Positions 1-64,000 of a stretch of 64,000 nucleotides of DNA are shown here, piece after piece; positions within the stretch are counted from its first letter, which is position 1; each line of letters starts with the position of its first letter. Below the pieces are notes generated by a model. That model saw only the letters and a program-made list of their open reading frames with translations. It was not told the origin of the DNA and searched no databases. Made by a program: the position numbers and the translations under genes. The DNA lies in NCBI RefSeq assembly GCF_014852685.1, contig NZ_JACZDF010000003.1:372001-436000 (forward strand). Reading direction: 5' to 3'. Source of the stretch: Flavimobilis rhizosphaerae (GTDB taxonomy: Bacteria > Actinomycetota > Actinomycetes > Actinomycetales > Cellulomonadaceae).

Positions 1-992
1 ACATCGGGCTCGTCCTCTACGACGCCGACAAGGTGCTCGAGGCCGCGACCGTCCGCGACGAGAAGGACCTGCTCGACGCGCAGCGTGCTGTGTTCCTCGA
101 TCCCCACGACCCCGAGGTCGTCGCCGCGGCGCGCCGCGACGGCATCGCGGAGGACTGGATCGAGGCCGCGCAGAACTCCCCGTGCTGGGACCTCATCTCC
201 CGCTACGAGATCGCACTGCCTCTGCACCCCGAGTACCGGACGCTCCCCATGGTCTGGTACGTGCCGCCGCTGTCGCCCGTCGTCGACGTCGTCACCGACT
301 CCGGCAACGACGGCGAGGACGCGCCGACGCTCTTCCACGCGATCGACAAGCTCCGCATCCCCGTCGAGTACCTTGCGGGCCTCTTCAGCGCGGGCGACAC
401 CGCGCCCGTCGTGCAGTCCCTGCAGCGCCTCGCCGCGATGCGTGCGCACATGCGCAACGTCAACCTTGGGCTCGAGCAGGACCCGCTCATTGCCGAGTCC
501 GTCGGCATGGACGGCGAGACGATCGAAGCGATGTACCGGCTCCTCGCGATCGCCAAGTACGAGGACCGCTACGTCATCCCGACCGCGCACGCCGAGACGG
601 CCCGCGAGCTCGAGATGCTCGGCCTCGACGAGCTCGACTCGGGCTGCTCCCTCGACCACGAGGGCGGCCCCGGCATGGGTGGCCCACGCTTCGGATCGTC
701 GAGCGGCACGCCGTTGCGCGCCACCGTCGAGAACTTCCACGTCCTCCAGGAACGGCAGACGGCCGACGCGATCGACGAGCCCCGCTCCCGCGTCAACCTC
801 CTCACGTGGGACGGCAAGGGCACGCCGCCCGGCATGTTCCCCGAGCGCGAGAGCACACCACCCCCGCACGGCGAGGCGCCCGGCGCGCCCGACCCCGACG
901 GCGCGGCACCCCCCTCAGGCCCCGCGCCGAGCGCCGACCCCGGCCCCGACCCGGGTCCCGCCTCGTTGCCCGAGGGAGGGCCGCGGCTGTGA
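1..992 (+). CDS. narH: Respiratory nitrate reductase beta subunit (3' part)
   Basis: The gene enters the window already open (codon phase starts at base 3), so the N-terminal part with the [4Fe-4S]/[3Fe-4S] cysteine clusters lies outside. What is visible is the typical NarH C-terminal half: the IGLVLYDAD segment, a stretch around CWDLISRYEIALPLHPEYRTLP, the MVWYVPPLSPV motif and the RYVIPTAH segment. The last 90 or so residues are a Pro/Asp/Gly-rich tail that looks lineage-specific. NarH passes electrons from the haem subunit NarI to the molybdenum subunit NarG on the cytoplasmic face of the membrane. The stop codon overlaps the GTG start of narJ by four bases, so translation is probably coupled. 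Identification is secure; only completeness is limited by the window edge. Confidence 0.95.
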   Translation, partial: IGLVLYDADKVLEAATVRDEKDLLDAQRAVFLDPHDPEVVAAARRDGIAEDWIEAAQNSPCWDLISRYEIALPLHPEYRTLPMVWYVPPLSPVVDVVTDSGNDGEDAPTLFHAIDKLRIPVEYLAGLFSAGDTAPVVQSLQRLAAMRAHMRNVNLGLEQDPLIAESVGMDGETIEAMYRLLAIAKYEDRYVIPTAHAETARELEMLGLDELDSGCSLDHEGGPGMGGPRFGSSSGTPLRATVENFHVLQERQTADAIDEPRSRVNLLTWDGKGTPPGMFPERESTPPPHGEAPGAPDPDGAAPPSGPAPSADPGPDPGPASLPEGGPRL

Positions 993-1777
993 GCGCCCCC
1001 GCACCCACGCTGTGGCAGCGCGTCACCGGCCGCGCCCCGTTGCCCGCGGGGCCGCCCGAGCGCGTGACCTCCGTGCCGCCCGCGTCGACCGCGCCCCGGC
1101 GCGGCGGACGCACGGAACCTCTGCCGTTCCTCGACCCCGTCGAGCTACCCGACGAGCTGCGGCGCGCGACCCACATGGCCGTCGCGCTGCTCCTCGACTA
1201 CCCGGGAGAATCGCACGGCGACCGGCTCGACGCCGTCGAGGCGACCGCGTCCGCACTCCCCGCCGTCATCGCCGACGACCTGCGCACGCACGTCGCCGCG
1301 GTCCGCGGGTGGGGCGTCGACCGCACGCAGATCCACTACGTCGAGACCTTCGACCAGAAGCGCCGTTGCGCCCTCCACCTCACCTACTACTCCTCGGGCG
1401 ACACCCGCCGGCGCGGCATGGCGCTCGTGACGTTCGCCGAGGCGTTCGCCGCGTGCGGCTGGGAGCTCGGCGACGACGACCTGCCCGACTACCTGCCGAG
1501 CGTCCTCGAGCTCTCCGCACGCGAGGGCGGGCCGATCGTCGACATGCTGCTCGCGACCCACCGCGAGGGTGTCGAGCTCCTGCGGTCCGCGCTCCACCAC
1601 GTGCGCAGCCCGTTCCGGCACCTGCTCGACGCGCTGTGCCGCACGCTTCCGCAGGTCGACGACGCCGCCGCCGCGCGGTTCGTCAACCTGCTCTCCGCCG
1701 GGCCGCCCCAAGAGATGGTCGGCCTCGGCGGCACCCTCCTCCCGTTCCCGTCCGTCCGCCCGGAGGCGACGCCATGA
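989..1777 (+). CDS. narJ: Nitrate reductase molybdenum cofactor assembly chaperone NarJ
   Basis: 262 residues from a GTG that overlaps the narH stop (GTGA). NarJ is a cytoplasmic chaperone of the TorD/NarJ helical family that holds apo-NarG until Mo-bisMGD is inserted. The family core is clear: LLLDYPGE, then the segment with YVETFDQKRRCALHLTYYSSGDTRRRG, then DDLPDYLPSVLELS, all typical of actinobacterial NarJ. The first 60 residues are a Pro/Arg-rich extension that could indicate a start further downstream, but the four-base overlap supports the chosen one. It ends in an ATGA overlap with narI. Confidence 0.95.
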   Translation: MSAPAPTLWQRVTGRAPLPAGPPERVTSVPPASTAPRRGGRTEPLPFLDPVELPDELRRATHMAVALLLDYPGESHGDRLDAVEATASALPAVIADDLRTHVAAVRGWGVDRTQIHYVETFDQKRRCALHLTYYSSGDTRRRGMALVTFAEAFAACGWELGDDDLPDYLPSVLELSAREGGPIVDMLLATHREGVELLRSALHHVRSPFRHLLDALCRTLPQVDDAAAARFVNLLSAGPPQEMVGLGGTLLPFPSVRPEATP

Positions 1778-2520
1778 GTGCGACCGACATCCTGCTGTGG
1801 GGCGTCCTGCCCTACGTCGTCACCGCCGTGTTCATCGTCGGGCACGTGTGGCGCTACCGCTACGACCAGTTCGGGTGGACGACCCGCTCGAGCGAGGTCT
1901 ACGAGAAGAAGCTCCTGCGCTGGGGCTCGCCGATGTTCCACGTCGGCGTGCTCATGGTCGCGGGAGGGCACGTCGTCGGGCTGCTCATCCCGCGCGAGTG
2001 GCTCTACGCGATCGGCATCGACGAGCACGCCTACCACCTCGGCGCGACGTGGCTCGGGACGTTCGCGGCGGTCCTCACCGTCGTGGGCCTCACGATCCTC
2101 ATCTACCGGCGTCGCCGCACCCGCTCGGTGTTCCTCGCGACGACGCGCATGGACAAGCTCATGTTCGTCGCGCTCGGCGCGGCGATCGGGTTCGGTACGG
2201 CTGCGACCGTCGTCGAGCAGATCATCGGCGGCGGCTACAACTACCGCGAGACGATCTCGCCGTGGATCCGCTCCGTCATGTACTTCCAGCCGGACATCGC
2301 GCTCATGGACGGCATCCCCGTGCTCTTCACGCTCCACGTCGTCTCGGGGCTGCTGCTCATCGCGCTGTGGCCCTTCACGCGGCTCGTCCACGTGTGGTCG
2401 GCGCCCGTCGGCTACCTCGTGCGGCCGTACATCGTCTACCGCTCGCGCGACGCGCAGCAGGGCATGCGTGAGGGCCGTCCCGGCTGGGACCCGGTCGAGA
2501 CGCGCTCGCGCAAGCGGTGA
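1774..2520 (+). CDS. narI: Nitrate reductase gamma subunit, cytochrome b
   Basis: 248 residues, about the usual length for NarI, the membrane cytochrome b that oxidises menaquinol and passes electrons to NarH. There are five hydrophobic helices. His56 and His66 in the FHVGVLMVAGGHVVG segment match the family's conserved haem-ligand positions, and a further histidine lies in the FTLHVVSG helix near residue 190. The C-terminus is basic and cytoplasmic. It starts with an ATGA overlap on narJ and is the last gene of the nar operon; moeB begins 13 bases later, so the molybdopterin gene may be co-transcribed with the enzyme that needs its product. Confidence 0.96.
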   Translation: MSATDILLWGVLPYVVTAVFIVGHVWRYRYDQFGWTTRSSEVYEKKLLRWGSPMFHVGVLMVAGGHVVGLLIPREWLYAIGIDEHAYHLGATWLGTFAAVLTVVGLTILIYRRRRTRSVFLATTRMDKLMFVALGAAIGFGTAATVVEQIIGGGYNYRETISPWIRSVMYFQPDIALMDGIPVLFTLHVVSGLLLIALWPFTRLVHVWSAPVGYLVRPYIVYRSRDAQQGMREGRPGWDPVETRSRKR

Positions 2521-2533
2521 GACGCTGGGACGC

Positions 2534-3751
2534 ATGACTTCTGTGAGGACGCCCGCCGCGCCCGGGGCGGTCCGCGCCCCGGGCCCGCGGCGGCTCGGGC
2601 CGCTCGTCGAGCCGGGACCGCCGCTCACGGGCGCGCAGGCCGCACGCTACGCGCGGCAGCTCGCGCTCCCGGAGGTGGGGACCGACGGGCAGAGGCGGCT
2701 GCTCGCCGCGCGCGTTCTCGTCGTCGGGGCCGGCGGGCTCGGCTCACCGACGCTGCTCTACCTCGCGGCCGCGGGCGTGGGGACGCTCGGGATCGTCGAC
2801 GACGACGTCGTCGACGTCTCCAACCTCCAGCGGCAGGTTCTCCACACGACCGCGGACGTCGGGCGGCGCAAGGTCGACTCCGCGGCCGACGCAGTGCGCG
2901 CGCTCAACCCCGACGTCACCGTCGTCATGCACGACGTGCGTCTCGAGCCGTCGAACGTGCTCTCCGTCCTGGCGGGCTACGACCTCGTCGTCGACGGATC
3001 CGACAACTTCGCGACCCGCTACCTCGTGGGCGATGCCTGCGCGGAGCTCGGCCTGCCGTGCGTGTGGGGTGCCGTCCTCGGCGGGCACGGGCAGGTCTCG
3101 ACGTTCTGGGCCGCGCCTCCCGGCGGTTCCGGGGTCGAGTATCGCGACGTGTTCGAGACGCCGCCGCCGCCCGGGAGCGTCTCGAGCTGCTCGACCGCCG
3201 GCGTGCTCGGCGCCGTGTGCGCCGCCGTGGGGTCGATGCTCTCGCTCGAGGTCGTGCGGCTCGTGTGCGGCGGACCGTCCCTGCTAGGGAGACTGCTCGT
3301 GCACGACGCGTGGGGGGCGACGTGGCGCGAGGTGCCCGTGGCCGGGACGCCCGGCGGGCGGCCGCTCGGGCGGGATCTCGTGGCCGCAGTTGAGGCGTGC
3401 GGGGTGCCTTCTGGTGCGGCTGCCGGGGCCGACGTCATCGACGTCGACGCGCTCGCGGACCTCCTCGCGGACGGGACCTGCGACGTCGTCGACGTGCGCT
3501 CGACGGAGGAGTTCGCCGCGTACGGCGTGCCGGGTACGCGGTCGGTCCCGCTCGAGGCGTTCGAGGACGCGTCGGCGTTCGACGGGCCGGACGCCGTGCG
3601 GTCTCCGCTCGTCGTCCTGTGCGAGCTCGACGCGCGCGCCCTGCGCGCGGCGATCCTTGCGCGGGAGGCCGGCCTGGCCGACGTGCGTGCCGTCGCCGGC
3701 GGTGTCGTCGCGTGGCACGCGACGGGGCGCGCAATCTCCCACGTCGCCTGA
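2534..3751 (+). CDS. moeB: MoeB/MoeZ-type sulfur-carrier adenylyltransferase with rhodanese domain
   Basis: 405 residues. Residues about 35-280 form a ThiF/MoeB adenylation domain with the nucleotide-binding GAGGLGSP loop, DDDVVDVSNLQRQ and the CSTAGVLG segment. Residues about 310-405 form a rhodanese domain with a candidate active-site cysteine in VVLCELDAR. Such fusions adenylate the C-terminal GlyGly of MoaD (and often of other sulfur carriers) and then supply sulfur from a persulfide. The CxxC pairs that bind structural zinc in E. coli MoeB are not present: the usual cysteine segment reads YRDVFETPPPPGSV. The rhodanese loop is also not the common CRSGxRS form, so persulfide chemistry is inferred. 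Its place between narI and mog/moaC supports a role in molybdopterin synthesis. Confidence 0.88.
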   Translation: MTSVRTPAAPGAVRAPGPRRLGPLVEPGPPLTGAQAARYARQLALPEVGTDGQRRLLAARVLVVGAGGLGSPTLLYLAAAGVGTLGIVDDDVVDVSNLQRQVLHTTADVGRRKVDSAADAVRALNPDVTVVMHDVRLEPSNVLSVLAGYDLVVDGSDNFATRYLVGDACAELGLPCVWGAVLGGHGQVSTFWAAPPGGSGVEYRDVFETPPPPGSVSSCSTAGVLGAVCAAVGSMLSLEVVRLVCGGPSLLGRLLVHDAWGATWREVPVAGTPGGRPLGRDLVAAVEACGVPSGAAAGADVIDVDALADLLADGTCDVVDVRSTEEFAAYGVPGTRSVPLEAFEDASAFDGPDAVRSPLVVLCELDARALRAAILAREAGLADVRAVAGGVVAWHATGRAISHVA

Positions 3752-3766
3752 CGACCAGCGAACCGC

Positions 3767-3792
3767 AGTGATATCATCGCACCGAAGTGATA
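3767..3792. promoter_or_regulatory. Probable autoregulatory operator of the FitAB-like pair
   Basis: Two near-identical half-sites, CCGCAGTGATA and CCGAAGTGATA, lie 19 bases apart just upstream of the antitoxin start. The first contains the palindrome TGATATCA, and TATCA...TGATA also forms an inverted repeat with an 11-base spacer. Ribbon-helix-helix antitoxins of this family usually repress their own promoter through such paired sites. The function is inferred from position and symmetry only. Confidence 0.45.
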
Positions 3793-3821
3793 GCGGTGCG
3801 AGAGTGGCGAGGGGAGACGCT

Positions 3822-4061
3822 ATGGCTGCGATGACTGTGAGAGGCCTGTCCGACGAGACACATCGGGCACTCAAGCTGCGTGCTGCGCGGCACGGCCGGA
3901 GCGCCGAGGCTGAGGTCCGTGCGATCCTCGATGCGGCGGTCGCCGACGAGGGCCGTGTCCTTCTGGGTTCGCTGATGGCCGACATCGGGCACGCGGCCGG
4001 GGGCATCGAGCTCGAGACCCTGCGAGCTCGCGCACCGCACGTGCCCGTGGACCTCGGGTGA
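3822..4061 (+). CDS. FitA-like ribbon-helix-helix antitoxin
   Basis: 79 residues. The N-terminal MTVRGLSDETHRALKLRAA segment is the ribbon-helix-helix DNA-binding fold of FitA/VapB-type antitoxins, followed by RHGRSAEAEVRAILDAAV, the signature of the FitA subgroup. The C-terminal part would wrap around the toxin. It begins after a good purine-rich ribosome site (ggggaga) and shares four bases (GTGA) with the downstream PIN toxin, the usual antitoxin-first arrangement. It should neutralise the toxin and repress the pair's promoter, which has repeated AGTGATA half-sites. Confidence 0.88.
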   Translation: MAAMTVRGLSDETHRALKLRAARHGRSAEAEVRAILDAAVADEGRVLLGSLMADIGHAAGGIELETLRARAPHVPVDLG

Positions 4062-4477
4062 TCGTCCTCGACACGAACGTCCTCTCGGAGCCGCTCCGAC
4101 CGCGGCCCGAGCCTCGCGTCGTCGGCTGGATCGACGCTCAGCACGTCGGGACCCTCTACGTCAGCGCACTGACGCTTGCCGAGCTACGTCTCGGCGTCGC
4201 GGTGCTCCCCGACGGTGCGCGCCGACAGTCGATCGAGTGGCGGCTCGAGCGGGAGGTCTTCCCGCTCTTCACGGGGCGGGTCCTGCCCGTCGATGATTCC
4301 GTCGCGGTCGAGTTTGCGCGGCTGCTGGCCGCCGCGCGGTCAGCTGGCTCCACGATGCCGACCGCCGACGCTCTCATCGCTGCGACGTGCGCCGCCCACG
4401 GCTTCACGCTCGCGACACGCAACGTCGCGGACTTTGCAACGAGCGGGATCCCGCTCATCAATCCGTGGGCGAACTGA
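4058..4477 (+). CDS. FitB/VapC-like PIN-domain toxin
   Basis: 139 residues from GTG. The PIN ribonuclease acidic set is intact: Asp5 in the MIVLDTNVLSE start, Glu in LTLAELRLGV, Asp in TADALIAA and Asp in NVADFA. The family cleaves RNA with Mg/Mn, and activity is blocked by the partner antitoxin encoded immediately upstream. The module sits between moeB and mog in an otherwise pure molybdenum cluster, so it was probably inserted there, although base composition looks like its neighbours. An 11-bp inverted repeat follows the gene. Confidence 0.9.
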   Translation: MIVLDTNVLSEPLRPRPEPRVVGWIDAQHVGTLYVSALTLAELRLGVAVLPDGARRQSIEWRLEREVFPLFTGRVLPVDDSVAVEFARLLAAARSAGSTMPTADALIAATCAAHGFTLATRNVADFATSGIPLINPWAN

Positions 4478-4480
4478 CAC

Positions 4481-4545
4481 GCACGGGTCACTGCGTGCGC
4501 GCGTGATCGCTTGCGTGCCCCAGCAGGCTGGCCTGTGACCCGTGC
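4481..4545. terminator. Inverted repeat between convergent genes
   Basis: GCACGGGTCAC at 4481-4491 pairs with GTGACCCGTGC at 4535-4545 (11 of 11 bases), separated by 43 bases that contain further short G/C pairings. It lies exactly between the convergent toxin and mog genes. It may be a bidirectional terminator; there is no T-tract. Confidence 0.4.
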
Positions 4546-4552
4546 GGAGGGG

Positions 4553-5074
4553 TCAGTGGGTCTGGCCCGCGAGCTGGTCGAGGGCGTGAGGGAGGACCGG
4601 CGCGAGCGCGCGAACCGCGTCCCGCGCGGCGCCCGGCGAGCCTGCGACGTTGACGACGAGCGTGCGCCCGGCCACGCCCGCGATGCCGCGCGAGAGGACC
4701 GCCGCCGGGACGCCGTGGGCGAGGCCGTCGGCGCGGAGCAGCTCGGCGAGGCCCGGGACGGGACGCTCGACAACGCTCGCGGTGATCTCCGGGGTGAGGT
4801 CGCGCGGGCCGAGTCCCGTGCCGCCCGTCGTGAGGATGACGTCGACGTCCGCCCGGACCGCGTCGAGCAGTGCGGCGCGAACCGCGTCGCCGTCGGGCAC
4901 GATCGTCGCGTCCGGAACCTCGAGGCCCAGGGCGCGCAGGCCCGCGACGAGCACAGGACCCGAGCGGTCCTCGTAGACACCCGCCGACGCGCGGTCGCTC
5001 ACCGTGATGACGCGAGCGGTTCCCCGGCAGGGGCCGGTGGAGTTGCCGGCGGATCCGAGAGTCGCAGCGTGCAC
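4553..5074 (-). CDS. mog: Molybdopterin adenylyltransferase (MogA/MoaB family)
   Basis: 173 residues if the GTG at 5074 is the start; the recognisable fold begins about 20 residues later at RVITVSDRAS, so the start is uncertain. The TTGGTGLGPRDLTPE motif binds the cofactor and the C-terminus carries NVAGSPGAARDAV, both characteristic. The enzyme adenylates molybdopterin before MoeA inserts molybdate. It is the last gene of a moeA-moaC-mog operon on the minus strand, with a 22-base gap after moaC. Confidence 0.92.
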   Translation of the reverse strand: MHAATLGSAGNSTGPCRGTARVITVSDRASAGVYEDRSGPVLVAGLRALGLEVPDATIVPDGDAVRAALLDAVRADVDVILTTGGTGLGPRDLTPEITASVVERPVPGLAELLRADGLAHGVPAAVLSRGIAGVAGRTLVVNVAGSPGAARDAVRALAPVLPHALDQLAGQTH

Positions 5075-5096
5075 GTCGTGCCCGTGATCAGGAATC

Positions 5097-5585
5097 TCAG
5101 CGCGTCCAGTCGCCCGAGCGGCCGCCGCTCTTCGCCTCGACGCGCACGTCCGTGATCGTCGCGAGCTTGTCGACGGCCTTGACCATGTCGACGAGCGCGA
5201 GCCCCGCGACGGACACGCACGTGAGCGCCTCCATCTCGACGCCCGTCCGGTCCGCGGTGCGGACCGTCGCCGTGATGGCGACGCCGTCGTCCTCGACGAC
5301 GAGGTCGACCTTGACGCCGTGGATCGCGATGGGGTGGCACAGCGGCACGAGGTCCGGCGTGCGCTTGGCCGCCGCGATGCCCGCGATCCGCGCGACCGCG
5401 AGGGCGTCGCCCTTGGGCACGCCCTCGCCGCGCAGCAGACCGACGACCTCGGGGGAGACGAGCACACGCCCCGTCGCCGTCGCCGTGCGGACCGTCACGG
5501 GCTTCTCGGCGACGTCGACCATGCGAGCAGCACCGCTCGCGTCGACATGGGTGAGGCGGGGAGCGTCGGGCGTCGGGGAGGTCAT
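5097..5585 (-). CDS. moaC: Cyclic pyranopterin monophosphate synthase accessory protein MoaC
   Basis: 162 residues, typical length. MoaC works with MoaA to turn GTP into cyclic pyranopterin monophosphate, the first step of molybdopterin synthesis. The family's signature blocks are all present: LTHVDASGAARMVDVAEKP, KGDALAVARIAGIAAAKRT, DLVPLCHPI and GVEMEALTCVSVAGLALVDMVKA. Its ATG overlaps the moeA stop by four bases (ATGA). Confidence 0.97.
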   Translation of the reverse strand: MTSPTPDAPRLTHVDASGAARMVDVAEKPVTVRTATATGRVLVSPEVVGLLRGEGVPKGDALAVARIAGIAAAKRTPDLVPLCHPIAIHGVKVDLVVEDDGVAITATVRTADRTGVEMEALTCVSVAGLALVDMVKAVDKLATITDVRVEAKSGGRSGDWTR

Positions 5586-6904
5586 GCCTCATCCTCCCGC
5601 AGGTCGAGGACGTCGACCATCGACCCCGCCGCGAGGTCCGTGACGTCCGCGGGCACGACCGCGAGCCCGTCGGACGCGGCGAGGGCCCCGAGCAGGTGCG
5701 AGCCGCGACCGCCGACCGGCGTCGCCTCGGGCAGGCCGTCCGGCCACGTGAGCGCGACGCGCACGTACTGCTCCTTGCCCGCGGGCGAGGTGAGCGGGGC
5801 CGTGAGCGTCGCGCGCACGCGCCGGCGCGTGAGCGTCGTGGCACCCGCGAGGCGCCGCAGCAGCGGTCGTACGAAGACCTCGAAGGACACGTATGAGCTC
5901 ACCGGGTTGCCCGGCAGCCCCACGACGACGGCGCCCGACGGCAGCGTGCCGACCGCCTGCGGACGCCCCGGCTGCATCCGCACGTGCACGAGCTCGAGGT
6001 GCTCGGCGAGCGCGTCGCGCACGACGTCGAACTCGCCGACCGACACCCCGCCGCTCGTCACGACGACGTCCGCCGCGAGATGAGGGTCGGTGAGCAGGGC
6101 GCGCAGCGCGGCGACGTCGTCGGGCACCGTCCGCACCGCCACCTCTGCGCCCGCCGCGCGCGCGAGCGCGGCGAGCTGGACGGAGTTCGACTCGAAGATC
6201 GCGCCGTGCGGCAGCGGTTCCCCGGGCGCGAGCGAACCGGGCGCGACAAGCTCCGAGCCCGTCGAGACAACAAGGACGCGCGGGCGCCTGCGCACCGGCA
6301 AGGTCGCGTGGCCCGTCGCCGCCGCAAGCCCGAGGCGCGCCGCCGTGAGGACCTCGCCCGCACGCAGAACCGTCGCGCCCGCGGCGACGTCCTCACCGCG
6401 ACGGCGAATGTTCGCACCCGCCGGCACGGGCTCGAGAACCGTCACCGCGTCCCGGCCCGCGTCCGTCCGCTCGACCTGCACGACCGTATCCGCGCCCGAC
6501 GGCACCGGGGCACCCGTCATGATGCGCACCGCCACACCTGGGACGAGCGTGAGGTCGCGCGGGTCGCCCGCCGGGACGACGTCGACGACGGGGAGAGTGC
6601 CTGTGCCACCCATGGCCGGCTCGTGCGCGTCGGCACCCTGGACCCCGGTGAGATCCGCGTGCCGCAGCGCGTACCCGTCCATCGCCGAGTTGTCCCACGG
6701 CGGCAGGTCGACGAGCGAGGTGACATCGGCGGAGAGGATGCGGCCGAGCGCGGCGACGTCGGCCGGGATCACCTCCGCAGGTAGCGAACCGCCGAGCGCG
6801 AGGACCGCGGCCGCGTGCTCAGCCGGTGTGCGCGTCGGGCGGGGGGCGTCGAGGCGCTGCACGGGAGTGCCGGGCGCGGGCGTAGCGTCGTCGGAGGGGC
6901 TCAC
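5582..6904 (-). CDS. moeA: Molybdopterin molybdotransferase MoeA
   Basis: 440 residues from GTG. MoeA inserts molybdate into adenylated molybdopterin. Visible family features are DLPPWDNSAMDGYALR near residue 70, the MTGAPVPSGADTVVQVE segment, the central TSGGVSVGEFD motif and the PGNPVSSYVSFEVFVRP loop, followed by the C-terminal beta domain. It leads the moeA-moaC-mog operon and diverges from moaA; the 103-base gap must hold both promoters, but no clear operator was seen. Confidence 0.97.
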   Translation of the reverse strand: MSPSDDATPAPGTPVQRLDAPRPTRTPAEHAAAVLALGGSLPAEVIPADVAALGRILSADVTSLVDLPPWDNSAMDGYALRHADLTGVQGADAHEPAMGGTGTLPVVDVVPAGDPRDLTLVPGVAVRIMTGAPVPSGADTVVQVERTDAGRDAVTVLEPVPAGANIRRRGEDVAAGATVLRAGEVLTAARLGLAAATGHATLPVRRRPRVLVVSTGSELVAPGSLAPGEPLPHGAIFESNSVQLAALARAAGAEVAVRTVPDDVAALRALLTDPHLAADVVVTSGGVSVGEFDVVRDALAEHLELVHVRMQPGRPQAVGTLPSGAVVVGLPGNPVSSYVSFEVFVRPLLRRLAGATTLTRRRVRATLTAPLTSPAGKEQYVRVALTWPDGLPEATPVGGRGSHLLGALAASDGLAVVPADVTDLAAGSMVDVLDLREDEA

Positions 6905-7007
6905 GGCGCCAACCTACTCGGCGCCACCGACACCGCGCAGGGCCACCGCCGGGTTTTTCCACGGGCGACCCCGGGCAGATGTCGGGGGCCCCTCCTAGAC
7001 TGGCGGC

Positions 7008-8114
7008 GTGGCGGACCTCACCTCGACCGACCACCCCGCGCAGGCGCCCGGCGCCGCACGCGACGGGGTGCCCGTGGGCGAGGGCGCACGGCCCGAGGAC
7101 CCCGGTCTCGTCGACCGCTACGGTCGCCGCGCGATCGACCTGCGCGTCTCCCTCACCGACCGCTGCAACCTCCGCTGCACGTACTGCATGCCCGCGGAGG
7201 GCCTCGAGTGGACGCCCACCGAGCAGATGCTCACCGACGACGAGATCTCGCGGCTCGTGCGCGTCGCCGTCGAACGCCTCGGGGTGACCGAGGTGCGCTT
7301 CACGGGCGGCGAGCCGCTCCTGCGGCGCGGCCTCGAGGACATCGTCGCGGCGACGCACGCGTTGCGGACCCCCGACGGCGCTCGAGTGCCGACCTCCCTC
7401 ACGACGAACGGCCTCGGCCTCGACCGGCGTGCCCGTGCGCTCGCGGACGCCGGCCTCACGCGCGTCAACGTCTCCGTCGACTCCCTCGACGCCGCGCGCT
7501 ACGCGCAGCTCACCCGCCGCGACCGCCTCCACGACGTCCTCGCGGGCCTCGACGCCGCCGAGGCCGTCGGGTTCGCGCCCATCAAGGTCAACGCCGTGCT
7601 CGTCCGCAGCATCAACGACGACGAGGCGCCCGCGCTGCTCGACTGGGCGCTCGCACGCGGCTTCGAGCTGCGGTTCATCGAGCAGATGCCGCTCGGCCCG
7701 CACGGCACGTGGGTGCGCGAGGACATGGTGACGGCCGACGAGATCCTCGCGTCCCTCACGGCCGCGCACACCCTCGAGCCCGAGGGGGCCGCCGCGCGCG
7801 GGGGAGCGCCCGCCGAGACGTGGCGCGTCGTGCGCGACGGCGTCGTCGTCGGACGCGTCGGGGTCATCGGCACCGTCACCCGGCCGTTCTGCGGCGCGTG
7901 CGACCGCACGCGGCTCACCTCCGACGGACAGGTCCGCACGTGCCTCTTCGCGCGTGAGGAGACCGACCTGCGCGCGCTCCTGCGCGGCGGCGCTCCCGAC
8001 GACGAGCTCGCGGACGCGTGGCGCGGCGCGATGTGGGGCAAGAAGGCCGGCCACGGCATCGACGACGACGGCTTCCTGCAGCCGCAACGACTCATGAGCG
8101 CGATCGGGGGATGA
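7008..8114 (+). CDS. moaA: GTP 3',8-cyclase MoaA (radical SAM)
   Basis: 368 residues from GTG. The radical-SAM cluster CxxxCxxC is Cys53, Cys57 and Cys60 in DRCNLRCTYCMP; the second [4Fe-4S] cluster uses the C-terminal FCGACDRTRL and RTCLF cysteines; the protein ends in MSAIGG, the conserved GlyGly tail needed for activity. It catalyses the radical rearrangement of GTP that starts molybdopterin synthesis, with MoaC encoded divergently nearby. The first 35 residues are a non-conserved extension. It overlaps moaD by four bases. Confidence 0.97.
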   Translation: MADLTSTDHPAQAPGAARDGVPVGEGARPEDPGLVDRYGRRAIDLRVSLTDRCNLRCTYCMPAEGLEWTPTEQMLTDDEISRLVRVAVERLGVTEVRFTGGEPLLRRGLEDIVAATHALRTPDGARVPTSLTTNGLGLDRRARALADAGLTRVNVSVDSLDAARYAQLTRRDRLHDVLAGLDAAEAVGFAPIKVNAVLVRSINDDEAPALLDWALARGFELRFIEQMPLGPHGTWVREDMVTADEILASLTAAHTLEPEGAAARGGAPAETWRVVRDGVVVGRVGVIGTVTRPFCGACDRTRLTSDGQVRTCLFAREETDLRALLRGGAPDDELADAWRGAMWGKKAGHGIDDDGFLQPQRLMSAIGG

Positions 8115-8386
8115 GCATGACGACGACCGACCTCAGCACGACCGTGACCGTCCGCTACTTCGCGGCAGCCGCCGCAGGGGCGGGCTGCGACGAGGAGACC
8201 CTCGTCGTCCCCGTCGACGCGACCGTCGGCGACGTCACGGCCGCTGTCCTCGCGGCCCACCCCGGCCTCGAGGCGCTGCTCGCACTCTGCAGCGTCCTCG
8301 CCGAGGGACGCCTGCTGCGCGACCCCGCCGCGCCGCTCGCGGGCGCGACGACCGTCGACGTCCTGCCGCCGTTCGCGGGCGGATGA
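8111..8386 (+). CDS. moaD: Molybdopterin synthase small subunit MoaD (sulfur carrier)
   Basis: 91 residues, ubiquitin-like fold: a beta strand VTVRYFAAAAAGAGC, then VGDVTAAVLAAHPGLEALLALCSVLAEG, and the mandatory C-terminal GlyGly (PPFAGG) that MoeB adenylates and thiolates. The start shares ATGA with the moaA stop; a second ATG two codons on is possible. Its partner MoaE is encoded convergently 76 bases away rather than directly downstream. Confidence 0.93.
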   Translation: MSMTTTDLSTTVTVRYFAAAAAGAGCDEETLVVPVDATVGDVTAAVLAAHPGLEALLALCSVLAEGRLLRDPAAPLAGATTVDVLPPFAGG

Positions 8387-8462
8387 GCCCGCCGGGCGAG
8401 CCGTCGTCGGGCGTCCGCGGCGTCGCGCGTCCTCGGCGTCGTGCGCCGCGCGAGGTCGCCGC

Positions 8463-8939
8463 TCAGGCGGAGCCGACCCACTCCTCGCCGCCGTCGGCGA
8501 GATCCTGCCGCTTCCACACCGGGAGGTGCTCCTTGACCGCGTCGACCAGCGCCGCCGCGGCCTCGAAGGCCTCGCGCCGGTGCGCCGAGCTCACCGCGAG
8601 AGCGAGCGCGCACTCGCCGACTGCGAGCGGCCCGAGGCGGTGCGTGACGGCCACCGCGTCGACATCGAGGTCCGCGACAGTCTCTGCGACGACCCGCGCG
8701 AGCACGTCGGCCGCGTCCGGGTGCCCGACGTACTCGATGCCCGTGACCCCGCGCCCCCCGTCATGGTCGCGGACGACGCCCGCGAACGTCACGACCGCGC
8801 CCGCAGCCGGATCGTCGACGAGCCGCGCGTGCTCGTCGACGTCGAGCGGGTCCGTCGTCACCGTCGCGCGCACGACGGCGCGGCGCGGCGGCACGATCCG
8901 CGAGCTGTCACGAGGGGCGGGAGCGTCGGGCAGGGTCAC
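8463..8939 (-). CDS. moaE: Molybdopterin synthase catalytic subunit MoaE
   Basis: 158 residues from GTG. MoaE transfers sulfur from thiocarboxylated MoaD to the precursor to make molybdopterin. The diagnostic elements are GAVVTFAGVVRDHDGG, IEYVGHP, VTHRLGPLAVGECALALAVSSAHR and VKEHLPVWKRQ, where the lysines of the last motif are in the active site. The first 25 residues are variable. The gene converges with moaD and diverges from mobA. Confidence 0.95.
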   Translation of the reverse strand: MTLPDAPAPRDSSRIVPPRRAVVRATVTTDPLDVDEHARLVDDPAAGAVVTFAGVVRDHDGGRGVTGIEYVGHPDAADVLARVVAETVADLDVDAVAVTHRLGPLAVGECALALAVSSAHRREAFEAAAALVDAVKEHLPVWKRQDLADGGEEWVGSA

Positions 8940-9010
8940 GCCCCCACCCTACGCACACGCCCTCGTCAGGCTGGCGGCACGGACCGTGCGAAAGACGCCC
9001 CACCCCCAGC

Positions 9011-9061
9011 GACGGATCGACGGCTTCCGCCCGTTCGACGGGGGGACCGCGTCAATCCGTG
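9011..9061. repeat. Family A 51-nt palindromic repeat, copy 1 (degenerate)
   Basis: The left arm ACGGATCGACG and right arm CGTCAATCCGT match at 10 of 11 positions. The ends and length agree with three other 51-nt elements at 21708, 32092 and 60071. The inner arms are more degenerate here than in the other copies. It lies in the divergent moaE/mobA gap, so it is not simply a terminator. Confidence 0.6.
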
Positions 9062-9106
9062 GGGTCGTGGTGGGGGCCGCCGGGGGCCCGGGGCGGAGGT
9101 GGCCGC

Positions 9107-9706
9107 GTGCTCTCCGCTGACGTGCTCGTCGTCGTGCCCGCCGGCGGGACCGCACGACGGCTCGGCGGAGGGGACAAGACCGCGCTCGACGTGGGCGGGC
9201 GCACCATCCTCGACCGCGTGCTCGATGCGACCGCCGCCTGGCCGCGCGTCGTCGTCGCCGACGACCCCGGACCCGCCGCCCGCGCCCGGCACCCCGGCGT
9301 GCGCTGGGTCCGCGAGGACCCGCCTGGAGGCGGGCCCGCCGCCGCACTTGCCGCCGGGGCCGCCACAGCGCCCGACGCGTCCGTGCTCGTCGCGCTCGCG
9401 GGCGACCAGCCGTGGGCGGGCATCGTCGTGCCGCGCCTGCTCGACGCTCTCGACGCGCACCCGGACGCGGGGGCGGCGCTCGCCGTCGGGGCGTCGGGCA
9501 GGCGCCAACCGCTGCTCGCCGCCTACCGGCTCGACGCCATCCGGCACGTGCTCGCAGGCGGCGCGCACAACCTCCCCGCGCGGGCCCTGGCCGAGGGGCT
9601 CGAGATCGTCGAGGTCCCTGTGACCGACGTCGAGGAGCTCGACGTCGACACCCCGGCCGACCTCGCGCGCGCCCGCGCGACCACACCTCCCGAGCCCGCG
9701 AGATAG
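9107..9706 (+). CDS. mobA: Molybdenum cofactor guanylyltransferase (MobA-like)
   Basis: 199 residues from a GTG preceded by GGAGGT; longer upstream readings lack a ribosome site. The fold is a nucleotidyltransferase: VLVVVPAGGTARRLGGGDKTALDVGG is the GTP-binding start, with ALAGDQPW as the metal-binding aspartate region and RRQPLLAAYRL typical of MobA. It would convert Mo-molybdopterin to the MGD form that nitrate reductase uses. The metal-site motif reads AGDQP rather than the usual xCDxP. The stop codon lies inside a 13-bp palindromic repeat. Confidence 0.87.
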   Translation: MLSADVLVVVPAGGTARRLGGGDKTALDVGGRTILDRVLDATAAWPRVVVADDPGPAARARHPGVRWVREDPPGGGPAAALAAGAATAPDASVLVALAGDQPWAGIVVPRLLDALDAHPDAGAALAVGASGRRQPLLAAYRLDAIRHVLAGGAHNLPARALAEGLEIVEVPVTDVEELDVDTPADLARARATTPPEPAR

Positions 9707-9765
9707 CGCTCCTCCGGCGAGATAGCGCGTGAGACGCGCTATCTCGAACGGGGAGCGCTATCTCG
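9699..9765. repeat. Nested inverted repeat of CGAGATAGCGC units (family C)
   Basis: Four copies of one unit alternate in orientation: CGAGATAGCGCTC (9699-9711), CGAGATAGCGCGT (9718-9730), ACGCGCTATCTCG (9734-9746) and GAGCGCTATCTCG (9753-9765). The inner pair is a perfect 13-bp stem with a 3-base loop, and the outer pair is a second perfect 13-bp stem. The mobA stop codon TAG is part of the first unit. It may act as a terminator or processing site between mobA and the mod operon. Confidence 0.7.
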
Positions 9766-9827
9766 CGATGCGGGGTTTTCACGTTGAAGCGCGCGCAGGT
9801 GCGGTTGTTTCCGTCTACGGTTGCCGC

Positions 9828-10229
9828 ATGAGCGTTCTTCGGGTGAGTGAGGCCGCGCGGCTGCTCGGCGTGAGCGACGACACCGTCCGCCGCTGGATCG
9901 ACGCCGGCCGCCTGCCCGCGACCCGCACCGACACGGGCCGCTGGATCGTCGCCGGCGTCGACCTCGCCGCGTTCGCACGTGAGCTCGCCGACGCGCCCGA
10001 CGGCGGTGACGGCACCGTCTCCGCCCGCAACCGCCTCGACGGCATCGTCACGCGAGTCGTCCGCGACGGCGTCATGGCGCAGGTCGAGGTCCAGGCCGGA
10101 CCGTTCCGCATCGTCTCGCTCGTGAGCCGAGAAGCGGCCGACGAGCTCGGCCTCGAGCCCGGCAGCCTCGTCGCCGCACGCGTCAAGGCGACGTCCGTGA
10201 TGATCGACCGGCTCGGAGAAGCACTATGA
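9828..10229 (+). CDS. Helix-turn-helix/TOBE molybdate-binding regulator
   Basis: 133 residues. Residues 1-45 are an excisionase/MerR-like helix-turn-helix (SEAARLLGVSDDTVRRWIDAGRLPATRT); residues about 65-133 are a single TOBE (Mop) domain (ARNRLDGIVTRVVRDGVMAQVEV...LGLEPGSLVAARVKATSVMIDR) of the type that binds molybdate. It is placed directly before modA and overlaps it by four bases, as in many actinobacterial mod operons, and probably senses molybdate to control the transporter. It is not a true ModE, which has a LysR-type DNA-binding domain. Confidence 0.85.
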   Translation: MSVLRVSEAARLLGVSDDTVRRWIDAGRLPATRTDTGRWIVAGVDLAAFARELADAPDGGDGTVSARNRLDGIVTRVVRDGVMAQVEVQAGPFRIVSLVSREAADELGLEPGSLVAARVKATSVMIDRLGEAL

Positions 10230-11143
10230 ACGCGGCCCGCCACGTCGCGATCCGTCCGACGGCCGCAGCGCGCGGCGAGGGCCGGGCGCGGACCCGTCCC
10301 GCCGCCCGCCCCGTTGCCTCCCGCCACGTCGCCGCCCTCGCGCTCGCGGCGCTCGCTGCGAGCGGGCTCGTCGCGTGCGCCGACGCGGTGCCGTCGTCCG
10401 GGGCGTCGTCGGGCACGGCGTCGTCCAGCGGGGCGTCGTCGGGCACAGCGTCGCCCAGTGGGACGACGCCCGCCGTCGCTGGACGCCTCGTCGTCCTTGC
10501 CGCCGCGTCCCTCGAGCCCGTCCTCACCGAGCTCGGCGACGAGCTCGAGGCCGCTCACCCCGGCCTGCAGATCGACTTCTCGTTCGCGGCGAGCTCCGCG
10601 CTCGCGGAGCAGGTCGTCGCGGGCGCTCCCGCCGACCTGCTCCTCACGGCCTCGGCCGCGACGATGACGACGGCCGCCGAGCACGTGACCGACCAGTCGG
10701 TGTTCGCGGGCAACACGCTCGTCATCGTCACGCCGCCCGACAACCCGGGGAAGGTCGCGACCCTCAAGGACCTCGAGAACGGCGACCTGCGGCTCGCGCT
10801 GTGCGCCGAGGAGGTGCCGTGCGGGGCCGCGGCCGCCCAGGTCATCGAGCAGGCCGGGCTCACCGTCACTCCCGACACGTACGCCGAGAACGTCACGGCC
10901 GCGCTCACGCTCGCCCTCACGGGCGAGGTCGACGCAGCGCTCGTCTACACGACCGATGCGAAGGACGCCGGCGAGGCCGTCCGCACGATCGAGGTCCCCG
11001 AGGCCGCGAGCGTCGTCAACGACTACCTCGTCGCGACCGTCGCCGAGGCGCCCAACCCGGCTGCGGCCGCCGCGTTCCGCGCGCTGCTCGACTCCGAGCG
11101 GGGCCGTGCCGCGCTCACCGACGCCGGGTTCCGCGTGCCGTGA
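10226..11143 (+). CDS. modA: Molybdate ABC transporter substrate-binding lipoprotein ModA
   Basis: 305 residues. An unusually long basic N-region precedes the hydrophobic helix and the lipobox GLVAC (Cys51), so it is a lipoprotein facing the outside. A low-complexity Ser/Gly/Thr/Ala linker of about 30 residues follows, encoded by imperfect tandem copies of a gcgtcgtcgggcac-like unit. The binding domain then starts at LVVLAAASLEPVLTEL and shows FSFAASSALAEQV and GAPADLLLTAS, typical of ModA oxyanion binding. It is followed by modB with a GTGA overlap. Confidence 0.94.
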   Translation: MNAARHVAIRPTAAARGEGRARTRPAARPVASRHVAALALAALAASGLVACADAVPSSGASSGTASSSGASSGTASPSGTTPAVAGRLVVLAAASLEPVLTELGDELEAAHPGLQIDFSFAASSALAEQVVAGAPADLLLTASAATMTTAAEHVTDQSVFAGNTLVIVTPPDNPGKVATLKDLENGDLRLALCAEEVPCGAAAAQVIEQAGLTVTPDTYAENVTAALTLALTGEVDAALVYTTDAKDAGEAVRTIEVPEAASVVNDYLVATVAEAPNPAAAAAFRALLDSERGRAALTDAGFRVP

Positions 11144-12054
11144 CGTCCGACGCCCCACGGCAGCCCGCTGCGGCGCGGCATCCGCGCGCCGCCGCGGGGA
11201 GTCGTCATGCGGCGCCGCGGCGCCGAGCAACCCGGCAGCGGCCGCCGCTCGCGCTCGCCATCCCCGGCGTGCTCGCGCTCGCGTTCCTCGTCGCGCCGTT
11301 CGTCGCGCTCGTCGCCTCGGCACCCTGGGGCGAGATGACGGCGCTGCTCGACGACGGCCCTGCGGCTGAGGCCCTCTGGCTGAGCCTGCGCACCGCGAGC
11401 CTCTCGGCGGTGCTGTGCGTCGTGCTCGGCGTGCCGCTCGCGTGGCTGCTCGCGCACGACGCCCTGCCGCTGCCCGGCCTCGTGCGCGCGCTCGTGACGA
11501 TGCCCATGGTGCTGCCGCCCGTCGTCGGTGGCGTCGCTCTCCTCGCGCTGCTCGGCCGTCGGGGCCTGCTGGGGGAGCACCTCGACGCGTGGTTCGGCGT
11601 GCAGCTGCCGTTTACGACGGCGGCCGTCGTCGTCGCGCAGACGTTCGTCGCGCTGCCGTTCCTCGTCATCTCCGTCGACGCCGCGCTGCGGGCCGTCGAC
11701 CCGCGGCTCGCGCAGGTTGCGGCGTCGCTCGGTGGCTCGCGCTGGTACGTGTTCCGGCGCGTGACGCTTCCCGTCGTTGCGCCCGGCGTCGCCGCGGGCG
11801 CCGTCCTCGCGTTTGCGCGCGCCCTCGGCGAGTTCGGCGCGACCATCACGTTCGCAGGCAACTTCCCCGGCGTCACGCGCACGATGCCCGTCGCGATCTA
11901 CCTCGCGCTCGAACGCGACCGTGCGACCGCCGTCGCGCTCTCGCTCGTGCTCGTCGCCGTGTCGCTCGTCGTGCTCGTCGCGCTGCGCTCGCGCTGGCTC
12001 GGCGGGCTCGCGGGGCTCGCCGCGCGCGGCGTCGAGATGGCGGGTGCGCGATGA
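11140..12054 (+). CDS. modB: Molybdate ABC transporter permease ModB
   Basis: 304 residues from GTG. After a basic cytoplasmic N-terminus of about 40 residues there are six membrane helices. The ATPase-contact loop of the binding-protein-dependent permease family is present as AASLGGSRWYVFRRVTLP, and VAPGVAAGAVLAFARALGEFGATITFAGN is the strongly conserved ModB C-terminal segment. It forms the channel of the ModABC molybdate importer. It overlaps both neighbours by four bases. Confidence 0.95.
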   Translation: MTSDAPRQPAAARHPRAAAGSRHAAPRRRATRQRPPLALAIPGVLALAFLVAPFVALVASAPWGEMTALLDDGPAAEALWLSLRTASLSAVLCVVLGVPLAWLLAHDALPLPGLVRALVTMPMVLPPVVGGVALLALLGRRGLLGEHLDAWFGVQLPFTTAAVVVAQTFVALPFLVISVDAALRAVDPRLAQVAASLGGSRWYVFRRVTLPVVAPGVAAGAVLAFARALGEFGATITFAGNFPGVTRTMPVAIYLALERDRATAVALSLVLVAVSLVVLVALRSRWLGGLAGLAARGVEMAGAR

Positions 12055-12836
12055 CGCGCCCCGGTCCCGGAGTCGGGGCGGCCGGGGGACGCACGGCCGA
12101 CGGTCGCGTCGGGCCCGGCACGACGACCCTGCCCGACGGCCTCCGCGCGCACGTCGTCGCCCAGCGCGGCCGCCTGCGGCTCGACGTGTCCCTCGACGTC
12201 GCGCCCGGCGAGGTGCTGTGCGTCGTCGGGCCCAACGGGTCAGGCAAGTCGACGCTCCTCTGGGCGCTCGCCGGCCTCGTGCCGCTGAGCGGCGGGACCG
12301 TGACGCTCGGCGGGACGGTGCTCGACGACGCACGCCAGCACGTGCCCGCTGCGGGCCGGCACGTCGGGCTCGTCCCGCAGTCCCACGTCCTCTTCACTCA
12401 CCTCAGCGTCCTCGAGAACGTCGCGTTCGGGCTCCGCGCCCGCGGTGTCCGGCCGGGCGTCGCGCGGGCGCGCGCGACCGACGCCGTCGCACGCGTCGGC
12501 CTCACCGACCACGCCCACGACCGCGCCGACCGGCTCTCCGGCGGGCAGTCGCAGCGCGTCGCGCTCGCCCGCGCCCTCGTCGTCGAACCGCGGCTGCTGC
12601 TGCTCGACGAGCCCTTCGCGGCGCTCGACGCCGCCGTCCGGCCGCTCCTCCACGACGTCGTGCGCGACGTCGTCAGGCGAGGCATCCCGACCGTCCTCGT
12701 CACGCACGACGCCACCGAGGCGGCCGCCCTCGGCACGCGCACGTTGCATCTGGCTGACGGGAGGGCCACCCACGGGGGAGAATCAGGGCACGAGGCCCGC
12801 TCGGAGCGGGCCGACGACGGATGGAGACCCGTGTGA
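12051..12836 (+). CDS. modC: Molybdate ABC transporter ATP-binding protein ModC
   Basis: 261 residues. Walker A is GPNGSGKST, the Q-loop follows in VGLVPQSHVLF, the signature is LSGGQSQRVALARAL, Walker B is LLLLDEPFAALD and the switch His is in VTHD. At this length it lacks the C-terminal regulatory TOBE domains of classical ModC, so molybdate sensing may rest with the separate TOBE protein at 9828. About 30 extra N-terminal residues precede the fold. Its stop overlaps the GTG of the next gene. Confidence 0.93.
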   Translation: MTRPGPGVGAAGGRTADGRVGPGTTTLPDGLRAHVVAQRGRLRLDVSLDVAPGEVLCVVGPNGSGKSTLLWALAGLVPLSGGTVTLGGTVLDDARQHVPAAGRHVGLVPQSHVLFTHLSVLENVAFGLRARGVRPGVARARATDAVARVGLTDHAHDRADRLSGGQSQRVALARALVVEPRLLLLDEPFAALDAAVRPLLHDVVRDVVRRGIPTVLVTHDATEAAALGTRTLHLADGRATHGGESGHEARSERADDGWRPV

Positions 12837-13168
12837 GCGACCTCGACCGCTGGCTCGAGCAGGCAGGACCCGCCCTCGACATCGAGCACGACGTCCTCGA
12901 CCAGGTGACCGGCCCGCTGCTCGACATGGTCCGCGACGTCGCCCACAACGCCGTCCGCCCCGGCGCGCCGCTCACCGCGTTCCTCGTCGGGCTCTCCGCC
13001 GGACGCGTGCTCACGCGCCGCTCGAACGCCGAGGCCGTCGTCGCCGAGGTGCTCGCCAGGCTCGAGGTCGTCGACGGGCTCGTCTCCGAGTGGGAGCCGA
13101 ACACTGTCACGCGTCCTGCGCGCGCTGTCGACGACGAGGAGACCGAGGAGCCGTCGGACGGGGCGTGA
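12833..13168 (+). CDS. DUF6457 family small protein
   Basis: 111 residues from the GTG that overlaps the modC stop; GGAG lies seven bases before it. An ATG at 12821 is an alternative start. The sequence (LDRWLEQAGPALDIEHDVLDQVTGPLLDMVRDVAHNAVRPGAPLTAFLVGLSAGR) matches the short helical actinobacterial family DUF6457, which I know as a frequent companion of molybdenum cofactor genes. Its function is unknown. The acidic C-terminal tail is variable. Position at the end of modABC supports a link with molybdenum. Confidence 0.8.
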   Translation: MSDLDRWLEQAGPALDIEHDVLDQVTGPLLDMVRDVAHNAVRPGAPLTAFLVGLSAGRVLTRRSNAEAVVAEVLARLEVVDGLVSEWEPNTVTRPARAVDDEETEEPSDGA

Positions 13169-13170
13169 GC

Positions 13171-13353
13171 TCACGCGGGGCGCTGCCGGAGCTGCCCGTA
13201 GCGTTCGGCGACCTTCGCGTCGAGAGCGGCGATGAACCCGCGCCGCATCGCGGCACGAGGCGTGGTGTCGGGCGGTGCGGTCGCGATCGCGTCGCGAAGC
13301 GCCCCACCGAGGTCGCCCCACGCGTCTTGCGCCGCGAATGTCGGACCCGGCCG
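13171..13353 (-). pseudogene. Possible remnant of a minus-strand gene, no start codon
   Basis: A reading frame open from a stop at 13354-13356 to a TGA at 13171-13173 has protein-like composition: WGDLGGALRDAIATAPPD followed by MRRGFIAALDAKVAERYG. There is no start codon before the internal ATG at 13248, which would leave only 25 residues. The helical, charged pattern looks like the C-terminal end of a lost gene, or of one truncated when the SWIM cluster arrived. I do not recognise the family. Confidence 0.25.
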
Positions 13354-13366
13354 CTACTGTGTGCGC

Positions 13367-14650
13367 GTGGTCACCCCGTGGAGCATCGAGCAGGTTGCGG
13401 CCGTCGCCCCGGACGCGGCGTCCGTCACCGCTGCGCGCAAGCTCGCAGTGACGGGCACGTGGCCCGTCACGGGGGTGTGCGAGGAGCCCGCGGTGCTCTT
13501 CGGGGAGTGCAAGGGATCTGGCGCGACCCCCTACGTCGCGCTCGTCGACCTGGCCGGGCCCGCATGGAACTGTTCGTGCCCGAGCCGGAAGATCCCGTGC
13601 AAGCACGTGCTCGCGCTCCTGCTGCGCTGGAGCAGCGGCTCGGTGCTTGCGGCCCCGGCGCCGTCGGCCGCAGCCACGGCCTGGCTCGACAAGCGCGCAG
13701 CACGCGCGGAGAAGGTCGCGGAGCGCGCCGCCACCCCGCCCCGAGCGCCCTCACAGGCGACCCTCGAACGTCGCGCCGAGCGCATCGCCGCAGGCCTCGA
13801 CGAGCTGGGCACGTGGCTCGAGGACCTGGTGGCAGCAGGCGTGAGCGTCCCGCAGGGCGACGACGTGGCACGGGCCGCCGCGCGCCTCGTCGACGCGCAG
13901 GCCCCCGCGATCGCCGAGCGCGTCCGACGCCTCCACGTCCGCAGCGACGACCCCTCGTGGCCCGGCACGCTCCTCGAGTCCTACGGGCTCCTCCACCTGC
14001 TCGTCACCGCGCACCCGCGCGCGAGCGAGCTACCGGGAACGCTCGGTGCCGTCGTCCGACGTCGCGTCGGGGAGCCGACCCGCACCGAGGTCGTCCTCGC
14101 ACAGCCACCCCTGCGCGACGTCTGGGACGTCGTCGCGCTCCACACCGATGAGACGAGCCGACCCGTCACCCACCGCACCCACCTGCGCGGACGGACGCTT
14201 GGGCGGTCGTTCGTGCTTGTCGAGACGGGACCGCGCAGCGGCACCAACCCCGTACCCGGGACGAGCATCGACGCCGATCTCCACCCGCACCCGGCCGCCA
14301 CCGACCGCGCGCTGCTCGGCACCGTCCACACGCCGGCCGTGCCGCTCGAGCACGCGCCCCACGGCGACCCCGCGCACGAGCTCCCGCTCCTGTGGAGCGC
14401 GGCCGTCGCCGCCGACCCGTGGCGGGAACGGCACCCGGTGGTCCTCGCCGACGCTCGCCTGAGGCTCGACGGTGACGGCGGCTGGCTGCTCGACCTCGGC
14501 GACGAGTCCCTCCCGCTCCTCGGACGGTCCGCTGCGCGCGTATGCGCAGCCGTCGCGGGCGGGCGCGCCGTGACGCTCGTCGGCGACTGCACCCCGCGCG
14601 GCCTCGAACCGCGCGCGGTCTGGGACGGACGGAGGCTCGTCACCGCATGA
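13367..14650 (+). CDS. SWIM zinc-finger protein
   Basis: 427 residues from GTG 13367 (a GTG two codons upstream is also possible). The SWIM motif CxC-x6-CxH is Cys69, Cys71, Cys78 and His80 in CSCPSRKIPCKHVLAL. The rest is helical and then beta-rich, with no enzyme motif I can name. SWIM domains bind nucleic acid or proteins. This is the first of five overlapping genes (SWIM, DUF5691, MoxR, DUF5682, vWA), a set that recurs in actinobacteria, suggesting that it provides a target-recognition part of that complex. Role in the set is inference. Confidence 0.85.
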   Translation: MVTPWSIEQVAAVAPDAASVTAARKLAVTGTWPVTGVCEEPAVLFGECKGSGATPYVALVDLAGPAWNCSCPSRKIPCKHVLALLLRWSSGSVLAAPAPSAAATAWLDKRAARAEKVAERAATPPRAPSQATLERRAERIAAGLDELGTWLEDLVAAGVSVPQGDDVARAAARLVDAQAPAIAERVRRLHVRSDDPSWPGTLLESYGLLHLLVTAHPRASELPGTLGAVVRRRVGEPTRTEVVLAQPPLRDVWDVVALHTDETSRPVTHRTHLRGRTLGRSFVLVETGPRSGTNPVPGTSIDADLHPHPAATDRALLGTVHTPAVPLEHAPHGDPAHELPLLWSAAVAADPWRERHPVVLADARLRLDGDGGWLLDLGDESLPLLGRSAARVCAAVAGGRAVTLVGDCTPRGLEPRAVWDGRRLVTA

Positions 14651-16131
14651 CGTCCCTGCCCGACCTCACCGCCGCGGCGCTCAGCGGCACACCAGACGCG
14701 CTGCCGCCGCACCCCATCGCCTCCACCGCACTCGCCGCCCTGCCGCCCGACGCCTCGCGGGCGACGACCCTGCTCGGGGTCGCGGGTGCCGTCGCCGTCG
14801 CGCGCAGCGCCCTCCTGCCGACGCGCCCGACCACAGGAAGCACCACCGACCCCGCGCCCGTCGACGAGACACCGACGCTCAGCCCCGCCGCCGCGCTGCG
14901 CGCCCGCACCCTGCTCGGCGTGCACGACCACGCGATGCTCCCCGAGTGGCTCGCCCACGCGCGCGCAGCGGGCCGCGTCCTACCGCCCGAGCTCGTGCCA
15001 GCTGCGCTCGACCTCGCGACGGCAACCTCACGGCGCGACATCCGGCACGGCCTCGTCGCGGTGATCGGGGCACGCGGCCGCTGGTTCGCGGCGCTCGACG
15101 CGACGACGCGGCACCTCATCGCCGACGTCCCCCACCTGCCCGACGGCACCCTCGACCTCGACACACTCGCCGCGAGCGCCGCGTGGACCGACGGGACCAT
15201 CGCCACGCGCGGCCGCTGGTTCGAGATGCTCCGGGCAACCGACCCTGACGCCGCCCGCGAGCTGCTCGCCCGAGACTGGGACTCGCTCGGCGCCGCGCTC
15301 CTCGCGCGGTGCACCGAGCTGCTCGCCGACGGAGCCACTCTTGCCGACGAGCCCCTCGCCGAACGCGCAGCCGCCCACACCTCGAAGCCCGTCGTCGAGG
15401 CCGCGCACCACGTCCTGGGCCGGCTGCCCGGTCCCGCCCGGAATCGTGCGACCGCAACGCCCGGGAGCGACGTCGTCACGGTGACGCGCGGTCGACTGCT
15501 CGCCAAGGACCGCCTGACGATCAGCCAGACCGCGACTCCCGAGCACCTCGCGTCCGTCGTCGCGGCAACGCCCCTCGCCTCCTGGACGGCGTCAGGGCTC
15601 TCCCCGGAGGCCCTCGTCCGGCTGGCGGTCGAGGCTGGGGAGTCCGCCGCCCCCGTCCTGGACGGCTGGCGCACCGCGGCGTTCCGCGAGGGGAGCACCG
15701 ACTGGGCGGACGCCCTGCTCGTCGCCGAAGGCGGCGTGCCCCACGCCTGGCTCCTCGCCCTCGCGAGCCCCAAGGTCCGGACCGCCACCTGGGACCGCCT
15801 CACCCGCGCCGCGCTCGCCGACGGCACGAACATCTGGCCGCTTCGCACCCTCCTCGAGGATCGCACCGTCGTCGTCCCCACCGGAGCCTGCGAGCGCATC
15901 CTCGCGCTCGTCGTCCCCGCAGCAGCGGAGATCGGCCCGCGCCGGCTGCGCGAGATCGTCGAACCTCTCGCCCTCCGGGTCGAGGCCACCCCAGCCGCCC
16001 GCGACTTTCTCACCGCCGCCGCCGCACAGATCGACGCGACCGACGACCTCCGCCCCGATCTCGACGCGGTGCTCCACGCGGGCGCCGCCACCGTCCAGGA
16101 CCGACTCACCCTCGCCGAGGAGCTCACGTGA
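14647..16131 (+). CDS. DUF5691 family protein
   Basis: 494 residues, overlapping the SWIM gene by four bases. The protein is almost entirely alpha-helical and Ala/Leu/Asp-rich, with repeated LLARDWDSLG- and WFEMLRATDPDAAREL-like segments that look like HEAT-type helical repeats in which a region of a protein is measured by its gain or loss. It matches DUF5691, known to me as the gene next to SWIM and MoxR genes. It has no signal peptide, membrane segment or catalytic motif, and likely acts as a scaffold. The family call rests on context and helical pattern. Confidence 0.75.
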   Translation: MTSLPDLTAAALSGTPDALPPHPIASTALAALPPDASRATTLLGVAGAVAVARSALLPTRPTTGSTTDPAPVDETPTLSPAAALRARTLLGVHDHAMLPEWLAHARAAGRVLPPELVPAALDLATATSRRDIRHGLVAVIGARGRWFAALDATTRHLIADVPHLPDGTLDLDTLAASAAWTDGTIATRGRWFEMLRATDPDAARELLARDWDSLGAALLARCTELLADGATLADEPLAERAAAHTSKPVVEAAHHVLGRLPGPARNRATATPGSDVVTVTRGRLLAKDRLTISQTATPEHLASVVAATPLASWTASGLSPEALVRLAVEAGESAAPVLDGWRTAAFREGSTDWADALLVAEGGVPHAWLLALASPKVRTATWDRLTRAALADGTNIWPLRTLLEDRTVVVPTGACERILALVVPAAAEIGPRRLREIVEPLALRVEATPAARDFLTAAAAQIDATDDLRPDLDAVLHAGAATVQDRLTLAEELT

Positions 16132-17219
16132 CCACGACCCCCGACCTGCTCCGTCCGCACGCCGAGCAGCAGTTCGCGAGCGAGCTCGCGGCGCTCGCCG
16201 CTCAGGACGACCGGCCGCGCCCGCCCGCGTGGCACCTCTCGCCGCAGGCCGTCGTCACCTACCTCATGGGCGGCACCCTGCCCGACGGCACCGTGATCTC
16301 CCCGAAGTACGTCGGAGCACGGCGGCTCGTCGAGGTCGCCGTCGCGACGCTCGCAACCGACCGCGCGCTGCTGCTCCTCGGCCTGCCGGGCACCGCCAAG
16401 ACCTGGGTGGGTGAGCACCTCGCCGCCGCCGTCTCGGGCCGCTCGACGCTGCTCGTGCAAGGGACGTCGGGCACCGCCGAGGACGCAGTGCGCTACGGCT
16501 GGAACTACGCCCGGCTCATCGCCGAGGGACCGAGCGAGGCCGCACTCGTGCCCTCACCCGTCATGACCGCGATGCGCGAGGCCTCGGTCGTCCGCATCGA
16601 GGAGCTCACGCGCATCCCCTCGGACGTCCAGGACGCGCTCATCACGATCCTCTCCGAGAAGACGCTGCCCGTCCCTGAGCTCGGCACCGAGGTCCAGGCA
16701 GCGCGCGGCTTCAACGTCATCGCGACCGCGAACGACCGCGACCGTGGCGTCAACGAGCTGTCCTCCGCTCTCCGCCGCCGCTTCAACACGGTCGTCCTGC
16801 CGCTGCCCGCGACGTTCGAGGAGGAGGTCGAGATCGTCACGCGCCGCAGCGCACAGCTCGGCACGTCGCTCGACCTGCCGACGCTGCCCGCCGGCCACGA
16901 GGAGATCCGCCGGGTCGTCACCGTGTTCCGCGAGCTGCGGTCGGGGCGCACTCTCGACGGCCGGACCGCGGTACGACCGCCGTCCGGCTCGCTGTCGACG
17001 GCCGAGGCGATCTCGGTCGTCACCAACGGTGTCGCGCTCGCCACGCACTTCGGCGACGGTGCGATCGGGCCCGACGACATCGCCGCAGGCATCCTCGGCG
17101 CCGTCGTCAAGGACCCGGCGGGCGACGCGGCCGTGTGGAGCGAGTACCTCGAGACCGTCGTCCGCGAACGGGAGGGGTGGGGGAGCTTCTACGCCGCGTG
17201 CCGCGAGGTCGCGGGATGA
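16128..17219 (+). CDS. MoxR-family AAA+ ATPase
   Basis: 363 residues from GTG. Walker A is GLPGTAKTW (Gly85-Lys91), Walker B region is SVVRIEELTRIP, sensor 1 is VIATANDRDRGVNELSSALRRRFN, the arginine-finger segment. MoxR ATPases are chaperone-like hexamers that act with vWA partners to assemble or remodel complexes; a vWA gene is two genes downstream. The glutamate-Glu pair in IEEL replaces the usual DE of Walker B, a common MoxR variant. Four-base overlaps on both sides imply one transcript and fixed stoichiometry. Confidence 0.92.
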   Translation: MTTTPDLLRPHAEQQFASELAALAAQDDRPRPPAWHLSPQAVVTYLMGGTLPDGTVISPKYVGARRLVEVAVATLATDRALLLLGLPGTAKTWVGEHLAAAVSGRSTLLVQGTSGTAEDAVRYGWNYARLIAEGPSEAALVPSPVMTAMREASVVRIEELTRIPSDVQDALITILSEKTLPVPELGTEVQAARGFNVIATANDRDRGVNELSSALRRRFNTVVLPLPATFEEEVEIVTRRSAQLGTSLDLPTLPAGHEEIRRVVTVFRELRSGRTLDGRTAVRPPSGSLSTAEAISVVTNGVALATHFGDGAIGPDDIAAGILGAVVKDPAGDAAVWSEYLETVVREREGWGSFYAACREVAG

Positions 17220-19660
17220 CGGTGACCGACGTCCCGACCGGGCCCGTCGTCCCCGTCGAGCCTGACCCAGGCGCGCGCACCGGTAGACCCGTGGCGCACG
17301 ACGGTCCGCGCGTCGACGTGCTCGGCGTGCGACACCACGGGCCCGGGTCGGCACGTGCCGTGGCCGCCGCCCTCGACGAGCTCCGCCCGACGGTCGTGCT
17401 CCTTGAAGGCCCCGCCGACGCCGATCCGCTCAGCGTCTACGTGCCGGGCCTCGTGCCGCCCGTCGCGCTGCTCGCGACCGTCGACGACGATCCCGCGCAG
17501 GCGTCGTTCTGGCCCTTCGCGTCGTTCTCGCCCGAGTGGCAGGCCCTCGCGTGGGCCGCCGCGCACGACGTGCCCGTGCGGTTCATCGACCTTCCGTCGG
17601 GCACGGTCGCGGCCCTCACGGCCGCACGGCGGGCCGCCGAGGCAGCCCTCGACGTCCCGGCGGACGAGGACGAGAGTGCCGTGCCGGGAGGCGCGGATTC
17701 CCATGCGTCATCCGTTCCGGACGTCGAGCACGACGTTCCGGGCGACGAAGCGCCTGACACCCCGGCTCCCGCGTCCGTCCGCGAAGACCCCCTCGGCGCG
17801 CTCGCCGCCGCTGCGGGGCACGACGACGCCGAGCGATGGTGGGAGGACGTCGTCGAGCAGCGCTCCGGCAGCCTCGAGACCTTCGCCGCCGTCGCCGAGG
17901 CGATGGCCGCCCTCCGCGAGCACGCCGAGCACGACACCAGGACCCCGGAAGGCGACGAGGACGAGGAGCTCCGCGAGGCGCACATGCGCCAGCAGGTGCG
18001 CGCCGCGCTGCGCGAGGGCCACGCGCGGATCGCTGTCGTCTGCGGTGCCTGGCACGCACCCGCGCTCACGACGCCGCTGCCGCCCGCCGCACCCGACGCA
18101 CGCCTGCTGCGCGGGCTGCCGCGCGTACGCACGACCCTCACGTGGGTGCCGTGGACCACCGCACGCCTCGCGCGCGGCTCCGGCTACGGCGCCGGAGTGA
18201 GCGCACCAGGTTGGTACTCGCACCTCTTCTCCGTGCACGAGGACGTCGTGCCCCGCTGGTTCGTCGGCGTCGGCGCGGCACTGCGGGGCCGAGACCTGCA
18301 GGTCTCGAGCGCGCACGTCATCGAGGCCTCGCGCCTCGCCGAGTCGCTCGCCACCGTCCGCGGTCATCGCTCGGTCGCGCTCGACGACGTCATGGACGCG
18401 ACGCGCGCGGCCCTCTGCGACGGCGACGCAGGCCTCACCGAGTGGGTGACGCGCGAGCTCGTCGTCGGCACAGGCCTCGGCTCCGTGCCCGACGGCGTCC
18501 CCGCCCTCCCGCTCGACGTCGACCTGCGTGCGACCGCACGACGCCTGCGCCTCAAGCTCGAGGACGCGCCGCGCAACCTCGACCTCGACCTCCGCACCGA
18601 CGGCGGCCTCGCACGCTCGCACCTCTTCCACCGTCTCACGCTGCTCGACGTGCCCTGGGCGACGCCGCGGACGAGCACCGTGCGTTCCTCCGGCACGTTC
18701 CGCGAGAGCTGGACCCTCCGCTGGCAGCCTGAGCTCTCGGTCGCGCTCGCCGAGGCCGCGCTCCACGGCACGACCGTCGTCGGCGCAGCGAACGCGGCCG
18801 TGCGCGCCGCAGCGCGCGACGCCGACCTGCCGCGCCTCACGGTGCTCGTCGAGCAGACGCTGCTCGCCGACCTTCCCGAGGTGCTCGACGCCCTCCTCGG
18901 TCGCGTCGACGAACGCGCCGCCCACGCGGGCGACGTCGAACAGCTCCTCGACGCCGTCACCCCGATCATCCGGGCGCATCGCTACTCCGACGTGCGCGGC
19001 ACCCCCGTCGCGCGGCTCGCCCACGTCGCCCGGACGATGCTCGTCCGAGCGAGCTCCGGCATCGTTCCCGCGGCGCTCGGCCGTGATGACGACACCGCAG
19101 CCGACCTCGCGCGCCGCGTCGCCGAGGCCGACGCCGCCGTCGCGCTGCTCGACCACGACCCCACGACCGACGTGTGGGTGCGCACGCTCCGCACCGTCGC
19201 GGCGCACGACCACCTGCCCGGCCACCCTGTCGGACGGGCCACGCGGCTCCTGCTCGACGGCGCCCGGATCACACCCGAGGACGTCGCCGAACGGCTCTCG
19301 CGCGTCCTGTCCGTCGGCACCCCCGTGCGCACCCAGGCAGGGTGGATCGAGGGGTTCCTCGCCGGCGGGGGACTTGTCGTCGCGCACGACGCGACGTTGC
19401 TCGGCGTGCTCGACGACTGGCTCGCGACGGTTCCGGGCGACGCTCTCACCGACGTCCTACCCGTGCTGCGACGCACCTTCGGTGCCATGCCCGCGGCCGA
19501 GCGACGGGCGATCGGCGACGCCACAGCGCGGCTTGCGGCGCGTCGGGGTCGAGGCGGGCCCGCGGCCCCGACCGGCGACGACGGTGGCCTTGCGATCGAC
19601 GACCCGCGAATCGCCGGACCGCTCGCGACCGCGCTCCTGCTCCTCGGAGGTGGACGATGA
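17216..19660 (+). CDS. DUF5682 family protein, possible TraB/TIKI-like fold
   Basis: 814 residues. The N-terminal block DVLGVRHHGPGSARAV (His40-His41-Gly-Pro-Gly) and VVLLEGPADAD (Glu64-Gly-Pro) resembles the start of TraB/TIKI/ChaN-like proteins, where a GxxH and an EGP-type motif form a metal site; the matching second motif may be VVCGAWHAPAL near residue 285. An acidic insert at about 150-200 interrupts this domain. The remaining 500 residues are helical with no named motif. The family is a regular member of the SWIM/MoxR/vWA cluster. A hydrolase or ligand-binding role is inference from these motifs. Confidence 0.78.
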   Translation: MTVTDVPTGPVVPVEPDPGARTGRPVAHDGPRVDVLGVRHHGPGSARAVAAALDELRPTVVLLEGPADADPLSVYVPGLVPPVALLATVDDDPAQASFWPFASFSPEWQALAWAAAHDVPVRFIDLPSGTVAALTAARRAAEAALDVPADEDESAVPGGADSHASSVPDVEHDVPGDEAPDTPAPASVREDPLGALAAAAGHDDAERWWEDVVEQRSGSLETFAAVAEAMAALREHAEHDTRTPEGDEDEELREAHMRQQVRAALREGHARIAVVCGAWHAPALTTPLPPAAPDARLLRGLPRVRTTLTWVPWTTARLARGSGYGAGVSAPGWYSHLFSVHEDVVPRWFVGVGAALRGRDLQVSSAHVIEASRLAESLATVRGHRSVALDDVMDATRAALCDGDAGLTEWVTRELVVGTGLGSVPDGVPALPLDVDLRATARRLRLKLEDAPRNLDLDLRTDGGLARSHLFHRLTLLDVPWATPRTSTVRSSGTFRESWTLRWQPELSVALAEAALHGTTVVGAANAAVRAAARDADLPRLTVLVEQTLLADLPEVLDALLGRVDERAAHAGDVEQLLDAVTPIIRAHRYSDVRGTPVARLAHVARTMLVRASSGIVPAALGRDDDTAADLARRVAEADAAVALLDHDPTTDVWVRTLRTVAAHDHLPGHPVGRATRLLLDGARITPEDVAERLSRVLSVGTPVRTQAGWIEGFLAGGGLVVAHDATLLGVLDDWLATVPGDALTDVLPVLRRTFGAMPAAERRAIGDATARLAARRGRGGPAAPTGDDGGLAIDDPRIAGPLATALLLLGGGR

Positions 19661-20829
19661 CCGGCCGCACGGCACCACGCGTCGACGAGTCCGAGCTCGC
19701 CCGCCGCTGGCGGCTCGTCCTCGGGGAGGAGGGACGACCGGACGTGACGCTCGGACGTTCCGACGGCCGGGTCGACGGCGCTCTCGCGGCCGTCTACGAC
19801 ACGCGTCCCGAGACGTCCGGCGGGCGTTCCGCGGGCCTCGGGTCGAGCGCGCCCGCCGTGGTCCGCTGGCTCGGTGACATCCGCACCTACTTCCCGACGA
19901 GCGTCGTCGAGGTCGTCCAGCGCGACGCCGTCGACCGTCTCGGCCTGCGCCGGCTCCTGCTCGAGCCCGAGCTGCTCACGAGCGTCCAGCCCGACGTCTC
20001 GCTCGTCGCTACGCTCGTCTCGCTCAAGGACGCGATGCCGGAGACGACCCGCTCGACGGCGCGGCAGGTCGTCGCCCAGGTCGTCGCCGAGATCGAACGA
20101 CGGATCATGGTCGCGACGACGACCGCCGTCTCCGGAGCGCTGCGGCGCGAGCGGACCCACCGGCCACGGCTCGCCGACGTGGACTGGCCCGCGACGATCC
20201 GTGCGAACCTGCGCCACTACCTGCCCGAGCTCGGCACGATCGTGCCCGAACGGCTCATCGGGACGGCACGTCGCGGGGGAGCCGTCGCGCGTGACGTCAT
20301 TCTCGCGGTCGACCAGTCGGGATCGATGGCTTCCTCCGTCGTGTACTCCGCGGTCTTCGGCGCGGTGCTCGCGACGATGCGGTCCGTGCGCACGTCGTTC
20401 GTCGTCTTCCACACGGAGGTCGTCGACCTCACCGCTGAGCTCACCGACCCGGTCGACCTGCTCTTCGGCACGCAGCTCGGCGGCGGCACCGACATCGACC
20501 GCGCCGTCGCCTACTGCGCCGACCTCGTCGGACGGCCCGAGGACACCGTGATGTTCCTCGTCACCGACCTCTACGAGGGCGGTGACCGCGCCTCGCTCGT
20601 GCGCCGCGTCGCCGCGCTGCGCGCGTCGGGCGTGCTCGTCGTCGTGCTCCCGGCACTGTCCGACGACGGCACGCCCGCGTTCCACCACGATCTGGCGGCC
20701 GAGCTCGCCTCGCTCGGCGTCCCGACGTTCGCGTGCACGCCGGACACGTTCCCCGACCTGCTCGCGATGGCGCTCACGGACCGCGACGTGAGCGGGTGGT
20801 CGGCGATGGGCGGGGCGACGGGGCGGTAG
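19657..20829 (+). CDS. vWA domain protein, partner of the MoxR ATPase
   Basis: 390 residues. The C-terminal half is a von Willebrand A domain with a complete MIDAS: DQSGSM from Asp219, GGGTD about 60 residues later and VTDLYEGGD. The N-terminal 200 residues are helical (RTYFPTSVVEVVQRDAVDRLGL...). No signal peptide, so it is cytoplasmic, as expected for a MoxR partner that binds metal-dependently to targets. It closes the five-gene operon; 135 bases without a gene follow. Confidence 0.9.
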   Translation: MTGRTAPRVDESELARRWRLVLGEEGRPDVTLGRSDGRVDGALAAVYDTRPETSGGRSAGLGSSAPAVVRWLGDIRTYFPTSVVEVVQRDAVDRLGLRRLLLEPELLTSVQPDVSLVATLVSLKDAMPETTRSTARQVVAQVVAEIERRIMVATTTAVSGALRRERTHRPRLADVDWPATIRANLRHYLPELGTIVPERLIGTARRGGAVARDVILAVDQSGSMASSVVYSAVFGAVLATMRSVRTSFVVFHTEVVDLTAELTDPVDLLFGTQLGGGTDIDRAVAYCADLVGRPEDTVMFLVTDLYEGGDRASLVRRVAALRASGVLVVVLPALSDDGTPAFHHDLAAELASLGVPTFACTPDTFPDLLAMALTDRDVSGWSAMGGATGR

Positions 20830-20964
20830 GGCGGACGCCTGTCGCGTGATCCGCGGCGGGACGTGCTGGCGACGCCGGCACGCAGGTACGTCAGAGGGAG
20901 CAGAGGCGGCTCAGTGTCGGAGGCTCGTCGTACGCTGCGAGCACCGGCTGACAGTGGAGGAACC

Positions 20965-21636
20965 GTGCCCGTGACCATGACCCGTGACGACGCCCTGGCG
21001 GAGCTTGCCGCGCTCGAGGACCCCAAGGTCCGTGAGGTCAACGCACGTCATGGCGACAACCACACGGTCAACCTCACGAAGCTCCGGGCGCTCGCCAAGC
21101 GCCTCGGCGCCAACCAGACGCCGCTCGCGCGCGAGCTCTGGGCGACGGGCGACGGTGACGCACGCCTGCTCGCGCTGCTCGTGCTCAAGCCCAAGGACCT
21201 CAGCGCCGATGAGCTCGACACGATGCTCCGCGAGGGCCGCACGCCCAAGCAGCAGGACTGGCTCGTCGGGTACGTCGTCAAGAAGTCCCCGCACGCCGAG
21301 GCCCTCCGTGTCCGCTGGAAGGGCGACCCCGACCCGTGGGTCGAGTCGGCGGGCTGGGCGCTCACGAGCGACCTCGTGCCGGCGAAGGCCGACGGGCTCG
21401 ACCTGCCCGCGCTGCTCGACGAGATCAGCGTCCGCATGAAGGACGCCCCTGAGCGGCTGCAGTGGGCGATGAACTGGTGCCTCGGCACGATCGGCATCCA
21501 CCACCCTGCGCTGCGCGAGCGTGTCCTCGCGATCGGCGAGCGGCTCGAGGTCCTCAAGGACTACCCGACGCCCCGCGGCTGCGTGAGCCCGTACGTGCCC
21601 CTGTGGGTCCCCGAGATGGTCGCGCGGCAGGGTTGA
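20965..21636 (+). CDS. DNA alkylation repair protein, AlkD-like HEAT-repeat
   Basis: 223 residues from a GTG four bases after GGAGG; a GTG at 20971 and an ATG at 20977 are alternatives. The segment pattern (LRALAKRLGANQTPLARELWATGDGDARLLALLVLKP, then WVESAGWALTSDLV, then WAMNWCLGTIGIHHPALRERVLAIGERLEVLKDYPTPRGC) is that of the AlkC/AlkD-related HEAT-like family. AlkD excises positively charged alkylpurines; whether this member is a glycosylase was not checked residue by residue. It is a single gene flanked by palindromic repeats. Confidence 0.8.
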   Translation: MPVTMTRDDALAELAALEDPKVREVNARHGDNHTVNLTKLRALAKRLGANQTPLARELWATGDGDARLLALLVLKPKDLSADELDTMLREGRTPKQQDWLVGYVVKKSPHAEALRVRWKGDPDPWVESAGWALTSDLVPAKADGLDLPALLDEISVRMKDAPERLQWAMNWCLGTIGIHHPALRERVLAIGERLEVLKDYPTPRGCVSPYVPLWVPEMVARQG

Positions 21637-21645
21637 TCGCCGCCG

Positions 21646-21692
21646 CTCGATAGCCGATCCGTACGCGGGAGTCGTGCAGATCCGCTATCGAG
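21646..21692. repeat. Family B palindromic repeat, copy 1
   Basis: CTCGATAGCCGATC pairs with GATCCGCTATCGAG (13 of 14) around a 19-base centre. The same 47-base plan recurs at 22972 and 23044, so it is a repeat family. Here it follows alkD and precedes a family A element, between convergent genes. Confidence 0.7.
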
Positions 21693-21707
21693 CGGGCTGG
21701 TGCTGTC

Positions 21708-21758
21708 GACGGATCGACGCGCTGCGCCCATCGGATGGGAGGAACGCGACGATCCGTC
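21708..21758. repeat. Family A 51-nt palindromic repeat, copy 2
   Basis: Outer arms GACGGATCG and CGATCCGTC are perfect; the inner CCCATC/ATGGG pair and the central cccatcggatgggag resemble the other copies. Length is 51 bases as at 9011, 32092 and 60071. Confidence 0.7.
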
Positions 21759-21769
21759 AGAGGGGAGTG

Positions 21770-22852
21770 TCAGGACCAGGGCTGACGGTCGACGGTCACC
21801 GGGCGGTCCGACGCGACGGCCTCGTCGATCGCGAGCGAGATCGCGTGGTCATGACACGCCCGCGCGAGCGGGTACGGCCCCGGGCCGTCGTCGAGCGCGA
21901 GATCGGCCGCGCCGAGCATGAGAGTCGCGATGGCGATCTCCTCGTCCATCCAGCGTTTCCCGACGAACGGGTTGCTCCACAGCACCTCACCGCCGAGCGA
22001 CACATGGTCCGTGTCGTACCCGTCAAGATCGAGGTCGTAGCCGAGCTGACGGCGCCGCAGCGTCGTCGTCGTCACCTGCCGTGGGCCCGACAGCCGCAGG
22101 ACGTCGTCGTTCGAGATCTCCCCGTGCATGCCGCGCACGAGGATGCGGCGCGAACGCAGCTGGTTGTGCCATTGGTTGTCCGTGAAGTCGTAGAGGCCGT
22201 GCCGGCCGTCGAGCTCGAGCGTCGCGAGGACGGTGCCCGCGTCGTGCACGGAGGGGTCGTCGGTCCAGCCCTCGCGTGAGAGCGGCTGGACGATGCGTCC
22301 CGCGAAGCGGTGCGCGCGGACGGTGACGGGGCTGTGCTCGTCGGCGGCTCCGAGCAGCCCGCGGATCATCGACACCGCGTGGTAGCCGTGGGTCGAGGAC
22401 ACGTGGACGGACTGCGGCTCGCCGACGAGCCCACGTTCGACGACGGTGAGTCGTGCGGCGTGCATGGGCAGCGCGAGGTACTGCTCGGCGACGTGGACGC
22501 GGCCGGTCGCGCCGACCTCGGCCCACAGTGCGTGCAGGCCTGCGAGGTCGGGGGCGGGCGGGGTCTCAGCGAGGACGACGCCACCGGCGCGGGCGACCTC
22601 CGCGGTCGCGACGGGGGTGACGGGCCACGGCGTCGACACGATCGTGACCTGCGGGGACGCTGCTGCGAGCAGGTCGGCGACGGTCGCGTAGCCCCGCGTT
22701 CCCCACGCCGTTGCGGCGCGCTCGACGCTCTCGGGCCGACGGCTCGTCATGCCGGCGAGCTCGAAGCTCTCGGGCAGGGCGCGGGCGAGTCGGGCGAAGA
22801 ACTGCGCGCGCCAGCCGGAGCCGACGATCGCGAGGCGGACGGGTGCGGGCAC
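21770..22852 (-). CDS. Gfo/Idh/MocA family oxidoreductase
   Basis: 360 residues from GTG. The N-terminal Rossmann fold begins LAIVGSGWRAQFFARL (GxGxxxxxx dinucleotide loop) and has the ETPPAPDL segment where most family members have the EKP lysine; here the lysine position is Thr-Pro, so the usual catalytic Lys is missing. The C-terminal alpha/beta domain contains HGYHAVSMIR, which carries the family's histidine. These enzymes oxidise or reduce sugars and inositols with NAD(P). The substrate cannot be told; no sugar genes are adjacent. It is transcribed alone, away from the iron operon. Confidence 0.85.
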   Translation of the reverse strand: MPAPVRLAIVGSGWRAQFFARLARALPESFELAGMTSRRPESVERAATAWGTRGYATVADLLAAASPQVTIVSTPWPVTPVATAEVARAGGVVLAETPPAPDLAGLHALWAEVGATGRVHVAEQYLALPMHAARLTVVERGLVGEPQSVHVSSTHGYHAVSMIRGLLGAADEHSPVTVRAHRFAGRIVQPLSREGWTDDPSVHDAGTVLATLELDGRHGLYDFTDNQWHNQLRSRRILVRGMHGEISNDDVLRLSGPRQVTTTTLRRRQLGYDLDLDGYDTDHVSLGGEVLWSNPFVGKRWMDEEIAIATLMLGAADLALDDGPGPYPLARACHDHAISLAIDEAVASDRPVTVDRQPWS

Positions 22853-22971
22853 GGAGATCTCCTTCGATGCAGGTGTTCACCGACGCTACGCCGGGCCTGG
22901 CGGTGCGGGACGCTGCCCCGCCGTCCGACGTCGCCGACGTACGCGGTGCGGTGCGCACCCCGCCGGGGCTC

Positions 22972-23018
22972 ATCGATAGCCGATCCATACACGGGTGCCG
23001 TACGGATCAGCTATCGAG
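22972..23018. repeat. Family B palindromic repeat, copy 2
   Basis: TCGATAGCCGATCC pairs with GGATCAGCTATCGA (13 of 14 bases), 17-base centre. It lies in a divergent promoter region, so a simple terminator role is unlikely for this copy. Confidence 0.7.
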
Positions 23019-23043
23019 CGCGCACGCCGCCGGGCCTTGTGGT

Positions 23044-23090
23044 TCCGATAGCCGATCCGTGTACATGAGGTGGCTCGATCGGCTATCGAG
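23044..23090. repeat. Family B palindromic repeat, copy 3
   Basis: CGATAGCCGATC (23046-23057) pairs perfectly with GATCGGCTATCG (23077-23088). It is 27 bases after copy 2 in the same orientation-independent form. Confidence 0.7.
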
Positions 23091-23177
23091 ACAAGGGGGT
23101 GGGGACGTGGCGGGGGACAGGCGGGGCAGTCTCGGTAGACGGAGGGTGGGTTGACGGCGCCCAGGCGTCTCGGTTGG

Positions 23178-23190
23178 TGACACGGTGTCA
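23178..23190. promoter_or_regulatory. 13-bp palindrome, possible operator
   Basis: TGACACGGTGTCA is a perfect 6-1-6 inverted repeat about 55 bases upstream of the iron box. It could bind a dimeric regulator of the siderophore operon. No regulator gene is adjacent, so its partner is unknown. Confidence 0.35.
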
Positions 23191-23244
23191 TCCGTGTAGC
23201 GGACTGCCGGGGAATATGGTTAGGGTCACATCACGTAAATGCGG

Positions 23245-23263
23245 TGAGGTGAGGCTTACCTGA
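23245..23263. promoter_or_regulatory. DtxR/IdeR-type iron box
   Basis: TGAGGTGAGGCTTACCTGA fits the 19-bp DtxR/IdeR consensus, with AGGT and ACCT half-sites around GAGGCTT. It lies 58 bases before the siderophore-binding protein start and would repress the operon when Fe(II) is plentiful. The site is read from the sequence; the regulator gene is outside the window. Confidence 0.85.
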
Positions 23264-23320
23264 GATGATGGTCCTCGTCGCAGCGCACGCGCCCTGCTTG
23301 CACCGACCGAGGAGAACCAC

Positions 23321-24307
23321 ATGATCCGCGTCCGACCCGCGCTCACCGCGCTCGTCGCCGCCACCGCGCTCGCCCTCACGGCCTGCGCCGGCGACACCGA
23401 CGCCGCCGCGCCCGCCGCCACCGGCGACGCGAAGACCGCCACCGTCGAGGACAACACCGGCTCGAAGACCGTCACGCTTCCGCTCACGTCCGTCGTCGCA
23501 ACCGACAACCGGACGTTCGAGACTCTCGAGTCGTGGGGCGTCGAGCTCACCGCCGCGGCCCGCACGCTCATGCCGACGACCATCGGCTACAAGACGAACG
23601 ACAAGATCGTCGACCTCGGCAGCCACGCCGAGCCCGACCTCGAGGCGATCGTCGCCGTCGAGCCGCAGCTCGTCGTCAACGGCCAGCGCTTCACGCAGCA
23701 CGAGGCCGCGATCGCCAAGCTCGCCCCGGACGCGACGATCCTCAATCTCGACCCGCGCGACGGACAGCCGCTCGACGCCGAGCTCAAGCGCCAGGTCACC
23801 GTCCTCGGCGAGGTCTTCGGCAAGCAGACCGAGGCGAAGAAGCTCGCCGACGACCTCGACGCGGCCGTCGCCCGCGTCAAGGCCGCGTACGACCCCGCGC
23901 AGAAGGTCATGGCCGTGACGACGTCCGGCGGCGAGATCGGCTACATCGCCCCCGAGGTCGGCCGCACGCTCGGCCCGCTCTTCGGCCTCCTCGGCCTCAC
24001 GCCGGCGCTCGAGGTCGAGGGCGCGTCCGACGACCACCAGGGCGACGACATCTCCGTCGAGGCCATCGCCGACGCGAACCCCGACTGGATCCTCGTCATG
24101 GACCGCGACGCGGCCGTCGCGGCGGACGACCCCGCGTACACGCCTGCGGCGAACGTCCTCGCCTCCGCTGAGCCGCTGTCCAAGGTCTCGGCCGTCACGA
24201 AGAAGCAGCTCGTCTTCATGCCCACGGACACCTACACGAACGAGGGCATCCAGACGTACACCGAGTTCCTCAACACCCTCGCCGACGCCCTCGAGGCAGC
24301 GGCCTGA
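23321..24307 (+). CDS. Iron-siderophore ABC transporter substrate-binding lipoprotein
   Basis: 328 residues. A signal peptide ends in the lipobox LTAC (Cys22). The binding domain follows the class III (FhuD/FepB-like) plan: VVATDNRTFETLESWGVELTA, then IVDLGSHAEPDLEAIVAVEPQLVV, then a long backbone helix and VEAIADANPDWILVMDRD. It captures a ferric siderophore outside the cell and delivers it to the two permeases encoded next. The DtxR box upstream predicts induction by iron starvation. A perfect 15-bp hairpin follows the stop, probably lowering expression of the downstream membrane genes relative to this one. Confidence 0.93.
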   Translation: MIRVRPALTALVAATALALTACAGDTDAAAPAATGDAKTATVEDNTGSKTVTLPLTSVVATDNRTFETLESWGVELTAAARTLMPTTIGYKTNDKIVDLGSHAEPDLEAIVAVEPQLVVNGQRFTQHEAAIAKLAPDATILNLDPRDGQPLDAELKRQVTVLGEVFGKQTEAKKLADDLDAAVARVKAAYDPAQKVMAVTTSGGEIGYIAPEVGRTLGPLFGLLGLTPALEVEGASDDHQGDDISVEAIADANPDWILVMDRDAAVAADDPAYTPAANVLASAEPLSKVSAVTKKQLVFMPTDTYTNEGIQTYTEFLNTLADALEAAA

Positions 24308-24314
24308 TCCCGCG

Positions 24315-24346
24315 GTGACGCGCGGCCCCACGGGGCCGCGCGTCAC
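24315..24346 (+). terminator. Intra-operon hairpin after the binding-protein gene
   Basis: GTGACGCGCGGCCCC pairs perfectly with GGGGCCGCGCGTCAC (15 bp, 2-base gap). It lies between the binding-protein and permease genes, where attenuating hairpins commonly make the binding protein the most abundant product. There is no T-tract. Confidence 0.6.
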
Positions 24347-24357
24347 GAGGAGCACCG

Positions 24358-25365
24358 ATGAGCACCACGACGGCCCGCACCGCGGGCACGCCCGACGCCG
24401 ACGCGGCCCCCGCGCGCCGGCGTCGCGGCGTGCCGTGGCTCCTCCTCGCGAGTCTCGGCGTCGCCGCGCTCCTCGTCGCCTCGCTCTTCACGGGCCAGTA
24501 CGACGTCGTCGGCGCCGACGACGGGGCGTGGATGTTCGCCGTGACGCGCGTCCCGCGCACCGTCGCGCTCGTCCTCGCGGGCGCCGCCATGGCCGTCTCC
24601 GGACTCGTCATGCAGATGCTCACGCAGAACCGCTTCGTCGAGCCGACGACGACCGGCACGACCGAGTGGGCCGGCCTCGGTCTCCTCGCCGTGACGATCC
24701 TCGCGCCGACCGCGAGCATCATGACGCGCATGGGTGTCGCGATCGTCGCGTCGTTCGTCGGGACGATGATCTTCTTCCTCGTCCTGCGGCGCATCACCCT
24801 CACGAGCTCCCTCGTCGTGCCCGTCGTCGGCATCATGCTCGGGGCCGTCGTCGGCGCGTTCTCGAGCTACCTCGCGCTCGCGACGAACTCCCTGCAGTAC
24901 GTCTCCGTGTGGTTCGCGGGGTCGTTCACGTCGGTGTTCCGCGGGCAGTACGAACCCCTCTGGGTCGTCCTCGTCGTCCTCGTGGGGATCGTCGTCGCAG
25001 CCGACCGCTTCACCGTCGCCGGCCTCGGCCGGGACGTCGCGACGAACGTCGGCCTCAACCACGACCGCGTCGTCATGCTCGGGGCAGGGCTCGTCGCCGT
25101 CGCGACGGGCGTCGTCGCTGTCGTCGTCGGGAACCTGCCGTTCGTCGGGCTCGTCGTGCCCAACGTCGTCGCGCTGCGGCGCGGCGACGACCTGCGCTCC
25201 AACCTGCCGTGGGTCGTCGTCCTCGGCGTCGGCCTCGTCGCCGCGTGCGACCTCGTCGGGCGCGTCATCATCGCGCCGTTCGAGGTGCCCGTCTCGCTCG
25301 TCCTCGGCGTCGTCGGATCGCTCGTGTTCATCACGATGCTCGTGCGCGGGAGGCGCCGTGGCTGA
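24358..25365 (+). CDS. Iron-siderophore ABC transporter permease (FecCD family), first
   Basis: 335 residues with about nine membrane helices after a 25-residue basic N-terminus. Family markers are RVPRTVALVLAGAAMAVSGLVMQ, where the RxPR motif starts the FecCD core, and NLPFVGLVVPNVV near residue 265, the ATPase-contact region. It pairs with the next permease to form the channel for a ferric siderophore. The RBS GAGGAGC precedes the ATG. The last eight bases overlap the next gene. Confidence 0.93.
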   Translation: MSTTTARTAGTPDADAAPARRRRGVPWLLLASLGVAALLVASLFTGQYDVVGADDGAWMFAVTRVPRTVALVLAGAAMAVSGLVMQMLTQNRFVEPTTTGTTEWAGLGLLAVTILAPTASIMTRMGVAIVASFVGTMIFFLVLRRITLTSSLVVPVVGIMLGAVVGAFSSYLALATNSLQYVSVWFAGSFTSVFRGQYEPLWVVLVVLVGIVVAADRFTVAGLGRDVATNVGLNHDRVVMLGAGLVAVATGVVAVVVGNLPFVGLVVPNVVALRRGDDLRSNLPWVVVLGVGLVAACDLVGRVIIAPFEVPVSLVLGVVGSLVFITMLVRGRRRG

Positions 25366-26419
25366 CACCCTGCTCGCCCCCGTCGAGGCGCCCCCGGCGC
25401 CCGATCGCGCGACCGTCCCGCGTCGCTCCGGCCCCTTCACGAGCCGCAGCGCCGCCCGACGCTACGTCCTGCTCGTCGCCGGGCTCGTCCTCGTCGCCCT
25501 CGGCCTCACCGCCGTCTACCTCCTCGTCGGCAACCCCGGCCGCCCCGGGAGCACCGGCTACTGGCTCGTCGCGCAGCGGCGGGCGACGAGCATCGTCGTC
25601 ATCGCCATCGTCGCGTTCTGCCAGGGCCTCGCGACCGTCGCGTTCCAGACGGTCACCGGCAACCGCATCGTCACGCCCGCGATCCTCGGCTTCGAGGCCC
25701 TCTACGTCACGGTGCAGACCGCGGGCGTCTACCTGCTCGGCGTCGCGGGCATCACCGCGCTCAGCGGAGTGCCCCAGCTGCTCCTGCAGATCGGTCTCAT
25801 GGTGACGCTCGCCGTCGCGCTCTTCGGCTGGCTGCTCTCCGGGCGCTTCGGGAACCTCCACGTCATGCTGCTCGTCGGGGTCGTCCTCGGCACGGGCCTG
25901 CGGTCCGTGTCGAGCTTCATGCAGCGGCTCCTCACGCCCTCGGAGTTCGACGTCCTCACGGCACGCATGTTCGGCTCCGTCTCCAACGCCGACCCCTCGT
26001 ACCTGCCCGTCGTCGTGCCGCTCGCGGCGCTCGCGGGCGGTGCCCTCCTGTGGCGCTCGCGCCGCCTCGACGTCCTCGCGCTCGGCGCTCCCGTCGCCGC
26101 GGGCCTCGGCGTCGACCACAAGCGTGAGACGCGCGTCGTCCTCACGCTCGTCGCCGTGCTCGTCGCCGTGTCGACCGCGCTCGTCGGCCCCATGACGTTC
26201 CTCGGGTTCCTCGCCGCGACGATCGCCTACCAGGTCGCCGGCACGTTCTCCCACCGGCACGTCCTGCCCGTGGCCGTCCTCACGGCGTTCGTCGTCCTCG
26301 CCGGCGCGTACGTCACGCTCAAGCACGTCTTCTACGCGCAGGGCATGGTGTCGATCGTCGTCGAGCTCGTCGGCGGCACCGTGTTCCTCGTCGTCCTCCT
26401 GCGGAAGGGCCGCCTGTGA
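25358..26419 (+). CDS. Iron-siderophore ABC transporter permease (FecCD family), second
   Basis: 353 residues from a GTG that overlaps the previous gene by eight bases. The FecCD core is visible as RRATSIVVIAIVAFCQGLATVAFQTVTGNRIVTPAILG and, at the C-terminal contact loop, GPMTFLGFLAATIAYQVAG. Compared with the first permease the RxPR motif is altered to RRATS, typical of the second subunit of ceuC/fatC-type systems. It overlaps the ATPase gene by four bases. Confidence 0.92.
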   Translation: MADTLLAPVEAPPAPDRATVPRRSGPFTSRSAARRYVLLVAGLVLVALGLTAVYLLVGNPGRPGSTGYWLVAQRRATSIVVIAIVAFCQGLATVAFQTVTGNRIVTPAILGFEALYVTVQTAGVYLLGVAGITALSGVPQLLLQIGLMVTLAVALFGWLLSGRFGNLHVMLLVGVVLGTGLRSVSSFMQRLLTPSEFDVLTARMFGSVSNADPSYLPVVVPLAALAGGALLWRSRRLDVLALGAPVAAGLGVDHKRETRVVLTLVAVLVAVSTALVGPMTFLGFLAATIAYQVAGTFSHRHVLPVAVLTAFVVLAGAYVTLKHVFYAQGMVSIVVELVGGTVFLVVLLRKGRL

Positions 26420-27171
26420 TCACCCTCGCCAACGTCCGCAAGGACTACGCGTCCGACGTGCGCATCGGGCCGCTCGACGTCGAGCTGCCCGCGGGCGGCA
26501 TCACAGCGCTCGTCGGCCCCAACGGCGCAGGCAAGTCGACGCTTCTCACGATGGTCGGGCGGCTCCTCGGGCTCGACGCCGGCACGGTGACGATCGGCGG
26601 CTACGACGTCACGCGCACGCCGTCGAAGCAGCTCGCGAAGGTCGTCTCGGTGCTGCGGCAGGAGAACCATTTCGTCACACGGCTCACCGTGCGCCAGCTC
26701 GTCGGCCTCGGACGCTTCCCGCACTCCAAGGGCCGGCTGACCGCCGACGACGAGCGGCACGTCTCCGACGCGATCGACTTCCTCGGCCTCCACGAGCTCG
26801 AGGGCCGCCACCTCGACGAGCTCTCCGGCGGGCAGCGGCAGCGCGCCTACGTCGCGATGGTGCTCGCCCAGGACACGCCGTACGTGCTGCTCGACGAGCC
26901 GCTCAACAACCTCGACATGCGTCACGCCGTCGGAATGATGCAGCACCTGCGGCGCGCGGCGGACACCCTCGGCCGCACGGTCGTCGTCGTCCTCCACGAC
27001 GTGAACTTCGCGGCCCGCTACGCGGACCACGTCGTCGCGATGAAGGACGGGCTCGTCGTCGAGCAGGGCAGCCCGGCCGAGATCATGCGGGACGACGTGC
27101 TCTCACGGATTTTCGACACCCCGGTGTCGGTCGTCGACGGGCCCCACGGGCCCGTCGCCTGCTACTTCTGA
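26416..27171 (+). CDS. Iron-siderophore ABC transporter ATP-binding protein
   Basis: 251 residues from GTG. Walker A GPNGAGKST, Q-loop SVLRQENHFVT, signature LSGGQRQRAYVAMVLAQD, Walker B YVLLDEPLNNLD and switch His in VVVLHDVNFA mark the FecE/CeuD class. It powers uptake by the two permeases upstream. Its last 91 bases are repeated at 31988-32078. The 27 codons concerned encode the same residues in both copies but differ at five third positions, so the present 3' end was probably supplied by the inserted element while the original end was pushed downstream. Confidence 0.94.
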   Translation: MITLANVRKDYASDVRIGPLDVELPAGGITALVGPNGAGKSTLLTMVGRLLGLDAGTVTIGGYDVTRTPSKQLAKVVSVLRQENHFVTRLTVRQLVGLGRFPHSKGRLTADDERHVSDAIDFLGLHELEGRHLDELSGGQRQRAYVAMVLAQDTPYVLLDEPLNNLDMRHAVGMMQHLRRAADTLGRTVVVVLHDVNFAARYADHVVAMKDGLVVEQGSPAEIMRDDVLSRIFDTPVSVVDGPHGPVACYF

Positions 27172-27172
27172 C
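27082..27172. repeat. Left direct repeat of the island (attL-like)
   Basis: This 91-bp copy is the functional end of the ATPase gene. It differs from 31988-32078 at 27111, 27144, 27150, 27153 and 27156, each a codon third position (ATT/ATC, CCC/CCG, GGG/GGA, CCC/CCG, GTC/GTG). Confidence 0.85.
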
Positions 27173-27213
27173 CGACTCCGTTGACCTGACGCGCGGACTT
27201 CGCGCCGGACGGG

Positions 27214-27987
27214 CTAGGCGCGGCTGGAGGGCGACAGCGCAGGGAGCCGTGCGAGAAGCGCGAGACTGCAATCGTCCTTCGTCGCTTCGCGTACGCGGGT
27301 CGCGAGGAACTTCCGGAGGCGCTTGCGATGGATCGGGTTCTTTGTCTGGTAGGTGGGCGAGTCCGCAAGCAGCCTGACGAGCTTGAGACACGCAGGAGCG
27401 AGCATCTTCGTCCTCTGGTTGTAGAGGCTCTCGGCAGCACCGTCGCTCATGAGGATGAAACCGGTCACTCCCTCGAGCGACCCCCGCAGGAGGCGCATCG
27501 ACGTGATCGCGCTGGACGACGTGACAAAGGTCGTGGTGTTGGCGAACTCATCGTTGTCCGGTGAGCTCGCGATCCTCAGCTCTCCATCGCGAACATATCC
27601 GATGACTCCGTCACCGATGTGCACGACGACGAACTGGTCGCCGTGGGTGGCGACTGCAAGCATCGTCGAGGCCAGGTCCTTGACGTGGCACTCGAGCCTT
27701 GCGGAGAGCGACGTCAGGCGAGCGAGCAGACTCGAGACGATCTCTGCCTTGATCCGTGCGCCGTCACCCCGCGATGTGAACGACATGAAGTTCTCGACAA
27801 GCAGGCGTGTTCCTTCATCGACAACTGCCTGAGCGCCGTAGTGGGACAACCTGGCGGAACCAGCGCCGTCAGAGAGGCAGACGACTTGTACACCGTGTCG
27901 TGACGCGCTCGCGGTCATGTCCTGGCACGGCGAGCCGTCCAGGACATGACCGCGTCCGCGGACCTGATGGTGGAAGACCTTGAACAA
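27214..27987 (-). CDS. PP2C-family protein phosphatase of the island
   Basis: 257 residues from a TTG directly after the TAG of the vWA gene, with GGCGGAG upstream. The PP2C metal-binding motifs are present: Asp23 in CQD, Asp40-Gly in CLSDGAGSA, Asp126-Gly in HIGDGVIGYV, Asp182 in MSDGA and Asp239 in KDDCSLALL. It is a compact cytoplasmic Mn/Mg Ser/Thr phosphatase without extra domains. Together with the kinase and vWA genes it forms a kinase/phosphatase/vWA triad; it should reverse phosphorylation by the kinase. It is the last gene of the minus-strand operon, ending 42 bases from the left repeat. Confidence 0.9.
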   Translation of the reverse strand: MFKVFHHQVRGRGHVLDGSPCQDMTASASRHGVQVVCLSDGAGSARLSHYGAQAVVDEGTRLLVENFMSFTSRGDGARIKAEIVSSLLARLTSLSARLECHVKDLASTMLAVATHGDQFVVVHIGDGVIGYVRDGELRIASSPDNDEFANTTTFVTSSSAITSMRLLRGSLEGVTGFILMSDGAAESLYNQRTKMLAPACLKLVRLLADSPTYQTKNPIHRKRLRKFLATRVREATKDDCSLALLARLPALSPSSRA

Positions 27988-28674
27988 CTAGAGCTCCGCC
28001 CACCCTGCAAGTCCCTCAAGGTCAAGCTTAGGAGGCGCGTCACCCGGGCTCGACTGTGAGACACGCGCAACGGACTTCGACAGCCAGGCGAAGAACTCGT
28101 TGAAGCTCAGGCCCTGAAGGCGCAGGGGTGGCTTCGTCGGACTGAAGCGCGCGAGGACGCTCATGTCCGCGTCAGGACCGATACCGATGGGGAAGATCGT
28201 CAGCTTCTTGTCCCCGATCATCTTCGTCACGCGTTCGACGGCACGCTCTAGCTCCGCCGCGCTCCCGTTGGGGCCGCCGTCGGTCATGAGGACGAGCCAC
28301 GGCTGGTAATAGAGGACACCGGTGTCGGAGTACATCTTCTTGCGCGTCTCGAGCGTGTCGAGCGCAAGGTTGACCCCCTCGCCCAGGTAGGTCGCGCCTC
28401 GAGCGTCGATCCCGCTGATCCTCTGGGCGCGGTCCACGCCCGCAAAGTCCTGGATGACCTTTGTCCCGGAGTTGAACTCGACGATGCAGATCTCAGCGGC
28501 GTCGTGCGCGTCCTCGTCCTTGTCGATCGCGTCGAAAAACTGGTTGACACCCGCGACCAGCTCCCGAATCGGAGCACCGTCCATGGACCCGCTCGTGTCG
28601 AGGCAGAGCGCGACTGGTACCCGGGGAGCCGGGTTCTCGAAGAGGTCCTCGTTCTCGATGTTGATTCGTGCCAT
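27988..28674 (-). CDS. TerY-like vWA domain protein of the island
   Basis: 228 residues, essentially one von Willebrand A domain. The MIDAS is complete: DTSGSM from Asp26, Thr95 in GATYLG and Asp132 in LMTDGG. The overall plan (PVALCLDTSGSMDGAPIRELVAGVNQFFDAI ... LTIFPIGIGPDADMSVLARFS) is that of TerY and its relatives. The ATG overlaps the kinase stop by one base (TGATG). TerY-type proteins appear with PP2C phosphatases and protein kinases in stress-response loci, probably as metal-dependent binders of the kinase target. The exact role here is inferred from context. Confidence 0.9.
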   Translation of the reverse strand: MARINIENEDLFENPAPRVPVALCLDTSGSMDGAPIRELVAGVNQFFDAIDKDEDAHDAAEICIVEFNSGTKVIQDFAGVDRAQRISGIDARGATYLGEGVNLALDTLETRKKMYSDTGVLYYQPWLVLMTDGGPNGSAAELERAVERVTKMIGDKKLTIFPIGIGPDADMSVLARFSPTKPPLRLQGLSFNEFFAWLSKSVARVSQSSPGDAPPKLDLEGLAGWAEL

Positions 28675-31340
28675 CAGTGTGTTCCCTTCGTGGAGGTGCG
28701 CTGTCGGTACGCACCGCCGCTGCTGGTGTGGATGGGGTGGACTGCTGCTGGGGGATCGTCGTACGGCGTGCTTGCAAGTCCTGAACGATTGAGCTGGTTG
28801 GCAAACCGGCGAAGGAGCCACCGGGTTGGCGTCGTGAACCAGGACCGGCCCCCGACAAGGCGGACCAGATGTGGGCTGGTCGCGTAGTACGACGCGACGA
28901 ACCGCCTGCCCGCGGGACTCGTCAGCAGCACCGTGTCCCTCCATCGACGGAGAACCCAGACCTCGGGGCAGTCGTATGTACCGAAGGCCGCAGTCGCCAC
29001 GAAGCACCCGCTGCTCTTGGTGTCTGGCGCGACGCCCTCGTGAGCGGACGCGGATGTCGTTGATCTCGGGATGGGTACGCAGTCGGCCGGGTAGACGCCG
29101 CTCTTCATCTTGTGGGTCGTGGGGACGGCCTTGTGGTTCGAGAGGTGCCACTCGACGTTGCCGAACGTGATGAAGGGCTTTCCGCAGCGTGTGCAGAGAC
29201 GGTTCCTGTCGAGCTCCATCCGCCGTGCGCGTGCTGCCACGTCCTTGTCGTGGCAGGTAGGACAGCGTCCGAACTTCATCGAGGCTTTCTTGTGTCGACT
29301 GCCGCATTCGCGGCATGCCGACGTGATGCATCCTCCGCACACGGCGATCCCTGGAGCTTGGGGGCGGAATCGGCGCCCGCAGTCCGTGCAGGTAGGAAGA
29401 CTGCAGTTGCGACACTTGCCGTTGGAGAGCTTGTCGGGGGCCATGCTGCGCTGGCAACCCTGGCATGCGACCAGCGCCGGACGGCAGTCGACGCAGAGCC
29501 GCGGAGTGGAAAAGGTCTTGGTCTCCTCGCGCCATATTCCGGCCATCGAACAGCGGCATGACTCGCACTCGTAGAGGGGCGTTGCGGGCGACATAGCCTT
29601 GAACCGAGTGGGGTAGATGTCGTTCGACATCGGATCGAAGTTCTCGCTGCTTCGCAGGAATCGACGATAGTTGCGGAAAGCCTTGAGCCATTCGGCGTCG
29701 GTCGGTCGGGATGAGTATCGTGTGCCATCTCGGTGGAACGTGTTCCAGAACAGGCTCTTGACGTCTACCTGGACATGGCTCCACATGTACTTCCACTTGC
29801 CGGCCGGCTGGTCCTTGTTCGACCGATCCTTGAACTGGAGCGCGAAGTTCCCTTCTCTGATGAGCTTTGACACGTCGCCGTCCGAACCGGACCTGGCGTA
29901 AGGGAAGAGGCCGGTGATGAGGATCATGAAGAGCATCGTTGCGACAGCAAATCGCTCGTCCTCGGCAGTTCGAAGGAACTCGGGGAAGCGCTTGCCGATA
30001 ACCTCGGGCGGGCTGTACATCTCAACTCCGACGGGGCACGGGAAGCCCTCAACTTGCCAAGAGTCCGCGTCGATGATCGTGACGTTCTTTTCGTCGTCCA
30101 CGAGGACGTTTTTGGGGTTGATGTCGCCCAGAAGGATGTTGTGGGAATGCAGGTACGAGACCTTCTCGAGGAATGAGATCGCGACGTCGACGAGGTCGGC
30201 CTTCGTCCAGTCGGGAAATGTCCGCCTCAGTCGCCTGGGTTGGAAGATCACCTTGGAGAACTCGCTGCCTTGTGCGCGGGGCATGAGATAGCCGACGAAC
30301 TCGCCGTAGGTGTTCCTGACGATGGCCTCGGGGAAGCAGATGCCGGGCTCGTCGAAGTTCCTCGCTGATAGCAGGCGGATCTTGGCCTCGCGATGCTTTG
30401 TAATGTGGTGCTCGTCGAAGATCTTGATGACGTGAGAGTCCGAGGCGGAGTAGACGGCGCCCTCACCCCCTTCGCCGAGCTTCGTCGCGAGCTGCATCTG
30501 CACGATTCCTTGCGGGCTGTCGACGAGGATGTCGTCGCCTGCGCTCGGGACCACGGTGACCGTGATGATCTCGTCGGGTCCTGCGAACTTCGCCGTGGTG
30601 GAGAACGGTTGGCGGCGCGACCGTCCGTCGCCGGTGTCGTCCGACGGGGGATTGGGGCGCGCTCCGGTCGAGGTTCCGGCATCTAGGCTCGCCAGGAGCG
30701 GGACTTCCTGGAATAGATCCTCCAGGGTTGTCTCCAATGATTCGATCTCCAGGGTGTCGGATGCTCTCGCCTGTGGAGTCGCCTGGCGCTGCCGTAGTCG
30801 CCGAAGCTTGGCGCTGGCGCGACGTGCGATGGTCTCGAGCGATGGAACCTCCACGTGTCCGCCCGGGATCAGATAGCCAGCGGCGATAGAACGGTTCAGC
30901 TGCAGCGCCATGAGGTTGATGCGCAGCTGCAGGGTGACATCGTTGGTCAGGAGGAACATCGCATAGGTGGACGAGTAGACCTCGAAGAGGTGCACGAAGA
31001 GATCGTCTGCGTACGGATTTCCGATATCGCCCAGCGATGTCCTGACGAGGCCGTGGGCCTCTGCCGAGCGGAGGAAGGTGAGGGCGTTCTTCGCCTTCTC
31101 GAACGCTGCGGCCTGGGCAGCGGGGGTGGTTGACGGGTCCTTTTTGGCGAACTTCGAGAGCTCATCGATGACCTTGGTCGGGACGACGACAGGGCTGCCA
31201 CCGGATTCGATCTGGGGTGCGATCCGCTCGAAGAGCGACTTGAGGTGATCCTTGTGCCGGGGGTCGGTGTCCATGAAGACGTTTGTGTCGATGAACATCC
31301 TCGTCGTCGACCCGGTCAGCTCGACCGGATCGAAGGTCAT
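28674..31340 (-). CDS. PIN nuclease-protein kinase-zinc finger-CFI-box fusion protein
   Basis: 888 residues from the ATG at 31340; upstream in-frame ATGs would run into the previous gene. Residues 14-160 are a PIN domain with its acidic set Asp18 (FIDTN), Glu60, Asp112/113 and Asp134 (TND). After a helical linker, residues 285-560 are a Ser/Thr kinase: glycine loop GEGGEGAVY (289-297), Lys306, catalytic Asp406 in GDINPKN, Asp424-Ala-Asp in place of DFG followed by SWQ, and YSPPEV. Residues 591-736 hold at least nine Cys pairs (CVDC, CQGC, CRNC, CTDC, CREC, CPTC) and one C2H2 finger (Cys716, Cys719, His732, His736). Residues 779-830, from CFVATAAFG, are a CFI-box C-terminal domain. Kinase and PIN both look active. 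I know of no described protein with this exact order. Confidence 0.88.
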   Translation of the reverse strand: MTFDPVELTGSTTRMFIDTNVFMDTDPRHKDHLKSLFERIAPQIESGGSPVVVPTKVIDELSKFAKKDPSTTPAAQAAAFEKAKNALTFLRSAEAHGLVRTSLGDIGNPYADDLFVHLFEVYSSTYAMFLLTNDVTLQLRINLMALQLNRSIAAGYLIPGGHVEVPSLETIARRASAKLRRLRQRQATPQARASDTLEIESLETTLEDLFQEVPLLASLDAGTSTGARPNPPSDDTGDGRSRRQPFSTTAKFAGPDEIITVTVVPSAGDDILVDSPQGIVQMQLATKLGEGGEGAVYSASDSHVIKIFDEHHITKHREAKIRLLSARNFDEPGICFPEAIVRNTYGEFVGYLMPRAQGSEFSKVIFQPRRLRRTFPDWTKADLVDVAISFLEKVSYLHSHNILLGDINPKNVLVDDEKNVTIIDADSWQVEGFPCPVGVEMYSPPEVIGKRFPEFLRTAEDERFAVATMLFMILITGLFPYARSGSDGDVSKLIREGNFALQFKDRSNKDQPAGKWKYMWSHVQVDVKSLFWNTFHRDGTRYSSRPTDAEWLKAFRNYRRFLRSSENFDPMSNDIYPTRFKAMSPATPLYECESCRCSMAGIWREETKTFSTPRLCVDCRPALVACQGCQRSMAPDKLSNGKCRNCSLPTCTDCGRRFRPQAPGIAVCGGCITSACRECGSRHKKASMKFGRCPTCHDKDVAARARRMELDRNRLCTRCGKPFITFGNVEWHLSNHKAVPTTHKMKSGVYPADCVPIPRSTTSASAHEGVAPDTKSSGCFVATAAFGTYDCPEVWVLRRWRDTVLLTSPAGRRFVASYYATSPHLVRLVGGRSWFTTPTRWLLRRFANQLNRSGLASTPYDDPPAAVHPIHTSSGGAYRQRTSTKGTH

Positions 31341-31353
31341 CGTTTCCGACGTG

Positions 31354-31896
31354 CTACGCATCGAAGCTGATGCCGCTCGAGAACGACGGGGGGTCGACGG
31401 GATCCGGGTCCCCAAAAATGATGTTGCTCGCGAATCGCACCTCGACCGACGGTCCCCCGGTGTGGTCCGAGTCGCGGGTAACGGTTGTTTCCAGTCGGAT
31501 CAACGGGTTGAACGGGTCGGTGTCGTCCGGCGCCACCGTGAAAGTGATGGACTCGATTTCGTCGTTCGACTCTGGAGCGTCAGACCCTGCTTGTTCGGCA
31601 TCAAGAGCGATCGCGACGAGAGAGTCGAGATCGTCAGCGGTCCCAAGCAGTTGCGAGAGCAGCTCTACCGATGATCTGGTTGATGTTGAGTTGGGAGTTG
31701 CCCAGCTCGGCTGTCTAGCCGCCTGACGTGGAGAGCTCGCCGCACGAGTCCTCTGCCCCGACGTTCTGCTGATTGCCTGGCTCGCGCGTCCCATTGAGTA
31801 GTACTTACCGTCGTACGCGTGATGTGCTTTGAGAGCCGCGATCTGCCTGGTCGTCGCTGGCCGTGACCACGACCGTGAACTAGTTCGACGCCCCAT
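31354..31896 (-). CDS. Unknown small protein, first gene of the island operon
   Basis: 180 residues from an ATG with GGAAGG nine bases upstream; an upstream in-frame ATG at 32025 is inside the right direct repeat and unlikely. Residues 12-42 (ATTRQIAALKAHHAYDGKYYSMGRASQAI) resemble the short helical ATxxQ...L...RAxxxI motif found attached to nucleases and DNA-binding proteins; I cannot assign a family. The second half is acidic and contains beta-like FTVAPDDTDPFNPLIRLETTVTR. It precedes the PIN-kinase gene by 13 bases and is probably a partner or substrate of that system. Function unknown. Confidence 0.7.
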   Translation of the reverse strand: MGRRTSSRSWSRPATTRQIAALKAHHAYDGKYYSMGRASQAISRTSGQRTRAASSPRQAARQPSWATPNSTSTRSSVELLSQLLGTADDLDSLVAIALDAEQAGSDAPESNDEIESITFTVAPDDTDPFNPLIRLETTVTRDSDHTGGPSVEVRFASNIIFGDPDPVDPPSFSSGISFDA

Positions 31897-31987
31897 CGTC
31901 AGTCCCTTCCGGAGTCGTCGCTCCCCGTGGCGAAACTCCTCCAAGGCGAGGCTATCGGCATGTAAGCGCCAGAGGCAAAGGGTGCCA

Positions 31988-32078
31988 ATCATGCGGGACG
32001 ACGTGCTCTCACGGATCTTCGACACCCCGGTGTCGGTCGTCGACGGGCCGCACGGACCGGTGGCCTGCTACTTCTGAC
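31988..32078. repeat. Right direct repeat of the island (attR-like)
   Basis: A detached copy of the last 27 codons and stop of the siderophore ATPase gene, ending ACYF-stop. It still encodes exactly the same residues as the live copy but with five silent changes. The bases before it (GGTGCCA) are unrelated to the ATPase gene, marking the island edge. Confidence 0.85.
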
Positions 32079-32091
32079 GCGCCCCTGCACT

Positions 32092-32142
32092 GACGGATTG
32101 ATGGCTTCCGACCATTGAACGGGCGAAAGCCATCAATCCGTC
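32092..32142. repeat. Family A 51-nt palindromic repeat, copy 3
   Basis: GACGGATTGATGGCTTCCG pairs with CGAAAGCCATCAATCCGTC (18 of 19) around ACCATTGAACGGG. It lies 14 bases after the right repeat, where the uninterrupted siderophore operon would have ended, so it probably belonged to that operon's downstream region before insertion. Confidence 0.8.
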
Positions 32143-32199
32143 GGGGAGGGCTGGCGCTTCGCGGCGCTCCCGCCCCGGCGGGCAGGGCCTCGCATGGCT

Positions 32200-32320
32200 G
32201 AGGCCGGCCGGGGACGCCCTCCACGGCGTCGTTCCCGACCGGCCTCGGCACCCGTGTCACCACGGGTCCTCGGTCGTGACCGGACGTGTACCTGTCCAGG
32301 ATCCGTTCGGCCACGACCGA
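32200..32320. terminator. Stem-loop-rich convergent gap
   Basis: GAGGCCGGCCGGGGACG pairs with CGTTCCCGACCGGCCTC (15 of 17) across a short GC-rich loop, followed by ACCCGTG/CACGGGT and GGTCGTG/CACGACC pairs. The dense pairing next to the end of the DUF4127 gene suggests termination signals for both sides. No gene seen. Confidence 0.4.
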
Positions 32321-32324
32321 AGTC

Positions 32325-33815
32325 TCAGCGTGTCTCGCCAGCGAACACGATATCCACCTCGAAGGAACGCTCCCACGGCAGAAGAACCTTGTCGAGCCGA
32401 AGGGTGTCCCCGGGCAGGAGCGCCTCGTGCTCGCGACGCAGCTCGGCGGTCACCCAGGCCTCGGCCGCGGCGACCTCGTCGGCCGGCAGCGGCATGTACG
32501 TGCCGTGAAAGACCTCGTCCCACGCGCGCTTGCGGACGACCGACTGGTAGGCGTGGTCGTCGAGCAGGCGACGCACCCGCGGCGTGCGCGCGAGCTCGCG
32601 CGCGGGAAGCCCCGTGCGGTCCGCGACGACCGCGGCGACGCCGAGCGCGACCGTCGAGCCGAGGGCGTTGCCCGCGGTGTTCCAGCCGCCGTACGCGACG
32701 ATCTCCTCGAGCAGGCCCGCGGCGCGCAGCCCCTCGACGAGCGTCGGGTCGGAGCCGTTGGCGTAGCGCAGGTCGGCGACCGCGACCATGACGCCCGAGG
32801 CGACGTGCTCGGCGACGAGTGCGACGGTTGCGGCGGCCGCCTCCGGGTCGTCGACCGCGCCGGGTCCGCCCTGGTCGCCGCGCGCGGGGTCGGAGGTGTG
32901 GACGACGAGGACGAGCTCGGCGTCCTCCGCGACGACGGTGCCGCCGGCGGCCGCGATCTGACGCGGTACCGACGTCGACAGCGGCGCGTTCTCGTACGGC
33001 GGGATGCGTTCCATGCCCTCCGGGTCCGCGGTGACGTACCTGACCCTCGGGCTCACGCCTGAGAGCATCGTGAGCGCGCGTCCCACGAGGACGGCGCCGG
33101 TCTCGTCCGCTCCCGGGTAGATCGGCACCTGCATCGCCGGGTCGAGGACGCCCCAGTAGGCGAGCCAGCCCTGCTCGACCGATCCCGCGGAGAAGCGGGC
33201 GGTGTCGTCGGCCGTGACGACGAGGTGGTCGAGGACACCGTCGGCGCGTAGGTCGATCGCGGAGAGGTTGACGATGTGGTTGCGCAGGCGGCGTCGCGCA
33301 AAGTCACGACGCACGTCGGCGGGCACGTCGGCAGCGGGGGAGCCCGTGCCGTTCTCCCACGCCTGGTGCGCCTCGCGGCCGAGGGCGTGCATGCGGCGGC
33401 CGTACGTCGCCCAGTACTCCGGCTCCTCGATCGACGAGTCGTGGTCGGAGGCTCGCGTGACGAGCGTGACGGCGAGGATCGGCAGCTCGGGGCGGGCTTC
33501 CTTGATCTCGCGGAGGACGTCGAGGCGGCGCAGGACGGTCGCGGTGTCCTCGTCGGTCGTGCGGGCGGGGATGAGGCCGCCGTGGACGAGCATGTCGACG
33601 GAGACGACGAGCGCGCCGACCTCGGGGTCGGCTGCTCTGTCGCGCAGCCACGCGGCCAGGTTGTCGGTGCTCGCGGCCTCGCGGTAGCGGGCGCGCGCGC
33701 CCTCGGGCGGCAGCTCGAGCGGGTGGCCGGCGACCGCGGCGACGTCGGCGACGAGCCCGGTGTTGACGGGCCGCTCGTCGAGGGGGACGAGGACGATCGC
33801 GGGGCGGGGAGTCAT
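32325..33815 (-). CDS. DUF4127 family protein
   Basis: 496 residues. The protein begins PAIVLVPLDERPVNTGLVADVA, the hallmark of DUF4127, followed by LVVSVDMLVHGGLIPART, ASDHDSSIEEPEYWATYG and the glycan-enzyme-like VVTADDTARFS and GADETGAVLVGRALT. It is soluble with no signal peptide. The family has no assigned activity that I can state, but it is regularly linked with GntR regulators and glycosidases; here it follows the GntR gene with an ATGA overlap and lies opposite nanE and a ROK kinase. A role in amino-sugar metabolism is therefore plausible but unproven. Confidence 0.88.
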   Translation of the reverse strand: MTPRPAIVLVPLDERPVNTGLVADVAAVAGHPLELPPEGARARYREAASTDNLAAWLRDRAADPEVGALVVSVDMLVHGGLIPARTTDEDTATVLRRLDVLREIKEARPELPILAVTLVTRASDHDSSIEEPEYWATYGRRMHALGREAHQAWENGTGSPAADVPADVRRDFARRRLRNHIVNLSAIDLRADGVLDHLVVTADDTARFSAGSVEQGWLAYWGVLDPAMQVPIYPGADETGAVLVGRALTMLSGVSPRVRYVTADPEGMERIPPYENAPLSTSVPRQIAAAGGTVVAEDAELVLVVHTSDPARGDQGGPGAVDDPEAAAATVALVAEHVASGVMVAVADLRYANGSDPTLVEGLRAAGLLEEIVAYGGWNTAGNALGSTVALGVAAVVADRTGLPARELARTPRVRRLLDDHAYQSVVRKRAWDEVFHGTYMPLPADEVAAAEAWVTAELRREHEALLPGDTLRLDKVLLPWERSFEVDIVFAGETR

Positions 33816-34510
33816 CGGGAGCTCTCCTGACGGGGGTGGCGGTGGATGGTGAGGCGGTAGTCGTAGCGGTCGCCGCGGTACGTCGTCACGGCGTGCTCGA
33901 CGACGCGGCCGCGCACGTCGTATGACGTGCGGGTGACGTGGAGGGCCGCTGAGTGGTGCGGGGCCTCGAGGAGGTCGGCGGTGCGGGGGTCGAGGACGGT
34001 CGCGGCGATCGTCTGCTCGGCACGGTCGACCTGCGCGCCGCGGCGGTCGAGCGTGTCGTAGAGGGAGGTCGTGGCGACCTCGTCGAGGATTTCGGAGCCG
34101 AGCCATCCGGGCAGCCACACGTCCTCGTGACAGACGGGAGCGCCGTCGGCGGTGCGGACGCGCTCGAGGTGGAGGACGTCGGAGGCGGGCGGGACGTCGA
34201 GGGCAGGGCCGATGCGAGGTCCGGCGGGGACGATCTCGCCGACGACGGTGCGGGAAGCGGGGGTGACGCCGCGGGCGCGCATGTCTTCGGAGAAGGACGT
34301 GAGCTCGATGGTCTTGGTGATGCGGTGGTCGGCGACGAACGTGCCGGCGCCCTGGACGCGGTAGACGAGGCCGTCGGCCTCGAGGTTCGCGAGCGCCTGG
34401 CGCACGGTGGGGCGGGAGACGTCGAGGGCGGTTGCGAGGTCGCGCTCGGTGGGCAGACGGTCGTGGGGCGCGGCGGCTGCGAGGAGCTTCTCGAGGTGGG
34501 CGCGGACCAT
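33812..34510 (-). CDS. GntR-family transcriptional regulator, HutC subfamily
   Basis: 232 residues. The N-terminal winged helix is RLPTERDLATALDVSRPTVRQALANLEADGLVYRVQGAGTFV; residues about 75-232 are the UTRA effector domain (SFSEDMRARGVTPASRTV, LHLERVRTADGAPVCHEDVWLP). HutC-type regulators bind phosphorylated sugars or other small ligands. It is transcribed away from nanE and the ROK kinase and together with DUF4127, so it likely controls both arms through the palindrome at 34657. Confidence 0.92.
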   Translation of the reverse strand: MVRAHLEKLLAAAAPHDRLPTERDLATALDVSRPTVRQALANLEADGLVYRVQGAGTFVADHRITKTIELTSFSEDMRARGVTPASRTVVGEIVPAGPRIGPALDVPPASDVLHLERVRTADGAPVCHEDVWLPGWLGSEILDEVATTSLYDTLDRRGAQVDRAEQTIAATVLDPRTADLLEAPHHSAALHVTRTSYDVRGRVVEHAVTTYRGDRYDYRLTIHRHPRQESSR

Positions 34511-34656
34511 GACGGTCTTCGTCGTGCGGGGTGCGGCGTGGCCGTCCGACGGTGTAGCCGCGACATCGTTGTCGAGAATGGTTCAAACCTCTTCTGAGTC
34601 ATGCGGGGTGGATTTGAACCCCGTGGTAGCCATCATGCACTCTGAGGCCCTACATT

Positions 34657-34671
34657 GGATAGTACCTATCC
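34657..34671. promoter_or_regulatory. Probable GntR operator
   Basis: GGATAGTACCTATCC is a perfect 6-3-6 palindrome in the divergent gap between the GntR regulator and nanE, 57 bases before the nanE start. Size and symmetry suit a HutC-type GntR dimer. Confidence 0.5.
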
Positions 34672-34728
34672 GGCGAGCTTGCTGGACGACGAACCCGTGA
34701 GCTGACGACGACAGAAGGGAGACGCCCC

Positions 34729-35430
34729 GTGGACCTCGACCGCATCCTCGCGAGCGTGCGCGGCGGCCTCGTCGTCTCCTGCCAGGCCCCCACGGGCAGC
34801 CCCCTGCGCGACCCCGCGATCACCGCCGTCGTCGCCCGCGCGGTCCTCCTCGGCGGAGCCGCCGGCCTGCGCGTCAACGGACCCGACGACGTCGCCGCCG
34901 TCCGCGCCGTCACCGACGTCCCCGTCATCGGCCTCCACAAGGTCGAGGGCGGCCCCCGCCCCTTCATCACCCCGACGCCGGACCTCGCCCGCGGCCTCGT
35001 CGCCGCCGGCGCCGACGTCGTCGCCGCCGACGCCTCGGTCCAGGTCCACGGACCACGGCTCGACGGCTTCGGCGCCGTCGTCGCAGCCGTCGACGTCCCC
35101 GTCATGGCGGACGTCTCGACGCTCGAGGAGGGCCTGCGCGCCGCCGAGCTCGGCGCCGCCCTCGTCGGCACGACGCTCTCCGGCTACACGCCCGCCTCGA
35201 CACCCGCCCCCGAGGGGCCCGACCTTGATCTCGTCGCAGCACTCGCCGCCGAGGGCCTCACGGTCGTCGCCGAGGGCAGGATCCGCACCCCCGAGGCCGT
35301 CGCCGCAGCGTTCGACGCCGGCGCAGCCGCCGTCGTCGTCGGCGGTGCCATCACCGACCCCCTCCTCACGGCACGGCGCTTCGCCGCCGTCACCCCCCGG
35401 GCGCGCGACACCGCAGAGGCGAGCGCGTGA
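34729..35430 (+). CDS. nanE: N-acetylmannosamine-6-phosphate 2-epimerase
   Basis: 233 residues from GTG (RBS GAAGGGA). The TIM-barrel NanE plan is clear: GGLVVSCQAPTGSPLRDP, GAAGLRVNGPDDVAAVRA, PVIGLHKVEGGPRPFITPT, VMADVSTLEEGLRAAELGAALVGTTLSGYT, and the phosphate-binding VVAEGRIRTPEAV. It converts ManNAc-6-phosphate to GlcNAc-6-phosphate. It overlaps the ROK kinase gene by four bases; together the pair would phosphorylate and epimerise ManNAc. No sialic acid lyase is in the window. Confidence 0.92.
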   Translation: MDLDRILASVRGGLVVSCQAPTGSPLRDPAITAVVARAVLLGGAAGLRVNGPDDVAAVRAVTDVPVIGLHKVEGGPRPFITPTPDLARGLVAAGADVVAADASVQVHGPRLDGFGAVVAAVDVPVMADVSTLEEGLRAAELGAALVGTTLSGYTPASTPAPEGPDLDLVAALAAEGLTVVAEGRIRTPEAVAAAFDAGAAAVVVGGAITDPLLTARRFAAVTPRARDTAEASA

Positions 35431-36341
35431 CCGCCCTGACGATCGGCGTCGACCTCGGCGGCACGAAGATCGCCGGGGGATGCGTCGCACCCGACGGGAG
35501 CGTCGTCGGGGACATCGTCCGCGTCCCGACGCCCGCGAGCGAAGGGCCTGACGCGGTGCTCGCCGCGATCGTCGACGTCGTCGCACGCCTGCGCAGCGAC
35601 GGGCACGACGTCGACGCCGTCGGCGTCGCAGCCGCTGGCGTCATCGACGCCGAGGGCCGCGTCACGAGCGCCACCGACCTGCTCCCCGGGTGGGCCGGGA
35701 CGCACGTGACCCGCCACGTCGCGAACACGACCGGCCTGCCCGTCGTCACCCTCAACGACGTCCACGCCGCCGCGCTGGGCGAGGCCACCGTCGGCGCCGG
35801 CCGCGGCTGCGAGTCCGTCCTCCTTGCAGCGGTGGGCACCGGCATCGGCGGCGGCCTCGTGCGTGGCGGACGCGTCGTCGCCGGACGCGCGGGCGTCGCC
35901 GGCTCGGTCGGTCACGTCGTCGTCCCCGAGGCCGTCGGCCACGCGTGCTCGTGCGGCGTCGACGGGCATGCGGAGGCGGCCGCGAGCGGGCCCGCCCTCG
36001 AGCGCCACCACGCGGCTCTCGGGGGAGAGTTGCTTGGACTCAGGGAGATCGTGAGCCTCGCCGCCACGGGCGACCCGCGCGCGCGCGAGGTGCTCGCCCG
36101 GGGCGCGCGCGTCCTCGGACGGGCGCTCGCAGGGGCCGTGAGCGTCCTCGACCCCGACATCGTCGTCGTCGGGGGCGGCGTCGCGCAGATCGGCCCCTCC
36201 TACCTCGACGGCGTCGCGACGGCGCTGCGCGAGGACCTCATGCCAGCGGTGCGCGACGTCCCTGTCGTCGCCGCCGCGCTCGGCACGGCCGCCCCCATCG
36301 TCGGGGCAGCCGTAGCCGTCCGGGGGAGCGGTCGTGGGTGA
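35427..36341 (+). CDS. nanK: ROK-family sugar kinase, probably N-acetylmannosamine kinase
   Basis: 304 residues from GTG. The ATP-binding start TIGVDLGGTKIAGG and the second glycine motif VGTGIGGGLVRGGRV are typical of ROK proteins. The zinc site normally reads C-x-CG-x2-GC; here it is HACSCGVDGHAE with His in place of the last Cys, so metal binding may be altered. DIVVVGGGVAQIG is the C-terminal adenosine motif. Linkage to nanE suggests ManNAc as substrate; glucose or GlcNAc kinases look alike, so specificity is inferred. Confidence 0.85.
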   Translation: MTALTIGVDLGGTKIAGGCVAPDGSVVGDIVRVPTPASEGPDAVLAAIVDVVARLRSDGHDVDAVGVAAAGVIDAEGRVTSATDLLPGWAGTHVTRHVANTTGLPVVTLNDVHAAALGEATVGAGRGCESVLLAAVGTGIGGGLVRGGRVVAGRAGVAGSVGHVVVPEAVGHACSCGVDGHAEAAASGPALERHHAALGGELLGLREIVSLAATGDPRAREVLARGARVLGRALAGAVSVLDPDIVVVGGGVAQIGPSYLDGVATALREDLMPAVRDVPVVAAALGTAAPIVGAAVAVRGSGRG

Positions 36342-36376
36342 GGACGGGGACCGCCGTCCACGGTTCCCGCCCTCAC
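36338..36376 (+). terminator. Hairpin after the ROK kinase gene
   Basis: GTGAGGACGGGGACCG pairs with CGGTTCCCGCCCTCAC (13 of 16) around CCGTCCA. The TGA stop of the kinase gene is inside the left arm. Likely end of the nanEK transcript. Confidence 0.55.
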
Positions 36377-36482
36377 CCGCCACCGTCCCCACCCCGAACG
36401 GCGGCCGTCACGACCCCTGAACGTGACGGACGCCCGCGTGCGGCGCAGCCCCGGTTCCCTGGCCGGACGTGCTCCCGCGCGG

Positions 36483-36520
36483 GCGGCAGCGGCCCGCATC
36501 CCTGAGCGGGTCGCTGCCGC
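36483..36520. other. Hairpin upstream of the LacI gene
   Basis: GCGGCAGCGGCCCGC pairs with GCGGGTCGCTGCCGC (14 of 15) with an 8-base loop, 66 bases before the regulator start. It may be a second terminator or part of the leader. Confidence 0.4.
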
Positions 36521-36586
36521 AGCCCAGCAGGCCTGCCGGGTGAGGAGCGCGCGGTAGGGTCGCAGGGCAGATGAGAGGGGGCCGTC

Positions 36587-37606
36587 GTGGCTCGGGTGAC
36601 GATCGCGGACATCGCGCGCAAGGCTGGCGTCTCGACCGGGGCGGTGTCGTACGCGCTCAACAACCGGCCCGGTGTCTCGGAGGAGACGCGCGCGCGGATC
36701 TTGCGTGTCGCGGGCGAGATGGGCTGGGCGCCGAGCGCCGCGGCGCGCTCGCTGTCGGGTGCGCGGACGGAGACCGTGGGCCTCGTCCTTGCGCGGCACC
36801 CCTCGACGCTGGGCGTCGAGTCCTTCTACATGCAGTTCATCGCGGGCATCGAGTCGGTGCTCTCGGAGCGCGGCTATGCGCTCCTGCTCCAGGTCGTGCC
36901 GGACACCGATGCCGAGATGCGGACGTATCGTCAGTGGCGTGCTGCCCGCCGGGTCGACGGCGTCATCATGGTCGATCCGCGGCCTGACGATCCGCGTGTC
37001 GAGCTGCTCTCCGGTCCTGATCAGCTGCCTGTCGTCGTGGTGGGAGATCCGTCGCTGACGGGCGGGCTGACGAGCGTGTGGACGGACGACGCTGCGGCCA
37101 TGCGCGAGTGCGTGCGGTACCTCCACGCGATGGGGCACCGGAGGATCGCGCGGATCGGGGGTGTGTCGTACTTCGGTCATACGACGATCCGTGACGCGGC
37201 GTTCCAGGAGGAGTGTGCGCTCCTGGGCGTGGTGGGGCTCTCCGCGGAGACCGACTACACGCCTGCTGAGGGTGCGTCGGCCACCCGGGCGCTGCTGCTC
37301 GCCCCTGAGCGGCCGACGGCGATCGTCTACGACAACGACGTCATGGCGCTCTCGGGCATGGGCGTCGCGCGCGAGATGGGTGTCGTCGTGCCCGACGACG
37401 TCTCGCTCATCGCGTGGGACGACTCGCCGCTGTGCGAGGCGGCGTTCCCGCGGCTCACGGCGCTGAGCCACGACGTCACGAGCTACGGCGCGCACACGGC
37501 GCGCCGGCTCTTCGACCGCATGGAGGGGGCGGAGCCGGGCGCGTTCCTCGACTCGACGCCCGCCCTGCGCCCGCGCGGCACGACCGCGCGTCGTCCGCGG
37601 GACTGA
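36587..37606 (+). CDS. LacI-family regulator of the mannan locus
   Basis: 339 residues from GTG after GAGAGGGGG. The N-terminal helix-turn-helix and hinge are RVTIADIARKAGVSTGAVSYALNNRPGVSEETRARILRVAGEMGWAPSAAARSLS; the rest is a periplasmic-binding-like sugar domain ending in a SLIAWDDSPLCEAAFPRLTAL segment. It precedes the ABC importer and mannosidase genes, with the CGCGCTTAAGCGCG palindrome in between, so it is most likely their repressor, released by a manno-oligosaccharide or mannose. Confidence 0.92.
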   Translation: MARVTIADIARKAGVSTGAVSYALNNRPGVSEETRARILRVAGEMGWAPSAAARSLSGARTETVGLVLARHPSTLGVESFYMQFIAGIESVLSERGYALLLQVVPDTDAEMRTYRQWRAARRVDGVIMVDPRPDDPRVELLSGPDQLPVVVVGDPSLTGGLTSVWTDDAAAMRECVRYLHAMGHRRIARIGGVSYFGHTTIRDAAFQEECALLGVVGLSAETDYTPAEGASATRALLLAPERPTAIVYDNDVMALSGMGVAREMGVVVPDDVSLIAWDDSPLCEAAFPRLTALSHDVTSYGAHTARRLFDRMEGAEPGAFLDSTPALRPRGTTARRPRD

Positions 37607-37730
37607 CGCGCCCCTGGGCCGGCCGCGGCCGGTCGTCGACTGCGGCGCGCCCGGGCGGGCTCGCTTCCACCGTCGCATGCGAGGGATGTCCGGATCGTGG
37701 TGGTCGCCGACGCCAGTCTCGCGTGACCTT

Positions 37731-37744
37731 CGCGCTTAAGCGCG
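37731..37744. promoter_or_regulatory. Probable LacI operator
   Basis: CGCGCTTAAGCGCG is a perfect 14-bp palindrome, framed by GCGTGAC and GTCACGC, 141 bases before the sugar-binding protein gene. LacI regulators bind such symmetric sites with a central pyrimidine-purine step. It is the only strong palindrome in this gap of 278 bases. Confidence 0.55.
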
Positions 37745-37884
37745 TCACGCTCCCGACGCTCAGGTCGAGCGATGAGACCAAACTGTGACCAGGATTCTTT
37801 GACTTACCGCTACTTAACCGCTTCACTATCGAACGAGCGCAGGTCCCGAACCGCGCACGTCAACGACGACAGATGGGAAGCACG

Positions 37885-39210
37885 ATGGCAAGGATCCACA
37901 AGGCGGCCGCGGTCGCGGCGATCGCCGCACTGTCCCTCACCGCCTGCAGCGGGGGCGACGACGCCCCGGCGGCGACCCCGACCGCGACCGGCGCCCCCAC
38001 GGGTGACATCAAGGGCACGGTCACCGTCCTCACGAACCGTACCGACCTCACGAAGACGGTCTTCCCCGCCTACGTCGAGGAGTTCAAGAAGGAGTACCCC
38101 GGCGTCGAGGTGAAGTTCGAGGCCCACACGGACTACGAGGGCGAGGTGTCGATCCGCATGGGCACCGAGCAGTACGGCGACGTCCTGCTCATCCCCAACA
38201 AGATCACCAAGGACCAGTTCCCCCAGTACTTCGAGCCCATCGGCACCGTCGACGAGGCCGCCAAGACGTACCGATTCGTCAAGACCGAGGGCTCGCTCGA
38301 CGGCACGCTCTACGGCCTCGCCATCACGGGCAACGCCTCCGGCTACGTCGTCAACACCAAGGTCATGGCCGAGGGCGGCGTGACGACGCCCCCGAAGACG
38401 CCCGAGGAGTTCCTCTCCGCGCTCAAGGCCGTCAAGGACAAGACCGGCGCCGGCTACTACACGAACTACAAGGACGGCTGGCCCCTCTCGCAGTGGCAGG
38501 GCAACCAGGGCGTCATCGCCGGCCCCGACGCCGTGACGATCCGCGACTCCCAGGACGCCCCGTGGACCGAGGGCAACGAGCAGTACGCCCTCGACTCCCT
38601 CCTCTTCGACATCGTCAACCAGGGTCTCGCTGAGTCCGACCCGACGACGACCAACTGGGAGGAGTCGAAGGTCAAGCTCGCCAAGGGCGAGATCTCCTCG
38701 ATGGTCCTCGGCGGCTGGGCCGTGAGCCAGATGAAGGAGGCCGCGGAGGCCAACGGCGGTTCCGCCGACGACATCTCGTTCTGGCCGATGCCCTTCACGA
38801 CCGACGGCAAGCTCCACTCCGTCGTCTCGGGCGACTACAAGATCGCCATCAACAAGCACTCGAAGAACAAGGACGCCGCCAAGGCGTGGCTCTACTGGTT
38901 CATCGACAAGTCCGGCTACGCCTTCGACCAGGGCGGCGTCTCGCCGCGCCTCGACGGCAAGACCCCCGACACCCTCAAGGCCTTCGACGAGGTCGGCGCC
39001 GAGTTCGTCGACCTCAACCCGAGCCCGACCGGTGAGGAGTCCCTCGACTCCGACATCTACAACGAGGCCGAGATCGACCTCTGGGGCGACAGCTACCGCC
39101 GCAAGCTCGTCGACATCGCGCGTGGCGCCGAGAAGGGCGACAAGGCGTCGTACTTCGCGAGCCTCAACGAGAAGTGGGCCAAGGCCCGCGCCGAGGTCGC
39201 CGCGAACTGA
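37885..39210 (+). CDS. Sugar ABC transporter substrate-binding lipoprotein (CUT1)
   Basis: 441 residues from the second ATG, which has GGGAAG just upstream; an ATG four codons earlier is less well placed. The lipobox is SLTAC (Cys21), followed by a Thr/Pro/Ala linker. The mature part follows the family 1 plan: GTVTVLTNRTDLTKTVFPAYVEEFKKEYPGVEVKF, GDVLLIPNK, and YGLAITGNASGYVVNTKVM. Codon use is strongly biased (AAG, GAG, CTC), as for highly expressed genes. With the two permeases it would import manno-oligosaccharides; the ligand is inferred from the glycosidases downstream. The ATPase is not in the operon, as usual for systems sharing MsiK. Confidence 0.92.
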   Translation: MARIHKAAAVAAIAALSLTACSGGDDAPAATPTATGAPTGDIKGTVTVLTNRTDLTKTVFPAYVEEFKKEYPGVEVKFEAHTDYEGEVSIRMGTEQYGDVLLIPNKITKDQFPQYFEPIGTVDEAAKTYRFVKTEGSLDGTLYGLAITGNASGYVVNTKVMAEGGVTTPPKTPEEFLSALKAVKDKTGAGYYTNYKDGWPLSQWQGNQGVIAGPDAVTIRDSQDAPWTEGNEQYALDSLLFDIVNQGLAESDPTTTNWEESKVKLAKGEISSMVLGGWAVSQMKEAAEANGGSADDISFWPMPFTTDGKLHSVVSGDYKIAINKHSKNKDAAKAWLYWFIDKSGYAFDQGGVSPRLDGKTPDTLKAFDEVGAEFVDLNPSPTGEESLDSDIYNEAEIDLWGDSYRRKLVDIARGAEKGDKASYFASLNEKWAKARAEVAAN

Positions 39211-39217
39211 CACGACC

Positions 39218-39245
39218 TGCGCGGGGCCCTGCGGGGCCCCGCGCA
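39218..39245 (+). terminator. Intra-operon hairpin after the sugar-binding gene
   Basis: TGCGCGGGGCCC pairs perfectly with GGGCCCCGCGCA (12 bp, 4-base loop TGCG), eight bases after the stop. It mirrors the hairpin at 24315 in the iron operon and probably reduces read-through into the permease genes. Confidence 0.6.
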
Positions 39246-39296
39246 CGGCCGTCCCGTCCACACCCCGCACCACCCTGCACGAGAAGAGCGTCGAGC

Positions 39297-40214
39297 ATGG
39301 CCCTCCTGACACCGAACCGAGCGCGGACGTCATCTGTCCCGCCTCGCACCCGCCGCGGCTGGCGCATCACGCCGTGGCTCTTCCTCGTCGTCCCGCTCGT
39401 CCTCCTCCTGACGTTCACGTACCTCCCCGTCGCGAACATGGTCTGGTGGAGCTTCACGAGCTGGGACGGCCTCAAGCCCGAGAAGATCTTCGTCGGGTGG
39501 AAGAACTACCACCGCATCTTCACCGACCCGGACATCCTCCAGGTCTTCCTCGTGAGCGCCTACTACCTCGTCGGTGCCGCGATCCAGCTCGTGCTCGCGC
39601 TCTACTTCGCCGTGATCCTCAGCTTCAGGACACGGCTCAAGAATCTCTTCAAGGGGATCATCTTCTTCCCCTACCTCGTCAACGGGGTCGCGATCGGTAT
39701 CGCGTTCCTCTTCTTCTTCCGCCCCGACGGCACGCTCGACGCGCTCCTCGCGCTGTTCGGCGTCACCGACCCGCCCACGTGGCTCGGCGACCCGTCGATC
39801 GCGAACTACTCGCTCGCGTTCACGTCGGTGTGGCGGTACATGGGCCTGAACTTCGTGCTGTTCCTCGGCGCGATCCAGTCGATCCCCGAGGACGTCTACG
39901 AGGCCGCCGACCTCGACGGCGCGACCACCTGGCACAAGGTCCGGTACATCGTCATCCCGGGCATCAGCCAGATCATCGGCCTCACCGCGATCCTCGCGAT
40001 CTCCGGTGCCCTGTCGGTCTTCGAGATCCCGTTCATCATGACGGGCGGCGCGAACGGCACGACGACCTTCGTCATCCGAACGATCGACCTCGCGTTCGAG
40101 TACCGCAAGCTCGGCCTCGGCTCCGCGATGGGCATCGTCCTGCTCCTGCTCGTCATCCTCATCACGATCGTCCAGAGGAAGCTCGTGCCGACCGAGAAGG
40201 GGGACCTCGCGTGA
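39297..40214 (+). CDS. Sugar ABC transporter permease, MalF type
   Basis: 305 residues with six membrane helices after a basic N-terminus. The EAA loop for ATPase contact is EDVYEAADLDGATTWHKVRYIVIPGI, a good match to the CUT1 consensus. Other features are YLPVANMVWWSFTSWDG near residue 45, typical of oligosaccharide permeases. An RBS-like GAGAAGAG lies upstream of the ATG. It overlaps the second permease gene by four bases. Confidence 0.93.
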   Translation: MALLTPNRARTSSVPPRTRRGWRITPWLFLVVPLVLLLTFTYLPVANMVWWSFTSWDGLKPEKIFVGWKNYHRIFTDPDILQVFLVSAYYLVGAAIQLVLALYFAVILSFRTRLKNLFKGIIFFPYLVNGVAIGIAFLFFFRPDGTLDALLALFGVTDPPTWLGDPSIANYSLAFTSVWRYMGLNFVLFLGAIQSIPEDVYEAADLDGATTWHKVRYIVIPGISQIIGLTAILAISGALSVFEIPFIMTGGANGTTTFVIRTIDLAFEYRKLGLGSAMGIVLLLLVILITIVQRKLVPTEKGDLA

Positions 40215-41152
40215 GCGCCCCGACCCTCATCCCGCCCAGCGCCGACGACGTGCGCGTCGAGCGCACCCTCACGCTCGGCGACCGCCTCCGTGCCGCGAGC
40301 GCGCGCAACCGTTCCCGGACGGCCCGCGTCTCCGGCCCCACCGCGGCAGTCCTCAAGTACGTGTCGCTCGTCGTCGCGTCGCTCGTCGCGATCGTGCCGC
40401 TGGTCACGCTGCTCTTCGCGTCGTTCAAGACGAAGGCGGAGTTCGCGGCGACGGGACCGCTCGACCCGCCGAAGAACTGGCTGAACTTCAGCAACTACTC
40501 GAAGGTTCTGCTCGAGGGCGACATGATCGTCGCGTTCGTCAACACGCTCGTCATCCTGGCCGTCGCGCTCGTCGGTACGATCCTGCTCGGCACGATGACG
40601 GCCTACGCGATCGACCGTTTCAACTTCCGGGGCCGCGGGCTCGTCATGTCGGGCTTCCTCGTCGCGGCGCTCGTCCCCGCCGTGACGACGCAGGTCGCGA
40701 CGTTCAAGATCATCAACTTCCTCGGCGTGTTCAACACGCGTTGGTCGGTCATCCTGCTGTTCCTCGGGACCGACATCATCGCGATCCAGATCTTCATGCA
40801 GTTCATGCGGTCGATCTCGCGCTCGCTCGACGAGGCCGCGATGCTCGACGGCGCCAACCGGTTCCGCATCTACCGCTCGGTCATCCTGCCGCTCCTGCGC
40901 CCGGCGATCGCGACGGTCGTCATCATCAAAGGCATCGCGATCTATAACGAGTTCTACCTCCCCTTCCTTTACATGCCGAGCGGCGACCTCGGTGTCCTCT
41001 CGACCGCGCTGTTCCGCTTCAAGGGTCCGCAGGGCTCTGAGTGGGAGCTCATCGCGGCTTGTACGATTCTCGTGATCGTGCCGACGTTGGTAGCGTTCCT
41101 CGCCCTCCAGCGGCACATCTACTCAGGCCTCACCTCTGGAGCGACGAAGTGA
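40211..41152 (+). CDS. Sugar ABC transporter permease, MalG type
   Basis: 313 residues from GTG. Six helices follow a long cytoplasmic N-terminus of 55 residues. The EAA loop is SLDEAAMLDGANRFRIYRSVILPLLRPA. The NEFYLPFLYM segment and the C-terminal ALQRHIYSGLTSGATK end are typical of MalG-like subunits. It forms the importer with the MalF-type subunit and shares its stop with the GTG start of the beta-mannosidase (GTGA), directly coupling uptake and hydrolysis. Confidence 0.93.
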   Translation: MSAPTLIPPSADDVRVERTLTLGDRLRAASARNRSRTARVSGPTAAVLKYVSLVVASLVAIVPLVTLLFASFKTKAEFAATGPLDPPKNWLNFSNYSKVLLEGDMIVAFVNTLVILAVALVGTILLGTMTAYAIDRFNFRGRGLVMSGFLVAALVPAVTTQVATFKIINFLGVFNTRWSVILLFLGTDIIAIQIFMQFMRSISRSLDEAAMLDGANRFRIYRSVILPLLRPAIATVVIIKGIAIYNEFYLPFLYMPSGDLGVLSTALFRFKGPQGSEWELIAACTILVIVPTLVAFLALQRHIYSGLTSGATK

Positions 41153-43644
41153 CGAACCCTCAGGTCCCCTCGACCACGATCCGGGACCTCCGTGACGGAT
41201 GGACGGTACGCGCGACCCGCGGCCCCGTTCCCTCCGGCCTCGAGCTCGGCGCGGTGCCCGCCACCGTGCCCGGCTCGGTCCACACCGACCTGCTCGCCGC
41301 CGGGATCATCCCGGACCCGTACCTCGACAGCAACGAGCACGTGCTCGCCTGGATCGGTGCGTGCGACTGGGAGTACCGCACGACGTTCGCGTGGAGCGCC
41401 GAGGGTCACGACCGCCACGAGCTCGTGCTCGAGGGCGTCGACACCGTCGCGACCGTGACGGTCAACGGCGTCGAGGTGGGCCGCACCGCCAACATGCACC
41501 GCTCCTACCGCCTCGACGTCGCGGCCGCGCTGCGCGAGGGCGACAACGAGCTCGTCGTCGCGTTCACGTCACCCATCAGCTACGCGAACCAGCAGGCGCT
41601 CGAGCTCGGGATCCGCCCGCAGTCGGGCAACGCGCACCCGTTCTACGCGATGCGCAAGATGGCCTGCAGCTTCGGCTGGGACTGGGGCATCGCGACCGCG
41701 ACGAGCGGTCTGTGGAAGCCCGCGCGGCTCGAGTCGTGGTCGACGGCCCGCCTCGCCGCGGTCCGCACCGAGGCGCTCCTGCCCGACGGTGCGACCGAGG
41801 GTGCACGCGGCGTCGTCCGCGTGAGCGTCGACGTCGAGCGTGTCGCGGACGTGCCGCTCACGCTCACCGTCGCCGTGGGCGACGCGACGACGACGGTCGA
41901 CGTCCCGGCCGGCGCGACGAGCGCGACGGCCGACGTCGAGCTCGCGTCCGTCGAGCTCTGGTGGCCCCGCACGCACGGCGCCCAGCCCCTCTCCGACGTC
42001 GACGTGACGCTCGCCGCGGACGGCACCGTCGTCGACGCGGCCCACCGCAGGGTCGGCTTCCGCACGATCACCCTCGACATGACCCCGGACGAGCACGGCA
42101 CGAGCTTCACGTTCGTCGTCAACGGCGAGCCCGTGTGGATCCGCGGCGCCAACTGGATCCCCGACGACGCGTTCCCGCACCGCGTGACGCGCGAGCGCTA
42201 CGCCGCCCGCGTCCGCCAGGCCGCGGACATGAACATGAACCTCCTGCGGATCTGGGGCGGCGGCCTCTACGAGACCGAGGACTTCTACGACGCGTGCGAC
42301 GCGCAGGGCCTGCTCGTGTGGCAGGACTTCCCGTTCGCGTGCGCCGCCTACCCGGAGGAGGAGCCGCTGCGCTCCGAGGTCGAGGCCGAGGCGCGCGAGA
42401 ACGTCGCCCGCCTGGCCCACCGCGCGAGCCTCGCGCTGTGGAACGGCTCCAACGAGAACATCTGGGGCTTCCACGACTGGGCGTGGCAGCCGCGCCTCGC
42501 CGGCGCGAGCTGGGGCCTCGGGTACTACACCGAGCTGCTTCCCGCGATCGTCGCGGAGCTCTCGCCGGGCACGGGCTACACGCCGTCCTCGCCGTGGTCG
42601 GGCACGCTCGACCTTCACCCCAACGACGTGCAGCACGGCTCCATGCACTCGTGGGAGGCGTGGAACCGCCGTCCCATGAGCGCCTACCTCGAGGACGTCC
42701 CGCGCTTCATGGCCGAGTACGGCTGGCAGGCCCCGCCGACGTGGGCGACGCTCACGCGTTCGATCCACGACGAGCCGATGTCGCCCGAGTCGCCCGGCAT
42801 GGTGACGCACCAGAAGGCCATGGACGGCAACAACAAGCTCTGGTACGGCCTGCTGCCGCACTTCGAGCTGCCCTCGGACATGGACGCGTGGCACTGGGCC
42901 ATGCAGCTCAACCAGGCGCGCGCCCTGCGCACGGGCATCGGCCACCTGCGCTCCCACGCCCCCGTGTGCATGGGCTCGGTCGTCTGGCAGATCAACGACT
43001 GCTGGCCCGTGACGTCGTGGGCCGCGGTCGACGGCGACGGCCGCCCCAAGCCGCTCGCGTACGAGCTCGCGCACCAGCACGCCGACCGGCTCGTCACGGT
43101 GCAGCCCCGCGAGGACGGCCTCGTCGTCGCGGTGCACGACGACAGTCCCGAGCCGTGGTCGGGCGACCTCGTGCTGCAGCGCGTCTCGTACGACGGTGAC
43201 GTGCTCGCGTCGGCGACCGTGCCCGTCGAGGTCGAGGCGCGCGGCATCGTCGTCGTGCCCGTCCCCGCGGACGTCGCGACTGCCGGCGACGCCGCCGTCG
43301 AGCTCGTCACGGCGACGCTCGGTGACGTGCGTGGCGTGCGGTTCCTCGCGGAGCCGCGCGACTCGCGGCTCGCGTCCGACCCCGGTCTCACGGTCGACGC
43401 GACCGTCGCGGAGGGCCCCGAGGGCTTCGTCACGACCGTGACGATCACGCCCGACGTCGTCGTCCACGACCTCGCGCTGCTCGTCGACAAGATCCACCCG
43501 GACGCGCGCGTCGACGACATGCTCGTCACGCTGCTGCCGGGGGAGACCGCGACGTTCCGCGTCAGCTCGCCCGTCGCGGTCGACGTGGCGGCGCTCATGG
43601 ACCGCTCCGTGCTCAAGCACGCGGGCCAGCTCGTCCGTTCCTGA
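41149..43644 (+). CDS. Beta-mannosidase, glycoside hydrolase family 2
   Basis: 831 residues from GTG, no signal peptide, so it acts in the cytoplasm on imported oligosaccharides. The N-terminal sugar-binding domain (GWTVRATRGPVPSGLELGAVPATVPGSVHTDLLAAG) and the FGWDWG motif are specific to GH2 beta-mannosidases. The catalytic acid/base is Glu436 in WNGSNENIWG and the nucleophile is Glu523 in FMAEYGWQ. It releases mannose from the non-reducing end of manno-oligosaccharides. The next gene encodes a mannose isomerase-type protein, which fits the product. Confidence 0.94.
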   Translation: MTNPQVPSTTIRDLRDGWTVRATRGPVPSGLELGAVPATVPGSVHTDLLAAGIIPDPYLDSNEHVLAWIGACDWEYRTTFAWSAEGHDRHELVLEGVDTVATVTVNGVEVGRTANMHRSYRLDVAAALREGDNELVVAFTSPISYANQQALELGIRPQSGNAHPFYAMRKMACSFGWDWGIATATSGLWKPARLESWSTARLAAVRTEALLPDGATEGARGVVRVSVDVERVADVPLTLTVAVGDATTTVDVPAGATSATADVELASVELWWPRTHGAQPLSDVDVTLAADGTVVDAAHRRVGFRTITLDMTPDEHGTSFTFVVNGEPVWIRGANWIPDDAFPHRVTRERYAARVRQAADMNMNLLRIWGGGLYETEDFYDACDAQGLLVWQDFPFACAAYPEEEPLRSEVEAEARENVARLAHRASLALWNGSNENIWGFHDWAWQPRLAGASWGLGYYTELLPAIVAELSPGTGYTPSSPWSGTLDLHPNDVQHGSMHSWEAWNRRPMSAYLEDVPRFMAEYGWQAPPTWATLTRSIHDEPMSPESPGMVTHQKAMDGNNKLWYGLLPHFELPSDMDAWHWAMQLNQARALRTGIGHLRSHAPVCMGSVVWQINDCWPVTSWAAVDGDGRPKPLAYELAHQHADRLVTVQPREDGLVVAVHDDSPEPWSGDLVLQRVSYDGDVLASATVPVEVEARGIVVVPVPADVATAGDAAVELVTATLGDVRGVRFLAEPRDSRLASDPGLTVDATVAEGPEGFVTTVTITPDVVVHDLALLVDKIHPDARVDDMLVTLLPGETATFRVSSPVAVDVAALMDRSVLKHAGQLVRS

Positions 43645-43749
43645 ACCGGTCGCGGCAGTGGCACCCCGGGGTGCCGCCGTCGCCTCCGCACGCACCTCAC
43701 CGGGGCGGGCGTCCACCTTCCCGGCCGCACGACGACGAAGGGCTCACCG

Positions 43750-44985
43750 ATGATCCCCTGGACCTCCCTGCCCACGCACCGTGCCTGGCTCGACCAGCAC
43801 GTCCGCGACCTCCTCGACTTCGGGCGCGCGCACGTCGTCGCCCCCGGCGGCGGCGCCGCCTACCTCGGCGACGACGGTCGGCCCTGGACCGACCGCGGCG
43901 TGCAGACGTGGATCACGTGCCGCACCGTCCACGTGTACGCGCTCGGCGCGATGCTCGGCGTGCCGGGCTCAGCGACCGTCGCGGCCGGCGCGCTCGCGGG
44001 CCTCACCGGCCCGCTGCGCGACACCGAGCACGGTGGCTGGTTCCACGCGCTCGATGCGCAGGGCACGCCCGACGTCGCCTCGGGCAAGTCCTGCTACGAC
44101 CACGCGTTCGTGCTGCTCGCCGCGTCGAGCGCGACGCTCGCCGGCCTGCCGGGGGCGCGCGAGCTGCTCGACGAGGCGTGCGCCGTCTACCTCGAGAAGT
44201 TCTGGGACGAGTCCGTCGGCCGGGCCGTCGACACCTGGGACGTGACGTTCTCCGAGCTCGACACGTACCGCGGCATCAACTCGAACATGCACTCCGTCGA
44301 GGCGCTCCTCGCGGTCGCCGACGCGACGGGTGACGCCGCGTGGCGCGACCGCGCGGCGAGCATCGCGAGCTTCGTCGTCGAGCTCTCCGGGCAGCACGAC
44401 GGCCGTCTGCCCGAGCACTTCGGGCCCGACTGGGTCGCCGACCTCGAGCTCAACGCCGACCGCCCGGGCGACCAGTTCAAGCCGTACGGAGCGACGATCG
44501 GCCACGGCTTCGAGTGGGCGCGGCTCCTGCTGCACGTCGAGAGCGCGCTCGGGCTCGCCGCCCCGGACGACCTCCTGCCCGCCGCCGTCGCGCTCTTCGA
44601 CCGCGCGACCGCCGACGGCTGGGACGCCGACGGCGCCGAGGGCTTCGTCTACACGACCGACTGGACCGGGCAGCCCGTCGTCCGCGACCGCATGCACTGG
44701 GTCGCCGCCGAGGCCGCCGCCGCGGCCGACACGCTCCACCGCCGCACGGGCGAGGACCGTTACGCCGAGCTTTACGCCCGCTGGTGGGACCACATCGTCA
44801 CGCACGTCGTCGACCACGAGCACGGATCGTGGCACCACGAGCTCTCCCCGACGCTCGAGCCCGCTGGCACCGTGTGGCCCGGTAAGCCCGACCTCTACCA
44901 CGCAGTGCAGGCGGCGCTCCTGCCGCGCCTCCCGCTCGGCCCCTCGATCGCGCGCGCCGTCGCGGACGGGCAGGTGGCGTCATGA
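43750..44985 (+). CDS. AGE-family epimerase/isomerase, probable mannose isomerase
   Basis: 411 residues forming an (alpha/alpha)6 barrel of the N-acylglucosamine 2-epimerase family. Visible family segments are GVQTWITCRTVHVYALGAMLG, KSCYDHAFVLLAAS, YRGINSNMHSVEALLAVAD, IGHGFEWARLLLHVE and the C-terminal KPDLYHAVQAALLP. These match D-mannose isomerases such as those of actinobacteria more than true AGEs, which have extra nucleotide-binding regions. It would turn mannose from the mannosidase into fructose, the substrate of the kinase domain encoded next. It overlaps that gene by four bases. Confidence 0.87.
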   Translation: MIPWTSLPTHRAWLDQHVRDLLDFGRAHVVAPGGGAAYLGDDGRPWTDRGVQTWITCRTVHVYALGAMLGVPGSATVAAGALAGLTGPLRDTEHGGWFHALDAQGTPDVASGKSCYDHAFVLLAASSATLAGLPGARELLDEACAVYLEKFWDESVGRAVDTWDVTFSELDTYRGINSNMHSVEALLAVADATGDAAWRDRAASIASFVVELSGQHDGRLPEHFGPDWVADLELNADRPGDQFKPYGATIGHGFEWARLLLHVESALGLAAPDDLLPAAVALFDRATADGWDADGAEGFVYTTDWTGQPVVRDRMHWVAAEAAAAADTLHRRTGEDRYAELYARWWDHIVTHVVDHEHGSWHHELSPTLEPAGTVWPGKPDLYHAVQAALLPRLPLGPSIARAVADGQVAS

Positions 44986-46856
44986 CCCGCTTCCTCGTGG
45001 TCGGCGAGGCCCTCGTCGACGTCGTCCCCGGGTCTGAAGGACCGCGCGACCTGCCGGGCGGCTCGCTCGCGAACGTCGCCCTCACCCTCGGCCGGCTCGG
45101 CCGGGACGTCACCCTCGTCACCGCGCTCGCGGACGACGAGCGCGGGCGGCTCGTGCGCGGCTGGCTCGAAGCGTCTGCGGTGTCCGTCGCGGCGCACGTG
45201 CCGTCGACCGGCCGCACGTCGTCGGCCGCCGTGACGCTCGATGCCGCGGGCGTCGCGTCCTACGAGTTCGACCTCGCGTGGGAGCTCGGTGACGTGTCCG
45301 TCGCGGACGCCGACGTCCTGCACGTCGGGTCGATCGCCCTGTTCCTCGAGCCTGGCGGAACCTCCGTGCGCGACGCCGTGCGCCGCGCACGCGGCCGCGC
45401 CGTCGTCGGCGTCGACCCCAACATCCGGCCCGCCCTCGTCCGCGACGGCGACGCCGTGCGGGAGCGCGTCGAGGAGATCGTCGCGCTCGCGGACGTCGTC
45501 AAGGTGTCCGACGAGGACCTCGCCTGGTTCGCGCCCGGCGCCGACCCGCTCGACGTCGCACGCCGCTGGTCCGCGTGGGGCGCAGGGCTCGTCGTCGTCA
45601 CGCGCGGCGGCGACGGCGCCTGGCTGCTGCGGCACGACGGCACCCTCCTCGAGGTGCCCGGGCGGCGCGTCGACGTCGTCGACACCGTCGGTGCGGGCGA
45701 CACGTTCATGGGGGCGCTGCTCGACGCGCTCGCGACGCGCGGCGTCGCTGGCGCGGACGGTGCCGCACGCCTCCGCTCCCTGTCCGACGCGGCAGTCCTC
45801 TCCGCTGCCCGCGCCGCGGCGGCAGCCGCGTCCGTCACCGTCTCCCGCGCGGGCGCCAACCCGCCCACGCGTGCCGAGCTGCGCGACGTCCTCGGACCCG
45901 TCGCCCCCGTGTCCTTCGCCGGCGCGCCGTGCACGGGCATGACGTGGGGCTGGACGGGCGTCCGCGGCACGTGGACGGGGCCGGCCGCCGAGCGCTCGAT
46001 GGACGAGCTCGCCACGCTCGGCGTCGACTGGGTCGCCGTCGCGTTCACCGCGCAGCAGGCGACCGCGCAGTCGACCGAGATCCCCTTCGGCGACGAGCCC
46101 ACCGTGACCGACGACGAGGTGCGCGCCGCGATCCGCGCGGCCAAGCAGCGCGGCTGGAAGGTCTGCCTCAAGCCCGTCGTCGACTCCGCCGACGGCACGT
46201 GGCGCGCGTTCATCGGCTTCTTCGATGCCGACGTCCCCGGCGAGCCCACGTGGGCGCAGTGGTTCGAGCAGTACACGGCCTTCGTCGTCCACCACGCGCG
46301 GATCGCCGCCGAGGAGGGCGTCGAGATGCTCTCCGTCGGCTGCGAGATGGTCCGCGCCGACGGCCGCGACGCCGAGTGGCGCGCGCTGGTCGCCGCCGTG
46401 CGCGAGGTCTACTCGGGCCTCGTCACCTACAACTGCGACAAGTACCAGGAGGACCGCCTCACGTGGTGGGACGCGGTCGACGTCATCTCGTCGTCCGGCT
46501 ACTACCCGACCGGCACGTGGGAGCAGCACCTCGACCGCATCGAGGCCGTCGTCGAGCGCGAGGGCAAGCCCTTCGTCTTCCTCGAGGCGGGCTGTCCCAG
46601 CCGTGACACGTCGCCCGCCCGGCCCAACGACTGGGCACTCGCGGGCGAGCCGTCGGGGCAGGCGCAGGCCGACTACCTCGCCGAGATGTTCGAGGCGTGC
46701 GCGCGACGGCCCTGGGTCCAAGGCTTCTTCCTGTGGGACTGGCCCGCCGAGCTCTACGCACCCGAGGACGCGCCGTCGAACACCGACTACTGCATGTACG
46801 CCAAGCCCGGCGCTGACGTCGTCCGGGACGCCTACGAGGCGATGCGCACGCGCTAA
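44982..46856 (+). CDS. Fusion of PfkB sugar kinase and GH113 mannanase
   Basis: 624 residues with no break in frame. Residues 1-305 are a complete PfkB/ribokinase domain: DLPGGSLANVALTLGRLG near the N-terminus and DTVGAGDTFMGALLDAL with catalytic Asp240. Residues about 315-624 are a GH113-like TIM barrel: GMTWGWTGVRGTW start, Glu455 in SVGCEM as the likely acid/base and Glu535 in FVFLEAGCPS as the likely nucleophile, ending with FFLWDWPAELY. There is no signal peptide. The kinase would make fructose-6-phosphate from fructose, and the GH113 part would cut mannan oligomers. I do not know of a described protein joining these two activities. It ends the operon, before a 31-bp perfect hairpin. Confidence 0.88.
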   Translation: MTRFLVVGEALVDVVPGSEGPRDLPGGSLANVALTLGRLGRDVTLVTALADDERGRLVRGWLEASAVSVAAHVPSTGRTSSAAVTLDAAGVASYEFDLAWELGDVSVADADVLHVGSIALFLEPGGTSVRDAVRRARGRAVVGVDPNIRPALVRDGDAVRERVEEIVALADVVKVSDEDLAWFAPGADPLDVARRWSAWGAGLVVVTRGGDGAWLLRHDGTLLEVPGRRVDVVDTVGAGDTFMGALLDALATRGVAGADGAARLRSLSDAAVLSAARAAAAAASVTVSRAGANPPTRAELRDVLGPVAPVSFAGAPCTGMTWGWTGVRGTWTGPAAERSMDELATLGVDWVAVAFTAQQATAQSTEIPFGDEPTVTDDEVRAAIRAAKQRGWKVCLKPVVDSADGTWRAFIGFFDADVPGEPTWAQWFEQYTAFVVHHARIAAEEGVEMLSVGCEMVRADGRDAEWRALVAAVREVYSGLVTYNCDKYQEDRLTWWDAVDVISSSGYYPTGTWEQHLDRIEAVVEREGKPFVFLEAGCPSRDTSPARPNDWALAGEPSGQAQADYLAEMFEACARRPWVQGFFLWDWPAELYAPEDAPSNTDYCMYAKPGADVVRDAYEAMRTR

Positions 46857-46873
46857 TCCCGCTGCCTACCCGC

Positions 46874-46939
46874 GAGGTCGCTGCCTAGAGCCGAGGTCGC
46901 TGATCACAATCAGCGACCTCGGCTCTAGGCAGCGACCTC
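46874..46939. terminator. Perfect 31-bp stem, 4-base loop hairpin
   Basis: Bases 46874-46904 (beginning GAGGTCGCTGCC) and 46909-46939 are exact reverse complements around CACA. The arm itself contains a direct repeat (GAGGTCGCTG twice). It lies between the convergent GH113 fusion and NAD(P)-binding genes and could stop transcription from both sides. Confidence 0.7.
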
Positions 46940-46953
46940 GGCGTTGATGGGGA

Positions 46954-47595
46954 TCAGTACGCGACCGTGAAGCGGGCCCGACGGTGCGCCGGGGTGACGA
47001 TTTCGGCGACGAATGCGGTGGCGAAGTCCTCGCCGCCGATGAACGACTGGCCCTCGTCGTCGACGAGGAGCACGTCACCACCCGTGCGGTACGTGCCCAC
47101 GCGCTCGCCCGGGGCGTAGGAGCCGTAGCCAGCGGCGGGGCTCACCATGAACCAGTCGAGGCCCGCGTCGGAGGCGCGGAGGTCCTCGAGCACGGCGGAC
47201 ATCGTCAGGGCCTCGTCGCGGAACGCTTCGGGGAAGTCACCGTCGACGACGCGCGGGCCACCTTCGGCAACGAGGAGTGAACCCGCGCCACCAACAACAC
47301 CGAGTCGCGCACCAGCGGCCTGGGCTGCGGCTGCGGCACGGCCGATGACCTCGCGGAACGGCGTGAGGAGCGGGCCACGCGGTGCGAGTGCCGAGACGAG
47401 AACGTCGGCGCCCTGGGCTGCGGCCTCGATGGTCGCGGCGTCGGCCGCGTCACCGGTGACGTACGTGACGCCCTCGACGGGCGAGGCCGGGGTGTTGCGC
47501 GCGACGGCGGTGACCTCAAGGCCGCGGGCAAGGGCCTCGCGGACGATGTTCGTCCCGGTGTAGCCGGTTCCGCCGAGCACGGTAATGCGGGTCAT
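46954..47595 (-). CDS. NAD(P)H-binding protein (atypical SDR)
   Basis: 213 residues from an ATG with GGAGGAA upstream. It starts ITVLGGTGYTGTNIVREALARG, the GxxGxxG dinucleotide loop of atypical short-chain dehydrogenase-like proteins (YwnB/NmrA type), followed by VTAVARN and VVGGAGSL. The C-terminal half (DWFMVSPAAGYGSYAPGERVGTYR) is typical of this group. The catalytic YxxxK of classical SDRs is not seen. It is divergent from an HxlR regulator, an arrangement common for quinone- or electrophile-responsive reductases. Confidence 0.88.
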   Translation of the reverse strand: MTRITVLGGTGYTGTNIVREALARGLEVTAVARNTPASPVEGVTYVTGDAADAATIEAAAQGADVLVSALAPRGPLLTPFREVIGRAAAAAQAAGARLGVVGGAGSLLVAEGGPRVVDGDFPEAFRDEALTMSAVLEDLRASDAGLDWFMVSPAAGYGSYAPGERVGTYRTGGDVLLVDDEGQSFIGGEDFATAFVAEIVTPAHRRARFTVAY

Positions 47596-47672
47596 GGGTT
47601 CCTCCTGGGTCTGGTCGCCGCGTCGTTCGCGGCCTATGCTTACCGTAGGTGAGTCACTCTCCGGCGGGAAGT

Positions 47673-47690
47673 ACGCACTTTGAGGTGCGT
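47673..47690. promoter_or_regulatory. Probable HxlR operator
   Basis: ACGCAC and GTGCGT flank six bases (TTTGAG) in the 113-base gap between the divergent NAD(P)-binding and HxlR genes. The symmetry and position suit a regulator controlling both genes. A weaker pair, CTTACC/GGTGAG, lies 30 bases nearer the reductase. Confidence 0.45.
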
Positions 47691-47708
47691 GGAAGGACAT
47701 GAACGGAC

Positions 47709-48119
47709 GTGGACGACGAACTGCTGTGGGACCCCTTCGAGCGCGGCTGCCCCTCGCGGCTGCTCCTCGACCGCATCGGTGACCGCTGGACCGTCCTCAT
47801 CGTCGGCGCGCTCGCGGACGGATCGCGGCGCTTCAGCGAGCTCGCACGCACCGTCGACGGCATCTCCCAGAAGATGCTCACCCAAACCCTGCGCTCCCTT
47901 GAGCGCGACGGCCTCGTCGACCGCACCGTCCACCCGACCGTCCCGCCGCGCGTCGACTACGAGCTCACCGAGCTCGGCCGCTCGCTCACGGAGCCGCTCG
48001 CCGCGCTCTCCCGCTGGGCCGTCACCCACATGGACGCCGTCGTCGACGCGCGCGACCTCTACGACGCCGGGCTGCCGGGCGCCGCCGTCGGGCCCCAGGC
48101 AGAGCGGAGCGCGCCGTGA
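47709..48119 (+). CDS. HxlR-family transcriptional regulator
   Basis: 136 residues from GTG. The winged helix carries [59 protein letters not shown], an almost textbook HxlR sequence, with Cys14 in the position that senses electrophiles or oxidants in several relatives. It is divergent from the NAD(P)-binding protein and shares four bases with the macrodomain gene downstream, so it likely represses both. Confidence 0.93.
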
Positions 48120-48931
48120 CGCCCGACGTCCGCGAGCTCGCGGACTTCTTCGACGCCGAAGCGCGCGGCTGGGGCCGCCCCGCACCCGCTGCGCCCGGAC
48201 CGCGCGCGAAGGAGACCGAGGTACGCGCGCACCTCGCCGCGCTCCTCACGCTGCGCCCGCCCCGACCCCTGCCCGGGCACGTCGCCGACGCGCTCGACAC
48301 GCTGCTCGCGCGCGAGGCCGCAGCCCGCCCCGTCACGGACGCGGCGACGCTCCCGCGGCTCGCCGACGACGGGCCGCTCGCGTCGGTGAGCCTCTGGCAG
48401 GGTGACCTCACGACGCTGCGCGTCGACGCCGTCGTCAACGCCGCGAACTCCGCGATGCTCGGCTGTTTCACGCCCGAGCACGCATGCGTCGACAACGCGA
48501 TCCACGCCGCGGCTGGCCCGGGCCTGCGGGCCGAGTGCGCCGACCTCGTCGGGGCCCAGGGCCACCCCGAGCCGACGGGCTCCGTGCAGGTGACGAGCGC
48601 CTACCACCTGCCGGCGCGGCACGTCCTCCACACGGTCGGCCCGGTCGTCCACGAGGGCGGGCCGACGGCGACCGACGCCGCCCTGCTGCGGTCCTGCTAC
48701 CTCGCGTGCCTCGAGGCCGCGCGGCGCGCAGGTGACGCGTCGGTCGCGTTCCCGGCGATCTCCGCGGGCGCGTTCGGCTACCCGCCGTACGAGGCGGCGA
48801 CGGTCGCGGTCGCGTCCGTCGTCGAGTGGCTCGCCGCGCACCCGGGCGCGGGGATGCATGTCGTGCTCGTCGCCTACTCGGCGGCCTCCCGCGAGACCTA
48901 CGAGGACGTGCTCGCGGCGCGAGCGTCGTAG
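48116..48931 (+). CDS. Zinc-dependent macrodomain protein-ADP-ribose hydrolase
   Basis: 271 residues from GTG. Residues 1-90 are a helical N-terminal region; the macrodomain then reads [35 protein letters not shown]. Cys117, His122 and Cys124 match the zinc ligands of the Zn-macro class, which remove ADP-ribose from aspartate or other residues of modified proteins. [14 protein letters not shown] near residue 220 is the second ADP-ribose loop. No SirTM sirtuin or lipoate-protein ligase genes, usual partners in Firmicutes, are adjacent; here it travels with an HxlR regulator. Probably cytoplasmic. Confidence 0.9.
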
Positions 48932-48957
48932 GAGAACCGCACGCCAGGGCAGGCCGC

Positions 48958-49023
48958 CTACGCGCGGTTCCCAGTCGTGCGCGCGGGTTTGAACACGCGT
49001 GCGCGACTGGAAACCGCGCGTAG
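48958..49023. repeat. Intergenic palindrome, 20-bp arms
   Basis: CTACGCGCGGTTCCCAGTCG pairs with CGACTGGAAACCGCGCGTAG (19 of 20) across a GC-rich 26-base centre that also pairs partly. It lies between the macrodomain and PadR genes, both on the plus strand. Confidence 0.6.
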
Positions 49024-49073
49024 CCGTGCCGAGCTCTCGCGGAGCTCGTCCGCCCGTCGGTGTTCACTGAGGG

Positions 49074-49090
49074 TATACACCGGGTGTACA
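49074..49090. promoter_or_regulatory. Probable PadR operator
   Basis: TATACACC and GGTGTACA flank a single G (7 of 8 symmetric), ending ten bases before the PadR start. The position over the promoter or start suggests autorepression of the PadR-exporter operon. Confidence 0.55.
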
Positions 49091-49099
49091 GTCCTGCTC

Positions 49100-49660
49100 A
49101 TGACGGTTCCCATGGCGCTGCTCGCCTTCCTCGACGCGGGCCCCACGCACGGCTTCGCGCTCAAGCGACGCTACGACGAGCTCCTCGGCCAGGGTCGCGA
49201 GCTCAAGTACGGCCAGGTGTACTCGACGCTCGCGCGCCTCGAGCGCGACGGCCTCGCCGGTGGCGTCGGCATCGAGCAGGGGGAGGGTGCCGACCGCAAG
49301 GTCTACGCCATCACGCCCGACGGCGCCGGCGAGCTCGACGCATGGCTCTCCACGCCTCACGTCCCGTCGGGCCGCCCGTCCGAGCTCTTCACCAAGGTCG
49401 TCCTCGCGCTCGTCGCGGGCAGGTCCGCGACCGACGTCCTCGACGGCCAGCGCGCCGCCTACCTCGCCCGCATGCGCGAGCTCACCGCCGCCCGACGCGC
49501 GGGCGACCTCGTCGACCGGCTCGCGGGCGACTACGAGATCGCGCACCTCGACGCCGACCTCCGCTGGATCGAGCTCGCCGGAGCCCGCCTCGACCAGCTC
49601 GCCGCGGAGGTCCGCGGCGGCAGCCACCCCCTCACGCCCCTCACCGAGGAGACCCGATGA
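49100..49660 (+). CDS. PadR-family transcriptional regulator
   Basis: 186 residues; an ATG four codons later is an alternative start. The winged helix begins LLAFLDAGPTHGFALKRRYDELLGQGRELKYGQVYSTLARLERDGLA, typical PadR, and residues about 95-186 form the coiled-coil dimerisation region (DVLDGQRAAYLARMRELTAARRAG). PadR proteins usually repress neighbouring efflux genes and are released by the exported compound. It overlaps the ABC ATPase gene by four bases. Confidence 0.92.
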   Translation: MTVPMALLAFLDAGPTHGFALKRRYDELLGQGRELKYGQVYSTLARLERDGLAGGVGIEQGEGADRKVYAITPDGAGELDAWLSTPHVPSGRPSELFTKVVLALVAGRSATDVLDGQRAAYLARMRELTAARRAGDLVDRLAGDYEIAHLDADLRWIELAGARLDQLAAEVRGGSHPLTPLTEETR

Positions 49661-50349
49661 CCACCCCCGTCCTCACCGGCACGCACCTCGCCAAGTCGTT
49701 CGGCCCGACGACCGCGCTCCTCGACGCGAGCGTGTCCGTCGCACCGGGCGAGATCGTCGCCCTCATGGGCCCCTCGGGCTCGGGGAAGTCGACGCTCCTC
49801 CACCTCCTCGCGGGCCTGCTGCGTCCCGACGCGGGCACGGTCGAGCTTGCGGGGCAGCGCATCGACGCGCTGAGCGAGCGACGCCGCTCCGACGTGCGAC
49901 TGCGCCAGCTCGGCTTCGTGTTCCAGCACGGCGAGCTCGTCCCCGAGCTCACCGTCGTCGAGAACGTCGAGCTGCCCCTACGCCTCACGGGCACGAAGGC
50001 CGGACCCGCGCGGGCGCGGGCGCTCGAGATGCTCGACCGCCTCGGCGTCGCAGCCGAGGCCGACCGTCGCCTCTCGGAGGTGTCGGGCGGGCAGGCCCAG
50101 CGCGCCGCGGTTGCCCGCGCGCTCGTCCACACGCCGCCCGTCGTCCTCGCCGACGAGCCCACGGGCGCCCTCGACACGGTGACGGGCGAGCTCGTCCTCG
50201 AGGCGTTCGTCGACGCCGCCCGCGACCAGGGCAGCGCCGTCGTCCTCGTCACGCACGACCTCCGCGTCGCGTCGTACGCCTCCCGGGACATCCTCGTGCG
50301 TGACGGCCGGACCGTCGCGGGCGCGGCGCTCGAGGCCACGCCGCGGTGA
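49657..50349 (+). CDS. ABC exporter ATP-binding protein (MacB/LolD-like)
   Basis: 230 residues. Walker A GPSGSGKST, Q-loop LGFVFQHGEL, signature VSGGQAQRAAVARALVH, Walker B VVLADEPTGALD and switch VTHD define the MacB/LolD/FtsE type that partners FtsX-like permeases. It is followed by a shortened permease copy and then a full permease, overlapping the former by four bases. Substrate unknown. Confidence 0.93.
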   Translation: MTTPVLTGTHLAKSFGPTTALLDASVSVAPGEIVALMGPSGSGKSTLLHLLAGLLRPDAGTVELAGQRIDALSERRRSDVRLRQLGFVFQHGELVPELTVVENVELPLRLTGTKAGPARARALEMLDRLGVAAEADRRLSEVSGGQAQRAAVARALVHTPPVVLADEPTGALDTVTGELVLEAFVDAARDQGSAVVLVTHDLRVASYASRDILVRDGRTVAGAALEATPR

Positions 50350-50579
50350 GCGCGCTCCTCGCTCTCTCGTGGCGGCTGGCCAGCGCGGGTGGCTGGTTCC
50401 GCCTCGGCGCGACCGTGCTCGCCAACGTCATCGGAGGCGTCACCGTCGTGCTCCTCGCGGCGCTGCCCGACGCCTTCGCGTCGCCGTACGCGAACCCGGA
50501 CGACGAGACCAGCGCGCTGCCCGTCCTCGTCGGCGCTCGCGTCCGGCTCACGCCCGAGCTGCTGAGGGCCGAGTCATGA
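50346..50579 (+). pseudogene. ABC permease with large internal in-frame deletion
   Basis: 77 residues from GTG. Residues 1-62 (MSALLALSWRLASAGGWFRLGATVLANVIGG...) are homologous to the first 60 of the next gene (MTTLLPVAWRLARAGGTYRLAAQVGVNVLGG), and residues 66-77 (RLTPELLRAES) to that gene's last residues (RLTPELLREE). The middle of about 590 residues, with nearly all membrane segments, is gone while the frame and both gene overlaps are kept. I read it as a deleted duplicate. A functional one-helix remnant cannot be excluded because the reading frame is intact. Confidence 0.8.
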
Positions 50580-52585
50580 CGACGCTGCTCCCCGTCGCCT
50601 GGCGTCTTGCACGTGCAGGCGGCACGTATCGGCTCGCCGCTCAGGTCGGCGTCAACGTCCTCGGCGGGCTCCTGCTCGCCCTCTCCCTCGCGGTGCCGCA
50701 GGCCGTGCTGTCCGACGGGGCATCGACGGACGAGCTGCTCACGCTTGTCGCGCTCCTGACGATCGTCCTCCTGCCGCTCGCTATCCTGCTCGTCGCATCG
50801 GGCCGCCTCTCCGGCGCGACGCGCGACCGACGCCTTGCAGCGCTGCGCGTGCTCGGGCTCGGGCCATGGCGGACGCGGGCCGTCGGGGCGACCGAGGCGG
50901 GACTGCTCGCCGGGGCCGGGGCGCTTGCTGGGGTGGGGCTCGCCGCCGCGGTCGCCCCGCTTGTCGACCTCGCCGTGCATGCAGCACCCGAGCGGGCCGA
51001 CTGGTTCGTCGCCCCGCTGCGTGTCACCGTGGCCGGGTCGACCGCGGTCGTCGTCGGTCTTGTCCTCCTTGCGGGGCTCGCGTCGATCGCCGGGACCTGG
51101 AGGCTCACCGGCAACCCGCTCGCGCAACGCGCGACGAGCACTCGCCGGACACCAGCACCGTGGGGCCTCGCGCCGTTCGGTGCTGGAGCCGCCATCGTCG
51201 CCTGGGGCGTCCTCGGCCTGCCCGGAACGATACGGATGCTCTACGGGGGTGAGGTGGTCCTCGGTGTCGCGCGCGTCGCCGACATCGACGAATCGCCCAT
51301 CCCGGTCCTCGTCGTCCTCGGTGCGGGACTCGTCCTGCTGACGGTCGGCGTCGTCACCCTGCCAGGCGTGCTCACGGCGTGGGTCGCCGGTTGTCTCGCC
51401 CGCAGCCGCAGCACGGCCGCGGTGCTCGCGGGCCGCGGTGTGCAGACGGAGCCCGCGTCCGTCCCGCGCATCGTCGCGGGGGTTGCCGTCGTCGTCCTCC
51501 TCGCGACGTGCGCCGCGGGCTACCTCGGAGCGCTCACCGGGGACGCGACCTACCAGACGGAGCGGGCCCAGGTCGCAGGCGGGCCTGTCGCGGTCACCGT
51601 CATGCCGCCCGACCTGCCGGACACGGGTGGCCCGGCAGCGACCGCGCAGCCCACCGTCGCCGATCTCGACAGCCTGCGCGCGGTGCCCGAGGTCCTCGCG
51701 GCACTGCCCGACCTCATCATGGCTCGCGGTCCTGACGGTCAACGGATGAGCGGTCTGGGCTGGCAGCCGTTCGTCGGGACGTGCGCCGAGCTGCGTGCGG
51801 TCATGGTCGTCGACGGCTGCCGTGACGACACAGCCGCGCGGATCGTCGGACGTGCGAGCGACCCCCCGCCGACCGAGACGATCGAGCTGGCGACGTTCGA
51901 CGCTGCCTACGACCTCGTCCGGACACCCGTGAGGCTCGACGGCGAGCCGATCCGCGCCGACGACGCCGCGACCGCCGCGCGCTGGGGCCACCCCGGGGTC
52001 GAGGTTTGGACCGAGTCCCTCATCCCCTACGGCTACTTCGTGCCCGTCTCCCTGCCCGGGGTCGACACGATCCCCATGGCGTACGCGTCCGTCGTCATCG
52101 AGGGTGGTCCGGCGACGTGGCAGCGGGTGCGCGAGGGCATCACCGCGCGCGGCTTCGACATGGGTGAGATCGACCGCGACACGTTCGACGAGGTCGAGCT
52201 GCTGCGCGCGCAGCTCCTCGTCGGCGTCGCGGGGATCGTCGGCGTCGCGGGTCTAGGCATCGTGATCACCGCGATCGACCGGGTGCGCGCACGTCGCCGC
52301 ACGCTCGCGAGGCTTGTCGCGCTCGGTGTCCCGGCGCGTACGCTCCTCGCTGCCCAGGCCTGGCAGGTGCTCCTGCCGCTCGCGATCGCAGTGCTTCTCG
52401 CGGGAGGCGTCGGGCTCGCCGTCGTCGGGGCGGTCGCGCACTCGGCAGATCTGGGCGTCGAGGTTGTCAGCGCAGGGATGCCGCTCCTGCTGGCCGTCGT
52501 CGGGATCGTCGTCGTGCTCGTGCCGCTCCTCACGCTGCCTGCGGCAACGACGCGCCTCACCCCGGAGCTGCTCCGCGAGGAGTGA
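50576..52585 (+). CDS. FtsX-like ABC transporter permease
   Basis: 669 residues with about ten membrane helices. The first FtsX core includes SGATRDRRLAALRVLGLGPWRTRAVGATEAGLLAGAGALAGVG, and the second ends in VRARRRTLARLVALGVPARTLLAAQAWQVLLPLAIAVLLAGG; between them is a large extracytoplasmic domain of about 200 residues (residues 330-530) that binds the cargo in this class. It pairs with the upstream ATPase. The ATG overlaps the stop of the deleted copy by four bases. Confidence 0.9.
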   Translation: MTTLLPVAWRLARAGGTYRLAAQVGVNVLGGLLLALSLAVPQAVLSDGASTDELLTLVALLTIVLLPLAILLVASGRLSGATRDRRLAALRVLGLGPWRTRAVGATEAGLLAGAGALAGVGLAAAVAPLVDLAVHAAPERADWFVAPLRVTVAGSTAVVVGLVLLAGLASIAGTWRLTGNPLAQRATSTRRTPAPWGLAPFGAGAAIVAWGVLGLPGTIRMLYGGEVVLGVARVADIDESPIPVLVVLGAGLVLLTVGVVTLPGVLTAWVAGCLARSRSTAAVLAGRGVQTEPASVPRIVAGVAVVVLLATCAAGYLGALTGDATYQTERAQVAGGPVAVTVMPPDLPDTGGPAATAQPTVADLDSLRAVPEVLAALPDLIMARGPDGQRMSGLGWQPFVGTCAELRAVMVVDGCRDDTAARIVGRASDPPPTETIELATFDAAYDLVRTPVRLDGEPIRADDAATAARWGHPGVEVWTESLIPYGYFVPVSLPGVDTIPMAYASVVIEGGPATWQRVREGITARGFDMGEIDRDTFDEVELLRAQLLVGVAGIVGVAGLGIVITAIDRVRARRRTLARLVALGVPARTLLAAQAWQVLLPLAIAVLLAGGVGLAVVGAVAHSADLGVEVVSAGMPLLLAVVGIVVVLVPLLTLPAATTRLTPELLREE

Positions 52586-52682
52586 GGAACGGGCGGGCCG
52601 CGCCGGCGCTGGGGGACGGCGCGGCCCCCTCTTGCCCGTCCCCGCTCCGCGCGGCCGCGCGGCCGGGCGGCTACCGCAAGTG

Positions 52683-52722
52683 TGTGCTCTACCCGCGGAC
52701 CGAGACCCGCGGGTAGAGCACA
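52683..52722. terminator. Perfect 16-bp stem hairpin
   Basis: TGTGCTCTACCCGCGG and CCGCGGGTAGAGCACA are exact reverse complements around eight bases. It lies between the exporter permease and the symporter gene, 98 bases after the former's stop, and probably separates the two transcripts. Confidence 0.55.
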
Positions 52723-52788
52723 GAGTCGCGGGTGGGCGTGGCGCCGCCGGACCAGCGACACCCGTCGCCGCGCCGATAGGGTCGGCGG

Positions 52789-53775
52789 GTGGGAATCACG
52801 GAGCATGCGCGGGTGTGGCGGCGGTGGGTCGACCCGCTCACCGCGTCGATCCTCGGGCTCCTCGTCCTCGGTCTCCTGCTGCCCGCGCGAGGTGCAGTCG
52901 GCGACGTGCTCGACGGCGTCCGCGACGGAGCCGTCGTCCTCCTCTTCCTCCTGTACGGCGCGCGCATGCCGTCGGGCGAGCTGCTGCGGGCTATGCGTCG
53001 CATCCGTGTGCAGGGGACGATGCTCGCCGCGACGTTCCTCGTCTTCCCGCTGCTCGGGCTCGCGGTGCAGCTCGTGCCCGATGCCGTCCTGCCGCCCGAT
53101 GTGCGGCGCGGGCTGCTCTACCTGTCGATCCTGCCCTCGACGGTCCAGTCGTCGGTCGTCCTCACGGCCGAGGCGCGCGGCGACGTGCCCGCGGCGCTCA
53201 CGGGCGCGACCGTCTCGAACGTCCTCGGCGTGGTCGTCACGCCCGTCCTCGCGATCGCGCTGCTCGGCGCGGGCGGGACGGGTGGCGCGGGGTCCGTGCT
53301 GCTGCCTGCCCTCGGGATGCTGCTCGCGCCGTTCGTCGTCGGGCAGCTCCTGCAGCCGCTCGTCGGCGCGTGGTTGCGCGCGCACCCGCGCCTCACGCGC
53401 GTGACGGACCGCGCGACGATTCTCCTCGTTGTCTACACGTCGGTGTCCGAGGCCTCGACGTCGGGGGCGTGGGACGAGGTCACGCCCCTCGTCCTCGCGG
53501 CCCTGCTCGGGGTGTGTGCGGTGCTGCTCGCGATCATGCTCGGCCTCACGTGGTGGGGCGGCGGGCGCCTCGGGCTCACCCGGCCCGAGCGGATCGCGCT
53601 GCTCATGTGCGGCTCGAAGAAGTCGGCCGCAACCGGTCTGCCCATGTCGACCGTGCTGTTCGCGCCCGCCGTCGCGGCTGGGCTCGCCCTGCCCGTCATC
53701 GCGTACCACCAGCTGCAGCTCACGGTGTGCGTGATCCTCGCGCGCCGGCTGGCGCAGGGACCCACATCGCACTGA
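52789..53775 (+). CDS. Bile acid:sodium symporter-family transporter
   Basis: 328 residues from GTG, with nine to ten membrane helices. DGVRDGAVVLLFLLYGARMPSGELL, STVQSSVVLTAEARGDVPAALTGATVSNVLGVVVTP and GSKKSAATGLPMSTVLF match the SBF-like (YfeH/DUF4137) group of the bile acid/sodium symporter superfamily. The crossing helices with the ATVSN and STVQSS motifs would form the sodium sites. The substrate is not predictable. Single gene, bounded by a hairpin. Confidence 0.88.
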   Translation: MGITEHARVWRRWVDPLTASILGLLVLGLLLPARGAVGDVLDGVRDGAVVLLFLLYGARMPSGELLRAMRRIRVQGTMLAATFLVFPLLGLAVQLVPDAVLPPDVRRGLLYLSILPSTVQSSVVLTAEARGDVPAALTGATVSNVLGVVVTPVLAIALLGAGGTGGAGSVLLPALGMLLAPFVVGQLLQPLVGAWLRAHPRLTRVTDRATILLVVYTSVSEASTSGAWDEVTPLVLAALLGVCAVLLAIMLGLTWWGGGRLGLTRPERIALLMCGSKKSAATGLPMSTVLFAPAVAAGLALPVIAYHQLQLTVCVILARRLAQGPTSH

Positions 53776-53864
53776 CCGCCTCCGACGCCGCGGAGCGTGG
53801 GCGTGCTGCCGTCGCGAGCACGAGCGTCTCGATGCCCGTCACGGCACACGTGTGGTCTCCCTGG

Positions 53865-55979
53865 TCAGCGGCGCACCTTGACCGTCACGGTCCTCGATGA
53901 GACGCCGACGAACTTCGAGCTGCCCTTGTAGACGGCGCGCACCTTGATCGACCTCGTAGCGCGGTGGGGAAGCTTGATCTTCACAGTCCGAGGGGAGTTC
54001 TTGGACAGACGAACGGTCGTGACCGCTGCGGACCCCACGTAGATGGTCATCTTGCCTGTGAGAGGCGTCCCTGCAGCCGTTCGAGGAAGGCGCACGCGAA
54101 TCGTCGGGCGTGTCCCTCGGGCGAATCTCGAAGCGGTGATTGCTGGACGGCCCGCGGCTCTGGCCCGTGTGACGGAGAGGGTCGCCGACGCGGAGGTCGC
54201 TGCCGCATCGGCCTTTGAGACGGGGCGCCGAACCTGGACCCTGTGCTTGCCGATCGAGAGCTTCGGGACGAGGAAGGAGATGTTGCCGTTGCGATCGCCC
54301 GACTTCCCGTAGTCGGTCCGAGCGACGACGGCTCCGTCGACAAGGAGCTCGAAAGGCCCTCGGCGCACTCCGGTGAACGGGACCGAGACGGACGTCCGCT
54401 CGTCCCACGGAACGGAGCGGTCCGTGAGCTTCGGCGTGCCAAGTCGGGAGGCATGACGGCTGATCGTGTGCGGCGGCGCAACGGCTGAGCGAGTCTCCGC
54501 GTAGAAGCCGTTCCCCCGGACGCGGAATCGGAAACCCGACTGGGTCCCGACCTGGTCCGACGGGAGTTCTGCCGAAACGGTAGATCCGTGGAGCGCCTGG
54601 CTCGAGACGACTCTGCCCGTGCCGTCGAGCAGGTCGATCCGGAGGGACCCGTCCGGCGCAGCAACGACACCGTGGAGAAAACCTGTGACCGTGGTGGAGA
54701 TCACCGGAAATGTGCCTTCGCGATACGCGTAGTTCGGCGACACGCGTGGCGGAGCCAGCGTCAGGCTGGCGCGGTAGCCCGCAGCGAAGGGACGCACAGT
54801 GACGTCACCAAGGTCGACATCGACGGAACCGTCCACGGTGAACTCGCGGGGAGCCTCAGGAAGAGCCTGGAGAGCAGACGGCGTGAGTCGGTAGCGTCCC
54901 GGCCGAAGCTGCGCGTAGTTCAGCGACCCGTCGGAGACTTCAAGCGTGGCCTTGTGGATCCACGCCTCTCCATCGAGCTGCGCGAGGTCGAACGAGACGT
55001 TCCTTGCTGGCTGCCCGGCGGGCGTCGTGGCCTGCGCTCGCAATGCGGCGTAGCGGAGCGTGGGAATCGTCAGCACCTGGTGCTTGTCCGTGGCCGAGGG
55101 GGTGACGCTCACCGGGAGGGCGTAAAGGCTCGGGTCGTCGGGAATGAGCGTCATCGTGTAGGGCCGGCCGTCGCCGAGACCGATTCCGAGGGTCATCTCG
55201 CCATATCTCGGGAACGATGTCGCCTCGGTGTAGGTCTGGCCGTCCGGATCTCTGACGCTCACCTTGAATCCGCTCAGCGGACCTCCGTCGGGCCCTGCCG
55301 CGGTGATCGTCACCGTACGGTCGAGCCGAAGCCGGACATCGCCGAAGTCGACACGGTCGCCCCACGCGCAGCGCCGTGACGTCGGAGGGCTGAGATGATC
55401 CGCGGCGTCGATATCCAGATGGCACCACCCTGAGGTGGGATAGATGTCGATCTCGAACTGGCCACCCGCTCCGCTGGTCGCGGTGAAGAACTGGCTCGAC
55501 GGCCGGTCGCGATCGACATGCACGACGCTTGCGCCGCTCAGCGGGCCGTGCGGGCCGATGAGGCGTCCGGTTGCCCGCAGCAGCCGGTGAAGTTTGATGC
55601 GGTGTGTCGTCGGCTCGTCGCGGACGATCGTATGAAACCTCATCGGCGCGAGACGTCGATCGAGGACCTCGGTCGAACGTGTGAGGACGGTGACGGCGAC
55701 GGCCGCGCCATCCACGTCGGGGATCGTGAACGACCCGTTGTCTGCGGAGACATCCGCCGGGCACTGACCCAGGTCGGCCCGATCGACGACGGTCGTGCAG
55801 GTCGTGACCGTCAGTCCTGCAAGGGGGAGCCCGGCCGCGTCGACGATGATCCCTGTGGCTGCGCGGCTCTCGGGGTCGACCTGTGCGCTCGCGGCAGGTG
55901 CGACGGTGGTGACGATCGCCCCGACGAGAAGGAGGACGGTCCCGACGAAGTGCGACCGGTGGGTGTGGGCGTTGCGCAT
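53865..55979 (-). CDS. Secreted beta-sandwich repeat protein
   Basis: 704 residues from an ATG with GGAG upstream. A signal peptide (FVGTVLLLVGAIVTTVAPAASAQ) is cleaved near residue 33. The mature part is a chain of beta-sandwich units: carboxypeptidase-regulatory/CNA-B-like repeats first (GIIVDAAGLPLAGLTVTTCTT, ATGRLIGPHGPLSGASVVHV) and Ig-like ones near the C-terminus (RPTIRVRLPRTAAGTPLTGKMTIYVG), ending KVRR. No LPxTG, membrane anchor or cell wall-binding domain is seen, so it is probably released or loosely bound. Codon use is a little less GC-extreme than its neighbours. Function unknown; an adhesion or surface role is inference. Confidence 0.82.
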   Translation of the reverse strand: MRNAHTHRSHFVGTVLLLVGAIVTTVAPAASAQVDPESRAATGIIVDAAGLPLAGLTVTTCTTVVDRADLGQCPADVSADNGSFTIPDVDGAAVAVTVLTRSTEVLDRRLAPMRFHTIVRDEPTTHRIKLHRLLRATGRLIGPHGPLSGASVVHVDRDRPSSQFFTATSGAGGQFEIDIYPTSGWCHLDIDAADHLSPPTSRRCAWGDRVDFGDVRLRLDRTVTITAAGPDGGPLSGFKVSVRDPDGQTYTEATSFPRYGEMTLGIGLGDGRPYTMTLIPDDPSLYALPVSVTPSATDKHQVLTIPTLRYAALRAQATTPAGQPARNVSFDLAQLDGEAWIHKATLEVSDGSLNYAQLRPGRYRLTPSALQALPEAPREFTVDGSVDVDLGDVTVRPFAAGYRASLTLAPPRVSPNYAYREGTFPVISTTVTGFLHGVVAAPDGSLRIDLLDGTGRVVSSQALHGSTVSAELPSDQVGTQSGFRFRVRGNGFYAETRSAVAPPHTISRHASRLGTPKLTDRSVPWDERTSVSVPFTGVRRGPFELLVDGAVVARTDYGKSGDRNGNISFLVPKLSIGKHRVQVRRPVSKADAAATSASATLSVTRARAAGRPAITASRFARGTRPTIRVRLPRTAAGTPLTGKMTIYVGSAAVTTVRLSKNSPRTVKIKLPHRATRSIKVRAVYKGSSKFVGVSSRTVTVKVRR

Positions 55980-56167
55980 GTGTCTGCTCCGGGGTGCCGA
56001 TGCCGCAGCGCTGAGGCTGGTCACGGATGTACGTGCGCGCAGGCTAGCAGTACGCACTCGTCGTGCGGAACCGGGTTGACGCAGCAGGTGAGGAGAAGTC
56101 GGGGTTGCTGTCGACGGTTCGTCCCCACACGTGCTCGCGGGGCCGTCCCTTCGGACCTGTGGCCAGC

Positions 56168-57442
56168 CTAGCTGCGCGCGACGCCCGGCCGCAGCGCGAG
56201 CACCCCCACGAGCGCGACCGCGAGCACCGCGCCCACGAGGCTGAGCGTCCCGAAGCTCCACGTGCTCATGACGAGGCCCGACGCCATGCCTGCGCCCGCA
56301 CCGCCGATCGCGACGAGCACGTCGACCGACCCCTGCACCTGTGCGCGCCGCTCGAGCGGCACGGCGTTCGTGAGCGCCGTCGTCCCCGAGACGAGCCCGA
56401 GGCTCCAGCCGAGCCCCAGCAGGACGAGCGCGAGCGCCACGAGCGGCAGCGACGTCGGCGGTGCGAACGCCGCCGTGAGCGCCGCTGCCACGAGGGTCAG
56501 CGCCGCGAGGCGCGCCACGGCGTGCGACCCGAGCTGGTCGACGAGGCGGCCGGAGAGCGGCGCCGGCAGGTACATCGCCGCGATGTGCAGCCCGATGACG
56601 AGGCCCGTGGCACCGAGCCCGTGCCCGTGGTGCTTCATGTGGACCGGGGTCATCGTCATGACCGCGGCCATGATGATCTGCGTCGTCACCATGACGGCGG
56701 CGCCGAGGCGCACGCCGGAGCGGTCGTGCGCGGCGGCGGGGGCAGGTGAGACGGTCGACGACGACGAGCCGGCGACGACGTCCGCCGCGGAACCGTCGGG
56801 CACCCCGGCCGCTGACTCCGACGCGAGCTCGCGCGCGAGCACGAGCGGGTCGGGCCGCAACCACACGGCGAGGACGAGCGCCGCCGCCGCGTACGCGAGC
56901 GCCGCGAGAAGGAACGGCCCCGTGAGTCGTGGCAGGCCGAGCGCCTCGGCGACCGCACCGGTCGGCTCGACGAGGTTGGGGCCCGCGACCGCGCCGAGCG
57001 TCGTCGCGACGAGAACCGTCGAGATCGCCGACGCCCGCCGGTGCGGCTCGGCGAGGTCGGCGCCCGCGTACCGCGCCTGGAGGTTCGTCGCCGAGCCCGC
57101 GCCGTAGACGAAGAGCGCCGCGAAGAGCGCGGGCCCGTTCCCCGCGGTCGCCGCGGCGACCGTGCCGAGCGCGCCGAGTGCCCCGACGAGGTAGCCCGAC
57201 GCGAGCCCTGGCCGCCGCCCCGAGCGCTGCGAAAGCCGACCGATGAGCACCGCGGCGAGCGCCGAGCCCGCCGCGAAGAGCGCCGTCGGAACCCCGGCGA
57301 GCGCCGTCGTCCCGAGGATGTCCTCGGCGAGGATCGCGCCGACGGTGATGCCGGCGGCGAGGCCCGCACCCGAGAGGATCTGCGCGCAGACGAGGACGGT
57401 GAGCGCGCGCTTCTGCGCGGCGGCGGGGGAGAGGACGTGCAT
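56168..57442 (-). CDS. MFS transporter
   Basis: 424 residues, twelve predicted membrane helices with a Ser/Ala/Pro-rich central loop at about 220-250. The loop between helices 2 and 3 is LIGRLSQRSGRRPGLASGY, the MFS GxxxDRxGRR-type motif with Asp replaced. The N-terminal region starts MHVLSPAAAQKRALTVLVCAQILSGAG. Family features suit a drug or metabolite exporter, but no specificity residue is recognisable. Single gene opposite the ASCH protein. Confidence 0.9.
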   Translation of the reverse strand: MHVLSPAAAQKRALTVLVCAQILSGAGLAAGITVGAILAEDILGTTALAGVPTALFAAGSALAAVLIGRLSQRSGRRPGLASGYLVGALGALGTVAAATAGNGPALFAALFVYGAGSATNLQARYAGADLAEPHRRASAISTVLVATTLGAVAGPNLVEPTGAVAEALGLPRLTGPFLLAALAYAAAALVLAVWLRPDPLVLARELASESAAGVPDGSAADVVAGSSSSTVSPAPAAAHDRSGVRLGAAVMVTTQIIMAAVMTMTPVHMKHHGHGLGATGLVIGLHIAAMYLPAPLSGRLVDQLGSHAVARLAALTLVAAALTAAFAPPTSLPLVALALVLLGLGWSLGLVSGTTALTNAVPLERRAQVQGSVDVLVAIGGAGAGMASGLVMSTWSFGTLSLVGAVLAVALVGVLALRPGVARS

Positions 57443-57464
57443 CGCCCCAGCGTCGCACGCGTCC

Positions 57465-57508
57465 GACGCGGTCCCGGCACCGGACGCGGTCCTGGCACCG
57501 GACGCGGT
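57465..57508. repeat. 18-bp tandem repeat in a promoter gap
   Basis: GACGCGGTCCCGGCACCG is followed directly by GACGCGGTCCTGGCACCG (17 of 18 identical) and a partial third copy GACGCGGT. It lies between the divergent MFS and ASCH genes, where copy number change could alter promoter spacing. Confidence 0.7.
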
Positions 57509-57534
57509 GACGTGCGTCGCGGCACACTGGTGAC

Positions 57535-58047
57535 GTGCACCCCGACCGTCCCGCCGCGCCCGCCGACCTCGACGCGGCGGCGCGCCTGTGGCATGCGTAC
57601 CTCGACGCGTCGGGCGACCCCGACGGCCCTTGGACGGCCGACAGGTTCGCGACGACCGCCGCGTACGCGACCGAGATCGCCGACTGGGTCGCAGCCCGCG
57701 GCAAGCGCGCGACGTCGGACCTCGTCACCTCCTACCTCGACGGCCGCGGCCGGGTGCCGTCTCCGGGGGACCGGTGGGTGCTCGTCGACGGCGAGGGCGC
57801 GCCCGTCCACGTCCTGCGGACGACGCACACCCGCACGGGCGTGCTCGACGACGCCGACGAGGCCTTCGCGCTCGCGGAGGGCGACGGGTCCTCCGACGTG
57901 TGGCGCGCGGTTCACCTCGAGTACTTCGGCGAGCTGTGCGCGGCGCGTGGCGAGCGCTTCGACCCCGCGCGCACGCCCGTCGTCCTCGAACGGTTCGAGG
58001 TGCTCGCCTCCGTCGGCGACGACCGCGGGGGTAGCCTCGTGGGCTGA
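57535..58047 (+). CDS. ASCH domain protein
   Basis: 170 residues from GTG. The ASCH fold is indicated by KRATSDLVTSYLDGRGRVPSPGDRWVLVDGEGAPVHVLRTTHTRTGVLDDADEAFALAEGDGSSDVWRAVHLEYF, the usual order of a Lys-containing loop, a beta barrel and the DEAFAxxEG segment. ASCH proteins resemble PUA domains and bind RNA; some hydrolyse N4-acetylcytidine. The first 45 residues are a helical extension. It is divergent from the MFS gene and converges with a membrane protein gene. Confidence 0.85.
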   Translation: MHPDRPAAPADLDAAARLWHAYLDASGDPDGPWTADRFATTAAYATEIADWVAARGKRATSDLVTSYLDGRGRVPSPGDRWVLVDGEGAPVHVLRTTHTRTGVLDDADEAFALAEGDGSSDVWRAVHLEYFGELCAARGERFDPARTPVVLERFEVLASVGDDRGGSLVG

Positions 58048-58057
58048 GACGCAGGCG

Positions 58058-58732
58058 TCAGCTCGCGCGCGACGCCGTCGCGTGGCGTTGGCGGCGACGA
58101 CCGGCGCGACGGCGGGGGTACGTGAGCGCAAGTGTGATCGCTGCGACCGTGAGCGCTGTCGCAGCGGTGAGGAGCGGGGTCGCCACCTCCCGGATGACGT
58201 CGGGCGGCAGTTCGAGCGGGAACGTGACGAAGACGGCGGCCGCGAAGTTGAGCCAGGCGAGGGGCGCGAGGACCACGGCGGCGGTGAGGCCTGCGGCGTG
58301 TGCACGCCGTGCGACGTCCTGACGCGTCACAGGCGCCCAGGGCGGTGGTGCCGCGCGGTCGTCCGCGACCTTGCGGACGAAGCCGATGAGGAGTGCCGCG
58401 ACCGTCGCGACGCTCACGCTGATGAGCGGCTTGAGCGACCAGAGCGACGGGCGGCTGCGATCGGTCGGGTCGAACGGTGCGCTGTCGGTCAGCGTGCCGG
58501 TGATCATGAAGAGGGTGATCACTCCGACGAGGAGCACGGCAGCGACCGCGGACACGATGGCGATGAGTGCGGCAAGCCCTCGGAAGATCTCCTCGAGGAT
58601 GCGGAGCGCGAGACTGACCGGGCGGTCGGTCGTCCGGTGAGGTGGCAGTCCTGCCCGGAAGCCGTGGGACTGTGCGACACCCGGCGGCGGCAGGAAGGGA
58701 TCGGGACCGGGACCGGGCGGTAAGGACGTCAT
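58058..58732 (-). CDS. Membrane protein of unknown function
   Basis: 224 residues. A Pro/Gly-rich cytoplasmic start (SLPPGPGPDPFLPPPGV) is followed by four or five hydrophobic helices (LAALIAIVSAVAAVLLVGVITLFMI; ISVSVATVAALLIGF; AAVVLAPLAWLNFAAAVFV; ATPLLTAATALTVAAITLAL) and a basic C-terminus. No family is recognised. It is transcribed alone and converges with the ASCH gene. Confidence 0.75.
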   Translation of the reverse strand: MTSLPPGPGPDPFLPPPGVAQSHGFRAGLPPHRTTDRPVSLALRILEEIFRGLAALIAIVSAVAAVLLVGVITLFMITGTLTDSAPFDPTDRSRPSLWSLKPLISVSVATVAALLIGFVRKVADDRAAPPPWAPVTRQDVARRAHAAGLTAAVVLAPLAWLNFAAAVFVTFPLELPPDVIREVATPLLTAATALTVAAITLALTYPRRRAGRRRQRHATASRAS

Positions 58733-58837
58733 CCCCGAAGCCTCCGCCGGGCGCGCGCGAGGCGCAGCACGGCACGAAGATCTGTGGACAACCGCGGGGA
58801 CGTGTCGCGGTCGCCGCGGCGCGTAGGCTCTGGCGTC

Positions 58838-59521
58838 ATGAGGTTCCGTCGCGTGCTCGCCCGTGCCATCTTCGCGATCGGTCGCTATGACCACCGGTCG
58901 ACGGTCCGGCCGACAGACGGCGTCGGCGTGCTCGTCGGCGCTCCGCACACGTCGAACTGGGACTTCGTCCTCATGCTCGCGATCTCGTGGGACCTGGGGA
59001 TCACGGTGAAGTACTTCGGCAAGAAGTCGCTGTTCAAGCGGCCTTTCGGCTGGTTCATGCGGGCGCTCGGCGGGATTCCTGTCGATCGGTCGAACCCGGC
59101 GGGTCTTGTCGAGGCGGTCGTCGCGCGCCTCGAGGCGGGGGAGCGGTTCTACCTCGTCGTCACGCCCGAGGGCACGCGCGGCAAGGGCCGCTACTGGAAG
59201 TCGGGCTTCCTGCGGATCGCGACGGCGGCGAACCTGCCGATCACGCTCGGCTACGTCGACAACCCCACACGGACGACGGGCCTCGGCCTCACGTTCACGC
59301 CGACGGGCGACGTGCGCGCAGACATGGACGTCGTGCGCGCGTTCTACGCGGACAAGCACGGCGTGCGGCCTGCGCTCCGCACGGAGCCGCGCCTGCGTGA
59401 GGAGGACGCGCTGGACGCCGCGGGCGCTGGCGACGCGGTGGCGTCGACCGACGGCTCGTCGGGCTCCGTCGTCGAGCCGTCGGCGGCCTCTGACGCGTCG
59501 GGCACGGCGTCCGACGCGTGA
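58838..59521 (+). CDS. Acyltransferase of the PlsC/LPLAT family
   Basis: 227 residues. The catalytic HxxxxD motif is His37 to Asp42 in APHTSNWDF, and the second motif is VTPEGTRGKGRYWKSGF near residue 110, both typical of 1-acylglycerol-3-phosphate acyltransferase-like enzymes. The intervening LGGIPVDRSNPAG loop also fits. The Ser/Ala/Asp-rich tail after residue 195 is not conserved. It probably acylates a lipid at the membrane surface. It overlaps the GNAT gene downstream by four bases. Confidence 0.9.
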   Translation: MRFRRVLARAIFAIGRYDHRSTVRPTDGVGVLVGAPHTSNWDFVLMLAISWDLGITVKYFGKKSLFKRPFGWFMRALGGIPVDRSNPAGLVEAVVARLEAGERFYLVVTPEGTRGKGRYWKSGFLRIATAANLPITLGYVDNPTRTTGLGLTFTPTGDVRADMDVVRAFYADKHGVRPALRTEPRLREEDALDAAGAGDAVASTDGSSGSVVEPSAASDASGTASDA

Positions 59522-60012
59522 GCGTCGTCCCGGGGAGCGTGCGGCGCGCGCGTCCGCAGGACGCGGCCGCGATCGCGGGCGTCCACGTCCGAGCGTGGCG
59601 CGAGACGTACCCGGGCATGCTGTCCGACGAGCTGCTCGCGAACCTGTCCGTCCCCGCGCACGAGCGCATGTGGACGGCGATTCTGGGCGGGGCGGACGCG
59701 CCCGGCGCGTTCGTCGCCGAGCGGGCCGACGGCACGCTCGTCGGCTTCGTGCTCGCGTGCGCGCCGCACGAGGACGACGCGCCGCGTGACGTCGAGCTCG
59801 GCATGCTCTACCTGCTCGATGAGGCCAAGGGCTCCGGGCTGGCCGATCTGCTGCTCGAGGCCGCGCTCGGCGACCGGCCGGCGTTCCTGTGGACGGCGGA
59901 CCTCAACCGTCGGGCGCTCGCGTTCTACGCGCGGCACGGGTTCCGGCGCGACGGCGCGAGCAAGCGGATCGCGCGCTGGGACGACATCCTCGACGTGCGC
60001 CTGGTCCGCTGA
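59518..60012 (+). CDS. GNAT-family N-acetyltransferase
   Basis: 164 residues from GTG that overlaps the acyltransferase stop. VRRARPQDAAAIAGVHVRAWRETYPGML is a typical GNAT start, LGMLYLLDEAKGSGLADLLLEAAL holds the acetyl-CoA loop (normally QxxGxG/A, here EAKGSGLA), and NRRALAFYARHGFRRDG is the C-terminal motif. The substrate is unknown. A family A palindrome follows. Confidence 0.9.
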   Translation: MSVVPGSVRRARPQDAAAIAGVHVRAWRETYPGMLSDELLANLSVPAHERMWTAILGGADAPGAFVAERADGTLVGFVLACAPHEDDAPRDVELGMLYLLDEAKGSGLADLLLEAALGDRPAFLWTADLNRRALAFYARHGFRRDGASKRIARWDDILDVRLVR

Positions 60013-60066
60013 TCTGCCGCGCCGTCCGCTGACCTGCCGCCTCCGGCGCTGCCCGGCACGGTGTTC

Positions 60067-60125
60067 TCCCGACGGATTGATGGGTCCCGACCATCGAACG
60101 GTCGGGACCCATCAATCCGTCGGGA
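60067..60125. repeat. Family A palindromic repeat, copy 4 (26-bp perfect arms)
   Basis: The 51-nt core at 60071-60121 begins GACGGATTGATGGGTCCC and is perfectly symmetric around ATCGAAC; pairing extends outward by four more bases on each side. It lies between the convergent GNAT gene and the gene ending at 60199. It is the best-preserved member of the family. Confidence 0.85.
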
Positions 60126-60198
60126 AGGGCGAGCCGGGGGCTCGGGCTGAGGCGAGGCGCCCGGCTCGGGTTCCCGGGGAGCGTCGGCCGGGGTCGGG

Positions 60199-60525
60199 TC
60201 AGACCGGGGACGCCGTGTCCGTGAGGGCGACGGTCGCGCCCGCGGCCGTGAGGGCGTCCGCGAGGCGTCGTGCCTGGGCCTGCGTGTAGGCGCGGGGCAG
60301 CGCCGTGGGGAAGCTGAGGTCGAGGCGCTGCGCGGACGTGAGCCCGGCGTGCTGCTCGAGCGCGTGACGTGCCGGGCCGGTGAGCGCGCCGTGGGGCGCG
60401 CCCCCGTCGAGGACGTGGACCGTCGCGAGAGCGACGCGGAGGGGGGCGTGCGCGGGACGACGGACCCGGACGGTCGTGCGGACCGGGTCGGCCGTGCGCG
60501 CTGCGGAGATCGTCGTGGTGAACAT
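60199..60525 (-). CDS. Small protein of unknown function
   Basis: 108 residues. It begins MFTTTISAARTADPVRTTVRVRRP and ends with ALPRAYTQAQARRLADALTAAGATVALTDTASP. The last segment has the helix-strand pattern of ClpS/L7-L12-like folds, where a helix leads into a beta strand, but the match is too short to name a family. No signal peptide. Upstream bases contain AAAGGTCAAG-like sequence of lower GC, probably the promoter. Confidence 0.65.
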   Translation of the reverse strand: MFTTTISAARTADPVRTTVRVRRPAHAPLRVALATVHVLDGGAPHGALTGPARHALEQHAGLTSAQRLDLSFPTALPRAYTQAQARRLADALTAAGATVALTDTASPV

Positions 60526-60615
60526 GGGAACAAGAGTGCTCCCACGTCAAGAAAAGGTCAAGCGCTCATCGCTAGTGAGTCACGTCACGTCGTGTCTCGG
60601 TCACGACGCGCAGGC

Positions 60616-60978
60616 TCAACCCGCGTCAGCACCCCAGAAGAACGACCCGCCCCCGGCACGTACCGGGTGCACCTCGACGACCCATGCGGGGTCGAGCGGC
60701 CCGTACACGTGCGGGAACAGCTCGCCCGTCCCGCCGTCCTCGAGCCGCACATCCGCGCCCGACGCCGCGACGCGCGCGTCGTCGAGCTCGAGGACGACGA
60801 GCTCGCCCGCGCCTCCGTCGGCATAGATGAACGCCCCGACGCGCCCTACCTGGTCGCGCAGCGAGCAGTGGACGAACCCGACCTCCGCGAGCGACGCGCC
60901 CCGCGTCGAGCGCACGTACGTGCCCGACTCCTGCGCGGACTGCCAGTGAGGGACCTCGGCGATGTGGAAGAGCGCCAT
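60616..60978 (-). CDS. DUF952 family protein
   Basis: 120 residues. MALFHIAEVPHWQSAQESGTYVRSTRGASLAEVGFVHCSLRDQV is the DUF952 signature, with the conserved FVHCS histidine and cysteine, followed by GELVVLELD and FPHVYGPLDPAWVVEV. The fold resembles ADP-ribosyl transferase-like or RNA-phosphotransferase-like folds in structures I recall, but the activity is not established. It stands alone. Confidence 0.9.
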   Translation of the reverse strand: MALFHIAEVPHWQSAQESGTYVRSTRGASLAEVGFVHCSLRDQVGRVGAFIYADGGAGELVVLELDDARVAASGADVRLEDGGTGELFPHVYGPLDPAWVVEVHPVRAGGGSFFWGADAG

Positions 60979-61170
60979 GCGGACACCCTACCGACGGCCC
61001 GCCGCGGCTCGGAGCCCCGTCCGCTCCTCGCGTCGTGACCGGCCGTGCGGCCTCGGGGAGGCCGCCGCGCTCCGGGCGGGTACGTCTGACCCTCCAGTCT
61101 CCGGATGCGCCGCTGCACAGGCGTGCCTACGGTGAGAGTGTCCGTACGCATCACCGATCAAGGAGGAACC

Positions 61171-61347
61171 ATGGGGACCGACGACAAGATCAGGAACGCC
61201 GCGCAGGGCGTCGAGGGTGACATCAAGGCCGCCGCAGGCCGCGCGACGGGCGACGAGCGGCTCGAGGCCGAGGGCAAGAAGGACCAGATCGTCTCCGACC
61301 TCAAGCAGGCCGGCGAGAAGGTCAAGGACGCGTTCCGCCGCGACTGA
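61171..61347 (+). CDS. CsbD-family stress protein
   Basis: 58 residues after a strong AAGGAGGAACC ribosome site. The sequence GTDDKIRNAAQGVEGDIKAAAGRATGDERLEAEGKKDQIVSDLKQAGEKVKDAF is the classic CsbD helical repeat. Members are small, soluble, abundant general-stress proteins of unclear function. A perfect 28-bp hairpin ends the transcript. Confidence 0.95.
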   Translation: MGTDDKIRNAAQGVEGDIKAAAGRATGDERLEAEGKKDQIVSDLKQAGEKVKDAFRRD

Positions 61348-61388
61348 CCGAGCGTCCGCGCCGCCTGCGGGGCGACGCGGCACCGGAC

Positions 61389-61448
61389 CGCACGACGACG
61401 GGCCCGGGCGCGGGGCGCACGCCCCGCGCCCGGGCCCGTCGTCGTGCG
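61389..61448 (+). terminator. Perfect 28-bp stem hairpin after csbD
   Basis: Bases 61389-61416 (starting CGCACGACGACGGG) and 61421-61448 are exact reverse complements around GCAC. At this length and GC it is a strong stop for the csbD transcript, 41 bases after the stop codon; there is no T-tract, as is common in high-GC actinobacteria. Confidence 0.75.
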
Positions 61449-61479
61449 TCGCGCACCAACACACGTGAGGAGAGCACCG

Positions 61480-61683
61480 ATGGACCGACGCACCGAGGAC
61501 GACACCGCTCCCGGCGAGGAGCAGCGCGAGCCGGAGCCCGTGCGGGCCGACGGCCGCCCGGCGGACAGCATGGACGAGATCACGGAGCCGGCAGGCAGCG
61601 GCGGCACTGGTCCGGACGAGGCTGACCACCACAACGTCGCCGACAGCACGGGCGACGACGAGGAGCGCTTCGACGCAGGATGA
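61480..61683 (+). CDS. Small acidic protein of unknown function
   Basis: 67 residues from an ATG with GAGGAGA upstream. It is highly acidic and probably disordered: DRRTEDDTAPGEEQREPEPVRADGRP and SGGTGPDEADHHNVADSTGDDEERFDAG. No domain is recognised. It follows csbD after the hairpin and may be a companion stress protein, but this is only position. Confidence 0.6.
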   Translation: MDRRTEDDTAPGEEQREPEPVRADGRPADSMDEITEPAGSGGTGPDEADHHNVADSTGDDEERFDAG

Positions 61684-61687
61684 CCCA

Positions 61688-61742
61688 GCGCCCAGCGCCC
61701 GGCGCCCGGCGCCCGGCGCCCAGCGCCCGGCGCCCAGCGCCT
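61688..61742. repeat. GCGCCCR heptamer tandem repeat
   Basis: Seven and a half tandem copies of GCGCCCA or GCGCCCG start five bases after the acidic-protein stop. A repeat of this kind is prone to slippage. It is outside any gene I accept, 70 bases before the NUDIX start. Confidence 0.8.
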
Positions 61743-61811
61743 CCGCGTCGCGCAGCACAGCGGCCCTCCCCGTCCCACGGGCGCCGGAGGGCCGCGGCGT
61801 ACCCTGGGCGG

Positions 61812-62213
61812 GTGCCGACCGTCCTCACCATCGCTGCCGTCTGCTTCCGTGACCCTGCCGGGCACATCCTCACCGTCCGCAAGCGCGGCACGAGCAAGTT
61901 CATGCTCGTCGGCGGCAAGCTCGAGCCGGGCGAGTCGGCGTCGGCCGCCGCGGTCCGCGAGGTGCGTGAGGAAGTGGGCCTCGTTCTGAGCGTCGACGAC
62001 CTCGAGCTTCTCGACACGTTCGACTCGGATGCGGCGAACGAGACCGACACCCGGATCGACTCGACCGTCTACCTCGCGCCGCTGCCCGCCGACGCGTTAC
62101 CCCTCGCGGCGGCGGAGATCGCCGAGCTCGCGTGGCTCGACCCGGCAACCGCGCCCGGGCGCGAGGACCTCGCGCCGCTGCTGCGCGACCACGTGGTGCC
62201 ACGGCTCCGCTGA
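61812..62213 (+). CDS. NUDIX hydrolase
   Basis: 133 residues from GTG. The NUDIX box is complete: GGKLEPGESASAAAVREVREEVGL fits Gx5Ex7REUxEExGU. The start TVLTIAAVCFRDPAGHILTVRKRGTSKFMLVGG and the end EIAELAWLDPAT are typical of small MutT-like pyrophosphatases. Substrate unknown; oxidised nucleotides or ADP-ribose-like compounds are possible. It is convergent with the aminopeptidase gene. Confidence 0.92.
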   Translation: MPTVLTIAAVCFRDPAGHILTVRKRGTSKFMLVGGKLEPGESASAAAVREVREEVGLVLSVDDLELLDTFDSDAANETDTRIDSTVYLAPLPADALPLAAAEIAELAWLDPATAPGREDLAPLLRDHVVPRLR

Positions 62214-62254
62214 GCTGTCGTGCCCCTGATGTGCCGCGGCCCTGGGCCTCGGCC

Positions 62255-63526
62255 TCAGGCTCCCGCGAAGAACGCGCTGATCGCGCCCGACAGCGCGACG
62301 ACGTCGCGGACGTGGATGAGCTCGCGCGCCGAGTGCATCGACAGGAGTGGCGCACCGACGTCGACGGTGCGGATGCCGAGGCGGGTCGCGGTGAGCGGGC
62401 CCGTCGTCGAGCCGCACGGCACGGTGTTGTTGGAGACGAACGGCTGGGCGGTTGTCCCGGCGGCGTCGCAGCAGCGCGCCCAGAGGGCCGCGCCGGGGCC
62501 GTCGGTCGCGTAGCGCTGGTTGGCGTTGACCTTGAGGAGCGGACCGGATCCCGCGAGCGGGTGGTGCGTGGGGTCGTGACGCTCGGCGTAGTTGGGGTGG
62601 ACGGAGTGCCCGACGTCGCTCGAGACGTGCCACGACGCCGCGTAGGCGCGCCGCAGCTCGGTCGCGGTGCCGCCCGAGAGGCGCACGAGCACGTCCTCGA
62701 GGAAGGGCCCGCACGCGCCCGAGCGGGTCTCGGAGCCGATCTCCTCGTGGTCGAACGCCGCGAGGACGCTCGTGTGCGGGGCGTCGGCTGGCGCGTCGAG
62801 CAGCGCGACGAGCGCCGCGTGCACGGACGTGAGGTTGTCCATGCGCGGGGCGGCGAAGAGGCCCGCTCCTGCGCCGAAGCGCTGCGGGGGAGCGGTGTCG
62901 ACGGTGATGAGGTCGTGCCCGACGACGTCGGCGGGGTCAACGCCGGCGAGGTTCGCGAGGTGCGTGAGGATGTCGCCCTCGGTGCTCGAGCCGTCGCCGA
63001 CGACGCCGTAGACGGGCTGCGTGTGACGCTGCTTGTCGAGCGTGAGGCCGTCGTTGGCGGCACGGTCGAGGTGGATCGCGAGCTGCGGCAGGCGCAGGTA
63101 GGGGCCGGTGCGGACGAGGTGCTCCGTGCCGTCGCGCGTGACGAGGCGGCCGGCGAGCTCGAGCTCGCGGTCGAGCCAGCTGTTGAGGAGGGGCCCGCCG
63201 TAGACCTCGACGGCGACCTGGTTCCAGCCGTGCGCGTCGAGTCGAGGGTCAGGCTTGGCCTTGAGGCCGGGGGAGTCGGTGTGGGCGCCGAGGATGCGGA
63301 AGGGGGCCGTCGGCGTCGCGTTGGCGGGGCGGACCCACGCGATGATCGCGCCTTCACGGACCACGTAGGCGCGCGCGGTGTCGGCGGGTGCCCACTCGGC
63401 GGTCTCCTCGAGGCGCGTGAAGCCGGCGGCGTCGAGGCGGCGGGCGGCCTCCGCGGCGGCGTGGAAGGAGGAGGGGGACGCGGAGATGAACGAGGCGAAG
63501 TCGTCGATGTGGTCGTCGAGGCGCAT
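62255..63526 (-). CDS. M18-family aminopeptidase
   Basis: 423 residues, usual length for M18 aspartyl aminopeptidases. Zinc-ligand regions are GAHTDSPGLKAKP near residue 80, the MDNLTSVHA aspartate, the FDHEEIGSETRSGA catalytic Glu pair and the C-terminal histidine in LLSMHSARELIHVRD. DVGHSVHPNY is another invariant block. It is a cytoplasmic dodecameric metallopeptidase removing N-terminal acidic or neutral residues. The start ATG at 63526 leaves no extension. Single gene. Confidence 0.95.
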   Translation of the reverse strand: MRLDDHIDDFASFISASPSSFHAAAEAARRLDAAGFTRLEETAEWAPADTARAYVVREGAIIAWVRPANATPTAPFRILGAHTDSPGLKAKPDPRLDAHGWNQVAVEVYGGPLLNSWLDRELELAGRLVTRDGTEHLVRTGPYLRLPQLAIHLDRAANDGLTLDKQRHTQPVYGVVGDGSSTEGDILTHLANLAGVDPADVVGHDLITVDTAPPQRFGAGAGLFAAPRMDNLTSVHAALVALLDAPADAPHTSVLAAFDHEEIGSETRSGACGPFLEDVLVRLSGGTATELRRAYAASWHVSSDVGHSVHPNYAERHDPTHHPLAGSGPLLKVNANQRYATDGPGAALWARCCDAAGTTAQPFVSNNTVPCGSTTGPLTATRLGIRTVDVGAPLLSMHSARELIHVRDVVALSGAISAFFAGA

Positions 63527-63567
63527 ACCCCCATCCTCCCACCGCCCGCCGGCCGCGACCCCTCCTC

Positions 63568-63618
63568 CGACTCGTAGGTCCGGGGCACCATTCGATGGTG
63601 CTGGAGCCCTCCGAGTCG
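63568..63618. repeat. Imperfect palindrome, 23-base arms
   Basis: CGACTCGTAGG...GGGGCACCA and TGGTGC...CCTCCGAGTCG pair at 17 of 23 positions around TTCGA. The 51-nt length equals that of family A, but the sequence is different. It lies between two minus-strand genes. Confidence 0.45.
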
Positions 63619-63641
63619 CGGGGGCGGGGTGCTCCCCGGGA

Positions 63642-64000
63642 TCAGAAGAGGATCGGCAGGAGCTCGACGTCCGGGTCCGGGTCCGTCGCCAGGCGCGCGT
63701 GCCTCTCGACGTCGAAGCGCTCCGTGCCGTAGCGCAGCTTGTGCCGCTCGATCCCCTCGGCAGCGAACCCGGCGCGGTGCGCCACCCGGCACGACGCAGG
63801 GTTGTTGACACGGTGCCCGAGCTCGAGCCTGTGGACGCCCAACGTGTCGAAGGCGTGCCGGGCAATGCTCGCGCACGCGCGCGCCGCGAGCCCGGCACCC
63901 CGGGCCTCGGCCGCCACCCAGTAGTGCATCCACCCGGTGTTGTGACGCATCTCGATCGCGCCGACGCCGACGTTCCCGAGGGCGCGACCGTCGACGTCGA
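63642..64000 (-). CDS. GNAT-family N-acetyltransferase (RimJ/RimL type), 5' end outside window
   Basis: The frame runs off the window end; 119 residues of the C-terminal part are visible (VDGRALGNVGVGAIEMRHNTGWMHYWV...). The acetyl-CoA loop is RGAGLAARAC and the C-terminal block is GVHRLELGHRVNNPASCRVAHRAGFAAEGIERHKLRYG, characteristic of RimJ/RimL-type acetyltransferases. Members acetylate protein N-termini or small amines. The internal ATG at 63950 is not the true start, because homologous sequence continues upstream of it. Confidence 0.9.
   Translation of the reverse strand, partial: DVDGRALGNVGVGAIEMRHNTGWMHYWVAAEARGAGLAARACASIARHAFDTLGVHRLELGHRVNNPASCRVAHRAGFAAEGIERHKLRYGTERFDVERHARLATDPDPDVELLPILF

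Follow-up and report, generated by a model that had tools for sequence, protein, structure and literature searches.

What does a bacterial cell do with a protein kinase that is tethered to a nuclease-like domain, and is such a fusion genuine? The question is raised by one gene in the 64,000-nucleotide stretch of Flavimobilis rhizosphaerae DNA analyzed here (the window), which encodes a PIN domain, a Ser/Thr kinase, zinc-binding modules and a CFI box in a four-gene operon (Table 1).

Table 1. Positions in the window of the operon genes, the encoded domains and the flanking repeats.
Feature	Position	Strand	Basis
Left copy of the 91-bp direct repeat, 3' end of FecE-like ABC ATPase gene	27082..27172	.	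repeat comparison
PP2C-type phosphatase; TTG start immediately after the vWA stop	27214..27987	-	PF13672, E 1.4e-42
vWA adaptor; MIDAS DTSGSM, C-terminal tail GWAEL; start overlaps the PIN-kinase stop (TGATGG)	27988..28674	-	Pfam VWA, E 3e-9
PIN - kinase - zinc modules - CFI box protein, 888 aa	28674..31340	-	open frame; Pfam, NCBIfam; homologue L071
CFI box, residues 779-845	28806..29006	-	NF041770, 76.1 bits vs cut-off 40
Zinc-binding module array, residues 592-754, nine CxxC; last probably treble clef (C716, C719, H743, C754)	29079..29567	-	homologue treble-clef matches; conserved columns
YegI-like Ser/Thr kinase domain, residues about 278-582; K306, D406, N411, D424; DxDS replaces DFG	29595..30509	-	Pkinase; conserved residues
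PIN nuclease-like domain, residues about 14-150; acids D18, E60, D112, D134	30891..31301	-	PIN_4, Utp24/Fcf1 profile match, alignment A1
Operon's first gene, 180 aa, without family match	31354..31896	-	46% identical to same-place gene in L071
Right copy of the 91-bp repeat, 95% identical, then hairpin 32092-32142	31988..32078	.	repeat comparison

The fused protein and its domains

Read on the minus strand from an ATG at 31340 down to 28674, the gene is a single open frame of 888 aa; on the plus strand the interval 28674-31340 is interrupted by stops. The single frame described in the earlier note is hence real and its coordinates are correct, with only the minus strand left unstated there. The residues it had singled out (D18, E60, D112, D113, D134, K306, D406, D424-A-D426, C716, C719 and C779) all sit at the given positions in the translation. 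In another genome the homologue L071, with 52% identity across 902 alignment columns (query residues 1-862), retains all domains of the protein as well as the whole four-gene operon. As 17 of the 20 evaluable loci have the PIN and kinase domains fused and L071 shares the complete architecture, we reject a frameshift or an assembly fusion as the origin of the protein. The architecture is genuine and conserved, and the possibility that homologues are never fused is thereby dismissed.

The PIN domain scores near the Pfam cut-off: PIN_4 reaches 24.2 bits for the 165-residue domain alone and 19.1 bits in the full-length protein, on either side of the cut-off of 21.9, and PIN_12 and PIN stay under their cut-offs in both. 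Eight of ten members of alignment A1 match PIN_4 at E 0.1, and profile matching against the PDB gave Utp24/Fcf1 (E 1.4e-4) and, weakly, EST1A (E about 0.1). An AlphaFold model of the region, built from an alignment of two rows (window and L002), has a mean pLDDT of 46.5, too low for a fold to be read from it. The acidic tetrad is present in the window protein, and all four acids are intact in 20 of the 21 kinase-linked domains, the exception being L034b with D134N. This is different in six loci that carry an HTH with a degenerate PIN upstream, where at least one acid is lost in every copy (6/6). From this difference, catalysis seems to be maintained by selection in the kinase-linked domains. 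We regard the PIN domain as a probable ribonuclease effector.

For the kinase domain, Pkinase gives 42.8 bits against a cut-off of 31.7 (E 5e-11), and PADLOC returned weak kinase matches to the protein (best E 1e-6; STK_OB, E 0.078). K306, D406 and D424 are present in all 26 aligned kinases, with or without PIN. This constancy would also suit a kinase that is itself the toxin, with PIN serving only as a binding or processing module for targets or for its own mRNA. The model would be KKP of Pf prophages, described in the part of the source covered as a kinase-kinase-phosphatase toxin-antitoxin module in which phosphatase-balanced kinases can be the toxic component (PMC11341870). The retention of the PIN acids next to the kinase and their loss next to the HTH speak against such a toxic kinase, which we consider distinctly improbable.

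After the kinase follow nine CxxC pairs, starting between residues 592 and 716; 5000 shuffles of residues 580-760 averaged 2.1 pairs and never exceeded 7. The earlier note had counted at least nine Cys pairs plus one C2H2 finger at 716-736. The nine pairs are confirmed, but they are all there are, the pair within the supposed finger being one of them. The finger itself is doubtful: zf-C2H2 matches the window protein at E 0.19 only, H732 and H736 are not conserved among homologues, which read CxxC...H...C or CxxC...CxxC at this position, and the treble clef zf_Tbcl is above cut-off in three of five homologues submitted. We thus set the C2H2 finger aside; a treble-clef zinc module is the likelier reading of the motif at 716.

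The CFI box from Cys779, also proposed before, is upheld by a score far over the curated cut-off of CFI_box_CTERM (E 1.4e-21). As it occurs in only 7 of 22 kinases, it is, judged by this distribution, a dispensable part of these proteins. Five of the 22 C-termini are hydrophobic (L070 and L071 judged by eye) and probably transmembrane. For six short C-termini the helical moments exceed those of shuffled sequences only slightly, with fractions of 0.04 to 0.27 of the shuffles reaching them, so that the membrane idea is weak. AlphaFold, with four rows (window and L003-L005), renders the CFI box all helical at a mean pLDDT of 46.8, too low to be relied on. A literature search under the name 'CFI-box' found no paper, and its exchange for hydrophobic or short tails gives a testable hint on its role.

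Linkage of PIN, kinase and neighbouring genes

A PIN domain is linked to this kinase clade in all 20 evaluable loci, with three loci encoding it as a separate gene directly upstream in addition to the 17 fusions. These loci belong to Actinomycetota, Bacillota and a Fusobacterium record; L036, whose frame runs off the contig, was left out of the count. The window protein recovered the three separate-PIN loci through the kinase alone (E 2e-80, 1e-78 and 1e-74), showing that the query did not select for PIN. For comparison we used 14 control loci of the E. coli YegL-PphC-YegI type, which are ranked plasmid matches plus one genome (L020) and not a random sample. The family PIN profile, which could miss unrelated PIN families, matched in none of them (0/14), among 670 ORFs even at E 10, and the vWA profile matched in all 14. 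A Pfam scan of ten neighbour proteins, one each from ten control loci, gave no PIN family at E 0.1. No PIN product is annotated in the 12 plasmid-record control loci covered (all but L023), in an annotation that is incomplete and calls many genes hypothetical only. Set against 20/20 in the PIN clade, the 0/14 speaks against a chance PIN beside any such triad.

The two groups also differ in gene order, which is kinase-vWA-PP2C in the window and all 21 clade loci and vWA-PP2C-kinase in 14/14 controls. In a kinase tree calculated without L070 and L071, which were found later, the branch dividing the PIN clade from the kinases without PIN has a support of 92/89. The co-occurrence of the architecture with vWA and PP2C genes, a check suggested in the earlier note, holds in 21 of 21 clade loci as it does in the window; in L052 the PP2C frame is split in two.

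The first gene of the operon varies in kind among loci. In the window and L071 it encodes the protein without family match, for which, in the window, we found no Pfam, NCBIfam or PADLOC match, no HTH match and no match among plasmid records. L014 and L018 instead have HTH_17 genes upstream that overlap the PIN-kinase start by four bases. Such directly adjoining HTH genes, together with the plasmid location of homologues, would fit an addiction module of plasmids or islands, with the PIN-kinase as toxin, the first gene (HTH or another kind) as antitoxin, and no anti-phage role. Since the kind of first gene varies from locus to locus, we think this very unlikely. Additional domains are seen in relatives: an S1 RNA-binding domain is above cut-off in one homologue, which points to RNA, and another has an IF2_N match below cut-off. 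A nucleic-acid theme among the PIN-kinase relatives is thus supported indirectly; control of the nuclease by the kinase and nucleic-acid recognition by the zinc array, both suggested in the earlier note, are conjectural.

A probably mobile cassette and its proposed action

The cassette of the window is a GC-poor insert (0.63 vs 0.72) between 91-bp direct repeats. Genome G197 has one repeat copy in the matching 16.5 kb, and in the listed matches from 150 genomes of the family, with five candidates scored for each, a second copy shows up in the genome of the window only, a listing that may miss further copies. PIN-kinase homologues are patchy in their presence and are also found on plasmid records, where one relative is already annotated as 'PIN domain-containing protein'. 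Taken together, the four-gene cassette is probably mobile. Phage records gave three short weak matches only, and the IMG/VR pattern scans no match encoding a relative.

This behaviour bears on the idea that the kinase and phosphatase tune RNA processing by PIN in ordinary physiology, as a stress or signalling regulator, in the way YegI and PphC may at the membrane. YegI is a membrane-bound kinase and PphC its phosphatase, with no condition known to promote expression according to the part of the source covered (PMC13232886), and the five hydrophobic C-termini would agree with such a regulator. A housekeeping gene, however, would not be expected to be patchily distributed, carried on plasmids and inserted between direct repeats, and we regard a regulatory function as possible but rather unlikely.

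We give about an even chance to a phosphorylation-gated RNase, a nuclease-armed relative of the TerY-P or YegI-PphC-YegL triad in the probably mobile cassette. Such an RNase would probably serve phage defence or act as a toxin-antitoxin module, with TerY-P and KKP (compared below) as precedents. In the resting cell, PP2C would hold the kinase or PIN in an inactive phosphorylation state, and the vWA protein would keep the complex together via its conserved GWAEL tail. The trigger could be an upset of this balance, say through a phage product or some other stress that the zinc modules would sense. The changed phosphorylation would allow PIN to cut RNA, leading to growth arrest or abortive infection. 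From sequence we infer the RNase activity and its gating, and likewise the resting state, what triggers the switch and the role in defence. If the gating is true, a compact eukaryotic-type kinase/phosphatase switch would control an RNase within one mobile cassette. PADLOC has no model that fits the cassette, with one weak match for PP2C and none for vWA, for which it has no family. Its two matches among neighbours, AbiD beside L002 and an ApeA-like gene near L018, come from seven proteins of four loci that were hand-chosen, partly for one Abi-like look, and are no measure of enrichment.

A more far-reaching version, which we put forward only tentatively and consider improbable as a whole, sees a system of its own, a mobile RNase gated by phosphorylation and spread over at least three phyla. 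Here, the kinase would license its own PIN, PP2C would be the antitoxin, and GWx[DE]L-type tails of vWA and of the degenerate-PIN/HTH regulator would compete for a single docking site by which the switch is set. The CFI box, a hydrophobic helix or a short tail would be alternative membrane anchors, which would give the CFI box its first proposed role.

Comparison with known systems

In VapBC toxin-antitoxin systems the PIN toxin is small and stands alone, and a small gene upstream of it encodes the antitoxin. The PIN of the window is instead part of an 888-aa kinase, and its upstream gene has no family match. With the PIN_4 nucleases, whose solved relatives are Fcf1/Utp24 and EST1A/SMG6, it shares the Pfam family by profile and the D...E...D...D pattern, but it is tied to a kinase.

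The E. coli genes YegL-PphC-YegI include a homologous kinase, 26% identical over residues 284-563, next to PP2C and vWA genes, and YegI likewise keeps Lys, Asp and DxDS. They differ in their order vWA-PP2C-kinase and in a kinase domain that begins near residue 1, with no PIN match. After the kinase YegI has a hydrophobic segment and almost no CxxC, compared to nine in the window.

Actinobacterial kinase(zinc ribbon)/PP2C/vWA genes are reported to adjoin GAP1-N2 GTPases, and the part of that source covered names no PIN domain (eLife 2020, PMC7159879); the four-gene insert of the window, unlike these systems, has no GTPase match. In KKP, too, a kinase activity is offset by a phosphatase as toxin and antitoxin. 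By description only, in the part of the source covered, it differs from the window in having two kinases and no vWA or nuclease named (PMC11341870).

Close in composition is TerY-P, described in the passages covered as vWA, PP2C and a Ser/Thr kinase with a C-terminal zinc ribbon, found on its own or together with CoCoNuT systems; TerY-P-like modules whose kinase carries an OB-fold are reported there as antiphage systems that stand alone (PMC11090510, PMC7699616), and TerY-P acts against T7-like phages (PMC7699616). The same three kinds of protein are encoded together in the window, again with zinc modules C-terminal on the kinase. Nine CxxC take the place of the zinc ribbon in the window, and in homologues Pfam calls a treble clef rather than a ribbon. 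The window differs in that its kinase gene comes first and not last, and that PIN is fused, or adjacent in some relatives. A link to tellurite is rejected, as the genome of the window has no TerD (PF02342). The words 'PIN domain' are absent from the text of PMC11090510. The vWA/PP2C/kinase triad is already known, and the order PIN-kinase-zinc-CFI has no earlier description among the literature matches listed, in agreement with the earlier note, which knew of no such protein. The literature passages covered state no targets of TerY-P and YegI-type kinases. With a probable effector nuclease fused to the kinase in many lineages, this question could be put to the test using a single protein and two point mutants. 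We read the PIN-kinase gene as a putative PIN-armed variant of the TerY-P-like triad.

The PIN-kinase cassette and its relatives

The earlier note had read a PIN nuclease, a protein kinase, a zinc array and a CFI box into one protein of the window, and this was borne out for the PIN-kinase: the 888-codon frame is open throughout and carries the domain matches listed in the table, together with nine CxxC pairs whose first residues run from 592 to 716 (shuffles: mean 2.1, maximum 7). The stop of the gene overlaps the start of the vWA gene (TGATGG), the TTG start of the PP2C gene abuts the vWA stop, and 13 bases separate the PIN-kinase ATG from the end of the preceding gene, which encodes 180 aa. 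These four genes lie on the same strand and look like one operon. The first of them is conserved at the related locus L071 (4828-5364; 46% identity, common stretch RQIAALKAH..YD.KYYSMGRASQ); its window copy gave no family match.

Features of the PIN-kinase insert in the window
Feature	Position	Strand	Remarks
PIN-kinase gene	31340-28674	minus	single open frame, 888 codons
PIN-like domain	PIN-kinase residues ~14-150	minus	Pfam
Kinase domain	PIN-kinase residues ~278-582	minus	Pfam
CFI box	PIN-kinase residues 779-845	minus	NCBIfam
First gene (180 aa)	31354-31896	minus
vWA protein tail	27988-28050	minus	GWx[DE][LIV]
91-bp direct repeat, two copies	27082-27172 and 31988-32078		95% identical; 3' end of FecE-like ABC ATPase gene

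Counted as matches under the chosen E-value in overlapping genome sets, relatives were found in 5/396 genomes of the window's order (among them the window's own genome and G163, whose match is YegI-like and lacks PIN), 3/396 of its phylum (own included), 2/197 of the class of G565 (both found before), 3/299 of the phylum of G942, 6/250 of the class of G1239 and 3/249 of the family of G941 (the last two including the named genome). As L003 is a Ruminococcus MAG, we infer that the G942 and G1239 groups belong to Bacillota. Further relatives lie on plasmid records of Paenarthrobacter and Lysinibacillus, on a Fusobacterium sequence of 2.1 Mb classified as a plasmid, and in the genome contigs of a Cryobacterium.

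Inspection of the neighbourhoods revealed the order kinase-vWA-PP2C in 21 loci. One of these (L036), whose frame runs off the contig, was left out of the PIN count, and in 17 of the 20 evaluable loci PIN is fused to the kinase; in the other three (L019, L021, L022) it is encoded on its own, by a gene of 212-215 aa immediately upstream of the kinase. Moreover, L071 aligns to the whole window protein (52% identity, 902 columns, query 1-862). The fusion is hence genuine and conserved, and vWA and PP2C genes occur with it in all 21 loci. Variants occur: in L052 there is an additional small ORF and the PP2C is split over two frames, and L034 (7801-12328) has tandem PIN-kinases followed by two vWA genes. 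At L019, the separate PIN gene is overlapped by the coding region (8124-10676) of a large protein that has a P-loop-like motif and weakly matches LeoBC in PADLOC (E 3e-4).

For comparison we used 14 loci with a related kinase in the order vWA-PP2C-kinase (L020, L023, L030-L033, L059-L066), all with a profile-confirmed vWA. The family PIN profile gave no match among their 670 ORFs at a threshold of E 10. In a kinase tree of 26 rows, a branch with support 92/89 separates the 20 PIN-clade kinases, L036 among them, from the six control rows, among which long branches were flagged. PIN columns are part of A2, the profile used in later searching, and could bias it towards loci bearing PIN. This is countered by the three separate-PIN loci, which the window protein retrieved via the kinase alone (E 2.2e-80, 9.6e-79 and 9.8e-75; limit 1e-20) and whose PIN genes were noticed only on inspecting the neighbourhoods. 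Near one control triad, on a Rhizobium rhizogenes plasmid, lies a CAP12/Pycsar TIR effector gene (L060, 6643-7533).

PIN assignment and active sites

PIN_4 scores 19.1 against the whole PIN-kinase, below the cut-off of 21.9, and 24.2, above it, against the PIN domain alone. At E 0.1 the PIN domains of 8/10 aligned members match; scans of whole kinases gave 7/10 in a set including three kinases without PIN. A PDB search with the ten-member PIN profile led to Utp24/Fcf1 (E 1.4e-4) and weakly to EST1A. Because a structure model built from two alignment rows was poor (mean pLDDT 46.5), the assignment of the domain as PIN-like rests on sequence.

All four PIN acids (D18, E60, D112, D134) are intact in 20 of 21 kinase-linked PIN domains (18/19 in the first set and both later ones). 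The sole exception is D134N in L034b, the full-length copy of the tandem pair; its partner stops after the kinase and keeps the acids. The kinase residues K306, D406 and D424 are present in 26/26 aligned kinases. Published work reports that YegI phosphorylates itself and that PphC reverses this (PMC13232886).

Six loci (L016, L053-L057) carry an upstream gene for a protein with a degenerate PIN behind an HTH-type N-terminus. This PIN has lost at least one acid in every case, the alignment being partial for L054 and L056. For L053 and L055, a shift of one alignment column may account for the loss seen at 112, but both have Asn in place of D134. All four proteins examined for HTH (L016, L053, L055, L057) gave a match, two above cut-off. 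Placed directly upstream of an active-type PIN-kinase, such a gene resembles a regulator derived from an inactive toxin copy.

C-termini, tails and probable mobility

Extra N-terminal domains are seen in L018 (S1 RNA-binding, 31.0 bits; cut-off 22) and, below cut-off, L035 (IF2_N, 22.8 vs 25.3). The C-termini of 22 kinases comprise seven CFI boxes, five hydrophobic ends, seven short hydrophobic/aromatic tails and three with none of these; NCBIfam scored the CFI box in 4/10 members scanned, and the remaining cases were classed by motif. The five hydrophobic ends, one borderline (L057), are probably transmembrane. That these C-termini interchange suggests a common function, possibly attachment to the membrane; a helical-moment test of the short ones had a weak outcome.

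A Trp near the C-terminal end is kept in 20/20 clade vWA proteins, and 13 of these match GWx[DE][LIM] exactly. Four of the six HTH/degenerate-PIN proteins (L053-L056; shuffle chance 0 to 0.0004 each) also end in a motif of this kind, L054 and L056 being close relatives. This common tail suggests a common docking site.

The two 91-bp repeat copies bracket an insert with a GC content of 0.626 vs 0.724 for the window. The same-genus genome G197 gave no PIN-kinase match; there the two flanks lie ~12.3 kb apart with the repeat once in that stretch. Since other content lies between them, the site differs by more than the window insert. None of the four genes between the repeats was recognised as an integrase gene, and we regard this GC-poor insert as a small integrated element. 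On the Paenarthrobacter plasmid the cassette adjoins recombinase and transposase genes, at L002 it adjoins AbiD, and an ApeA-like gene lies nearby at L018. An apparently Hsp70-like protein, judged by eye, lies near the PIN-kinase of L017 (10742-12508); E. coli yegI likewise adjoins yegD, annotated as a chaperone.

Comparison with known systems

Activity against T7-like phages has been reported for TerY-P triads (PMC7699616). They are also described as companions of CoCoNuT systems and, where the kinase bears an OB-fold, as stand-alone systems (PMC11090510). In the kinase-kinase-phosphatase module KKP, the kinase/phosphatase balance is described as a toxin-antitoxin system that a phage protein sets off (PMC11341870). 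An eLife 2020 paper reports kinase-zinc-ribbon, PP2C and vWA genes as neighbours in actinobacteria and mentions PIN twice, both times for other systems (PMC7159879). A related 2021 paper has a TPR-GreA/B-PIN conflict system, its available text containing neither 'TerY' nor 'PP2C' (PMC8195603), and the available text on the Helicobacter TerY-P island mentions no PIN (PMC4978471). Among the literature matches listed, none describes PIN fused to a kinase in company with vWA and PP2C; a prior mention in the 2012 TerY paper or the 2020 defence screen is possible.

With moderate support, the parts fit a phosphorylation switch that would control an RNA-cutting effector. The PIN-kinase cassette is a real, conserved TerY-P-like triad with a built-in predicted nuclease, and as such probably a new variant.
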